Notes under the pieces: model-generated
Told to the model about the DNA's origin: nothing
The model's input: only the letters and a program-made list of their open reading frames with translations
Databases searched by the model: none
DNA from: Phorcus lineatus
Taxonomy: Eukaryota; Mollusca; Gastropoda; Trochida; Trochidae
Assembly (NCBI GenBank): GCA_921293015.1
Contig: OV121088.1
Span: 26,883,645 to 26,947,644, forward strand
Reading direction: 5' to 3'
DNA length: 64,000 bases
Part shown: positions 1-64,000 of the stretch, piece by piece
How the letters are laid out: the number at the start of each line of letters is the position of its first letter
Numbering within the stretch: position 1 is the stretch's first letter
Position numbers and translations under genes: made by a program

Positions 1-3471
<3,471 letters not shown>

Positions 3472-5856
3472 TAAAGGTAGAGAGCAGGAAATGGATAGAC
3501 AGAATGAAGGAATAGAGGAGGGAATAGAGCAAAGAGAGGGAGGTTTGAGAGAGAATATTTATATCAAGATAATAAGAGATAAAGAGAAAACGAGGGAATA
3601 TAGAATACGATGGGGTCGAAATACCGGCTTAAACAGAAACATTTTACAAAAACAGATGACAAGATATAGAGACGTGCTAAGAGAGCAAAAAGATAACAAC
3701 CTGACAGCGAGATGGATAGACGAGAGAAACAGTTTAAGAGAGAAATAAAGAGAGGACGAAGGATAGATGACTATGCAAATATATCAACTGATTTATTTTT
3801 GTTTCTTTTGTCGACATTGTTAATAGTTGATTGAAATTATTATAAAAGTATTTATTCTGGCATTACGAATTGAATTCACAATCGTCAGAACAAATACTAA
3901 AGAAGTGAGGTTTTAACTCACTTCAACAAACTTACGTAACAATGTTAGTTTTAAATACAATATTTTTAATATTTACACTTAGTTACATTATAAATTTCAT
4001 ATAAAATATTGACATATCACTGTCTAGTGACAATCACATGATCACACATCCCGTTTCCAGTCAAAACACCGACGTCACGTCATCATATACAACAACCGCC
4101 CACGTCTCTTTAATATTTAAATTCGGGTGGTGTTGATATCATTCTTTATATTTTGCAATGGGATCTTTCAGCGATAAGAGTACATTAGGTTATCGGATTG
4201 TTTTGGTTTAACACACAATTCCTTGATTCTTGGATTTCATAGACAATTGGATTTAGTATTTACCGTTAACATCCGTACTTCACTATCTATAATAGTTGCC
4301 AATACCTCATGCATTATTGGTTTCATATTACGAAAATTAACGTGTTGTTTCTCTGCCAACGTTTCCTTTTCCTTGGAACTTCCTGAGTTGTTGTTTCCGT
4401 CCTTCCTTCACACCTTAATGTCTCCCTTTATCATTTCCTCATCTCTCTCCTTCTACTTCTCTTTCTATTTCTATATTTCCCTCAATCACTCTCGATAAGA
4501 TATGATCTCTGAATTTAATATCGATGACAATCACGTGATAAACCTGTAAGTTGTTGAATGTATGAATTTCATGAACATGTATTAAGATTTCAGAGAAATA
4601 CAATAATGAACTGAAATTTTATGTGATTTCATACAAGATTTATTACAGAAAACAGTCTTTTTTCTGTACAATAGATATAGGATTGCCTAATTAACTCTTA
4701 TTAATATGAAAGACTAATGGTTTTTAATAATTGAAGATAATAGACAACATAGAAATATGGCAATTAGATATTTCATTAAATTAACAAACGCCATCGCAAA
4801 TAAAGCGTAATAAAAACATACGCATCTCCGTGAAATCCTCAAATGTCGTCTATGACCAATTAAGGAATATTATTTTTAACCGTTAAAATAACATCGAAAA
4901 AGAAATGAAAAAAATGAACATAGCATAGGTCCTCTAACAATTCAAAGTGAACTCAGGGCTGCACCTTGCTTGACGCCTACTCAAACGTGGGTGGACGGTC
5001 AGGAACGGGAACACTTTCATCATACATGGTTGGGGCTGCGTTTAATTTGTCTCTTTCTCAGGAGCGGGAATTTCTAAGAACAGTTTGCTTTATTTAGTCG
5101 TTTTGTGTTCATCGGAATCAATATTTTATTCGCACTGTCATTTCTTCCTTTGTGATGAGTGTTATCTTATGTTTTGAGTCTTACTTGCATTATCTTGTTT
5201 TATATTCGTAGTACGATAATCTATCAACATGTAAAATATCACGATTAATTGTTTTAATTAGTTTTTATTTTTAGGTGACAAATTTCTAATGGTACCCATT
5301 GTGTGAATAGAGTTTCCCTTATCTTTAACAATATTGCCACGACGTCTTGGTAAATGTTGTTGAAAGAATTATAGAAACCAAAACTTAAATTTTTTCAAGA
5401 ATAATGTCAAAAAAAAATAGTATTCTTGAAAAATCCAAACAATTATAATCATGTCTCCTTCAGGTTAAGGAAAATGAAACCAGGATGATTGAGATGACGA
5501 CAATTGAGACATATTGAGGATAAAAGGTCACAGTGACCTTCCTTCTTTGAGGTCACGTAACATGATTGCTATTTTAGGATTTATAGTGTGAAAATCAAGA
5601 CAAATTAATTGCTGTTTCGAAGTGACCATCATTGGACAACAACATGAAAATCTGTCGAAACAGATGGATTGAAACTTTATATAAAAACATGCAATAATAG
5701 GAAAAATCGCATGGGCATTCTGAAAAGAAATGTATGGTTTATGAATTATTCAATCGATTAAAAAAGTGAATAAATTATAAACAATTTCGATTGTGTCAAT
5801 CTGTCACGAATGTTGTTAATGCGATCGATTCGTTTCATTCATGAACTACCGATAAT
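3472..5856. other. Gene-free intergenic DNA
   Basis: AT-rich with no recognisable coding exon, RNA gene or transposon. Purine-rich sequence continues to about 3770 as a decayed flank of the AG array. An E-box palindrome ATCACGTGAT lies near 4530. Confidence 0.6.
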
Positions 5857-6022
5857 GACGACGACGAAAATAACGATGAAGAAGATGATGATAGCGGCGA
5901 TGAAGACGACGACGAAAATAACGATGATGAAGATGATGATTGCGGCAATGAAGACGACGACGAAAATGATGATGATGATGATGATGACCAAGACGATGAT
6001 GATGGTAATAGTGATGAAATGA
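5857..6022. repeat. Imperfect trinucleotide array (GAC/GAA/GAT)n
   Basis: Repeated GAC, GAA, GAT and AAT triplets with a larger internal duplication of about 60 bp. Open frames in several registers (Met/Thr/Lys on one strand, Ser on the other) are a by-product of the triplet periodicity. Confidence 0.9.
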
Positions 6023-6406
6023 TGAAAATGATGGTCATTACAGTGAAGTTCCATCTCTCACGAGGTACATCAACTCGACACGTTATCTGAGCTGTACACA
6101 CAATCGATACGTTTCATTCAGCGTAGAAACATGACTACAAACCCATTTCAACTGCGTTTGATGATTAATTCCAAATAGGGATTGTTTATGAATGACGGGG
6201 TCACGTGATCCCATCAAGGCTATTGCTAATCGATGAGTATGAATGAAGACAACATGACTGAATGTAAAGCGGAAGTCTCGTGTATCCACTCTTAGTCAGT
6301 TTTACCTAAACTCATGTAAAGCGGGAATGTACGTATATAGCTTTTATGTGATACGGAAACGTGAATTGTTATTCGTTCAAAACGATTACGTTACTTTTGA
6401 TCACTT

Positions 6407-6482
6407 TGTATGTATGTATGTATGTATGTATGTATGTATGTATGTATGTTTGTATGCATGCATGCATGTATGTATGTATGTA
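6407..6482. repeat. (TGTA)n / (TGCA)n microsatellite
   Basis: TATG tetranucleotide run with a short central block of GCAT variants. Confidence 0.95.
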
Positions 6483-6660
6483 ATAATTGGAATTAGGGAT
6501 GTTGACTTTGCCCAAAAAAAATTCACATCCCTTTCCTTTACCTTTTACGATATATTAAAAATCAACAGAGTTTGTTTATGAATTTATAGTCTGACAAAAA
6601 GAACCAAAACAGTAGGCCTAGTCACAAGCACTCGTCGTAAGTGTACATAATACAAACAAT

Positions 6661-6868
6661 ACAGCTTAGAACAATTCAGGGGGGGAAATAGAAATTATTC
6701 GCACAGCTTAGAATATATCAGGAGCGAACGATTAGAAATGATTTGCACAGCTGAGAACATTTCAGGAGCGAACAATTAAAAATGATTTCACGACTTACAA
6801 CATTTCAGGAGCGAACGATTAGAAATGATTTGCACAGCTGAGAATATTTCAGGAGCGAACGAATAGAA
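6661..6868. repeat. About 50-60-bp tandem repeat, four degenerate copies
   Basis: The motif 'gcacagctgagaa.atttcaggagcgaac' plus 'gattagaaatgattt' recurs four times, with a G-run variant in the first copy. It is a minisatellite of no evident function. Confidence 0.8.
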
Positions 6869-8020
6869 TGTCACATCGACAAAACACATCGACGGCTTTG
6901 TAACCATTTGTAAATATTGGCTCTGTTCTGAATGATATCACTGTTCGTTCAAAACATGTAGTAATTAATGGTGATAATGAATTTCTACTCCGTATGATCT
7001 TTTGAGTCGTGTACAATCACTTTTCCTTTCACTGATCATTTCCATGTTAATTTCATCACCTCCTTTCAAAAGCTCAACTCCACGGGGGACAAAAGGAATA
7101 ACGTCAATGTTATTTTCACTTTTATCTGGTTTCCTTGTTAGAAAATCAATGCGGTCTCTTTTTTATGTTTTTCAAATGCATGAATAGGGCCCTAGGGAGA
7201 AGTCCAACGGAAACATATGTAGTAAATATACACACAAAAATAATTACAAAAGATTACATAATTAATCTATTGTTTAATGTCAATTTTCAAACATGACAAA
7301 ATAATGTCTTCTTTTTTTCAAAATCCAAAACAATTTTTGTTTGTTTTCACGAATACAAATCAAACAAATACGAACGCATGACCGTTCATACGGTCTAAAT
7401 TACAGCATTTCCTCTCAAATTTATCGTTTATTACAAATACCTTTTAAAACAAGTTAAGTACATTTAAACTTTTTAATTATCAGGTACAACAATTAAGAAC
7501 ATGATAATACTCATATTTCTATGTTCTTCATATCGATAACATTTGACGTTTTAATCACTTTAATATGCTTGTGTAAATAAACGATAACAAAAATTAAACG
7601 TGATTACAGCATAATACATTTATACATTGAGTTTTAAGACAAAAACCAGTAACGTTTTAACATACTCAATGGGATAGACTTATTCATACACATAGACGGT
7701 AATAAAACGCATTAAGCGACTCAAAAACTATGGTATTCTTCCGCATAAAGTATTATTTATACTATACAATGGAAAAAAATATATAAAGATTGATAACTAT
7801 ATAAAATTATTTTCAGCTTTGATTGTCATAATAATATATCATAACGAGTTGTGTGGATGTGGTATAAAAATAGTATTACTTCCTTATCACCATCGAATTT
7901 AAAGCACAGTCACATATAGAGAATATTAAATATTTTTTTGGATAGAAATCCACAAAAAACGTTGATGAAAGGAGTTTGATATTAAGATACAAATCACGTA
8001 GAAATAGGGGGGAGGGAGGG
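6869..8020. other. Gene-free AT-rich DNA
   Basis: No gene, RNA or clear transposon recognised. Very AT-rich with scattered A/T homopolymers. Confidence 0.55.
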
Positions 8021-8326
8021 AATTGGGGTTTAACGCCGCTTTCAAGATTATTTCACTTATATCGCGGCTGCTAGTATTATTGCAGGGAGAAAACCCGTAA
8101 TACCATTGTGGCTATGCGTTGCGGTGAAACCTGCGAGCATCGACTGAAGCTAGCGAACCATGGGTGGTACTGCGCTGAAAGTCAGTGCAGCATTGCACCC
8201 AAACCTGACTGCGTGTAAAATTGTTCTCTACTGCAGACAAAGTTGCCGAGCCCCTGGAAGGATTCGAACCACGGACCTCTTGATCCGAAGCCGAACGCGC
8301 TAACCACTGCGTTATCCCGCCCCTCG
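8021..8326 (-). mobile_element. tRNA-derived SINE, near full length (copy 1)
   Basis: Read on the minus strand it starts with a tRNA-like head. A TAACGCAGTGGTTA stretch (8301-8314) sits in the A-box region and a perfect B box GGTTCGAATCC lies at 8260-8270. The body then runs leftwards and ends in 'agcggcgttaaacccc'. Two further copies of the same body occur at 38.3 kb (same strand) and 20.9 kb (opposite strand), which defines the family from within this window. A free tRNA gene is ruled out because the head lacks a foldable 3' half and is fused to the repeated body. Confidence 0.88.
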
Positions 8327-9274
8327 CGAAATATATAATTAAACAACTTTGGTAAATTAATACGAAATACTATACATCAACAACTATCATTATCACATAA
8401 ATGACTAGTTGGAATTAGTTCCTCTCAAGAAATCTGAAAACGCAAAATCGGTTATGGGGAGAGTTAGCTTAAAACATTTAGAAATATATTTAATAAGATG
8501 AGAAATACAATATGAAAAATATAGAAAACTGTCATTAGCACATGTTAAATACGTCACACATGAATGACACACTAATGTGATACACTAATTCCTCTTTAGG
8601 AATATGTGACATCAGTTCTATTTGTGGCGCCTCCCACACGGGTTTGTCCAAGCAGTTTAGGTTACCAGTCTATATTGCCAGTCTCGGTTACCGTCACCTC
8701 GGACAAGCCAACCAAGCCTCATTTTGCATTGTTTCAGATTATTGTAAATTTCCAACTTTAAGTTTTATTTTTAATCATTATATTTATTGTTTTTGACCAT
8801 TTATTTTGGACACAGAGTTATGTATTTCAACATCGCTTGAGCTGTCAGTCTTCGAAGCCTTTCTGTGTAGAGCTGCAAACAGTTGCATTTGTTCATTTTA
8901 ATTTGCAAATTTAATTTTATCATCTTAGAATTATCATCATTTCATCCACAATATTATTAACTTTACCTAGTTGATAAAATGTCCCTTTTGCGACGAGTGA
9001 GCAACGACATTTTCTTTTGCGTTAAATATTATTCTAGACCTGCAAAATAAAACAACGAAATAATCATACAGATCAGACGTAAGCTATGAGCAACAAATTT
9101 GTGAAAAAAATAAACTCGTTTCTGACGCATTCTCATTTATGTGAAGATCATTTTTTTAATTTAAATAATGTAACGTAATCATTGTTGATTATCTTTTGAA
9201 TACATTTTCCAATATTATTATATCATTTTATAATAATTCAGAGGTTTGATCCGTGACAGATCCATAAGATCTGA
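8327..9274. other. Gene-free AT-rich DNA
   Basis: Nothing recognised; T-rich with no coding signal. Confidence 0.55.
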
Positions 9275-9433
9275 CAGGCCCTCGGATCATTAAAAAAATT
9301 ACCACAAAAAAAAGTTTGTTCATTAATTTTTTTGAGAAAACCCCTGAATAGAACAGAGGTACAATTCTATTAAGGGGGTGTTCTAAAAAAAAAAAAATTT
9401 TTTTGTAATTTGTTTGAATGATCCGAGGGCCTG
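9275..9433. mobile_element. MITE-like element with 17-bp perfect terminal inverted repeats
   Basis: The left end CAGGCCCTCGGATCATT (9275-9291) is exactly mirrored at the right end (9417-9433), and the inner A/T-rich arms also pair partially. At about 159 bp with no coding capacity it fits a non-autonomous DNA transposon. The CAG...CTG termini suggest hAT-like ancestry (inference). I found no convincing 8-bp target duplication. Confidence 0.7.
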
Positions 9434-11639
9434 TGGTTCATCGCGAGACGCGAGTGATTCCCCCTCCTCTTAAAGAGATATAACCCCGCCCTTTTCAATA
9501 TTCACAGATGATAAACTAGGTTAAAATTAAGACACGGCATTAAAATCAATTTCAAGAAAGGAGCCCCTCTTGTTTTTTTAAATCTTCAGTTCGAATATAA
9601 TACTTGAACTCATGGCCTGACAATCCTTTTGAGACAATTTTGACAACTATCCTCCTCTTTTCACCTTCTAGATTAGCGATAATCGTGATCGACTTGACTT
9701 TATTCCAATATGAGGGTTTGGGTGTCAAACGAGGGATAATCTTCAAATAGTCGGTTTAGCTACCTTAAGCCAATTCTTCTAAAGCGTAAGTACATCGGTC
9801 AACTCGAATAAGGTTTAGGGTGTCAGACGAGAGATAATCTTCAATGTCAGGTTTAGTTATCTAAACCAAATAATGAACTACGTACCTGTCTGTGTAAAAT
9901 GTAGCTACATCAGTTCTATTTGTAGTCGCTACACGCAGAGTCAGGCCGAGTAGAGTTACAAAAGGTTGATTATACTTGTATATTAATCACACTAAGCGTA
10001 TTGTAGAATCACGGATACACACCCACGCTTTCCTATAATGGCTTAGTACAACACATGGACCGTAGTTCATAATACAATAACCTAGTCTCTCATCAAGACC
10101 CATAAATGACATAAAAGCCTTAGCAAGTCTATAAGGTGATTTGAAAGCTTTAAGCTGATAATGAAGAAATTTCGGTCTCTTTTTCATTTTTCTCAAATTT
10201 TAGATTTATTGACTAAATTTTCATATCAGGGTCTTATTGTTAGACTGACCTTAATCTTGATTTCACGAAAGTAATAAACATAAAATTTTAAACAAGTCTA
10301 GCTTTTGATTGAAAATGCCATCTATCTACGTCTCCTTTCCTCTTTATGAAAATAAATTTTTTTTACGAATTAATTTTGTATGGATGAGCGTAAGTCTAAT
10401 AAAAACTGTTTGGCTAAGGAAACATTAGCATGGTTAGGTTATACGGTAACATTTTGATAGTAAGAACGAAGTTGAAGGATGATATTTTTATTTGATTATG
10501 ATGAAAAGGGTTGAGTATTGCACCAAATTTCGTATCAATATTTCGCGATAAACAGCTCATGTATTGCAATAATATTGCATGTTCATTGAATAATCTCTAC
10601 ATTCAACTTTTAAGACTTCTTTATGCAGTTTAAACATTATACAATTCAAATGGCTTCTGATCTTCAGAAAATTAAACAATTACGAAAACAGTTAAGTTTG
10701 TAAGTAAAGTTTGATGGCATATGTTAAAACTGTGCAGCATTATTTGTATTGCAGCCAAACACGGGTCCTTGCACATCAAAAGAATTGTTCTTGCATGTTA
10801 ACCAAGTTAGAGCTTGTTTCTGAATACATTTGACTTTAGACGTCTTGGTGCGATGCATTGCGATATGAAAATTAATATTGCAATATTTTTATTGCATAAT
10901 GTGTACATCAATATTTTTGTGTTGCGATAATATTGCATAACCGTATTGATGACAAAGAGGAACATTAATTCTGTTGGTTACCCCCGGCGGCTAACAGTCA
11001 TATTCTGAAGACAGACAGACAACAGACAGACAGGTGGTGTCTTTGAGGCTCACCTCATATAAAAAAAACATATAAATATACCAGCATGTAAACCAGCATA
11101 ATAGTGACCTACCCTGTAAGGATTATTGGAGACTAGATTAGAATATAGATAAATGTATAAACAAAAACATCGAAATATAATACAGCCATCGTTTGTTATG
11201 ATTGAAATTTTGTTATAATTAAAGAATAATGCTAAAGTATACCTGACACGAACCAAACAATCACTTTTGGTCTGTACACTTTATATTACACGTTCATATG
11301 AAGTTAATCTTTCCCCATTCAAATTTAAAACTTAGCTTAATATTGATAATAATTAAAAAGATGAAGGGCTTTATTTACCTCATTCATTTGGGATATGTTA
11401 TATTTGGTAACTTATATGTTTACTTCCTTGATAACGCGTATGTCGAAACTATAAATAGGTTCCTAAATAACACCCACTCATCGACTAGGACAATCCGATA
11501 TCTGTTTTCTAGAATTAAAGGAACCTTCTTTGTTTATGTATTGTTGGCAGATCTAGATTGATTCCTAAAATCATGACTTTTTCATGATTCGTTTATTCTA
11601 TGTCAAAGTTAAGAAGGGAAAGCAGTATCAGATCCGTCA
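9434..11639. other. Gene-free DNA with a diverged about 100-bp duplication
   Basis: A segment containing 'gggtgtca.acgag.gataatcttcaa' occurs at about 9719 and again at about 9818. A short GACAGACA tract at about 11010 precedes 'gaggctcacctcata', the reverse of a repeat tail also seen at 13.9 and 43.9 kb. No gene recognised. Confidence 0.5.
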
Positions 11640-12120
11640 CCGCAATCGTCATGTACTATCAGACTAATCCAACCCCAATATCAAACCCGTCCCAATATCA
11701 GACCGGTTTCCGTATATGCCGTTCCGATTTAGAATCGTCCTTAGTCCTGAGTCCCACCCATTATCAGACCCGTCCCATTCAAGTATCAGACCAGTCCTGT
11801 GTCTGTATCCGACCCGTGTCATTCAAGTATCAGACCCGTCCCGTCCGCCTAAAAGACCAGCCCCAGGTATGAGACCTGTCCCGTCCCAGTATCAGACCTG
11901 TCCCGTCCCATAATCAGGCTCACCCTCTCCCGGTATAGACCCGTCCCGTCCGCCTAAAAGACTAGTCCCATCCCGGTATCAGACCTGTCCCGTCCCTGTA
12001 TCAGGCCTCTCCCGTCCCATAATCAGGCCCTCCCGTCCAAACAGCAGATCAATCCTGTCCGAGTCAGATCCGTCCCATCTCCTTATCAGACCCTTCCTGT
12101 CCGAATACTAGATACGTCCC
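11640..12120. repeat. Degenerate GTCCC/TATCAGACC minisatellite
   Basis: About two dozen diverged copies of a roughly 18-22-bp motif resembling 'tatcagacccgtcccgtcc'. It is pyrimidine-rich and clearly more GC-rich than its surroundings. The open frames on the plus strand here are repeat-driven and show no known domain. Confidence 0.85.
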
Positions 12121-12649
12121 AATGTAACAGTTGCATATTAATGGACGCTATGAAACAGCAATTTTAGTCTTGGCTTTGATGTAGGAAATCATTCGTCATG
12201 TTTATTGAACACTCACTCACTCCTCGTTATGCATCAGTAACAACAGTCTGTCGATCACGTGAAACGGCTATGACTAACTCCGTGATGTGAGGGGAATTAG
12301 GAACAGTTGTAAAGGAGGTTCTTTTGACAAACCTTTGATATCACATTTAAAGAGGCAGATCTTTTGAAGAGCGTTTAATGCCAATGTATTTCCACAGGGA
12401 TATGCATTAGAGCATACTCTTTAAAGGGAAGCTTACTCATCATCGACATTGCAAAACATGTTATTGTGACAACCAGATACATCCTGTTTGAGGATCGACA
12501 GTGATCCACTCCAAAACATTTTAGTTAATTTTAATCTGAAATGTTTAAACTGAGGAACGGTTCAATGACGGCATTTGAAACAGCAGACCTATCTAAGAAA
12601 TACAGATACAAATACAGTCGTAATTTGACTAGTCTGGGATGGACCTTTT

Positions 12650-12811
12650 ACGCTTCGAGTGAAATTGTGTAAAATCCTGTAAAAAACACTGTATGAAAAT
12701 GTGTAAAATCGTGTAAAATTGTGTTAAATTGCGTTAAAAAGATATGGTTTATACATTTTGTATTTCAAGATACTGACGCTGCATCTAAGCAAATGGTTTT
12801 ACTCGAAGCGT
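12650..12811. mobile_element. Possible MITE remnant with short inverted repeats
   Basis: ACGCTTCGAGT at 12650-12660 is perfectly inverted at 12801-12811. The interior is rich in 'gtgtaaaatcgtgtaaaatt' repeats. The arms are short, so chance or a decayed element both remain possible. Confidence 0.35.
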
Positions 12812-13017
12812 AGTTAAGCACGTCTTTTTACCATGCAAAGTGCTCTGTACATTTTTGTTACAATTGTGGTCCTGGATAGAAACAAGTACCGACAGTAGAT
12901 ATTTTATAGACTTACTTGCAACTGACATTGCCTAAAAAGCTATAACATTAATGTATCACGCTTTATGAAAATATTGATATTTCGATTATGCTACCAGAAG
13001 GACAAATTAGGCACACA

Positions 13018-13370
13018 AAAAGTTCCTACAATCGCGAAATTCTTCTTGTTTCGTCAATATTGATTTGGTTCCTACAGTCACGAAATTCTTCTGGTTTCTT
13101 CAACATTAATTTGCTTCGTACAGTCACGAAATTCTTCTGGTTTCGTCAATATCAATTTGGTTCATAAGGTCACGAAATTCTTCTAGTTTTACCTATATCA
13201 ATTTAGTTCCCTACAGTCACGAAATTCTTCTGGTTTCGTCGATATTGATTTAGTTCCCTACAGTCACGAAGTTCTTCTAGTTTCGTCAATATTGATTTAG
13301 TTCCCTACAGTCACGAAATTCTTCTGGTTTCGTCGATATTGATTTAGTTCCCTACAGTCACGAATTCTTC
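13018..13370. repeat. 47-bp minisatellite, about 7.5 copies
   Basis: The unit is approximately 'gttccctacagtcacgaaattcttctggtttcgtcgatattgattta' in three parts: 'cctacagtcacgaaattctt', 'ctggtttcgtc' and 'atattgattta'. The last three units are the most alike, so the array looks recently extended at its right side. Confidence 0.9.
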
Positions 13371-13835
13371 CATTCCGTCACTTTCAACTCTGACTTACAA
13401 ATCTATAATGATCATAGTTACTATCATTCTTTCTACTGAAATAACCTTCTATCAAGCAATGAATACTACAGGCATATAACACCGAGGGTCGGCACGTTGC
13501 AAACATTCTTCTATAGCTATCAAGACACCTAACGTAATATTGTCTTAACTGTCGTCTTTAATTCCCTCTCCGGTCCTGTTATGTGATAATCTATTTTACT
13601 GATTATCAAAAGTTACAATTTTTACTTTCCGGCCAAAATGTATGTTTTATTGAGGTCAAAACCTGCCATTTTATTCTTTCTAAACGTAAATCTTATGTAT
13701 AAACTTCTAAATTTTAACTTTATTTTATTCTTATCGTGTAAAGTTAGTAACATCTGTTTTTAACAAAATATATATACCTATATACATAAATAGTCTGAAT
13801 CATACAATGTTGTATCACTTTGTGTACATTTATTA
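13371..13835. other. Gene-free DNA
   Basis: Nothing recognised. Confidence 0.5.
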
Positions 13836-13937
13836 GAGTTAAGTCTCTCATTACTCGTTACAGCAGTGGCTCAACTTTTATTGTTTTGTATGTATTGTAA
13901 ATATCTAATGTTTGAGGTGAGACTTTAATAAACCATA

Positions 13938-13970
<33 letters not shown>

Positions 13971-13972
13971 GC
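13836..13972 (+). mobile_element. Retroelement 3' tail followed by (CTGT)n
   Basis: 'attgtaaatat..atgtttgaggtgagactttaataaacca' runs straight into a CTGT array (13941-13971). A second copy with the same tail and a 'ccgtccgtctgt' end lies at about 43.84-43.94 kb. The shared tail plus microsatellite is typical of the 3' end of a SINE or LINE. The family is not identified. Confidence 0.5.
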
Positions 13973-15091
13973 TAAGGTGTTATAGTGTAAAGGTACAACA
14001 TTTAGGAATCAACGTTAACCTCAGCTAAGATCACGTTTTTTAAGATGTACAAGATCGTAACATACGCTCACAGCCAAAGCAAGTCTTCGTGTCGTTATAA
14101 ATAAAGAAACCTGACATTCAATTTTCGAAATTGTTTTTTCCCATACTGTACATATAAACTACTTATTACTACTACGGTTAGGGATTACCTGTTTGTCCTG
14201 GCCAATGTCATTATGACCTGTACAAACTTATCAAGCATCCTGTTGGTTATCAATTGCGTCGTTGTTGTAGGAATCAACGTGGACGATTTTAAATTCTTCA
14301 TTCAACTTTGAAGACGTAAACGAATTCGCTGACATTTTAATCATTTCCATGACGTAGACATCTTCGTAACGTGTGAAAGTATGGTGGGTGAAGGGGCAAA
14401 GTAAGAAAACATTATAACAGTTTTTTATCAAATCCGTATATATGAATACGTGGTAAATAAATGGCTCTGTTTATAATAAAATCTTAAATTGAAAACGTGG
14501 CTAAATGACGTCAATGTTTGCATCATATGTCATATGATTGAACACACGGTTTAAATCAAATTCATATAATTAACGTAGTAAAATAATGTCAGTTTACATA
14601 AAAATCTCAAAATATACTTGAAGGAAATAAAAAGGCTGGACGTATGAGATTGGACGTATGGTACTTAGTAGAGTCATGTAATAATATTGTCATAATATTC
14701 GTAATTCACAAGATGGATGTTCCAATATATAGATTATCACATGTTCTAGGCGTATGAGATAATGTACTATTACTTATACCTTACTCTGTCAGTCAGACCC
14801 TAAAATAAAATAAAAACCTGAGTAAGCTTTTAAAAGACTTTAGGGCCCAAGTTTAGGATGGAGAGGAATAAATCTTAGTTTGCTTTTAATTTTAAAAAAT
14901 TGAAATATTTAAATGGTTATTTCAGAGTAAAATTGTTAGTCTACTCATTCATAAAACATACGTAATCTGTCATTGGGTTTGCAAAAGGCACAACTGGTCA
15001 CCCCTTTCCCTAAACGTATAAATCTGCATACTGACTTACATGATAATCAACAGCTCTCCGAGTATCTGTAATATAACAGGCTCTTTTAGAC
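13973..15091. other. Gene-free AT-rich DNA
   Basis: No gene or named element recognised. A minus-strand frame at 14231-14431 has no recognisable domain and is treated as chance. Confidence 0.5.
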
Positions 15092-15262
15092 GTAGACTAA
15101 AATTAAGTCTATGAAAAAATTTGATAATTTACTGTTCCTTCATCAATAAAAATTTTTTGGGCTCCTAATTTCATGTGTATTCAGTTAATCTAGACTTGCT
15201 GAATGTGGACTTAGACTGTATACAAGGCTCCTTTGTATACACAGTCATGAAGCAGGACTATT
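15092..15262 (-). repeat. Dispersed repeat copy, inverted relative to 17322-17491
   Basis: The reverse complement of this block matches 17322-17491 over about 170 bp, including 'agtcctgcttcatgactgtg' and 'gatgaaggaacagtaaatta', with scattered substitutions and small gaps. Probably a decayed transposon; family unknown. Confidence 0.8.
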
Positions 15263-17109
15263 AAGACGTTTCTGACCTCTGAATCAAACCTCCCGCTTCG
15301 CAGTGTAATGATTGTGTGAATGTGAAGGTTAATTTCTCTTTAACAAGAGACTCTCCTTGAACGTTAGTCACTAGAAATGATATGTGTCTTAGACTGTCAA
15401 AGTTACGTGCAAATATATTTAGTACAGTGTGCTCTGTTGTAAATGTATTAATCAATTTTAGACTAATATTGATTCTCTCTACTAAAATAATCATTATTTC
15501 CAAAAAAAACTATAAGAAAGGATTATCATAGATATCGGTTTTGTACCTGATCTCAGATCTAGACTTGTTTTCCAAGAGGTTATTATAAGGTCAAAATAGT
15601 ATTACCTACAGTCCGGGTGTTAAGACTAAATCTGCCTATGCATAAACTATTGACATCTCTATTAATACTTTGTCCACTTCTTTTCACCAAAGTAGCTTAT
15701 CTAGAAATCTGATACATGTATAGTTAATATTTTACCATCCATATTAGTATTGGTTTGCTATAATTACACTTGACTGTCAGATAATCGTGACTAATTATGA
15801 AATCACACAATGACGCTTTTGTTCCCGATATAGATCATCCGATAGAGGGCGTCCTACACTATCATGCAACGTGCATTCACAGCTGCGTATATTACCGTTG
15901 CGTGCAGACTGATGACAGCGTCAAATATGACTATGAAATATTCTGATTGAATACATTGATATATATCCTTCAATAAATACAAAGCTGCGTCAACAATAAA
16001 ACGCATGTTTTACTTAATGATTTTGAAGTCAAGAGTATTACGTATTTACGTTGTACAAAAGTTATCAACGGATTAAGAGTTAATCTCTAATGCAAAAGTT
16101 CGTTCTGTATGCTCTTGACTTTCTAAAAATATTCTGACTAAACTGAAAAATAGTGATAAATATTATATTGGGCTTGCATGTTTTCATAATAACGGATATA
16201 CGGTTTTGATCTATTGCATATTTATTCATAATATTATAAAAAGAAATTCTGTGATTGCCGTTCTAGATGATGAGATTAATAATAATAGACGAGTATTATT
16301 TATTTTAAACTTCTTTATTATGTGTTTCGGTAACTATCTGAATTTATTTTCACATATCACATTAAAGGCTCTGTTGCATGTTTTCTAGAGAAATAAAAAA
16401 AACACATACACGCATAAAATAATAACATACAATAATAATACAAGACAATAATAAGAACACAGGGATAAATTTTACAAGACAAATATAAAAATTTGCAGAA
16501 TAGAAAAATCAAAATCGTAATTTAAAACCAATTCTTTTAACATCCTCTATATTTAGATAAAAAAAACAATTTTATTCAACTTTTTTTAAGTACAGCAAAG
16601 CATATAAGACATTCGCAAAAAATCATTTCTTTTGTACATCTTAACTAGATACATTTAGATAATCCATCTAAAACATTTGCACATTCTAATGAAAGCTGAA
16701 ATCGCTCATCGACATAAACGTGACGTTGTCTGAGTAAGAAAACCTACTCGAAGAGACATGCATGATGTTTGATTGTGAACCGTAGACGTCATGTTTTGCT
16801 GACGAGGCTAATTAGTCTTCCTGTATGCACGTGTGCAGTATGCATGGCATGTTTGACTGTATGTCTGAACTGGTTGACCCGTGTTTGTCGATGTACATAT
16901 CACGATGTATATGGCATATCAGTAAAGAGAAAAACAATATTAGCAACTGATATATGCCATCTTCGAAAAGATAAACTGACTAGTTAACTCAATAACGTGT
17001 CAAGATCTTGAAATTAATAAATTATATCTACCCACACAAAAATCATTATGGAATGAACATTTTAAGAATATGTAGAATTGAAATAGGAATCTATCTATTT
17101 CTAATCTTG
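15263..17109. other. Gene-free AT-rich DNA
   Basis: No supported gene. Short frames at 16206-16388 and 16769-16987 lack domains or splice context. Confidence 0.5.
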
Positions 17110-17280
17110 TTATAGACATGCCCGGGCTTTTATCTATTTTAATGTTCGGAGCTTCCTTTCACATAGCACTGAGGTCTTAACCTTAGTCAGTTAGTGCTGC
17201 AATGTAAATAACTGAACACAGATTAACCTTAGTAAAGATTGCTTTGTGAAAGGGCCCCCTGGGTCCACTTGCAAACAGCT
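17110..17280 (+). repeat. Dispersed repeat, copy A (copy B at about 39935-40110)
   Basis: Shares with the 39.9-kb block the order 'agac.tgcc..ggctttta', 'ttctaatgt.cggagc.tcctttcac', 'taacctta' and 'aggttgctttttgaaag'. Its position directly left of another dispersed repeat (17322) suggests a composite or nested insertion. Confidence 0.65.
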
Positions 17281-17321
17281 CCCTTTGCCTAAGGCGGTCT
17301 TAACTCAATGCTTTAGCTATG

Positions 17322-17491
17322 GGTATAGTCCTGCTTCATGACTGTGTATATAAAGGAGCCTTTTATACAGTCTAGGTCCACATTCAGCAAGTCTTGATTG
17401 ACTGAGAATATGAAATTAGGAGCCCAAATATAAACAATATTATTGATGAAGGAACAGTAAATTATTAAAAATGTCCATAGACTAAATTTTA
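17322..17491 (+). repeat. Dispersed repeat copy, inverted partner of 15092-15262
   Basis: Same family as the 15.1-kb block in opposite orientation. The two copies could pair as a 2.2-kb-spaced hairpin. Confidence 0.8.
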
Positions 17492-17636
17492 ATAAACCAT
17501 GGGTACTTTGTACTATGGGAGCTTTTTTAAATTTTAGCCTAAATAATAAGTCGTAACAGACAGAAATATCATTTTCGTTTTCTTGTTCATACAGTCAATT
17601 TAACCTTCATACGAACACTTTGTTTTTATATTCCAT

Positions 17637-18135
17637 TGCAATACGATGTCCTGAAGCCGAATATAATTTGTGTAGCACCTCACAAGAGAAGGTCACAAGG
17701 GTAGGTTTGTTATATTAGGGATGAATGACAGGCTATCCTTTATGTTCTCTTGTTTGTTAGCCTGCGAACATGTTTCTTAAATATTCATTTACACGTGATG
17801 CCCTCAAGCCGAATAGTATTGTTTAACATCATAAAGGGTGGGTTGATAAGAGACCTTTTTTAAATTAGGGATTGGTGACAAGTTATACTTCATTCTTTCA
17901 TGAACCGACTTTTTTAAATATTTCATTCTGTGATGCCCTATACTGAATATTATTGTTTTATTAACATCATATAAGTTTGGGTGACTGAGGGAACTTTGTG
18001 AAATTAGGGATGGAGGCAAAGTTATAGTTCATTCTGCCCTGTTTTAACGAACTGGCTTTTTCAAATACATGTATTTCAATGCCATGCCCTTAAGCGGAAT
18101 ATTATTGTTTAACCAGCCATAAGGAAGGGTTATTA
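17637..18135. repeat. About 150-bp tandem repeat, four diverged copies
   Basis: 'gatgccct.aagccgaatatt..tgttta' recurs at about 17646, 17797, 17932 and 18085, each followed by 'aaattagggatg..tgacaggttat' and 'tcattct.t..tg'. Minus-strand frames in the array (17804-18019, 18044-18307) are repeat by-products. Confidence 0.8.
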
Positions 18136-19475
18136 CAATCGTGACGGGAACCTTATCTCTTTGCTCAATCTCTCCATATGGACAGACATCGGGATGCATA
18201 TTATATAATAGGTTTGATCTTATCTCCTTACAACGTGATGACCTACTTCTTACATGGATATCCATTTCACGCATAACATTATAAATATATAACAATAGAA
18301 AGATCAATTAGATTAGCTATTAGTTATAATATATATATATAATGAACAAAATAAGCTGGGGATATTAAGATTTTAGCGATTGATATTTCATGAAAATGAA
18401 TGATTATTCATATTTCTAATATTTTCATATAATCCTATTTTTCAGTTTACACCAGAGTTATTTTAAAGGCTTATTTCAATAGAATTTGAACATTACAAAA
18501 CACCGGGGAAAGTAGCACAGTTTTTTTTTTAGATAATAAAGTGATCTCAAGAGAACGGAAATAAATGTTTCAAATTGAAAAACAATGTCTTTTTATTAAA
18601 AGAAGTAAACACACCATGATCAGTTATGCAAAACGAATCCATTTCCCTACCTCAAAGGATTGAAAGGTGTTCACACAAAAATGGCCGCTGGGGGTTTTTG
18701 ATTAGTGTTTCGTTATTTTGTCATCGGGTTGGGTATTGAGATGTTTTGACCCTCAGAAGATTATACATTTGGCATAAATTAATTTTTAATGGGTAAAATT
18801 TGAAAAAATAGATTTTTCAAATCGTACTACTGTCCCTTTAAGGTAAGAGTATATTTGTATGCGTCAACTGAATCTCTCAAGGTACAAATTAAGACAGCAT
18901 ACCAGCTTTTATCACTTTGAATAAACTGAACTATATAAGTTCAGGATATTTGAATTTAAATTAATTATATTTCTTCAACGTGTTATTGAATTAATAGATC
19001 AATGTTTGAAATTTAAAAAACAACATATATCATTTACTAAATTTAATTTCTTTGTATATTATTTATAGGTATACGACCACACCTAGTATGACACTTATTA
19101 GAAATTAAGAACCTTTACATAACATTATTAAATGATAATTAGGCTTTGTGATTATTAATAGGGAATATTTGATTTTGATTAGGCGGCTGATTGTCAATTA
19201 AACCTTCTTTATCCTTGTAAGCTGGGCGTAGCGTACAGAAGTAGCTGTCGGGAATGTAGTATTAGGTGTGGTCATGTACTACTTTCCTGAAACCTATTCA
19301 CACTGGAATGTCTTACCACGGGAGGTACCAGCAACTCGCACGTACATGAACAGAAAATAATCTGTCGTCGCTGCTTCTCACGCCTTCCTTTTAACGACAC
19401 CGATAGCCCGTATAACTAAAGTGATGTTCTCTTGGCAATCAAATATTATACAGTCTGAAAAACTAAATTACAATG
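18136..19475. other. Gene-free AT-rich DNA
   Basis: Nothing recognised. Confidence 0.5.
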
Positions 19476-19775
19476 TATAACAAAGGACCAAGCATCCTAG
19501 TAATATTAACAAAATTATGTTGAGGGATTACAGTGTTAATTAAAATATGTTCTTATGTTTATATTTCCAAGTATGATGTAGGATAACAATGTCTAATATA
19601 ATATAATAAATCATGCTTAAGTATAACAGGGACCAAGCATCCTAGTAATATTAACAAAATTATGTTAAGGGATTACAGTGTTAATTAAAATATTTTTTTA
19701 TGTTTTTATTTACAAGTATGATGAAGGACAGCAATGTCTAATATAATATAATAAATCATGCTTAAGTATAACAGG
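19476..19775. repeat. 145-bp tandem duplication
   Basis: The segment beginning 'gaccaagcatcctagtaata' (19486) is repeated from 19631 with very few changes, and both copies end in 'catgcttaagtataacaggg'. High identity implies a recent duplication. Confidence 0.92.
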
Positions 19776-20903
19776 GAATACAATATTGAAACAAAGTAGA
19801 TGAACAAATGAAATATAAAGGCGTATACTTTAATACAATGAATAAACATACAAGATGTATATCAATGCTACAAAGTATGCTATAATTCTACAAATTGAAT
19901 GTCAGATATTAAGAACCTGTCGAAATATCTACGTATTGTTTACGAAAAGCTCAAATGAATTGTGTTGCTGATATCACGACTCTTGTCTGTTTATGTAATA
20001 TATGTATACTTGTATTCTCTTGTACCACCGTGGGTGGTTTTCGAGAATAAACATTGATTGAGTGATTGATTGACAATTTCATTGCTACAAATGAGAATGT
20101 TCAACAGCATAAAGGTATAATTCGGTTCAACATATAATGTGTAATTTTTTTATTTTTTTTTTATTGTTCCCAAGTCATATATACAAGAAAAAGCGATACA
20201 TAAAGATTCCACATCATCTCAGAATGTCATTCAAACGGAGTTTCTAGACTAAGTGTTTTAAAAAAGTTGACAGAGAATTAATGTAACCAATCAGTCACTA
20301 CATACACGTCAAATTAAAAAACTGGAAATAAAGGTAACCACTTTTTGGAACATTTGTCAGAAGTATTATTTCTTTTAGATATAAATCTTTTATAATGTGT
20401 AACTTAGTTCTACAAACTCGAGCTAAGTATTACAAGGTATAGTTTAGTATTTTAAAGCATAGTTAAGTAATACAAAGTAGCTATCACAGTATAACAAAAT
20501 ATGATCAAGCATAAATAAGTATATTTAAGTATGATTCAGTTTGGCAGTGAATGACAAGATATAATAGACAAAATATTATTAAGCACTCCTGAAATGAATA
20601 GAAAGTAAAACGTACAAACGCACCATGAAAGTTAGGTCAAAGGTCATGACACAATTGAATAATTGAATAACGGGTTAGAATAAAGTCTATCAAAGAAATG
20701 CTATAAATACTAGAACACAATGAGTTATCACATATCTTTCAGTATTTCAGGTATATAACTTACACAGTATTTATGGAACGATCGGGCCATAAAATATTTT
20801 TCCTTAAGGATTTCTTGTGAAAAGCAATTACTTGTAAGATTATTATATTTGGGATCACACTATCTGCAATAGTACCAATTCTTGTACATTTTCTGGGTTG
20901 AGT
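19776..20903. other. Gene-free AT-rich DNA
   Basis: A retroelement-like tail 'gagaataaacattgattgag' sits near 20044-20063. Rough 'aagtat.acaaagtata' motifs recur between 20400 and 20530. No gene. Confidence 0.5.
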
Positions 20904-21139
20904 TCCTTGCGGGAAACTGTTCTACACCCAGTAAGGTTTGGGTGCAATGCTACACTGAATTTCAGCGCAGTACCACCCATGGTTCGCTAGCTTCAGTCGA
21001 TGCTCGCAGGTTTCACCGCAATGCATAGCCACAATGGTGTTGCTGGCTTTCTCCCTGCAATAATACTAGCAGCCGCGATATAAGTAGAATACTCTTGAAA
21101 GCGGCGTTAAAACCCAATTCACCTCACCTCCTTGCGGGA
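20904..21139 (+). mobile_element. 5'-truncated SINE with 11-bp target-site duplications (copy 3)
   Basis: The SINE body (20915-21128) is the reverse orientation of copies 1 and 2 and starts within 'actgttctacacc', so the tRNA head is absent. It ends with 'gcggcgttaaaacccaattc' and an ACCTC tail. It is bounded by TCCTTGCGGGA at 20904-20914 and again at 21129-21139, a perfect target duplication. The target is itself tRNA-like sequence continuing rightwards as 'ttcgaactcacaccctc', so this is a nested retro-insertion. Confidence 0.88.
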
Positions 21140-21215
21140 TTCGAACTCACACCCTCAGGGTCAGGAAACACCACCAGTCCTGACCATACCAGCAGCTAAC
21201 CAACTCGTACTTACT
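21140..21215 (-). mobile_element. tRNA-like fragment interrupted by SINE copy 3
   Basis: On the minus strand it reads 'tgtgagttcgaatccc', a B-box-like motif, joined to a tRNA-like stem region. It may be a second, different tRNA-derived SINE. Coordinates are approximate. Confidence 0.45.
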
Positions 21216-22469
21216 TGTTGTATCAAATGTAATCAAAGTTTTATTTTTCATAAACCAGTCTTTTTAGGAAAAGGTGATGTATTTATTGAATTCATTGAAG
21301 TGTCTATACACAAATATATAATGTAATTGCAATTAATGAATCAAGTGTTATAAGTATGATGCGATGTATATATGAAGTTCTATTATCATTGATATTGTTT
21401 TATTCATATTTTGCAAATGTAATAAAATTTATAAGAGAATAACATTTACATAACAATAAGAAGCTTTACCTTTTCGTCCAATATACAACATTGATTTATC
21501 TAACAGAACACACTGTTGGATTGTAATTTGTATGATAATGAAATATCATTTACTCCCATATTCACTTAATCTATCGTACACGTTTTATTGCATCATAGGC
21601 TGGGCACGTAATCTAATTTCTTAAAGAATACAACGACATTATATAATAAAATACAATAATGTAGTATTCAAGAAAATTCTATAGCACATGAAAGTAGACC
21701 TATTATAATGGGAAAACAACACAGATTGATTTTATTTCATCCTTTTATCATACTCGCCAAGAATTATCTAACTGTCTATTTTCATATCAGATTTCGTCTT
21801 CACATATGTTTTGATTCTAAGCCATTTCCCATTAAATGTGTCAGTATTATACATATCCGGAGATAAGAATGCGTTCGGTGTTTGCTAACAAAATCCCCAA
21901 ATGTCACATGTTTGACACCTTCTGCTGGACGGAAATCACATGTGGACGACAGCTAAATTAATACTCAGTTAACTAATTGGTGTTAATTAAAATCAAACCG
22001 CTCCTTGTCAATTAGCTACTGTGTAATCTGTCACTTACGTGGCGTGACAGATGTGTTACAATGTGTTAGTGAGTAATCTATTAAAGTTACGACAACACGT
22101 TTAGAGATGCTCAAGGGACCCTTTCAGGGTGTATACGTGTCAATGAAAGTCACGTGACTTGTTTACAGAAGCACTGTAGTAATTAAATTAGTTACACCAC
22201 ATGGCATTTGAAACTAGACTAACAAGAAGTTTATTAAGGTATTAGTTATTTAATTCTTAGAAATATTAATGTTTCAATAAATCATGAGAATTATAATGTG
22301 TTTTTTTCCCAATTAAAACTTATTTTCCAGGTAATGTTCGTTGGACGGCTAAACGAGGAGTAAAGCTGAATATTTAACTGTAAATTGAATTTTGTAACAG
22401 GATCGGTTCTTGAAGTGTTCATTAAAATCGGCGATTGGAAATATGATTGCTATTGCTACTGCTGCTTCG
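21216..22469. other. Gene-free DNA with an E-box palindrome
   Basis: No gene recognised. AAGTCACGTGACTT (22147-22160) is a perfect 14-bp palindrome around GTCACGTGAC. Confidence 0.5.
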
Positions 22470-22479
22470 ACCTACCAGC

Positions 22480-22640
22480 ACTACTGCTGCTGCTGCTGCT
22501 ACTACTACTGCTACTACAACTACCATTATTACTACTACTACTACTACTACAACAACAACAACAACTACTATTATCATTGATACTACTACTACAACTACTA
22601 CTACTACTAATAATAATAATGATAATAATACTAATACTAC
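22480..22640. repeat. (CTA/CTG)n, (CAA)n and (AAT)n trinucleotide array
   Basis: Interrupted triplet repeats with several unit types. Poly-Leu, poly-Thr and poly-Val frames on both strands are artefacts of the repeat. Confidence 0.95.
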
Positions 22641-24079
22641 TACTAACACTCCTTCTATTCCGACATCAGCTTTCGCTCGAAAGCGCTCGTTGAACTCTCA
22701 ACTTAAGTAAGTCCTTCTACATCTGCTGCTTCTACTCCTACTTCTACAATGTTCCTGCTGTAACTGCCACCTCTACTACCTCTTCTACACGGTTGCTGCT
22801 TATACTACTGTTACTGCTACACCTTTACCTACAGTTCTACGACATAAACAAACTCTAAACGTATTATAAACGTCTCTACCATTCCCCAAACTCTTGTTTC
22901 TACGAGTAAATTTAACTTCTACTGCTATCAATGTTTCTGTTACTTCAACTTCTCTTGCAGATATCCTCTCCGGTGAAGAAATTTAAGAAACGCTTCAGTT
23001 TAGTCTATGTCTAACACACTGACTGCAGGTAATGGTATTTGGGCCTCAACATATCCCCTGGAGTACCAAGTCCAGATTTGAATCTGACTACCGAAATGCA
23101 CATTCGAGCCTCCTTTCTAATATCTAATGAATAACACTTTTAAGAGTTATTGTACAGAGACTGACTATAAGTCTAGCTTTACTTTATACGATTGCTATTT
23201 TACTATTATGTTTCATCCTTACTATATTCGACCGGAAACAGCTACTTCCGGTCAAGAATAATCGAAACATTTCCAGGAATAATCTTAAACCCTGCCTCGA
23301 TGACGACACGCTTCCGCCCGCCAATGATAACACGTGCGATGTGTAACTATCACATTGCTGTACATTTCCGCTTCATAAGGACGAGCAAAAGGTGTGACAA
23401 CATTGTCTTGGGCGTGTTCATATATTTATATCAATGTAAGCAATAAAGGAGAAAATATGAATACAAGCTTCACGATAAATTTTGATATGAGTTGACCCAA
23501 TACACATTTGTATATCAATAGTACTTGTATTCTATTACTGAGTTATCATTTGCTGTGATATGAATATTTCGTAATGTCACTGAAAAGGACATGGTTTAGA
23601 AGTTTGAAAAATATAATTTGGATTCACGTCAAAACGTCCACAATTTAGGGTCGAAATCGAAGAAATGTGACCGATGGTTCAACTTCAATTATACATTAAA
23701 AAATCACTGTAAATCTTATATGAGTTTTAACGTTTAGGCAACATGGCCATGACTTCAACGTCAAAATGCTTGTTTAAATCTATCTTTGATTTACATCTTA
23801 AAGATAAGGATTCATGAACGGTCCAGTTAGTCTACGAATTTCGGCAGTTACGTTGACCACAGGCTGCGTAGCAAAAGGGGTTTATCATACATATGGAAAC
23901 GAAATGCTTATCTAAATTCATTCACAACTGCTGCGAATGAAAGAAAACAAAATACGGGTTCATGAATTACCTGCATTTGATTTACGAAGGAAAAATAAGG
24001 TTATGAAAAGTTATGATTTTATCTCCTTTAGAGATGAAAGAGATAATAGTCTCCCTACATGTTCTAATTGGGTGGTATA

Positions 24080-24082
<3 letters not shown>
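22641..24082. other. Gene-free DNA
   Basis: Triplet-like CTG/CTA motifs fade out to about 22980. A palindromic pair GACCGGAA...TTCCGGTC lies at 23230-23253. No supported exon. Confidence 0.5.
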
Positions 24083-24132
<50 letters not shown>

Positions 24133-24146
24133 TCACCGATTAGATG

Positions 24147-24200
<54 letters not shown>

Positions 24201-24216
24201 CATCTAATCGGTGAAC
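24083..24216. repeat. (TA)n-(GT)n and a (TA)n-centred perfect hairpin
   Basis: A TA run (24083-24114) and a GT run are followed by GTTCACCGATTAGATGTT (24131-24148). This 18-mer is perfectly inverted at 24199-24216, with a self-complementary TA array between. The whole 86-bp block can fold as one cruciform. The TA array probably expanded inside an older inverted repeat. Confidence 0.93.
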
Positions 24217-24804
24217 ATTTTTCCCTATTTCTTAATGTTGACGTTTCCGTATAGCTTCGTATACCTCCAATTATACCGTTTTCGAACTTTTGCTTTTTAG
24301 AATAAAGAATTTGATCATCAATAAAACGCCCTTGTCTATATCCTTCGAAAACATTAGTTAAGTGTAATTGGTTCATTGTTTGGTTTATTTTTGTCATAAA
24401 AGACCCTAATATTCAGAAAAACAATTAATGTTTCGTAAAGCCTAGGTACAAATTCTTAGTAGATAATCAAATGTCTTTTCTTAATGTTTTACGGTATCTT
24501 GTTATTTGATGTCTCCAAATTGATGTCAAATAAGTCTCTACCCCATCTACGGAACAGGGGTAACTCCTTTACTAGGAGTAGTAATTAATTAGTAGCACAA
24601 GAGGTATTTTTGTAAAGATAAGCATGTAGGAGGATAATATAAGATTTACATTTAAGTCAAAAGTGCAAACTCCGCCATCAACCTCACCAGTCATACTTAT
24701 AAAAAGTCGGCGAATCAACTCGTGCGTAATAATGTGATTTCCTAATTGACACAACGAATGAAAATTGGCACGTCGCCACATAAATAAACAACAACACGCA
24801 TAAA
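24217..24804. other. Gene-free AT-rich DNA
   Basis: Nothing recognised. Confidence 0.5.
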
Positions 24805-25038
24805 TTAGCGCTCCGCGGGCGGAAATGATTGTGTACCTTTCGCACGCGGCGGAAAGCCCATTATTTCACGCTTGTCTGGTTTTCTGAATCGCGTGCGCTT
24901 CGCTTCCCATTCATTGAGCGTCTTGAATCGTTTCGTGTCCTCATTATCCTCATATGGTATTGAGGGGTGGGGCTTAGCGACTCTGCGGAGTGATATCTGC
25001 TGGCGAGGCAATCCTTCTCTGATGTCACGGGCCGACAT
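24805..25038 (-). CDS. Possible small divergent ORF upstream of the phosphatase gene
   Basis: A 77-codon frame opening at an ATG (MSARDIREGL...) and ending ...SFPPAER. It is rich in Lys, Arg, Glu and Pro and lies in a locally GC-richer stretch. It points away from the phosphatase gene with about 330 bp between start codons, so a shared bidirectional promoter would be possible. I recognise no domain, signal peptide or membrane segment and see no independent support such as a polyadenylation site. It may equally be a chance frame in GC-richer promoter DNA. Confidence 0.22.
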   Translation of the reverse strand: MSARDIREGLPRQQISLRRVAKPHPSIPYEDNEDTKRFKTLNEWEAKRTRFRKPDKREIMGFPPRAKGTQSFPPAER

Positions 25039-25205
25039 ACTGCATTTCGTCTTGCAAAATAAACTTTTTAACGTTTCTGTTTCATAACTATATTTTATTT
25101 TATACATGTTTTGTGTTCATATGAAATACAGGGAGTAGTTTTCATGTCAAAAAAGTATTTTCAACGAATGCATTAACAAATCTTCTCGCGCACTATTTTC
25201 TGTGG

Positions 25206-25274
25206 ATTGGTACCCCAGCGTGAAACAACCGACATCCAATGAGAGCTGCGGGTTTGGTCATGTGATCGGAAGTG
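25206..25274 (+). promoter_or_regulatory. Putative TATA-less promoter of the MKP/DUSP gene
   Basis: Within 165 bp of the start codon are two CCAAT boxes (ATTGG 25206-25210; CCAAT 25236-25240), an MiT/TFE-type E-box TCATGTGA (25258-25265) and, abutting it, an ETS motif CGGAAGTG (25267-25274). No TATA box is seen at a suitable distance. The motifs are direct observations; promoter function and factor binding are inference. Confidence 0.45.
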
Positions 25275-25369
25275 ACTTGACCTATTTCATTCATAACTAC
25301 TATCATTCATGCTGTAGAGTCATTATCTCACAGTCATTGGCGACGAACACACAAAACTTACACAGCAAA

Positions 25370-25727
25370 ATGGAATCAGTTACTACGGATTACCTTGGCA
25401 AAAGACTACAGAGTCAAGATACTGATGGATTATTAATACTGGACACACGTCCATTCATGAGTTTCAACGAGATGCATGTGCAGGGGTCAGTTGACGTTCA
25501 TTTGCCGCCTATCGTAAAGCGACGCTCGGGCGGCTTCGTTGCGCTGGAAACTCTTATCAAGAAAGAAGAGGTGCGAAGCGCGCTCGTGGATGGACATTAC
25601 AAACTAGTGGTTGCATACGACCAGAACACAGAGGACCTACGTCTTGCCGAGAAGGATTCAAACTTGTACGTTGTTATGCAGAGTTTAAAACAACAGGTCG
25701 AGGGGGCGCGAGTTGTCTATCTAGCAG
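25370..25727 (+). CDS. MKP/DUSP exon 1: rhodanese-like domain with kinase-interaction motif
   Basis: Encodes residues 1-119 plus one base. 'LLILDTRPF' is the CH2A/rhodanese signature and 'DVHLPPIVKRRSGG' holds the docking cluster of basic residues. It ends in GCAG|GTACGT, a strong donor, in phase 1. Confidence 0.93.
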
Positions 25728-28700
25728 GTACGTGAATCTGTCCTTTCGCGTGTTGTCGTGATATCATGTGTGAACGCTATCTTATCTCGGCCATGACCTC
25801 ACAGGGCCTAAATTTTGTTGATGGTCGATTTATTTAATCATGGCTATGAATATTGAGATGCTTATGAATTTTCATCTTAAGTTGAGTTAGTTTAGGCTTT
25901 GGCTTTCAGTTGATAAAACTTCTGCTCAAATTGTTTTTGCTCTTACCGCGACATGTGCATAGTCCCAGCGTCTTATTTGTGTGACCTCGTAGGCATACAA
26001 CTATCTCGCTAATTCGTTTCATCTAGAGGCCTAGATTTTGCTTGAGGGTATGGATGACTAATATAGCTATATCTGCCTTGTTTTATTGTTTACAAGCTGG
26101 GAGAAAACAGACTTGTTATTGTTTTCTAGACTTTATAAAGGCTCCTTTGCGTCGAGTGAAAGTTGAATTCATTATCGAAGAAGTCAGTCTTCGGAAAAGG
26201 CTCATTTTCGATAATCGCATACTGAAAAGGATTGATTGTGGAAGGTTTTTTTTATTTGATTTGGTTTTATAATTAAACGCAATTTTTTTGGCAGGTGGTT
26301 TCGCTGGGTTTCAGTCTTCCTTCCCCGATCTGACCGTGTCTCCACCCTCCCACACCCTGTCGGTCGGTCAGCTGTCCCTCGCCCTTCCAACGGTCAACTC
26401 GGCTAATGTAAGTACAGTTTCGAGATTTTTCATATTTTTTGCAATACAAAGTCATACAACAGTACACCAGATGGTAGTTTACACAATAACAATATGCGCT
26501 TATAAGGGAGAAGAGTTATTGTTAAACTTTTCTCATAATAATATTTATGAATTGAGGTAATGATTATTGTACGTGAAGCTCTGTATGACTTCTTTCTCAT
26601 TATAAATTCGTTTAAGGTTTTACCAGCGCTATTTTGATTGAAACGCAATGGGTGGTTTTAATAAACTTGCATTGCAGTCTATTGTATACACACAAGCACT
26701 AGCATCTTTAAATATAAACAGTTACTTAGCGACTCTCAAGGTTCAATACCCACACAGAGTTAATGCCTGTTAAATATAGACAAGAAATAATCTTAGCCGT
26801 AGGGCGATGTTGTTTATACACACCTTGTAGTTAATTACAGGTGTTGTCTACCTGTGCATTCGGGTGAAACGACGAGCAGTAGCTGTTAGCTTTCTCACCT
26901 TTTCTCTTTTACTACATAATTAGAAATTCTCAGTCAAGCGTTTCTTACCTACTCTCTTTAACGTTTAAGAGGGTCTTATGGGTGTTGTGGCGCCCCTCCT
27001 GATCGTCTTTGAACCAACCATCCCCCTCCCCCCGGACCCTGAAGGCTCTCTTTGGTAGGGACTATCATCCCATTCAAACTAAGAGGTTTACAAATGCAAG
27101 ATTTCCATTGATGCGACACCCTTCCCTATATTCGAACGTATTCATTGGTTGGGAATATCTCACTCGAAGTCATCTTACTCTACTTTGGACCGGACTTTAA
27201 CCTGTAGACGACTCATTGAGGTGACTTCGTAACTGCTCTTTCCCCATCCTGTCGCAGGGGTTGGGGATCTCTCTAACCTGTCTCAAAAGTTGGAGGCGGA
27301 TCAACTTGAATTTATCTAACAGCGACTTGGGAACTCCCATCTTTCCCCATCCCACTTGCTTTGGTTGGGAATGTTAGGAAACGGAGAATCCTGTCTGGGA
27401 TCATCTAACTCGGACTTGTTCCCATCTCCTATTCTACCTTGGAGGCGGATTATCACTCAAGCGTCTCTCGTCTCTCACCTTCTGTTCGCTCTTCCACCTG
27501 GAGGGGCCCGCCTCATTAATCACATAACTTCCCCTCGACTTCAAACGCTGCCACCACGCGCTACATATCACTTCCGGTCGGGCGATGGTGGATACTGGAG
27601 TTGAAAGATTGCGGTATGTGCCTGTTTCCTCCATTAATTATGAGGGCATAGCCGACAGCAACAGACTGGGCCTGTCTGACGAGATAACGTGGAGAGGCTC
27701 CCATCTATCTATCTCTGTGGCGGGAAGATACGTTATTAATTACAGGGACAGCTTCCGTTGCCGTTAAGTATTTCCGGTAGCCGGTTTGTTTAAGTGGTCC
27801 CCTACTCTCTATACACGTGCAGATGTGCGTTCACGGTTCATGCACTACCCGCCCACGTGTTCCCCGCATACCGAAATCCCACGAACTATTCACTTTGTAC
27901 TTCTTTAACATCGTAGAAACTTAGCATAATGCTCCGTCTTAACTGCTTTAGCTACAAATAAACGTATTTGCTAGTACAGAGGACTTACTGTTAGTGCTGT
28001 ACGGACTAGTATAGGCCAACACTTAACCTGGATGTGAAAAGGCTTATCGGGCACTTATGACTGCCACAATCTGTTCCCACTAGATGTCTGGACGCTCGCC
28101 AGTTAGTTTAAGCGGAAATATAATTATCCCTCTCTCGTAAATAGCACATGTTGATTTCCAGACTCCGTGTTACGAAGAAGTATACATTAGTCAAGTCTAA
28201 TTAGTGACCATATGCTTACTAGTATGTTAGACTACTGATGTGGACAGTTTCATTTCTGTTGTAAATTCTAAGTAGGGTCTATGAACTCTATGAATAAAAT
28301 ATAACATGCCTTCTCGGTTCAATCTAACCAATTTAAGTTCTAGTTTCCAAAAGAATATAATTTTAAATCAGTTGATTACAGGTAGTTTTAATTAATTGTT
28401 CCTTCTAATTTAATCTATACACTTTCACGAAAAATGAAGGATCTCCAACCATTAACTTTCAAGAAGATCAGACTGAATACGTATAAACATTCAGTTCATT
28501 GACAGTAAGATATTTGTGGACGATTTATACCCTTTACTATTGACTTCATGATAGAATTTTGTGGAATTTAAATCTCCTAGGACTACACTCTCTACAAAAT
28601 TAATCAGTGATAATAATTAATATTTTGATTACTGGACCAACTACACGTTCTTGAAAAACGATTTTGACCATCGAGTATGGAGTTGCTAAAATCGAGATTA

Positions 28701-30383
28701 TAGTTTTATTGATTTCGTGGAATGTCATCTTCCCAAGTACACACCTCAATTTGTTAATTACGACACTTAAACGCTAGACAGCTGTAAGAAGATCTATATC
28801 CTCGTTCATATTTGATAAACCTTCCTCAATACACTCCCTCCCTCTATCAACCGCCGCCCACCCGTGAAAGGACGCGGAAATGTGCTGTATACTCATGTAG
28901 ACACATGTTTATTCAATTGTGAAAATAATTAAAACCTGAACCTAAATGAATCGTTTCCTTGTAAGGGAAATGTTTTGATAAGAAATCTTGATGAGATAAA
29001 ATGTCAATTATTTTGAAAAGTTGAATGACTTTTTTTATCATTCAGTCCACTGCAATCTTCGTACTCATTCAGCTTATTTACACAGACTTGCTTTGATTCT
29101 ATATAATTATTACCTACTTCATACATACGGTAATAATTGAACACAACGTTACAAAACATGCCTCTATAATTATTCAAAAATACACGGGTATGAAAATTAT
29201 ATATAAATACTAATTTCTAATTCATGAATATATAACTCATTGAATGTACTGACAGCCATAATTCAAATATCCCTAAACTTTTTTTTTTTTGAAAACTTGG
29301 TGTCAATTATCAATGCAGTTATCAAACTTAATATCATATTCACAGAAGGACCCAGTGGAGATCCTCCCCTTCCTTTATCTTGGGGACGCTGTCCACGCCA
29401 GCAAACGGGAGATGCTCCACCGCCTGTCTTTCACCGACATCTTGAACGTCTCAACTTCCTGCGACAACTCTTTTGACTCCGACTTCCGCTACATGAAGAT
29501 TGCAGTTCAAGACAATTCCACAACGGACTTACTGACATGGTTCCCCAAGGCTATAGCTTTTATAGGTGAGCTGAGATGACTGTTTGGAATATATAGATGC
29601 TGTCGCTGGGAATCCAAATCAAATAAAATATATCGGTTTTTTATTTGTTCACCTTTGTGAAATTACTGATTTGTCATAGCTCTATTTTCTATATCTGGAT
29701 GTCAAATGATGTATTTAATTCAAATTTAGGCCTTACCTTCTCCTTTAATATATGTAGGGTCCGAGATACTTGGGACATGTTTGAGGGTCATTTTATTATA
29801 TTAAATTTTGGCGAGTCAGGTTGATTGAATGTTTATACCAAACTAAATATATTTATATATTGTCTTGATGCCCACGATTTAATTACTAACAAGAAGGCCA
29901 TTACTCTAACCTTCTCATTGGGTATGAAGGGCGTTGGAAGAATGGAATAAGTCATGTGCTTAATGAGGTAGTGTGTCAAATATCATTTCACAAGCATTGA
30001 AAAAAACGAATATATTTTAATGTTTTGAATTTCCAGATAACGTGCGTAAGAATGGCGGGAAGGTCCTAGTTCACTGTCACGCCGGCATCAGTCGGTCTGC
30101 TACCATCTGTCTTGCCTACTTGATGTCAAAGAGAAACCTGTCCCTCGAGAACGCTTTCGACTACATCAGATTGAGACGCAACGTCATCAACCCCAACCTC
30201 AACTTCATGAGGCAGCTTAAAGACTTCGAGGACCAGCTCAGCGGCGGAAGAGTCCGCCGGGGTTCAGTCACCAATCACGAGTGCTCTCCCCTTACTCCTG
30301 GCGCTGGCGAGTGCGGTATCGCTTGGCATGGTTTCTCCTTCCCGGTGCCTACAAACTGCACCCCACTTGTCTCGCCAAGCTAA
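25370..30383 (+). CDS. MAP kinase phosphatase, dual-specificity (DUSP1/2/4/5-like), complete gene
   Basis: Four exons (25370-25727, 26295-26407, 29346-29565, 30037-30383) join in phase to 1038 nt, 345 aa plus TAA. Residues 1-155 form the rhodanese/CH2-like MAPK-docking domain with the basic motif IVKRR (48-52). Residues 160-305 form the phosphatase domain, with general acid Asp213 and the loop HCHAGISRS carrying nucleophile Cys244 and Arg250. The Asp-Cys spacing of 31 residues is that of DUSP1. Such enzymes remove phosphate from the Thr and Tyr of the ERK/JNK/p38 activation loop, often in the nucleus as feedback regulators. Length and four-exon layout fit the inducible DUSP1/2/4/5 group; the exact orthologue cannot be fixed by eye. 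The first ATG after the promoter motifs is in good context. An in-frame upstream extension to 25202 is possible but would start in the CCAAT region. Confidence 0.93.
25728..26294 (+). other. MKP/DUSP intron 1
   Basis: 567 bp, GTACGT...TTTTTTTGGCAG, phase 1. No element recognised inside. Confidence 0.9.
26295..26407 (+). CDS. MKP/DUSP exon 2: end of docking domain and linker
   Basis: Joins as ...VYLAGG|FAGFQSSFPDL..., the conserved end of the CH2 domain, then a Ser/Pro-rich linker to residue 157. The acceptor is TTTGGCAG and the donor AAT|GTAAGT. 113 nt, entering in phase 1 and leaving in phase 0. Confidence 0.92.
26408..29345 (+). other. MKP/DUSP intron 2
   Basis: 2.9 kb. The part from about 26.98 to 27.80 kb is clearly richer in G+C and C/T runs than the rest and contains partly repeated 'ttggaggcgga' motifs. 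The open frames there (27009-27767, both strands) show no domain. It could be an unclassified insertion. The remainder is AT-rich with nothing recognised. Confidence 0.75.
29346..29565 (+). CDS. MKP/DUSP exon 3: first half of catalytic domain
   Basis: Starts KDPVEILPFLYLGDA, the canonical opening of DUSP catalytic domains, and contains the general-acid loop AVQDNSTTD (Asp213). Acceptor TTCACAG, donor ATAG|GTGAGC, leaving in phase 1. Confidence 0.95.
29566..30036 (+). other. MKP/DUSP intron 3
   Basis: 471 bp, GTGAGC...TTTCCAG, AT-rich; nothing inside recognised. Confidence 0.9.
30037..30383 (+). CDS. MKP/DUSP exon 4: P-loop and C-terminus
   Basis: Encodes the active-site loop VHCHAGISRSATICLAYLM and the following helices ('FDYIRLRRNVINPNLNFM', a typical DUSP motif), then a 46-residue Ser/Pro-containing tail ending PLVSPS and TAA. 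Tails of this type in DUSP1 carry phosphorylation sites that set protein stability; whether this holds here is inference. Confidence 0.95.
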
Positions 30384-31540
30384 GTAAGGAGCTTGAAACA
30401 CCAAGAGCCTCTTCTTGCCATGCTCAAATTTAGTATGGAGCCAGACTGTGCCAACTTTACCGGGAGTCACGTGCTCCAACCGGAAGTACCGTGTTACGCG
30501 GTGTGGTGTTTGACCGAACCCTACAACCATTACAACCTAACGTATTCCGTTTACTTTCGCAAGATGTTTTGAACATCCCGATGTGCTATTTACCAGAAAT
30601 GGAGAAACTCTGCTGAAGTCTTCCCCCAACTGGTGTCTTCCATCGCCAAAGAAGAAACCTTGAAGTGCCAAAGGCTATCTGACTGGCGGGGTCAAAGTCC
30701 GTCCAAGACTTATAAGCTAACCTCAACGTAGTTATAGTCTAAGGTCGAGATGACCTGTAGCATAATAGTGGTAACTTGACACAGTGGATCTGTCTCGCAT
30801 TCCATGCAGTGATTTAGAGGGGAGCGGACAATAATGTTGTGTTCTTGAATATTTAAAGGACATTCTAGTCAACTGCTCGGAACGGGGATTTGCTAACTTT
30901 TGATCTGACAAAGTTCTGCAGTTGAATGTAGAGTGTTCAGTCTGGTTGTGCTCAAAATGCAGTGAATTCTGTCTCCTTTGGGACCAAACCCTTCAGGAAA
31001 CTGAACGTACCTCAATTGACAGCAGCTCAAACTCATTCGAACCTTCATTTCTTTCTCATTTCTAACGCGACCCCATAGATACAACCAGAGTCGAGATTAA
31101 TTTCATTAAAATGAGTTTGAGCCTAGTTTTCCTTACGCAACGCGGCGTTAGGTTCGGGCTTATTTTAATGAGATTTATATCGAGAACTATAATGATTGCA
31201 AAGGTATTGTGATCATAATCATTTTTGTTTGAATTAAGAAAAAGATAAAAATGTTGACAAAAAACATGTTCATTTTGTATCAAAAGCAATGTTTTGCCTT
31301 GCATATTTATACTATTTTTGTGCCATAATATAAACATGTACATAATGAACGGATGCAAAATATGCACGTGCCTTTGAAAATGCATATGCACAATGTTGCA
31401 ATTTTTGCGATTTTGTCAAATTTGACGGGTGCTCATTTGTAAATAAAACTTGTATATGTGGAATCTATTTATTCGCCGACAATTCGTTTGAGATCTCGGG
31501 TTGTTGTCAGAAGACAAGAAATAAACCCAATAAAGATCTT
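30384..31540 (+). other. MKP/DUSP 3' UTR (putative)
   Basis: Continuous non-coding sequence to a cluster of polyadenylation signals. It contains a few ATTTA-type pentamers (for example at 31468), weakly suggestive of the unstable mRNAs of immediate-early phosphatases. Its true length needs transcript data. Confidence 0.5.
31442..31534 (+). terminator. Polyadenylation signals AATAAA (three)
   Basis: AATAAA at 31442-31447, 31520-31525 and 31529-31534. The last two are followed within about 25 bp by a GT-rich stretch (tttgtgtttgttgtattttt), which makes them the best candidates for the cleavage site. Confidence 0.55.
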
Positions 31541-31559
31541 CAGTTTATACAATTTGTGT

Positions 31560-32527
31560 TTGTTGTATTTTTTCTTGCATTGAGACACTGTAGTTATTTT
31601 CAAGTTTGAAAATTACAGATTTTAAATCTTGCGCTTGATAATATAGGCTTCATTAATATCCCAAATGAAGATTCTAACATGACACGAAAACTAGAATGAA
31701 AATACTGCTTTCTGATTGGTTACCAAAATCAATTTTGGAGTGATTATTTCGCCGATAATCACCTCTAAATATTTACGACCGATTCACATTCATACGCGCA
31801 CGTTTACAAACTCCATTCGTTGTACTTACTGTTTTCATCGCCTTAGACAATAGCAAAATGAATTTAAATCAATTCTATACAGACATTGAGAAAACCGTAT
31901 TTTTTAATGAAATTTAGAAGATAAATCCATCCTGTGATATAATTTTTTTCGAAGTAGGGGCCTAGTTTATTTTGTTATCACTAAATTTTCGGACCAAATT
32001 TTAATTTAAAACCGAGCTCGCTTCTTACCGTAACGCGCGGTAATAGCGATTCGTCAAGTGAACAGAGGGGACGTACGTTATTCTTCAACTTTCCTTCCCT
32101 TTCACCCCTCTCATAAGCTTTCTTGATAGTTTATTCAATCAGTTCACATCTTGCGTGAGAAGTTACCGCTAGCAGTAAACAACTACTTTCAGAGTAACGT
32201 CCCATGATTTGGTCAGTCCTTGTCGGTATTGTAGGGGTGGTAGGTGTCCTATGTATTTACGTAAAAAACGTAACTCTGATGGGATAAAAAATCTGTCTTT
32301 TGTTGATTTATCCTCAATGAAATATATACTTAAGGGTTTTATTTAAAACCTGTTGGTTTATGCTTTGATATATATTTTTTTATCATTGAAGCGCGTTCTT
32401 TGAAAATGAACTGTACCGTAGTTTCGAAAGCAAGTGGAACCGGTCTGTGCTGGTTCGACCTAATCACATCGTTGTTGCGCAAGGCGATTTAGTTCCTCAT
32501 ATGATTTCTAATTAGTCATGTTAGAAT
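31560..32527. other. Gene-free DNA
   Basis: Nothing recognised. The stretch 'taacgcgcggtaatagcg' near 32030 is GC-richer than its surroundings. Confidence 0.5.
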
Positions 32528-32700
32528 GGAGATAAATCCCTTCTGTTTTTTATTTTGGGCTTGTATATCGTGCATTTTTCACCCCTAAATTAACATTTCA
32601 AACCTCGCAAGCTCGGTTTGAAATTAAATTTAGGGGTGAAAAATGCACGATATACAACCCCAAAATAAAAAACAGAAGGGATTTATCTCCTAAATTTGCA
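32528..32700. repeat. Near-perfect 173-bp hairpin (foldback element)
   Basis: The left arm 32528-32591 pairs with the right arm ending at 32700 over about 64 bp with one mismatch (gggc against gggg). The inner sequence TTTCAAACC...GGTTTGAAA continues the stem towards a short loop. Almost the entire block is one stem. It could be a foldback/MITE transposon or a hairpin-RNA locus. The left tip is GGAGATAAATCCC. Confidence 0.95.
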
Positions 32701-32939
32701 TTGTCCGGTAGTATTTGATGATATATATTTACAATGTCACACAGTTTTATGAAACCACTAGTTGGTTCCTTACTTGACAACTTAAATTGGCAGGAGCACG
32801 TTTTTCGAAAACAGTATTTCTCCAAATTTGCCTAAATAAACACCAGTTATTTCCAGATGTGTTTTATTTTCGTTTTCATGAACTCGCCTTTATTTTTTTT
32901 CTACAATACTATTTCTATATATATATATAACCCGTGCTT

Positions 32940-32940
<1 letters not shown>

Positions 32941-32973
<33 letters not shown>
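32941..32973. repeat. Homopolymer C33
   Basis: 33 consecutive C, the longest homopolymer seen in the window. The true length is uncertain because such runs are often misassembled. Confidence 0.95.
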
Positions 32974-33234
32974 AGTGAAAGATATTTCAGGAACTCACGA
33001 AACAGTGATATATAATATGATTATTGTAAAATCTTGTTTTGTCTTCCGTTGGAACCTTGAGAATAGTACAATAACTCAAATCAAATGTAGGCAAGATCCG
33101 GAGAACTTGATGCGCGAATAATTGTATGGCAATTTTGAATGTTTCTTTTGATCCCTTTCTGGTGTGTAGGCATGTGCAAAACCCGGCAACAGATCTGTGC
33201 TTGTCTGTTCAGCTAATAGATTTAAATAACTCAG

Positions 33235-33287
33235 ACCGGAAGTCATGAGAGGAATGAACTTCCGCGTAGTTCATCATCACTTCCGGT
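33235..33287. promoter_or_regulatory. Symmetric cluster of three ETS-type motifs
   Basis: ACCGGAAGT (33235-33243) and its exact inverse ACTTCCGGT (33279-33287) flank a third ACTTCCGC (33258-33265). ETS/GABP-type sites commonly sit in housekeeping promoters, but no gene is evident on either side, so function is uncertain. Confidence 0.4.
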
Positions 33288-36200
33288 TTGAAAGAAGATT
33301 GGAACTTAACCCCGTCACACCACAAACACAACGCATGGTACTGCACTTAAATGACGTAGTTCCTGTAATATACAAGTAGTGCACTTTTTGTGACTTGTTA
33401 TCTTGTTACATACACGCAATGGCAAAGAAACACCACACTTATTTCTCTTACAAACAACCGAATAATGTTTCAAAATGTATTGATTACTATAGTTAGTATC
33501 TGAAGACATGTTGTTACTATGCGTTAATTGTAATTATCCATCTTGGATTACACTATTTTGCAGTTTGGGCGGTGACATTGCTTTTGCCGTTGAGAGTTGT
33601 TTTGTTATAGCGTATGAGGAAGAAGAAGAAAGAAGAAAAATATTTTATTAACGTGTCACACATTTTCTTTACATTATTTGACCATATTTTAATACAAGCT
33701 AAAAAGAAAATATCCGGCCGTTAAGACACGATTGTACAGTTATTTTTCGTTATGTTTCGTAAAGTTATCACACTGAGCCAAAAGACAAACATGACGTTCA
33801 CTTGACACATCGAACATTCTACAACCACATGAAGATCGGGTAAAGTGTTTGAACCTCTAAATAAACCAGCTGCTGCAACGGAATAATATGAACACTATAT
33901 ACTTGTGGAAATGACCACATCGAACGCGCTGCAGTGCCTTAAACCCCGCATTTGAGCTAAGATGTAAGCATGATTTCTAGCGCTCAGCAGTAAGGCTTGA
34001 ATTGAACAGTGATGAATACTGGCTTTAGTTATGTCTTGCAATGAAAGTTAGATTTCAGCAGAGAGTAAACATTCAAAACACATCAGTAAAGGAGTCTTAT
34101 AAAATTTGTAGACATTTTGGGAAGTATTTTCCGTTATGCTCTGTGAAATTTTTATAAGATTCGTTTCGGGTAGATCATAATTTGAGTTTCCGTGATTTAA
34201 GTTTAACGCAAGAGGTACAATTAACCCCCACCCTTTCGATCGTAAAATGTTTGACCTTAAAAGGGAGCACTGTTGTACGTTTTCCTATTGGAATGGAGTA
34301 ATGAAGTGATCCTACGAAAAGTTCTTTCAATGTTATAAACAACTTCTATATGGCTTTTATTGCTGAAGTTAATAGAAGTTCAGAGATAATGAATGTATCC
34401 GTGAATGTTAAAAGCACACCCAGATGCACCACGATATTCACACCCACGAAAATCCCCAACAATACGAGTATAGCTCCGTGTACCCACTTACACTTAACTA
34501 CTGAACGACGCATCGGGGATGGGAGTAGTGGGCCGAGACAAGGAAATGTATTGTTGCGCCTTCTCTTCAGCCACAAGTCAGGCTTTGTATTCACTTGAGA
34601 CGATTACCAAATGTTGGAAAACAATTCTTAAAAAGTGATTATTACATGAGGAATGAAACGCCTCGGAGAAATCAAGAATACTTTCATTAGGGCTAAGATT
34701 AATTGAGTTGAGAATGAGGAATTTAAGTTATGAACTATTGGGTTTAACTGATTATTGTCGCACTTTATATCCTGCAATAGTGTACTTATTAGTTAAGAAA
34801 CATCGCGTACATACAAGTAAAAATGTTGACTTCTAGAAGGTTTATAATGTATATTTTGAAATACGCGTCAATATGAGGTTACAGTTAAGTATCACCACCT
34901 TTGTTTAATGTGTTGTATTAAATCCTTAGATATTTCTTGATTTTGATGAATCATAAATAAATTTGTATATACTTTTTCCTTTGAATGTAGCTTTATTCTT
35001 TATTATCACGCCAATCATGTGCTTATCTTTTATAATACTTTATATAATAAGTCAATTTTCCAAATACTAGTAGTTCGTGAGCACTTTTAGTTATCCTTGA
35101 GAACAAGAAATATAGTAGTCTTATATATGACAACAATCCCCCAATAACAGACAAGCTTGACACCACAGCCGGCGATTTGTTAATTGCCCCATGTAAATAC
35201 TTAGCATTTAAGAGATGGCTCCTGGTCAAATTAAAAAAAAGAAGATGGTATATATTTGAGTTTTTTATGCTGCAATATACATCCATAGAAAACTTTTAAG
35301 ATATCAAAGCTTCACAAAACAAATGGGATTTTTAAAATCTAGACATATTGCATTATTCTGTAGAGATATTTCGGTGCGTAAACACACACCTAAAACTGAA
35401 TGTTACTTAACAAGGTACCATTTTCTCTACTGGTGACATATATTGAAAAAAGAGGACGAACACTTGATAATTCATTCCAAAAGTTTATCTTTATTACATA
35501 TGTATGTGAATACGTACATGTAAATCCTGTCCACTGTTGATTAAACCGACTCCGGTCGTGACTCGTGTTGATAACTCTTGATAACGTTTGGATTATTAAA
35601 CACCGGGCGCTCTCTACCACACGATTTCACACATGCATTGTGCTACCATTCTCTCTTTCTCATATTTTAGACTGGCACAGTTTACTTTATTGTTGAAGTA
35701 GCATAACTGATTTAATGCACAAAAAGGTTTATTTTTCTAATATTTTTTTTTTATTTCGAAGAAGGCGAAGCAAAATTTTCCCTTTTCTCGTTTTTATGGT
35801 GTTTCATATTTATTTCACTTTTTCATTTTAATTCCTACATAATTATCATATCTTAATCATAATTAACTACCCCTAATTTTGAAATATATGTAACGAATAT
35901 TTTAATTGCGAACACGCTACCATTGTACTTATTACTTCTAAGGATTCTAACGGCACTGTTATTATTACAAATGTTACATACGCTTACGTGTAACATGCGG
36001 ATGTAGACATGTAATCAGTTGATAAGAACATACATGTATCATATGGGATTATTGTCCCTTACATAATATGGTTGTGAGTTTACATCACGAAGACATCTAA
36101 TATAGATATTAATGTAACGTTGTCGTGTTCAGCTAGCGAGTCCCGTGGCAAATCTATATGTAGATATATATATAACTCTGTGATACCCTACACATACCAC

Positions 36201-36420
36201 TCTACGTAACAAATAATCTGGTATGTCAATAGCAAGGTTTATTTATATTAAAGGGAGTGTCGAACTACATAGAAGCTATTCAAGTTTATATGATTGATTT
36301 CAATTAACAGGACAATCCTATTTATAAAACCGACACACTTTCTATTCGATTGATAACTAGCTGATGTCAGCTGGTGTGATATTTCTTGATAGAGATATTC
36401 ATTACATGAGGTTGTTATTA
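33288..36420. other. Largely gene-free DNA
   Basis: Only the weak membrane-type frame listed separately (34346-34513) stands out. A purine run 'gaagaagaagaaagaag' lies near 33620. Otherwise AT-rich without recognised content. Confidence 0.5.
34346..34513 (-). CDS. Possible single-pass membrane micro-ORF or lone exon
   Basis: 55 codons from ATG: a basic start MRRSVVKCKW followed by a hydrophobic segment (about residues 13-37, GAILVLLGIFVGV...) and a further apolar tail. The form resembles a type II signal anchor, as in glycosyl- or sulfotransferases, but no catalytic sequence follows and I found no convincing donor site. May be chance. Confidence 0.18.
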   Translation of the reverse strand: MRRSVVKCKWVHGAILVLLGIFVGVNIVVHLGVLLTFTDTFIISELLLTSAIKAI

Positions 36421-37830
36421 GATACGATCTTCATTAAAGAACAAAATTCATAATGTGACTGTTCCACATACGATCTTTATTGAAGAAGAAAATTTCATAA
36501 TGTGACTGTTCAACATACGATCTTTATTGAAGAAGAACATTTCATAATGTGACTGTCCTACATACGATCGTCATTGAAGAAACGACTTCATAATGTGACT
36601 GTTCAACATACGATCTTTATTGAAGAAGAACATTTCATAATGTGACTGTCCTACATACGGTCTTCATTGAAGAAACGACTTCATAATGTGACTGTTCAAC
36701 ATACGATCTTAAATAAAGAAAAAAAATCATAATGTGACTGTTCTACATACGATCTTTATTGAAGAAGAACATTTCATAATGTGACTGTCCTACATACGGT
36801 CTTCATTGAAGAAACGACTTCATAATGTGACTGTTCAACATACGATCTTAAATAAAGAAAACATTTCATAATGTGACTGTTCTACATACGATCTTCATTG
36901 AAGAAGAACATTTCATAATGTGACTGTCCTACATACGGTCTTCATTGAAGAAACGACTTCATAATGTGACTGTTCAACATACGATCTTAAATAAAGAAAA
37001 CATTTCATAATGTGACTGTTCTACATACGATCTTTATTGAAGAAGAACATTTCATAATGTGACTGTTCAACATACGATCTTTATTGAAGAAACGACTTCA
37101 TAATGTGACTATTCAACATACGATCTTAAATAAAGAAAACATTTCATAATGTGACTGTTCTACATACGGTCTTCATTGAAGAAGAACATTTCATAATGTG
37201 ACTGTTCAACATACGGTCTTCATTGAAGAAGAACATTTCATAATGTGACTGTTCAACATACGATCTTTATTGAAGAAGAACATTTCATAATGTGACTGTT
37301 CTACATACGATCTTTATTGAAGAAACGACTTCATAATGTGACTGTTCAACATACGATCTTAAATAAAGAAAACATTTCATAATGTGACTGTCCTACATAC
37401 GGTCTTCATTGAAGAAGAACATTTCATAATGTGACTGTTCAACATACGGTCTTCATTGAAGAAGAACATTTCATAATGTGACTGTTCAACATACGGTCTT
37501 CATTGAAGAAGAACATTTCATAATGTGACTGTTCAACATACGATCTTTATTGAAGAAGAACATTTCATAATGTGACTGTTCTACATACGATCTTTATTGA
37601 AGAAACGACTTCATAATGTGACTGTTCAACATACGATCTTAAATAAAGAAAACATTTCATAAAGTGACTGTTCTACATACGATCTTCATTGAAGAAACGA
37701 TTTCATAATGTGACTGTTTTACATACGATCTGAAATAAAGAAAATATTTCATAATGTGTCTCCTCTACATACGATCTTCAATGAAGAACAAGATTACATA
37801 ATGTGACTGTTCTAAATACGATCTTCAATA
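36421..37830. repeat. 46/47-bp satellite, about 30 units with higher-order A-B-C pattern
   Basis: Each unit has the core 'cataatgtgactgtt' + 'c.acatacgatctt' and then one of three linkers: A 'attgaagaagaacattt', B 'attgaagaaacgactt', C 'aaataaagaaaacattt'. From about 36.6 to 37.1 kb they cycle mainly A-B-C (about 139 bp); further right, runs of A interrupt the cycle. The terminal units are the most diverged, as expected for arrays homogenised by unequal exchange. Confidence 0.95.
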
Positions 37831-38299
37831 TCTTAGCATATCCGCACTTGTACAAATGATTTGTATTTTGACTAATCAACAGTACCCTGTAATGCTGTAG
37901 CAGGGCTTTTAACACTCGTAACGCCGAATAATGGGTTCACTTTTTATTCTTGTTATATTTTACCGAGTGACGCTCACAATCATCTAGTTGTCAAATCTAA
38001 ACAATCAAAATGTTACCCTTTGTCTCTTGTTTCAACTTGGTTATGTTATAATCATGTACTAATAACAGCCATGCATAAACTTGAATATCCCCTTGGATTT
38101 CGTTTCCACATAATACCCCTATAGGACTGTCCTTTTAAAGGGGGAGTGTCATTATTTATTTACTATTCAATCAAAGAAGAAATGCACAAATGTAAATTGG
38201 GGGGGATAATACTTGTCAAAGAAATTGCGTGACTTTATCAAAGATGCAATCAGAAAACTAACATCAGGATGTCAAGTTTTTCTGAGCATTTTTCTTTTT
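37831..38299. other. Gene-free DNA
   Basis: Nothing recognised; a short G run (gggggg) at about 38200. Confidence 0.5.
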
Positions 38300-38611
38300 C
38301 ATCTGAAATGTAGTGAGTGAGTGAGTTGGGGTTTAACGCCGCTTTCAAGATTATTTCTCTTATATCGCGGCTGCTAGTATTATTGCAGGAAGAAAGCCCG
38401 CAACAACATTTTGGCTATGTATTGCGGTGAAACCTGCGAGCATCGGCTGGAACTAGCGAACTATGGGGGGTAATGCGCTGAAATTCAGTGTAGCATTGCA
38501 CCCAAACCTGACTGCGTGTAGAACAGTTCTCTACTGCAGACAAAGTTGCCGAGCCCCTGGCGGGATTCGAACCACGGACCTCTTGGTCCGAAGGCGAACA
38601 TCTAAAATGTA
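38300..38611 (-). mobile_element. 5'-truncated tRNA-derived SINE with 13-bp target-site duplications (copy 2)
   Basis: The SINE (38313-38598) reads on the minus strand from inside a tRNA-like head (B box GGTTCGAATCC, 38563-38573; the A box is lost) through the same body as copy 1 to a (TCAC)n tail. It is flanked by CATCTGAAATGTA (38300-38312) and CATCTAAAATGTA (38599-38611), a target duplication with one mismatch. The truncation at the head end and tail at the other end are the pattern of LINE-driven target-primed insertion. Confidence 0.92.
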
Positions 38612-39239
38612 AACCAAGTGTAAGTTTCTTTGGTGTCATTATATCATGCACTTCATAATCCTCGACTGTTATTACATACACCATCGTAAAGCTGTAAAAA
38701 CATTGAACTGAGAGTCATTTATTTTCTATGTCATTATATTGTACTTTAAAATCTAGTATAGAGTATTTTCATGAAAATTATCAATGTTGTAAAATCATCC
38801 ACTGATAAACGACAAGTCAAGCAGTACGAAATTTTAAAGATGTTTGCGGAAAATATCTGTTCATTTCTTTAAAAGAATCGCAAAAAAATAAATGTACTAT
38901 ATAGACAGTATTCAACAGATTGTGACTAATGATGCATAGATACGACTTAAATGTTTGCATTGAAATGTGTGCATGGTACGAGGCGGTAGTAAACAACGCC
39001 CATGGACTCAACTGAGGTTTAAATTGAAAAGAGTTTGCTCGCCTTTCATAGGACGAGGTGTCAAACACAGGGCGTTTAAGGTAGACTACCTCTATGCCCA
39101 AAATGATTTTCTTAAAAAGCATGTCTTGTTTAGTTGCTTTATGCTACAAAGTCAAATTTTGAACTGCCCAGATATATTTTGTAAAGGTTAAGGCACGAAG
39201 ACGACATCTTGGCGTGTATAGTTACACCGCTGGGTCAGG
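38612..39239. other. Gene-free DNA
   Basis: Overlapping short frames on both strands (38817-39191) show no domain. Confidence 0.5.
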
Positions 39240-39660
39240 AGGGAAAGATAATGATAATGTTGATGTTTATATGGCGGTTTTCCTACGTATGATGCATGCT
39301 CAAAGCGCTACCTACATCATCACCATGAAGGAATTGTATTTGCAAAGCTGCTACTGTGGGCCAAGCCCGACCATGTAAGGCTGTACATGTACATCCTGTT
39401 TTCAGGTACCCATTTCTACAGCTGTGTGGGCAGAGTGGATGAAGTGCCTTGCACAAGGTTCACAACACAGTGGGACCCCCGGGTTACAAAGTTTTGGTGT
39501 CTCCCCCGAGATTCGAATGCTGGCCTTTGTCGTGAGAGGCCATCAGGCTTGCTGCTACAACACAGTGCTCCAGGCTCGAAGATCTATCTGCCATACCAGA
39601 CCCACCCTGTGGTCTTTCTACATACATCAAGCCCGAGTCTGAAGTCCTTCACCGGTAAAC
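39240..39660. mobile_element. Likely SINE-type composite repeat
   Basis: It opens with 'gataatgttgatgtttatatggcg' and 'catgctcaaagcgct', which I recognise as a common metazoan repeat style ('tttataaagcgct' recurs after the AAT array at 46.37 kb). It continues with 'gcagagtggatgaagtgcctt' and, on the minus strand, a tRNA-like 'gcattcgaatctc'. The two plus-strand frames across it are therefore not treated as genes. Confidence 0.45.
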
Positions 39661-39934
39661 CGGACCGAATTAATACAATGAATAGTTACACAATTTCAAA
39701 TACAATGATCGTTTTTATAAAAGGATCATTTGTTTCAACTTTATTTATCAAAGTTCGAGACGGTTTTGATTATCACTAAATCGTAAAAGTAGACAGTTAA
39801 CACAAGTGTCTTATCTCAACCGAAGCTGCACATCAAGTGACATTTTCACATGCAGTGATAGACAGACCTCATATGACGTCTTTAAAGAACAGAAAGACTT
39901 TTCTTGGTGTCGTCCACTACCATTTTCGAGATTT
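39661..39934. other. Gene-free DNA
   Basis: Nothing recognised. Confidence 0.45.
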
Positions 39935-40110
39935 GTTACAGACTTGCCTTGGCTTTTAAACATTCTAATGTGCGGAGCCTCCTTTCACTAAGCCCTAAGG
40001 TGACGTAAATCACTAACCTTAATTCAATGTTGAAGAATGGGAGTTAAGGTTTATCTAAGTAAAGGTTGCTTTTTGAAAGAAGGCCCAAGTCCTAGTTCCA
40101 GGTGACGGTA
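39935..40110 (+). repeat. Dispersed repeat, copy B (copy A at 17110-17280)
   Basis: Aligns by eye with the 17.1-kb block over about 170 bp in the same orientation, with small indels. Confidence 0.65.
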
Positions 40111-42347
40111 CGGTGCTTTACAAAGATGACGTCACAAGAGGTTTATAAGTCTAAAAACAAGATTTACCAGAACTAAGTGTCTGACTGCCTTTAAGGTCAC
40201 GGTCAACGTTATATATGCACGGGATTGGTTTATTAACTCATCACAGCCTACTATCTAGTCTGACATTAAAGACTGTATTGAAAAAGTTTCAAAATCTAGA
40301 AACGTATATCGTATAAGTATACACTAAAATGAACTCTAAGGTCACTACATTATCGTTTCATATTGAATTTTATTAATGTTCTAGATTAATAGTCGATTTT
40401 TGGTTGTTATTTGAAACAGGAGTGTTGAGGTAAGACTTAATTAAACAGTCTCTCCCCTCCCCCTCCCCCCCCCCCCCTTCCCCCGTCTCTGTCTCTGTCT
40501 CTCTGAAAGCATACCGTCTAGAAATGTATATGACCTAACGCTCAACTTTGCAGATATTCGAGTTCAATAAAATGCATATGCATATACATATACATATTTT
40601 TTTCTGTGTCTCAATACATACATCTCGAAAAACATTTTTGTTTATGTTAAACCATTTCTGATATCAAAACCAACAAGCTCTTCAGTAACTGCCCAGTTTG
40701 TTATATTTATAACAGTCATTGTGCTAATCTCCGAAAAAAAACAGCCAAGTTTCATAGTTTTAAAGGTATCGGTGTGATATACGGTGTTTGGTTGTGGAGG
40801 TTCATATCGACAAATAAATGACTCACTGATAAATTAAGGAATATAAACAAGAAAGAAAGTCAGTATTTTGTGCCAACCAGAATGAGCACAAATAGTTTCT
40901 ACTGAAGGAGACGCTGTCAGACCGTTAGCTTTTCAAACTTGTCAGAAGAGCTCTGAATCTTGCTGGACATTTGGAGACATCAAGTTTGTTTTGCATCGCT
41001 TTCTTTTAAGTGTATATTCCTAAATATACATGTGTAGACGTTTATATATACAAATGCCTACATTTACCTTTGTATATATACCTACATAGCTTAAAAAATG
41101 CATGAAAATTCAAGTAAATATAAATCAGATTAAACGATGGGTTTTTTTATTTCTAAAGCAAATTAAACAATATTAGAATGTCCATATTATTATCGCGAAA
41201 CAGAAAGAAATCTGAAGCTTCCTTTTATTTCAAAATGGGATCGTATCAATAGCTAAATAAACATTCATCCATCACTCCATCCATCAACATATTTTAAAAA
41301 GTATCCTTTCAGCTTCTAAATGAATACACATATAACAAAATAGGTGCGGGGATTTTTCTCGATCTTCACTTGTGATTATGAAAGTTAATTAGTCACGCTT
41401 CCTCTTATGCTTTGTGATGTTCAAATTGGTCTGTGACTTTAGATGAAAATTTAACGTTTAAACCTGCTTAGATGTGATAATTATGCATTTAAATCTACTT
41501 ATGAGAATTTTAAAAAATAAAAAAGACATAAACCCGAAATAGTGACGACATGATTCTGTTTATGGTCAGTGTTTGACATGTGTTGACTGATGAGTCAGAG
41601 ATTGGAAAATTATACAACGTGATTACTATGTAATCATGTGAATTTCAGAACAGAAATATCACTGCGTGGTGATTGAAAAATGAAGGAAAGAATTATTTGC
41701 ATTATAAAGAACATCAGAGTCGATAATCATATTAAGATTTAAGTTAATGCATCAATAAAGATCTAGATACTCGTGATTCGCCATTCGTGAAAGACATCAC
41801 GTCGCGTCAGGATAATATTTCAATTTAAAAATTTTTTTTGCAATGATTATATAGGTTAATTTTTTACGAGTAAATAATATTGTTCTTTGTTATATTATTA
41901 AAAGTAAAAAAAGGGGAAAATATACCCGTATTTACGATGTTTTCTTAGTAAAGTGGATGTCGATGGAAACTGGCTTAAACCATTAATGAAGAAACAAGCT
42001 GAAGAAAGTAAGTCGGTATTTGTTGCATATTTGTTTAAACGAAAGACTACCTCAAAGTTAATATAATTTAGAATATTACAATGCAAAGGGGGACTTTGAT
42101 GTTTTTATCAAGCTTTTGACGGAAACTAACTCCAAACGCAATAAATGCATATGAACTATAATAAGAAATATGCTTTAGGACGGCAATTATTTTCTTGATT
42201 CTATCATTTGCCTATTTATTCATTTATTCAATATCCTATCTGTGTTCTATTGATATTTTGCGCCTCTTTATTTTATGTACAATTTTGATATGGCAAGTGT
42301 CTTAAACAATTGGCTGGTTGTTTAGAATAAATCCGTGTGTCTTTTTA

Positions 42348-42354
<7 letters not shown>
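40111..42354. other. Gene-free AT-rich DNA with a C/T tract
   Basis: C-rich and CTGTCT tract at about 40450-40505. Otherwise nothing recognised. Confidence 0.5.
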
Positions 42355-42399
<45 letters not shown>

Positions 42400-42410
42400 T
42401 GTGTGTGTAT
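42355..42410. repeat. (TA)n followed by (GT)n
   Basis: About 40 bp of TA and then a short GT run. The short Ile/Tyr-rich frame over it is an artefact. Confidence 0.95.
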
Positions 42411-43834
42411 TTTTATATCTGTATACTTAACTTGTGATACGATTATAAACTATATGTGTCTTAAAAGAGCAAGACGCTCAACTGTCTTTGAGGCAGTTAG
42501 TTCCAACCTGTCTGGTAAACAATTGTTTGAAAATCTATAAATATTCATGGAAATCCTCAAATGTTTTCAATATGAAATTTTGATGTAAAAAGTATACAGC
42601 AATATTTACCCTCTGAAATGATATGAAAGAGACGTCTGTTATATTATTTCGTGCGAAAGTTAAAATTTAATGACTCCAAATGACAAAAACTAATTGACAT
42701 TAATGGACCTATTGTTTATAAAATATGAAACTCTAATTAAAGATATCAGATCACAAGGTAGTCACGTGTATTAGGCAGGTGTTTAACTTAAATACGGAAG
42801 TTGATAAAAAAAATAAATAATGCTGACACGTGCCAATTAGAGACTGTAAAACAAATGTGACAGTTTTGTTGCAGGATATGATAAGGTTTTACTCGACGTC
42901 TCCACGGGCTTCCGGAAACAATAAGAAAGCAACACGCTAATGTATCAAGCATACCGGTCACGTGCGCGTTAATAGGTTCATCACCATACCTGTATTGGTA
43001 GGAATTCCGGTGCAGTTGGCGCGTATTAGCAAGCCAGATGTCGAAGATTTAAAGAGACTGGCCTATCGGCTACAGTCCGCAATATTGTTCTGAGAGAAAA
43101 TTGCATGGGAACAGGCGCTGTAGTTTTACTATCTTTACAACATCATCTTGGCTCTTTTAAAGTTGTTTTTGGTGATATCTAAAGTTTCCATTTCGGACCA
43201 AAGATATCAAATGTAGATAGAAAGATACATAGATGTAATATATAATTTTGTTGAGGATTAGAAAAATCATGCCTTACGGTATTGATTTCATAAATCTTTC
43301 TTTGACAATTTACATACTACTTTTGCCATAGGCGAGTGGGTGAATATTTAAGGTAGTCTCTGAAATGAGATACGCAAATGTTTTAATGTTATTAAACTTA
43401 CCTTTTATAATGATCGTATTGGATATGGTTATACGAGAATGATTTGTTCTTCGATGTTAAAGACTGCAATCAAATTGCGATCTTCAGTTAAAAGAATTGG
43501 TTTTAAGAAGGAAATCAATAGCCTTTTAGACTTAACGTTTTGACATTTTGTTTCTGAATTTTAAAAAATAAGTAATTAAAATTTTGGCCTCAAAGAAATG
43601 ATTACTTCACATTATTGTTCTTGACAAATCTAGACTTACTTTTCAGGAAGTTGTGTGTCATCTCACATATTCATTCAAAATTGCAAATACATGACATATT
43701 ATACAGCGTAATTGTCCGGTTTTCGTTCGCGACTTTACCTATATCTCGTCAAACTACTGAACCGGTTAGCAGTGAAGTTATACTTTTCAGCAACAGCCGA
43801 TACGTCCTAACATTACACAATGCATGAAGTTGGT
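42411..43834. other. Gene-free DNA
   Basis: The segment 42.95-43.10 kb is somewhat GC-richer ('gaattccggtgcagttggcg') but no element or exon is recognised. Confidence 0.5.
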
Positions 43835-43935
43835 ATATGTGTCTCAAACAACTTCAACTTCTTTTTTATATGCATTGTAAATGTTGGAAATTTTGTTTGA
43901 GGTGAGATTTTAAGAAACAATCCGTCCGTCTGTAA
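43835..43935 (+). mobile_element. Retroelement 3' tail, second copy
   Basis: 'gcattgtaaatgttg' + 'tttgaggtgagattttaaga' + 'aacaatccgtccgtctgt' matches the tail at 13.84-13.97 kb. Confidence 0.5.
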
Positions 43936-45454
43936 TAATTCACTCTTCACTCCTCCCCTACCTTCAGGACCCTTCAAAACACCAACATGTTTCTACTTGA
44001 GAAACTATCGTCCTGATTACTGGCATCCGCACCGGATGTTGTCCGCAAAGAGATTGATTACAATCCTACATCATAATCTGCCTTTACCTGTCAGTATTAT
44101 CTCGTTCAGCGTAAAAAGGTTTGTTTACATGAACATTGACAACACATGTTAAGTTATGCGAAGTTAAAAGTATGAACATTAGGCATAAACAGTCTCTCAC
44201 CCATGACCCATCTTCGCCCGCATGCCTCTCTAATTCAAACCTTACTGTCAACCCGTTGAGGTTCGTCGCAGTAGCCTGGAGTGCATGTACAGTAAAGTTG
44301 AGGAAATGCGACAAGGCCTATCTAAGCAAAGAGTGTATACACACATATATATCTGAGTGTCTAAAGGTAATATTATACACTAAACATAGTCTTTCTACAT
44401 GACTTTGCATAGGAAATAGTTCTAAGTGCTGTTGAGGTCCTCCTTTAGCAAGTATAGCAAATATTTACCAATACACAAAAAGAACAAACAACTAATTAAG
44501 AAAATGAGTTTATTTCTTTTTCAAAAAAATTTCATAGATTTAATGTTAGCGTATACAAAAATATGTTTTATGAAATTTATATCTTACAATAACGTCATTT
44601 TGTTTCGTCGGATTTATGCTTTTATGTATGTAATAAAAGTTAAGTATTATGTATACAATTGACAATGTCCATGCAATCAATTTTGAATTGGTGATGTTAT
44701 CGTCAAGGAAAATATTTGAAATACGGAAATCAGTTTACATTGTGTAGAAATATCGAGAAATTCATTTCCTATGCCGAGGATATCATGACATTGTATATAA
44801 AATTGTACAACTATGACGTGTACTGACTGACAAATATCCGCCGATAAATGACAAGCTGGATAAATATGTAGACGTGATCACTCAAGGGCGTTTTTTATGC
44901 ATCTACTAAAAATACGTTTTTATCATGTTTCTGATTATCTATAAACATCTACTGAACACAGCGAACACTTGATATGATCAGATGTTGTTGATATAAGTTC
45001 GTGTTGATATTTTTATGATGACGATGATATGCCGAGTGCTTTCATAAAGCAAAAGAACACATCAATCGAACGTTTTTATTTTCTATGTTTTAAATCAGTT
45101 CAAAGATCATTTTTTACATGTCTAAAGTTACATACATTCAAATAAACTTTAATCTGTCATCTTTTCTACATGGAGTATTACTACTTGTCATTCATAATGT
45201 AGACATAGACTTGTATTTCAGATAATTGTCCTGCATATTATTAATGGTCTATAATGATATAAAGATTGACTACTCCAGCAAATCTTTCACCATTTGTCTC
45301 CATTTATGTTCAAATAAGTATGTGTTGTTTTTTGTTGCAACATATTTCTCTATTTTAATTTATCTCGTTTACAGATTTTTAAAAATTTTTAAATGTAGGA
45401 AATTTTCCTTCTAATGCTATTATTAGGTATGTATTTCTTGGCTAGTAGAATAAT
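43936..45454. other. Gene-free DNA
   Basis: A minus-strand frame at 44084-44314 has a balanced amino-acid mix (ALQATATNLNGLTVRFELE) but no recognised family and no splice context. It could be a transposon scrap. Confidence 0.4.
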
Positions 45455-45745
45455 ATGGCTAAAAGAGTAATTAATTGGAGTCTTGTAAGCCAAAAAAGAC
45501 TATAAACTTAGTTAAGACAAAATCAGGTATTTTGTATCGATTTTGTCTTTTAAGAACATTTCTAATCGAGACCAGAAGTTTTTGATATGCTTAAAATAAT
45601 AAAACACATGTTCCACATTTTCTTTTTCTTCCATTCAAAACGAACATATTTCTTTATCAACAATTTTCATGTTCAGCAACTCACGCTTGGTAGATTGTCT
45701 CTCTTTATCAAGATGTCATAAAAGTATCTACAACCTTGACGGCGA
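45455..45745 (-). mobile_element. LINE reverse-transcriptase C-terminal relic
   Basis: Minus-strand translation, interrupted by a stop, gives RQSTKRELLNMKIVDKEICSF, then MEEKENVEHVFYYFKHIKNFW and LEMFLKDKIDT. This is the pattern of the C-terminal end of many LINE polymerases (K..D...C..C...E...H.F..C...K.FW). Some of the usual Cys are lost, so it is a dead fragment. Confidence 0.65.
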
Positions 45746-46273
45746 TATAAATGTTGGTGGGCAGTTATATTCTTAACAATACTTGTCTTTAAAATGCAAC
45801 CATTTCAGATAAATTATAAATTATCAGTTATTATTAATAGCATTAGTAAAACAATATTGGTATTCAAAATTGAAAAAAGTGTTACCGTCATGTTTCATGT
45901 TCAATATCACCAAAGGATGTTGGAAATATATACGTTCACGACCGCTGGAATCTATAATGTAAACAATGACACAGATAAGCCAGTCGTTAACGAGTCCTGT
46001 CTATGTCGTCACAACCCCCCTAGCACCTGATTGGCTAAAAAAACATTTCGCGTCTGTTTTCCGGAAGTGTTTATAAAACACGTTTTTTCTGCTATTTTCA
46101 GGTTGATGTGAACCTAAAACGTTGTTGATATTTATTCTTAACTGTGTTATGAAGTATTTCCGCTAATTGTACCTCCTATGTGGATATATTATCTTTAAGC
46201 ATCACAATATATGAATGCAAGTTTATACCGATATGTAAACCCGTAAGAAACAAATGTCATTTAGATAAAGAGA
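45746..46273. other. Gene-free DNA
   Basis: Nothing recognised. Confidence 0.45.
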
Positions 46274-46287
46274 TTAATAATAATAAC

Positions 46288-46363
<76 letters not shown>
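46274..46363. repeat. (AAT)n microsatellite with repeat tail
   Basis: About 30 AAT units, followed by 'gagtatttataaagcgctat', which resembles the end of a dispersed repeat. The poly-Asn frame is an artefact. Confidence 0.95.
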
Positions 46364-46366
<3 letters not shown>

Positions 46367-49300
46367 ATTTATAAAGCGCTATATCCATACACAAGGTGCA
46401 TGATAGAGATATGACCCGCACGAACACATTGCCGTGTGCAAAGTCGAAATAATGCTTATTTCGATGTAATTAATAGGGACCTTTTACCATCGGACAAACT
46501 TGCATAAGGTAAAAGTATAAAAATATAATACCCTCTCTCACGCACCCCTCCCCTTCTCTCCCCCACAATCTACAATGAGGGTGTGATAGTCATGGTATTT
46601 ATCAGCATAGAACGTAACGGAAAGTGTTTGTTTTGCGATCAGGACGAATTTTACATTTATCATTTTCCAATACACAGTTACTTTCCTTTAGGCGAAGTAA
46701 GGAGACGTGTCTCTGAGAGATTGTAAACAATGTGTCTTATTTAACCTTGATAATATATCTAGCCTTGTCTATAATTCACAAAATGCTATTGGCGTTTCTG
46801 CGATGTCACGAAAAGGAAATCGTCTCGATATTGTGACCCTGACCCGAACCTTTGAGGTCAACAAACAAGTATAAACAAGTACGTGAACGCTTGTATACAA
46901 AAAGTTGCGTAGCTAGCGACGCGTGACTTTACGTCATTGCAAGGTTATTGCCCAAGCAAAGGTGCTCCATTTAGAAAACTATTTGGCAATTTGTTCTAAA
47001 ACGTCATTATCGATATGAATTATTCATGAATTGGGTAAAATGGACATTACTAAATTAGCATATGGCTATTCAAGGCATGTCTGTTGTACCGTGACTTATT
47101 ACAGAGGTGTGAATGACGGTTTTTGGTAACTGTTACTAAACTAAGAAATACTATTTTGCAATTAGATGTGAAACGTCATTATCTCTACAAATAACATCTG
47201 ACTGGAATATAAATGACAATATTATGTTAATCTTCGATTTATGTGATCATATGTTTTTATAGCGCGGACGTCATTTTGGAAACGTGATGAATGACGGTAT
47301 ACACGTAACTTGTAAATATCAAATAGCTCATATCTATAATGTTATTACGGAAATTATTGTTTGGTGCCATTATTTTATTACAATTAATCTATTTCTTTAA
47401 AAAAAATTGGGATAATTTCATTTTACTCAGGTAGCGAACACCCTCCCCCCACCCGCAGTATACTGACAATAAGGAAATATTTAAGAATCATTAAACATGT
47501 CATATGCCCTGTATATATTTTGGCCTACTAATTTTGGGGTAATTTGTAACTTGCTACATGAAGTCCTTGAGGGACATTTAAAAGTGACATGCATCCGTCA
47601 CTGTTTTCTGATGAACGAGTAAGCATCTACTACGAAACATTGTGTATTTTCACAATAAAGTTGTTGTTATCCAGAAATATCTTTTTCATAGATGTTTGTG
47701 TGAATGGTACGAATAAACTATGTTGAAATAAACCATGAGTAGAACTGAATGGTGAAGTAAATTTATACAACTACATCTTACTACTATATATATTTCACTA
47801 ATTAATACCTCATTAATATTCTAGAAGTCTATTAATCATTAGATGATGGTGTCCTTTTCGCTATTCGGAATTTCTAGGTTTATGAATTATGCTGAATTGG
47901 ACAATAGGAGCATTGCCTCTTTAAGGAGTTTTCAAAATTCAAATATGAAATTTATTCTTATACAACGAATACATGTATGTATCAGTTATGTGTGTATATA
48001 TAAATCATGTAATTTGCACCTTTTCTAATGTATTCTATCTGATGAGTCGCTGAGCAACTTGTCTTACTCAATTTTGTAATTACTTCACTTTTAATATACG
48101 ATGCAATATGGCTGTTTTTTTATACCAGAAAGAGATAAGAGTGAGACATAAATATGATTATCTGACTGTCTATCATAACTTTCCTATTCCTGATAACTTA
48201 AGCTTTTCTCAACTGCGAGAGAAAGTGCATTGAATGTTTGTTTACAGAGTATCTTAGTTCATTTGTAGCAGCTAGTTTTATTAGTTATACTTGTTTGATA
48301 ATTCGTTTGGTTACCTCGCAAGTCATGCAATGCCCCTACCCTGCATAAAGTGAAACGTTTTGATATTGTTAAGTGCTTGAACGTCATATAATTAGATATT
48401 CAAAATGATTTGACTCGAATAATCGTAGCACATACTTCTAGGTTGAACTTATGCCCAATCATTACCGTGTTATAGCGTAACGTTTATAGAGCAGTTTTAA
48501 CTTTATATACCATGCCATTTCCGCGATTCGGACAGAAGCAAAAATAATGTTTGTGACACAAGATTACTCTCTTGCACTCACTCATCCATTCACACACTAA
48601 AATTGATCTTTAAAAACAAGAAATCCATTTACTTAAAATCGGCTTCTGCTTCACTGGGCAGGAGTCCCCTTATGTAATAGGGATTCCTGTAGTAGAGTCA
48701 ATTTTTTTAGAAGAGTAATTATATTAAGCTCTCTTATAAATGCAAGCTGAATTTTTTTTTACTTTACAAAACCCATTTCATGAAAAAGCTATGACGTCAT
48801 ACATGTAATGTTGCATTTCATTTTAAAGGAGAGTCTCGAATAATTTTTCTTATTCCCTTGTATTTATGTATTTCAGCTTTTGTGTGCTTTGCTTAAACCA
48901 TCACGAGGTGCTCCTTCAAATGTGTAGATGATGGCAACAAACATATGTATAAATGATTTTACTAAACAAATGTACAAGGTGTCAAAACACTCATGTTTGA
49001 TATAACAAAGACCCGTGAACATTGTAATTGTGAAGCCTTTAGTGATATTGAGTCGTTCCCTCAGAAACTTTTATTGACACTTTTGCATTTAAATCAACTT
49101 AATTACGTGTTTGATATTAAAAGAAAATGTTGACTAATATGGTAAGAGGGATAGACCTAATCGCACCAAATGTGTTTTTCTAGCAGGTGTCACGTGAGCG
49201 AGTTATTCATGTCAAAGGGAATGCAGTCCTGCGTGATATAAACAGGAAATCATCTATTTGACGGGACTTTCTGAACTTTACCTTTGACCTGTGAAGGTCT

Positions 49301-49603
49301 TTACAAGCGTAAACATATATGTAGGAATACCTACGTATAGATAATGTATGTAAATTAAGGCTTGCTTTGACGTCAGAGCAAGTAAATTGCTCAAGTGAAA
49401 GTGCTCAAAATAGACACAAGTTAACTCAACGTCCCTATTTTGTTAAACGTAATTTTTCATCAGCCTATTTATGAAATTTTCTCTTTTGTATTGCAAGTTC
49501 AGTACTTTTTAACTTCAACTAATAAACATACAATGATATTTTTACAAATAATGCTTCAATCACCTGACAAATCTATGTAGGTAATTTATAAGCTAGATAA
49601 TAC
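46364..49603. other. Gene-free DNA
   Basis: 3.2 kb with no supported exon, RNA gene or named repeat. AT-rich, with a short C tract near 46550 and 'ccctccccccacccgc' near 47440. Confidence 0.5.
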
Positions 49604-49778
49604 CACAGGGGCGTGTATCGCTTAGAAAAAGCCTAAGAAAGACATATATACCTATAGACCCTACCCTATAGTAGTAGGGTAGGGTCTATAGGTATATATG
49701 TCTTTCTTAGTAGTAGGGTAGGGTCTATAGGTATATATGTCTTTCTTAGGCTTTTTCTAAGCGATACACGCCCCTGTG
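49604..49778. mobile_element. Perfect 65-bp-arm hairpin with an internal 39-40-bp duplication
   Basis: The left arm 49604-49668 is the exact reverse complement of 49714-49778. The arms start CACAGGGGCGTGTATCGC. Between them lies a second direct copy of the inner part of the right arm (tagggtagggtctatagg...). Terminal CAGGGGCG is hAT-like, but no 8-bp target duplication is seen. Zero mismatches over 65 bp imply a young or actively corrected structure, or an assembly/foldback artefact. Confidence 0.93.
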
Positions 49779-51039
49779 TAAATGACAAACTTCCAATTTA
49801 AAAGAAGAATTACGTCTTTGTCACCTGCTTAATTTTAACTACGTTACTTCAATTAGTGAAAAGCGAGTTTTATGGCGTCACCGTAGGACGGAAGTGCCCA
49901 GATCGAGGTAAAAAGCTTCGTTCCAGTTGCGACATCCCTTCATATTGTCAATTTAAAAAAGCCAAATGCACATGTTCCACTTTGACACTTGCATTTGTTG
50001 GGGTTATTTTAAATGGGCAATATGAAATACCTTGCGGTGGCGGATCCAGGATTTTTGAAAGGGGGAAGGGCGGGGGGGGTGAGGGGGGGGGGGGGGGGGG
50101 GGAAGGTGTTCGGATTCAGTTATATACCCCCCTCCCCCAGTGCCTTGTAAATTGTATATGACCTGTACGATTTCTCCCGTGCTTGTGGTACTGATATTAG
50201 AGAAATGTTCGAATAATGTTTCGGTTTTAGAATTGTGACATGGGAACTTTAGGCCTATATCAAATATTTTATAATAGCAACTCTCGCGAGGCTCTCCACC
50301 TTATATTTATGTTTTAGGAAATTTAGGATGATTAAAGTCATTCCGTTTTTTTTAAATATGAAGCCATTGATGGGTCCATTTTGTAAATCTGGTCTTAATC
50401 ACTTTATTTATATCTTTACAAATCCGTTTATTCCTAATCTAATTCTTTTTATTGTCATCACTTTACATTGATCAGACAAACAAAGTTTTATAATGTGCTA
50501 ATTTGAAGACTCATTATTTAAAAACTCAATTTTCATAACATCACTCATTATCATGAACCACCGGGATTTGTTTGCTGAAATATGCATTCAAGTCGTCAGT
50601 GAACGATTTTTTTTTTATCTAGGACCTATTATTTTTCAAAAGTACAAATCCTGCTGATCTAAAGTAAAATTCAGAGACCTAATCGCGATTCTCGATACTG
50701 CGATATATCGTCACAGCTCTAGTATTAACTACATATATTAAGGAACAATTATTCAAAGTCAGTCCCATCGCCGCAATTGTAATGAAGGGGAAGTAACTCT
50801 TGTGTAACTGAGTTTCATTATGCTCCATCGATTTCTAATGAAAGGGAGGTAAGCCTAGTACGATTATCTACATCACCGGATGTGTAATGATAAAGATGTG
50901 CGTAAACACAGTATAAACAATTTCACCCTAACCGAATTAAAGCTTTAGCGTTCAAATATTCCTAAAATTCACGCCTTTATCGTTTAGAATTCTTTGAATT
51001 TTTTTTTATCAAACGTGGCAATACAAAGGATCCTTGAAC
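49779..51039. other. Intergenic DNA left of the PARP14-like gene
   Basis: Apart from the hAT-like terminus and G run at 50.03-50.10 kb, nothing is recognised. The plus-strand frame at 49856-50161 runs through the G run and is not supported. Confidence 0.5.
50034..50102. mobile_element. hAT-type terminal fragment followed by G-rich tract
   Basis: GGTGGCGGATCCAGG + ATTTTTGAAAGGGGG resembles the widespread CAGTGGCGGATCCAG terminal repeat of hAT transposons. It is followed by a G20 run (50083-50102). A related start (CAGTGGCAGATCCAGG) lies at 55477. No opposite end was found. Confidence 0.5.
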
Positions 51040-51074
51040 GGGTCACGTGACCCTGTTAAAACGAAAGTGAAAGT
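51040..51074 (+). promoter_or_regulatory. E-box palindrome plus IRF/ISRE-like element (putative PARP14-like promoter)
   Basis: GGGTCACGTGACCC (51040-51053) is a perfect 14-bp palindrome around GTCACGTGAC, the MiT/TFE 'CLEAR'-type E-box. Nine bases later GAAAGTGAAAGT (51063-51074) matches the GAAANNGAAA core bound by interferon regulatory factors. Both lie just before a plausible untranslated first exon. Vertebrate PARP9/PARP14 genes are interferon-induced, so the motif fits, but function here is inference. Confidence 0.5.
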
Positions 51075-51084
51075 AGGATTCATA

Positions 51085-51176
51085 GGAATGGCGTCGTCGA
51101 AGAAGTAGTGGAAGGGTAAAGATATTTGGAAAGTGTTGCCACTCTAATATTTCCAGCAGAGATTTAGAAGACACAG
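51085..51176 (+). other. Candidate 5'-UTR exon of the PARP14-like gene
   Basis: Sequence after the IRF-like motif contains a tiny reading frame (ATGGCGTCGTCGAAGAAGTAG) and ends in ACACAG|GTATCA. An alternative donor AGG|GTAAAG lies at 51115. The first coding exon begins behind an acceptor at 53450 with 15 untranslated bases, so a separate leader exon is needed; this is the best-placed one. The exact start is unknown. Confidence 0.35.
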
Positions 51177-52182
51177 GTATCACTTACTTATAGTTGGTTA
51201 TCAAAAGAGGAAAATACATCGGGAAAAAAATTCTGTTAACCAAACATTCTCTCTGTTTAGCCCATTTAAGGTAGGACTTTGGATTAACCAGAGCCATTAA
51301 ATTTCATTTAGGCCCGTATCTTACGTACGTGTGATATAGTATAAGTATAACCAGTTTTGAAACTTCTATTATTTCTTACTTTGTATACTGATAAATTTAA
51401 GATTAAAGTTTTTTTGTTGAAAAATGAAGAGAACAGTGAAATGGCAGGGTGTTAAGAATTTACAGTGTTTCAAGGAATAATTTTTGTTAGATTATATTCT
51501 AGTAGGATTTGAACTTCCTTGAAACAGCTTCATTTCTCACAAGGTCTGATATTATGACCTTATGATCTGGGCGATCTCCGGTTAAAGCCTGTGGTATTAG
51601 TATAGGGGCAAGTAACTCTTTAAAAATAATCTTCGCTATCCTCTTTTTAAAGTGACACAGAATTTTTTATGATTTTTAGTGTGGCTTACAATAGAGTCAA
51701 AATACCATATCTGGTCTAAGTTGATATTTCATGATTTCAATGACAATTGAAATAAAGCCATTTACATGTTAGGTAAGCTAATTACCAACCTCACTCTTTG
51801 TTTGAATGAATTGGAACACCTTTAGGCATGCTTGGCAGTTAGAAATAATATTCATCCTCATCGTACTTCATAAAAATTTTATCATCGTCAGAATGATAAA
51901 AAATATGTTCACAACAACTTTATAAAAAATGTTTGGGATACGTGACAGAGATTTACTTCTGCATTTAACAAAAATAGGTTTGACCTGCATCCCGGCTATA
52001 ATCACATACATATTCTGACTTATATTTTTCGCAAGTCATACCAATGAAAAGGATTGAAAATTGTAATTTCGTGGTCTTCTGACATTTTCATTAGAATTCC
52101 TTTGCACTTGATTTTAACATCGTTAAAATGCGTTGTCGCAAAGAAACTGAGTCTTCCAGGCTTATGTCAGAGTAAAAGTAAG

Positions 52183-52251
52183 ATGTCGGGACCGGGGCAA
52201 GCAAAAATCTTCAATTATTTTGCAAAACAAAAGGAAAATGAACTTGATCAA
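52183..52251 (+). CDS. Optional in-frame N-terminal exon with PIP-box-like motif
   Basis: ATG opens 23 codons (MSGPGQAKIFNYFAKQ...LDQ) that stop exactly at CAA|GTGAGC, a good donor, in phase 0. Joined to the acceptor at 53450, the 15 bases before the known ATG read FPTYK without a stop, so the frame continues into MEPMDTSEPQ. QAKIFNYF fits the PCNA-interacting consensus Q-x-x-[ILM]-x-x-[FY]-[FY] at every position; PARP10 is reported to carry such a motif. Alternatively this is the start of a decayed hAT-like transposase gene, as another short frame (SSTTHVSLTENYIG...) follows out of register. Confidence 0.35.
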
Positions 52252-52756
52252 GTGAGCGATCAAAGGGTATTTTAGCAGCACAACACATGTTTCACTGACA
52301 GAAAATTACATTGGCCCTAGTACAAGTAGTGTGAACCTCGGGGAAAACGCATTTGTTTAGAAAAACTTGATACCAAAACCAAAACCAAAACCAAAAACGT
52401 ATTCTTCTTGCAACGAATGGAAAAAGGGATGAGATTGGTCACATTAGAACAATGCTAATAAATAACAAATTATTTAATTGTTAACTTTGGCACCTAAGGG
52501 TATCATGCTATGATTTTCATGCTCGCATTTGTTCTTTAACGATAATTGTTATTTTTCTTGGTCACTCAGTTTATCTATCACATCTTAGTAAAAACAAAAC
52601 AGAAATTAAAGTTTTAATTCTATAATAAAACTTTTTAAATGGAACAAACAAAAAGAATCATGTGCAGCCTGAGTATATCAGGTGCAGTCTGGTAAGAACA
52701 TTCAACTGCACTAGGTGCAGGTCCTGAAAAAAAATGAATTCCATCACTGTGAAGTC

Positions 52757-53206
52757 ATTCTCCCCCCAGAGGTAGCTCCGTAATACATTCCTATACAACC
52801 TCTTGTCTTAATAGGAAGGTTTCTCGGGGAACAAAATGTAGAACGCTGATTGGATGCAATCAAAGTTAATTGTGCAATCACCGACGCTGTTTCAAAAATT
52901 ACCGATATGTCAACTTACCGTAACTAAATCTCTCAAAGTGCCGCCTGCTTCATGTCGACCTGCCTCCAGTAGGGGAGTCGCCTTATAATCATATACAAGG
53001 TAAATGATTTTGACAGCAATTTGGGGGGCTGAGAAAGGGGGTTGCCTTATACACTGGGTCGTGTTATACATTGTAATATACGGTAGTTTAAGTTGCAAAA
53101 TTGTCCGGCTAGGGGAACATCCTGAAGCCAGAGAAACCTCTGTATCAAGACAGAGGTTGTATAGGAATTTATGACAGAGCTACCTCTGTTGGGAGAGAAT
53201 GCTATG
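52757..53206. mobile_element. MITE-like element with about 90-bp imperfect inverted ends
   Basis: The left end 'cattctccccccagaggtag' ... 'attcctatacaacctct' and the right end 'gaggttgtataggaattt' ... 'agctacctctgttgggagag' are mutual reverse complements with small indels, separated by about 250 bp. The interior holds 'gccttata' motifs and facing 'ttaccgta'/'tacggta'. No target duplication identified. Confidence 0.55.
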
Positions 53207-53465
53207 GGGTGTATACTTTTAGTTATCCATGAGTTATAAATTTTAACTGATATAGTACATGATGTTGTCACAAAGTAACAAGGTTTTTTATTTCATGTCC
53301 GGCAAAAATTTATCATAAATATGCATTGATAAGTTATTGATGTACATAAATATGAACATCCCCTAGATTTTGTAATAACAAAAACACCTGCTACTATTGT
53401 TATTTCATTAGATACTGTGTTGTTTTTCAAATCACAAAATTACTTTTCAGTTTCCGACTTACAAG

Positions 53466-55008
53466 ATGGAGCCAATGGACACATCCGAACCTCAAGGTGC
53501 TAGATTCAAGGAACAAGGTAATTGTTACCAAGGTGTTACCCACATGCCAAACTCTTCTCACAATATGCAAACTGGGTCAGCACCAGTGTCTGCGCAAGGT
53601 TCACAACACCTTGGTCATCCAATCTGTAACTTCACACAGATGAATAATCAAGCTTTTCTTAATAGTGAAAACCAACAGATGCAGAATCCTCCTTATCCAT
53701 CAGGTCAAATCCAACAGATGCAGAATCCAGCCTATCCATCTGGTCCAAACCAACAGATGCAGAATCCAGCCTATCCATCAAGTCAAAATTCACAAATGCA
53801 GAATCAGGCTTTTCAAAATATTCAAAACTTCACACAGATGAATAATCAAGCTTTTCTTAATAGTGAAAACCCACAGATGCAGAATTCTTATCCTTCTGGT
53901 CCAAACCAACAGATGCAGAATTCCTATCCATCTGGTCCAAACCAACAGATGCAGATTTCAGCTTATCCATCTGGTCCAAATCAACAGATGCATAATCCGG
54001 CTTATCCATCTGGTCCAAACCAACATATGCAGATTCCAGCTTATCCATCTGGTCCAAACCAACAGATGCAGAATCCTCCTTATCAGTCTGGTCCAAACCA
54101 ACAGATGCAGATTCCAGCTTATCCATCTGGTCCAAACCAACAGATGCAGAATCCTCCTTATCAGTCTGGTCCAAACCAACAGATGAAGAATCCAGCTTAT
54201 CCATCTGGTCCAAACCAACAGATGCAGAATCCTCCTTATCAGTCTGGTCCAAACCAACAGGTGCAGAATCCAGGCTATCCATCTGGTCCAAACCAACAGA
54301 TGCAGAATCCAGCTGGTCCAAACCAACAGATGCAGAATCCAGCTGGTCCAAACCAACATATGCAGCATCCAGGCTATCCATCTGATCCAAACCAACAGAT
54401 GCAGAATCCAGGCTATCCATCTGGTCCAAACCAACAGATGCAGATTCCAGCTTGTCCATCTGGTCCAAACCAACACATGCAGAATCCAGGCTATCCATCA
54501 GGACCAAACCAACAGGTGCAGAATTCAGGCTATCCATCTGGTCCAAACCAACAGATGCAGAATCCAGCTGGTCCAAACCAACAGATGCAGAATCCAGCTG
54601 GTCCAAACCAACAGATGCAGAATCCAGGCTATCCATCTGGTCCAAACCAACACATTCAAAATCCAGCTTGTCCATCTGGTCCAAACCAACACATGCAGAA
54701 TCCAGGCTATCCATCAGGACCAAACCAACAGATGCAGAATCAAGATTTTGCCATTTGCAGAGTACCAGAACCACAAGGGCCTGCAGCATCCAGCAGGCAG
54801 ACACAGCACCCAGTTATCAACAGTGGTCAGACACAACCTTCAGGCAGTGAAAGTTACCAGTTGAGCAAACAAAATCAGTCTTCGGCAAGATCTGCAGAAC
54901 ACCAAGCATCATCAGACTCAAAAGAGGATGTTGATGCGTTGATTGAGAAGGTTAAAGCAGAGAATTTTGAAAAGGATCTGAGGGGGATAGGTAAACCTTC
55001 TACAACAG
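53466..55008 (+). CDS. PARP14-like coding exon A: low-complexity P/N/Q repeat N-terminus
   Basis: 514 codons plus one base. After MEPMDTSEPQ and a Gln/Asn-rich lead (with 'NFTQMNNQAFLNSEN' present twice) come 25 copies of PNQQMQNPAYPSG-type units. The end (about 485-508) turns charged: EDVDALIEKVKAENFEKDLRG. The donor is ACAG|GTGGGT at 55008; a second, equally in-phase donor ATAG|GTAAAC at 54990 would drop six residues. No structured domain is expected in the repeat. Confidence 0.85.
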
Positions 55009-58000
55009 GTGGGTTTATTATATTATTATGTTGAGTGTTATATAAGGTTTATTATTTGAGGTGACATTGCCATATACTATTGCATTCAAAGCTTTAAAAA
55101 AAATCTTATTACATGCAAGATAAATAATACAGATATGTCTTTAAATACTAGTGATAATCATTGCATGTCTTTCCTAGTTTATAACCCCCACCTGTGAATC
55201 AAAGTTGGTATATATCATGGTATCTTTCCTCTGTCAGTCAAGAAAATGGTTACCTGTCTTGCTTTTAATAATCACCAGCTCAAATTTCTTTGAAATGTAT
55301 AATCGCCAGGAAATATTAAATGATTTACTGTAGCCATTGACTATTGTTTTCCCCAACTTATTTTTCTGACATGTTTTGTAAATTACCCCAAAAAGATAAG
55401 TTCTAAGTCCTGAAGTTAGTGTTAAAATTGCTTTTTTAATCAGTCCAAGCATTCATAGCTGTTATATCTGATAGTACAGTGGCAGATCCAGGAATTTAGA
55501 AGGGGGGGTCACCTTTTTAAAAGGGCTTAGGGTTCACCCTCGTAGAGAAATTATATTTCAAATATTTGTAAAAAAAGTTATATAACCCATGCAATTTGTG
55601 GCATGCAACATCTTGTATACAACAAATTGCACTGTTGGACATGCCTTTAAGGCAAAAGTGAGGATGATATTATTGGTTTCGAATTTTGAATCATTAATAT
55701 ATCTCACTTGAACTAAAAATTGGATAATTATCATTTGGAATCTCAGGTTACTGCAAGAAGATGTTGAGTTGCCATGAGCTGCCAGTGGATCTGAATGAAG
55801 ACACTTTGAGCAACTATGTAGAAGTTTGTGGTGATTGTGAGGTGAAGAAATTGGAATTCTCTCTGGACCAAACAGCTGCTCTTGTGACTGTAGATAATGA
55901 GCCAGGTTTGTTGCATTTTATAAGGAAATTTGCGTTTTAATTCTAAGAGTAAACGACAAAAATTCAGTAACAGGTATATGAAGGGTGATACAATGATTTA
56001 AGGTGACCATTTCAAGCTAGGTAAATTATATTTAAATCTAATTTATATGAAAGCTTATCATATTGCAATTCCCCTCAATAACAATGTTTATTTTAGTTGT
56101 CATCTATGTTTTGAGTCAATATTTATCAAGGAACAATTTGTTTGTTATATAATGCACAACAGATTATTGCTACTTATTGCTACAAGAATATACATCTGAA
56201 TAACAACAGTAAAAATGAATGATTTAGCTGTTATAGAAGAAAGGGAGATTGGAAATGTTTCATTTAGCACTTAAGAAGGCAGTCGTAAAGCATTGGAGCA
56301 CTGATTAATAAGACTAAAATTACAGTACAGCTGCATATCAGTAAGGTGTTGTAACTTATATCTTAGCCATAAGTTACACTACAGCTTCATGTTAATGAGA
56401 TGGTGTAACTAAGATCTTAGTCATAAATTACACTACAGCTTCAATTTATGGACTGGTGTAATTAAAATCTTAGCCATGAATTACATTACAGCTTCATATG
56501 AATAAGATGGTGTAATTAAAATCTTAGCAATAGATTACTTTACAGCTGCACATCACTAAGATGAAATAGTTTAGACCCTAACCATTAATTTCAAAACAGC
56601 TGCATATTTCAAAGATATTGTCTAATTGAAATTTTATCTTAGCCAAATCTTTGTTTTCAAAGATGTTTACAATACATATTTAACTTTATCATGAAAACAA
56701 ACTCCCAAAGTTATAATTTAAGATGGTGCATATTTCCTCTCTAATATGTTCATCCGTACAGCAATTGGAAAATGCTCAGTGAAATTGCATCTGGGTTTTT
56801 TTTTGTCTGTTATCAAGCATATATGTCTTGTGGTTAACTAGTTTTTGTGATTAAACATATATGTCTTGTGGTTAACTAGTTTTTGTGATTAAGCATATAT
56901 GTCTTGTAGTAAACTAGTTTTTGTGATTAAGCATATATATGTCTTGTGGTTAACTAGTTTTTGTGATTAAGCATATATGTCTTGTAGTAAACTAGTTTTT
57001 GTAATTAAGCATATATGTCTTGTAGTAAACTAGTTTTTGTGATTAAGCATATATATCTTGTGGTAAACTAGTTTTTGTGATTAAGCATATATGTGTCTTG
57101 TGGTTAACTAGTTTTTGTGATTAAGCATATATGTCTTGTAGTAAACTAGTTTTTGTGATTAAGCATATATGTGTCTTGTGGTTAACTAGTTTTTGTGATT
57201 AAGCATATATGTCTTGTAGTAAACTAGTTTTTGTGATTAAGCATATATGTCTTGTGGTAAACTAGTTTTTGTGATAAAGCATATATATGTCTTGTGGTAA
57301 ACTAGTTTTTGTGATTAAGCATATATATGTCTTGTGGTTAACTAGTTTTTGTGATTCAGCATATATGTCTTGTAGTCAACTAGTTTTGTGATTAAGCATA
57401 TATGTCTTGTAGTAAACTAGTTTTTGTGATTAAGCATATATGTGTCTTGTGGTAAACTAGTTTTTGTGATTAAGCATATATGTCTTGTAGTAACTAGTTT
57501 TTGTGATTAAGCATATATTTGTCTTGTGGTAAACTAGTTTTTGTGATTAAGCATATATGTCTTGTGGTTAACTAGTTTTTGTGATTAAGCATATACGTCT
57601 CGTGGTTAACTAGTTTTTGTGATTAAGCATATACGTCTCGTGGTTAACTAGTTTTTGTGATCTGGCATGAAGTTGTTAATGTTTTCATATTGCAGACTGG
57701 GAAAAACTGACTAAGATGTCTAAAACAAGGCAACTGGAGAACAAAAAAATCAGATATGAACGTCTTTTGCCTTCAATCAGCATCTGTGTGTTGTTTGACC
57801 AGGCTGATGAGAGTAATATGCAGAAATTATATACTAACCTCACACCAAAACCTAAAGACACGTCTACTGTGAAGAGAGGCAAGGACATATTCCATGTGAT
57901 AACTTTTTCTTCTCCCAATGGTATGTATCATATTTCTACTTCTTCTTAAGAACTACTGGCTCCAGAAAGCTGAAATATTGTGTAAAGGTACATTAGCCAA

Positions 58001-61000
58001 TCAGAAGTATGATTGTAGGCACATACAAAGAGGTTGTACACCTGAACACTGATTTTTAACTCTTTCTTTTTGATAACATGAACACAGAAATGCCAAAATC
58101 TTGTTTACATTTACTTTGGTTAATTGAAATGATGAATCTTAACTTGCATGGCCACCTTTAACTTATGTTTGTTTTGTCAGGAGGACAAGTAACTTTTGCA
58201 GGTAGTGTATTGCAGATTTCGTCTCGCTTACTTTAAACAAATATTTTCTCTGGAAGAAAACCCTTTTGAAATATGTAATCTTGGCTTCAATTTCCTTGAC
58301 GTTTAGTTACCCTGAATTAAAGTCACAAGTGGTAGTAACTTCAATTTTTTCCGACATCTTCAAGTTCAAATTCTAGAGAGATTTTCTGTCGATGATTTTG
58401 ATTATTTTCTCATAACGTCAAATAGATTTAACTCTTTAACTCTATTCCAATGATAAATATTTCTGTAGTATAACATTGTAATAATTTCAGATGTTAAAGC
58501 TGTTCTGAGAAAGAAAGATCAATTGGCCAAGGAGTACAAGATGCTGATGTCAGTTTACTTTGAAAGCATTGGTCCTGTACAAGAAAAGTCTGAGTTGGTC
58601 GTTGAGGAAGAGGTTGAACTTACTGTTGGACAAAGTCGACTGCTTTTGACTACAAAGAAACTGGAAGAAATGAGGACATATGTAGACATTGAAATGAAGA
58701 ATGAAAGAATGATTGTGATGAGGGGCAAGCCAAAAGCCGTGTCACATGTGAAGGTAGTTATTCAAGACTTCAACAAACAGTTCAAAGAAAGGAAAGTTGA
58801 ATGTTCCATGGCAAAGCAAAAATACATAATGGATGAAACCTGTGGACAACTCATGCATTTGAGAATGAGAGGGAAAAATATTGAGGGTACTTGGTACGAG
58901 TCCCGCAGACAGCTGATGATCTGTGCAACTTCAGATGCAGACTTGGATCACATTGCAAATTGGATTGACAGACATTTGAAAGAGAAAATTTTTGATTCAA
59001 CAACTGAAGAGTTCAAACAAGCCTTGAAAGCAATGGAACATATGAAAAATGGCTCATACCTGCTAGACTATGGTAACTATCATCATGAACTGGTTCTCGT
59101 GGCCGAGCGTGAAGAATTTCAAGAAGCTTGTCAAATTGTTGATGGTATCCTTGCTCAGAGAAGAGATGAGGAAGAAATGATGAAGAGAAAACAGAAAGAG
59201 AGATCAAGGACATCATTCCAAGAATCCATCAAGGAAACAATACCTAAAGATCACAAGCTTTTCCTTCAAAGGTTTAAACAAAAAGACTTGAAGGCACTTG
59301 AAACAAAATTTAACATCAGCATATTCCTTGAAGGACCAGACAATGAAGTCATTATTTCTGGACAAGTTAACAAAGAGGCTCTTGAAAGTTTCAAGGCTAT
59401 TGTTAGAGATTTGAAGATGGCTATCCTAGCCTTGTCACCAGAAAGCTCAACCCAAATTTTGAGTTCAGGATTTCTAGGATGTTTAGAGAAATATGTTGGT
59501 GACACAGAGAGGTGTGTCATTAGTCATAAGATTCAACCATTAGCCAATGAGAGCGGAGACGAGTCCCTTGGGGGTGCTGTGGGAGGAGCTACATTGGTTC
59601 ACAGTTCTGGACACAGTTCTGGACACACCTCTGGACATGGTTACAGCAACTGCAGAGAAAGGGGAAAAGGAAGCAGCTCACCTGAACCCAAAATACCAAA
59701 ACGTGTTGATAGAAACAAAAGAAGTGAGTTAGTATAACTATCATATACAAAAGAGTGTTATTGGCTAATTAATCATCTAATAAGCTTGTCGACGACTCAA
59801 ATACTAACAGACATAAAATATATCATTTCTGTAAAGGTGGGCTATTGGATTTTGATGTTGGTTCTGACATTTTGCGTCTAGGTAAAATACTTATAAGAAA
59901 CAACTAATTTTAAGTTTCAGATTTCATATTCATAATTAACATGCCTTTTTTCATTTTTTAAAAAAGAAGTGCTTGAAAGTTTTGAAATCTGAACGATTTA
60001 CTTGTAATCTCTGTCAAATCAGTTTTGAATTGAATAAATTTAAAAAAGTAAACACCATCTTTGGTGTTACTCAAAAAAAGGATTTTCAATTTGCATTTAA
60101 AATATTGATTTACCTGTGGTAAAAAAATTAACATTTGCACATGTTTTTGAAACAGGATAAATGATTTTAAAAAATATTTTCAATATTCTAGCATTTCAGA
60201 GGCAAATACAGTTCATTGTCAATGAAGGAGAAATTGCAAAGGAAAAGGTTAGACCAGTTTTTATTTACTTTTGTCAGTGAATGCTTATAAATAATTTATG
60301 ATATTTTTAAGATGCAGTGAAAGCTTTTAAAACAATATTTTTTATTTGTGAATCATTCTGTATTGAAAATTAAGTGTGCCATAATTATATATGATGTCTG
60401 CATGAGCCATCAATCGTGAACATCCCGCTTATTGTATCAATATTATCTCTTGTATGAAGTAAGGGATCATAGTGGACAAAATAGGAGCAGAAGGGTGATA
60501 GGAGAAAATGTCTCTTAACACAGTAGATGTATTCATTAATTTATCTCTTATTAAGATATCTACTTTGGGCTGTGTTACTCTAGTTAAATCTTAAATGTTG
60601 AAAAAAATAACGTATTTAATTTTTTATAAATATTAGGATGTTAAAAAAAATATGATGCTCCATTAATCAGTTTATTTTTTCCCTAAGATTTAAAATTCAT
60701 TGAGTAATTAAAAAAGACAACTCAAAATCAGGATACTCGCACAAATGATACATCTTAAAATGTACCTAAAACCTACCTAATGTAAAAAAAATGTCCACTT
60801 TTTTAAAACTAAAATATGAGCTTTTAGTTAATTTTTAGCTCATCAGACCTAAAAGATCAAATTGGCTTTTTGCATGGTTTGATGTCCGCTGTTCATTTGG
60901 GACTGCCATAACAATAAGACTGCACCAGGCTCACAGTAACTTGGGAGAAATTGATTGAAACCTAATTGTTGCTTTTTCTCTGAGTATTTGCTTGATGTTA

Positions 61001-63204
61001 TTTGCGAAGGGTGGACAACAAAGGGGCTAGTTAAAAGATGGATGTTGGTGACGCATTGTTCAGATGTAAAGCATGTTTTAATGGCTTTTTTTAATGTCCT
61101 TACTTTTTACAGAGAATATTTCCACTAGTTAGAAGAGAGCAAATATAAAAGAGTGTGTAAATGAATCCAAATAGAGTTACTCCCTAACTGTTATTTGAAA
61201 AAAATAAATCTGATTTTGTTCAGTGGAATAGGTGACAATATGTCAGCTCCATACATCTGTATGAAAGTCCGTCCGGTTCTGGTTAACATTAAATCTCATG
61301 AACCACTGCACTTGGAGTCTTTAAACTTGGTCTTCATATTAGAAATATGCAGTTACCAGCTGTTAACACGTTATTTTTAACCTCTATACCCAGAGTCTTC
61401 TAATTGAGGGTATCAGACTTCAATAGAGGAGTACCCAGACAATTCTGGTGTAAACTATAATGTATGAATGAAAAAAGGTACCCAAAACAATGTTACCTTT
61501 TGTTAAAAAGATGACGAAAATGATCGTAAATCATGGGTTAGTTATGTCAAAAACATGATTTGTACATATGGTTTCAGTTATGCATGGGAGTTTCAAAATA
61601 TTAGCAACAGTGATACATTTGTAAATCAATTCGCCCAGAGGGTTAAAGACTGTAACACTCAAAATGTTCTTTCTCTATTACATGAACATTCAAATTTAGA
61701 TTTCTACTCATCTGTGAAAACATCATTTAAAATGGAATCGTATTTGTTAACTGTTCGAAATAAAGATATACGAAGATTTCTAACACTTTTATGAATAGGT
61801 GAATTGAAAATAATGAAAAATACCAGAAGAAGAAATGATATCCCCAGAGAATTAAGATTTTGCCCTGTTGCAAAATTGTTTTGGAAGATGAATTGCATTT
61901 TATGTTTTTATGTCCATTATATAATGAATTAAGAATTAAATATATGCTCAATTTTGAATGCAAAATTAATACAACTCTTAACTTCTCTTTTGCAAACTGG
62001 AAATGATAATCAAGCATATTTGTGTGCAAAGTATGTCAGAGAAGCTTTTTTGTTACGATGTTTTCTACTTTAATTCAATACATAATATTTCTAAAGCCTG
62101 GATATATGTTACGTTTCATTTGTTAACACAAAATCCTGTACGTTAATAAAATTTGTCTTTTAAATTTTGTCAACGGACAGGATTTGGCACCATTCAATTT
62201 GAGTCACTACAATACTTTGACTAGTTTTTGCAATGTTTAAATTGTATCTATTTGGTTGTTTTTGTTTCCTTGTTTGATACAAAAATATATTTAACAGCTT
62301 TTATTTGTTTTAAGATATCTTGTCTAATGCCCTGAGGCTGTCAATGAACAATTTTGATGATGTATTTCACTTGGAGAACTAATAGGAATGAATCTTAGTA
62401 TTGAACATCAACAATGCAAAGGCTGACGAGCTACAGAGTCATGGCTCTGCTTTTCCTTGTAGAGTGACATCATAGTCAACACAGTGTCCAAAGGCTTTGA
62501 CTTGAAGGCAGGAGCAATTTCTAAGTCTTTGCTAGCTGCAGGAGGATGGAAGTTTGAAAAGGAATTCAAAGAAAAAGAATACAAACTACATGAGGGAGGG
62601 TTTGTGGTGACAGATGGGGGGAATCTGAAATGTAAACACGTCTTTCACTGCTGCCTTTGCCCTTCAAAATTAGTCCATGCAGGAGAGGTATAAGTTTTTG
62701 TTTGTGTAAATCCAAAGATATGGTTTTAATGGTTTATTAAGTAACTTGTATGATATCATTTATTGTTCATTGAGTACCAAGTGTAATTTTCAAATCACAG
62801 ATCGTGTATAATATTGTTTTCATAAGTGTGGGTAATGTTTTCCTCCTGTCAAACCCTGGCCTAAACTAAACTCCTCTAATCAGATTATCCTTCTACATAT
62901 AAGGTTCTCGTGTACTTCATCATGTGATAAACTTTGTTTAAGAAATCATGTCATGATTCCATTTGCTTTGATACCTGACTTTTTTCCCCAGTCCTTTCAA
63001 AATGTCATGTCTGAAATGCTGGAGCATGCTGATAGTCTGAATATGAAGACAGTATCTCTTCCTGCCCTGGGTACCGGTTTACTTGGATACGCACCTGAGA
63101 GCTCTGCAAACATCATGTTCAGCGCTGTGATGGAGTATGCTAAAGAAAATAAAAACATCGAAGAAGTGCGAGTTGTGATTTACAAAAGCGAGAAAGCTTT
63201 GAAG
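53466..63204 (+). CDS. PARP14-like macrodomain protein, 5' part (gene runs off the right edge)
   Basis: Seven exons (53466-55008, 55747-55905, 57696-57920, 58491-59723, 60192-60247, 62463-62687, 62992-63204) join in phase to 1218 codons without a stop. Order: 25-unit P/N/Q/Y repeat (68-425), linker, two RRM-like folds (about 519-590 and 594-672), three or four KH-like repeats (about 683-950), a basic Gly/His/Ser linker, and a macrodomain (about 1056-1218). RRM-KH-macro is the architecture of PARP14, a mono-ADP-ribosyltransferase acting in antiviral and DNA-damage responses. Further macrodomains, WWE and the catalytic domain should lie beyond 64 kb; without them it could also be a PARP9-like or enzyme-free relative. 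ATG 53466 has a strong context (AAGATGG). The N-terminal repeat is not known to me from vertebrate PARP14. Confidence 0.85.
53667..54743 (+). repeat. Coding minisatellite, 39-bp unit with 30-bp variants
   Basis: Units of 13 codons (YPSGPNQQMQNPA) and shorter 10-codon forms (GPNQQMQNPA, in adjacent pairs at about 54300 and 54560). All are multiples of three, so frame is kept. Larger blocks also repeat: NPAG-NPAG-PGY occurs twice, implying segment duplication. Frames on the other strand across the array (53857-54804 and others) are by-products of a 39-bp periodicity. Confidence 0.95.
55009..55746 (+). other. PARP14-like intron A
   Basis: 738 bp, acceptor ATCTCAG. Contains a hAT-type terminus at 55477. 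Nothing else recognised. Confidence 0.8.
55477..55505 (+). mobile_element. hAT-type terminal repeat fragment
   Basis: CAGTGGCAGATCCAGG + AATTTAGAAGGGG is close to the common hAT end CAGTGGCGGATCCAG. The opposite end is not found nearby, so it is a solo or decayed copy. Confidence 0.5.
55747..55905 (+). CDS. PARP14-like coding exon B: RRM-like 1, first half
   Basis: Phase 1 in and out, 159 nt. YCKKMLSCHELPVDLNEDTL reads as beta1 and helix1, then VKKLEFSLDQTAALVTVDN as beta2-beta3. Acceptor ATCTCAG, donor CCAG|GTTTGT. Confidence 0.8.
56321..56646. repeat. About 54-bp tandem repeat, six diverged copies
   Basis: Motif 'ttacactacagcttcat' + 'aagatggtgtaattaaaatc' + 'ttagccataa' recurs six times with decreasing similarity to the right. 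Confidence 0.88.
56817..57662. repeat. 38-41-bp minisatellite, about 22 copies
   Basis: Unit 'gcatatatgtcttgtggtta' + 'actagtttttgtgattaa'. Variation is concentrated in AT/ATGT length and in TAGTAAAC versus TGGTTAAC. Copies are highly alike, so the array is recent. It ends 33 bp before exon C, close to the branch-point region. Confidence 0.95.
57696..57920 (+). CDS. PARP14-like coding exon C: end of RRM-like 1, start of RRM-like 2
   Basis: 75 codons, phase 1 in and out. DWEKLTKMSKTRQLENKKI completes helix2 of the first fold. SISICVLFDQADESNMQKLY opens the second, ending KDIFHVITFSSPN (beta3, aromatic as in RNP1). Donor AATG|GTATGT. Confidence 0.85.
57921..58490 (+). other. PARP14-like intron C
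   Basis: 570 bp, GTATGT...AATTTCAG; nothing inside recognised. Confidence 0.85.
58491..59723 (+). CDS. PARP14-like coding exon D: end of RRM-like 2 and KH-like repeats
   Basis: 411 codons, phase 1 in and out. VKAVLRKKDQLAKEYKMLMS closes RRM 2. Then KH-like units: TYVDIEMKNERMIVMRGKPK (about 703-722), a second around QLMICATSDADLDHIANWI, a third around HHELVLVAEREEFQEACQIV, and FNISIFLEGPDNEVIISGQV as the clearest. A Lys/Glu-rich helix (RRDEEEMMKRKQKERSR) interrupts them. The C-terminal part has Ser-Gly-His repeats and a basic stretch KIPKRVDRNKR, a possible nuclear signal. Donor AGAA|GTGAGT. Confidence 0.85.
59724..60191 (+). other. PARP14-like intron D
   Basis: 468 bp, GTGAGT...TATTCTAG. 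AT-rich; nothing inside recognised. Confidence 0.75.
60192..60247 (+). CDS. PARP14-like coding exon E: macrodomain first strand
   Basis: Only 56 nt. Read through the phase-1 junction it gives TFQRQIQFIVNEGEIAKEK, the usual beta1 plus 'v..GdI....' opening of a macrodomain. It leaves in phase 0 at AAAAG|GTTAGA. The nearer acceptor at 60199 would hit a stop, so 60191 is preferred. Confidence 0.72.
60248..62462 (+). other. PARP14-like intron E
   Basis: 2.2 kb, ending ttttccttgtag. Holds a LINE relic at 61.56-62.10 kb. Confidence 0.75.
61555..62100 (+). mobile_element. LINE reverse-transcriptase C-terminal relic
   Basis: Frame 1 gives TFVNQFAQRVKDCNTQ...SFKMESYLLTVRNKDIRRFL. After a stop and a frameshift it continues IPRELRFCPCCKIVLEDELH + FMFLCPLYNELRIKYM. 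The 'IP...R.C..C....EDE.HF...CP.Y..LR' block is the standard tail of many LINE polymerases. Stops and frameshift make it non-functional. Same orientation as the host gene. Confidence 0.8.
62463..62687 (+). CDS. PARP14-like coding exon F: macrodomain core
   Basis: 75 codons, phase 0-0. SDIIVNTVSKGFDLKAGAIS replaces the usual 'DvIVNAAN..l..ggGva' loop. SKSLLAAGG and FVVTDGGNLKCKHVFHCC are typical macrodomain strands. The usual Asn of NAAN is absent (NTVS), which argues against strong hydrolase activity. Donor GAGAG|GTATAA. Confidence 0.9.
62688..62991 (+). other. PARP14-like intron F
   Basis: 304 bp with a strong pyrimidine tract (cttttttcccccag type) before exon G. Confidence 0.88.
62992..63204 (+). 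CDS. PARP14-like coding exon G: macrodomain C-terminal half
   Basis: 71 codons, phase 0-0. SLPALGTGLLGYAPESSANI is the diphosphate-binding glycine loop, nearly canonical, followed by the helix IMFSAVMEYAKEN and the last strand VRVVIYKSE. Donor AAG|GTTTGT. Read-through would add only VCL and a stop, so a short form ending here is conceivable. Confidence 0.92.
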
Positions 63205-64000
63205 GTTTGTCTCTGATCCTTTTTTTCATAAATATATTGTGTACATTAGTAAATAATTATCCTTTGAAACTGAAACATGATTCGGTATGTAACAACAAAT
63301 GTAATTAACAACAGTGTCATATCTCTGAAAGAGTGTTTTATGAATGCTATAAACACGGTTACTTCAATACAGAGTCATCTCCCTTGAACTGTAAGCTTGT
63401 TTTAGGTCTCACAGTTTGAATGCCATAACAAATGCATGTAACTAATTTGTAGTTAAGTTTAATGTTGATTCATCCTATTAATGAAGCATTGAATCGTTTC
63501 AATAATACATCTCCATTGTCAGCTTATAGTTTTTAAAAACTGAAACCTAAAAACAAAATTGATGCATCGACACAGTTTAAGGTAATTATTGAATGTTGAC
63601 AGTAAAGGATTTATCATCCAAAACTGTGTTCCACAGGAGATATCACTTGTGTAGGATCAAGCTAGGAGATATCGTTTGGACAGTAGATTTTGAACAATGC
63701 CCTGATACAGTCAAGTTCATGACATCACAAATTGTTTTACATCATCAAGCAATGACGTCACAATGCTATGACGTCATAAACATGATCACAGTGCTATGAT
63801 ATCACCACACTGACAGTCTTGAAGTAGTGCAGTGTTTTGAAATATACAGATTTCACGGAATCGAAATGAAAAATGAATTTGGATGATAAATAGAATCTCG
63901 CCCCCGTGTCTTCTAATATCAAATATGTCAACACTCGTTGATAAAAATATAAATATCCTTGGCAAGCCTTGGATATTTGTAACTTTTATTAACTCGTGTT
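63205..64000 (+). other. Intron G / unresolved end of window
   Basis: No further exon of the PARP14-like gene is convincing. The frame at 63593-63799 has no macrodomain or other domain. A 'ttccacag' acceptor at 63638 leads to a stop after five codons in phase 0. Near 63750 'catgacgtca'-like motifs recur four times (tgacatca, tgacgtca, tgacgtca, tgatatca). Confidence 0.5.

Follow-up and report, generated by a model that had tools for sequence, protein, structure and literature searches.

The window, a 64,000-nucleotide stretch of contig C13 from a 958-Mb genome, carries a predicted PARP14-like gene whose first coding exon most likely encodes a disordered tail of low complexity, nearly uncharged and with regularly spaced aromatic residues. 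Several sister genes of this genome begin with low-complexity stretches of a different sequence at the corresponding position, pointing to a sticky tail that is kept by composition and not by sequence. We propose that such a tail on a PARP14-like macroPARP would give a condensed scaffold of ADP-ribose and RNA, with the composition of the tail under selection, and we regard this proposal as evenly poised between right and wrong.

A regular repeat in the first coding exon

The first coding exon, exon A, and its parts are as follows.

53466..55008, plus strand: exon A, comprising the ATG, a 68-residue leader (MEPMDTSE...), the repeat array and a tail
53670..54761, plus strand: P/N/Q/Y repeat array of 28 units, consensus NQQMQNPAYPSGP, 364 residues
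54762..55008, plus strand: non-repeat tail of exon A, its last part homologous to the first exon found in the closest paralog, P2 (56% over 64 residues)

The ATG has a good Kozak context, as judged by eye, with a splice acceptor upstream, and the exon closes on a phase 1 donor (CAACAG/GTGGGT, the slash marking the exon end) that is preceded, 18 bases earlier, by a second phase 1 donor, GGATAG/GTAAAC. A sequence-only reading of this DNA had described about 360 repeat residues in one exon, almost free of charge, and both points are borne out: the array spans 364 residues inside open exon A and 5 of these are charged. Its count of 25 units was slightly low, as 28 are recognized by motif (13 residues in 21 units, the last of which has diverged, 12 in two, 10 in four and 27 in one); TRF reports 28.5 copies of 39 bp with a score of 1188. 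Gln, Pro and Asn make up 23.6%, 19.2% and 15.1% of the array, and 24 of its residues are aromatic. The same reading had placed Tyr or Phe about every 13 residues, which agrees with a median aromatic spacing of 13 in exon A, but Tyr does not occur in every unit, the segment that carries it being absent from four units and Cys being found in two.

Because the 39-bp consensus, whose length is a multiple of three, is free of stops in five of the six frames, the open frame alone is weak coding evidence. Translation of exon A is instead supported by an excess of synonymous differences among the units (10 of 28 distinct changes versus 5.4 expected, p ~0.017, over 26 aligned units) and by the match of the tail to P2 at the protein level.

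Prion-like domains are recognized by at least 30 Q + N in 80 residues. Exon A reaches this threshold, with up to 37 Q + N per 80 residues and at least 30 in 214 of 435 windows, in keeping with the prion-like composition claimed for it; its PAPA-style score is only 0.058. FUS-type prion-like domains are low in charge, rich in Q/N/S/G, carry spaced Tyr residues and adjoin RNA-binding modules. The tail resembles these domains in its low charge, its spaced Tyr and its neighbouring RNA-binding modules, and is set apart by its 19% proline and its 13-residue unit; we claim no homology with them.

The consensus for ligands of PTB domains is hydrophobic-x-N-P-x-Tyr, and the repeat could thus be a multivalent docking platform for PTB-domain adaptors, possibly on Tyr phosphorylation, rather than a condensation tail. 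Exon A has 13 matches to [MIVLF]xNPxY, spread over 13 of its 28 mostly 13-residue units, against a maximum of 2 in 2000 composition shuffles, although the shuffle ignores the copying of units and the count may reflect a single motif that was amplified. The motif is absent from the other 15 units and has no match in six other low-complexity exons, and we consider docking quite improbable. A low-complexity condensation tail is the reading that we prefer.

A search of exon A against its own genome returned 14 matches, among which the only specific non-self match was the first exon of P2, and this in the tail only; the remaining matches were weak, low in complexity and 17-34% identical. The letters of the repeat thus look unique within this genome. 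Tandem arrays as such are common in the window, with 45 TRF rows that include a 22-copy array of 38 bp at 56808-57661, within the B-C intron, and ~30 copies of a 46-47 bp repeat at 36422-37827.

Domain architecture of the PARP14-like gene

Exon A can be joined with matching phases to six further exons, the introns being of phases 1, 1, 1, 1, 0 and 0.

55747..55905, plus strand: exon B, first part of the RRM (RRM_PARP14_3), 98% identical to P2
57696..57920, plus strand: exon C, remainder of the RRM region
58491..59723, plus strand: exon D, KH-like region (KH under the Pfam threshold) and a Gly/Ser/His tail
60192..60247, plus strand: exon E, start of macrodomain 1, within the PDB alignment and outside the Pfam stretch
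62463..62687, plus strand: exon F, macrodomain 1
62992..63204, plus strand: exon G, end of macrodomain 1 with a GTGLLGY loop, donor GAAG/GTTTGT

The Pfam match to RRM_PARP14_3 (E 3.8e-7, over the curated cut-off) spans the B/C junction and that to macrodomain 1 (2.9e-15) crosses the F/G junction, while the PDB alignment to PARP14 macrodomains runs across exons E, F and G. The predicted splicing of the repeat to RRM, KH and macrodomain exons thus holds for its phases, its RRM and its macrodomain, but the KH part stays below threshold, KH_1 and KH_PARP14_8 both scoring under the cut-off in exon D (best E 0.022). The AlphaFold model of exon D has a mean pLDDT of 42, from two alignment rows only.

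The gene extends past the window in the same orientation, at ~C13:26952378-26971049, with a second macrodomain (1.8e-16, on a sequence hand-joined from open frames), a third present only as degenerate pieces that are common to P2 (best E 0.15), a WWE domain (4.7e-10) and, behind it, an ART domain. The ART scored 5.5e-10 with Pfam PARP when its three exons were hand-joined, and unjoined the last exon alone scored, at 0.0032; its closest PDB matches are PARP15 (1.1e-16) and then PARP14. This set of an RRM, macrodomains, a WWE and a PARP14/15-type ART supports a PARP14-like macroPARP architecture, as the sequence-only reading had proposed. Upstream of the gene in the window lies a MAP-kinase-phosphatase-like gene, with Rhodanese and dual-specificity phosphatase exons at 25139-25735, 29277-29579 and 30021-30383 on the plus strand.

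Active mono-ADP-ribosyltransferases carry a catalytic His (HGT) and a Tyr (YGKG) of the H-Y-hydrophobic motif. In alignment with PARP15, both residues are replaced in the ART of the window gene (HGT by KCD and YGKG by LGEG); transferase activity is therefore unlikely and the domain looks catalytically dead. Hydrolase activity of macrodomains of the MD1 type is linked, in an excerpt of PMC10221186, to a hydrophobic plus an aromatic residue in loop 2. With the loop placed by eye, it reads GTG-L-L in macrodomain 1 and GTG-N-L in macrodomain 2, so that neither intact macrodomain has the aromatic residue named in that excerpt. Since the catalytic His and Tyr of the ART are replaced, the protein is probably a reader or scaffold of ADP-ribose rather than a writer, which narrows the ADP-ribosylation scaffold first suggested for it.

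Comparison with the closest paralog

P2 lies on the minus strand, from C13:26809025 down to 26786748, and has counterparts of exons B-G in the same order, with identities of 98, 77, 82, 68, 76 and 75% (tblastn pieces; exon D reached 84% in the genome search), as well as an exon homologous to the exon A tail. No repeat was found at this counterpart of the tail. A low-complexity stretch on the strand of P2, 34 kb 5' of it, is a low-Q repeat that other coding pieces separate from P2. A search of the 22 kb behind the P2 exons did not find macrodomain 2.

Over exons B, C, D, F and G the two genes differ with a dS of 0.138 and a dN/dS of 0.61, a value that fits fast evolution and relaxed constraint equally well; for the A-tail, dN/dS is 1.41. 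By this comparison, the repeat is either a gain of the window gene or a loss of P2. Because P2 is without the tail and its exons are nonetheless open, the tail appears dispensable for some family members.

Low-complexity first exons in sister genes

RRM_PARP14_3 has 35 matches in the genome at E up to 0.1, 34 of them over the cut-off; these count exons and not genes, and the exon of the window gene itself is not among them. At least 26 fall in clusters on C13 and C9, and one macrodomain exon has 32 genome matches, all on the same two contigs. By these counts, PARP14-like genes are expanded in this genome.

Next to the window gene, the downstream neighbour has a 414-residue open frame rich in Q/S/P (C13:26985199-26986440) ~0.6 kb before its RRM exon. 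At eight further loci we examined the stretches 5' of RRM_PARP14_3 exons that we took to be the first in their gene, and scored as a low-complexity exon 100 residues with at least 65% QNPSGYHT and at least 25% Q + P. Five of the eight (C13:47.70M, 15.80M, 11.75M and 11.688M; C9:8.39M) carry a long exon rich in Q/P/Y ahead of the RRM, the RRM at C9:8.39M being RRM-like by eye and ~1 kb further on. No such exon was seen in the stretch examined at C13:47.758M, C9:8.44M and C12:45.38M; the frames at the latter two are RRM-like by eye and the first exon may lie further out.

As controls we used non-overlapping 2.7-kb windows from the surrounding 262 kb, on both strands and with two family exons left out, and 1 of 187 fitted the criterion (2 of 371 when half-overlapping). 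With at least 10 Q also required, a minimum added after the looser criterion had caught the low-Q repeat (three overlapping frames) 34 kb 5' of P2, the counts were 0 of 187 and 0 of 371. Other macro/PARP loci gave no fit in 22 windows. Fisher tests of the five in eight loci against the controls gave p values of 1.5e-7 (looser criterion) and 2.5e-8 (stricter), a contrast that is somewhat overstated because the controls are anonymous windows and not first exons of genes.

Including those of the window gene and its neighbour, the seven low-complexity exons are all compatible with a phase 1 intron behind them. A script listed a phase 1 donor near the exon end in five (window gene, neighbour, 15.80M, 11.75M and 11.688M), some of which also show donors of other phases; in the other two the donor was identified by eye (GC at 47.70M, GTTATA at C9:8.39M). 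On the acceptor side, the most convincing AG of the following RRM exon, picked among several, is phase 1 in all seven. Blastp among the seven exons gave nothing below E 1, which rules out a claim of sequence homology among them; what we claim is position, phase and composition. At least 30 Q + N per 80 residues, the prion-like threshold, is reached in only two of the seven.

The idea of a tail peculiar to the window gene is thus overturned by the low-complexity exons 5' of other RRM_PARP14_3 exons: the feature recurs in sisters with a different sequence, and the closest paralog is without the repeat. Two of the sister exons, at C13:11.75M and C13:11.688M, show repeats of their own by eye, the latter (minus strand) a coding tandem repeat of ~23 residues, GQGMKYQHGPGNHPQLGQDHPQY. 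The first exon at C13:11.75M (minus strand) starts MADNMDTSE, close to the MEPMDTSE of the window gene; the MDTSE common to these two exons hints at a shared origin.

The array might alternatively be a coding minisatellite that evolves neutrally and is tolerated because it lies in a disordered leader, its length and sequence having no function. This would suit its absence from P2, the A-tail dN/dS of 1.41 and the frequency of tandem arrays in the window (45 TRF rows, including the 38-bp array before exon C), but the synonymous excess among units (10 versus 5.4 expected), the low charge kept through 364 residues and the similar composition of the same exon in sisters (5 of 8 loci versus 1 of 187 windows) argue against it, and we consider it unlikely. 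We favour a tail whose composition is under selection.

Exon A as part of the gene

No domain bridges the A/B junction, and exon A is assigned to the gene because of its synteny with P2 and its matching phase. It could otherwise form a gene of its own or serve as an alternative first exon, with most transcripts starting 3' of it. A swap of first exons is conceivable in this family, as 5' of the first P2 exon and on the same, minus strand there is a coding-looking exon ending in a donor, which we take to be TRIM-like and which makes a fusion or swap possible. A separate exon A is nevertheless highly improbable given that P2 has its A-tail and RRM exons in the same order and that all seven low-complexity exons precede an RRM or RRM-like exon from which a compatible phase 1 intron would separate them. 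These observations support a single gene that joins exon A to the RRM, KH-region and macrodomain exons, in agreement with the original proposal of one gene and not two.

A proposed ADP-ribose reader with a condensation tail

In the mechanism that we propose, the tail would provide weak multivalent contacts through Tyr/Phe and Q/N by which the protein is concentrated in condensates. RNA would be brought by the RRM/KH part, while macrodomains 1 and 2 would read ADP-ribose deposited by active PARP14-type sisters, and the protein would serve innate defence as a scaffold for ADP-ribose/RNA bodies. The composition of the tail would be under selection while its units turn over, as has been proposed for the glutamine-rich repeat of Argonaute-2. 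Condensation by the tail is here an inference, and several points count against the mechanism: the 19% proline, which disfavours amyloid, the low PAPA-style score and the small share of sister exons that reach the prion-like threshold.

In vertebrates, PARP14 forms ADP-ribose condensates together with p62. It is required for such condensates when they are induced by interferon, and its catalytic activity is also needed, according to an excerpt of PMC12084362. Because the ART of the window gene is probably inactive, sister genes would have to supply this activity. The family may be an expanded PARP14-like immune set with a condensation tail that turns over fast, is conserved in composition and is independent of the Argonaute-2 repeat, the window gene being a reader scaffold without writer or eraser function that is paired with a tail-less sister; this wider reading we offer tentatively and hold to be somewhat doubtful.

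If sisters carry built-in prion-like tails, selection could act directly on condensation of the PARP14 immune system, and a single genome would offer a natural series, from a tail with a long regular repeat through several irregular ones to a close paralog with none. Beside Argonaute-2, this would be a second RNA-linked immune protein that keeps the composition of its tail and loses the sequence. A tail of this kind in PARP14 of any species is not mentioned in the titles and abstract openings of the literature matches listed; disordered regions have already been described in PARP7 and PARP13 (excerpt of PMC10450202).

Relation to known systems

The domain order of the window gene is like that of vertebrate PARP14 (RRM, KH, macrodomains 1-3, WWE, ART), which is also the best PDB match of its macrodomains, whereas its ART matches PARP15 before PARP14. 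It differs in its ART without the His and Tyr, its macrodomains without the hydrolase loop and its tail; excerpts of PMC10450202 and PMC13224862 place the RRM of human PARP14 at the N-terminus and do not mention a repeat tail. PARP14 homologs have already been reported in molluscs (excerpt of PMC10221186).

Insect Argonaute-2 likewise has N-terminal tandem repeats before an RNA-binding immune protein. The composition of its glutamine-rich repeat is conserved and the unit sequence is not (PMC4978909, in part), and its disordered region phase-separates (PMC12276012, in part). However, the Argonaute-2 tail is basic and acts through charge with RNA, while the window tail is almost uncharged with regular Tyr, and the two families are unrelated.

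PARP9 and PARP13 are members of the immune family whose ART, like that of the window gene, is without the canonical catalytic residues (excerpt of PMC10221186). PARP9 has two KH domains together with two macrodomains, and reports of it are confined to jawed vertebrates, whereas the window gene has RRM and WWE parts.
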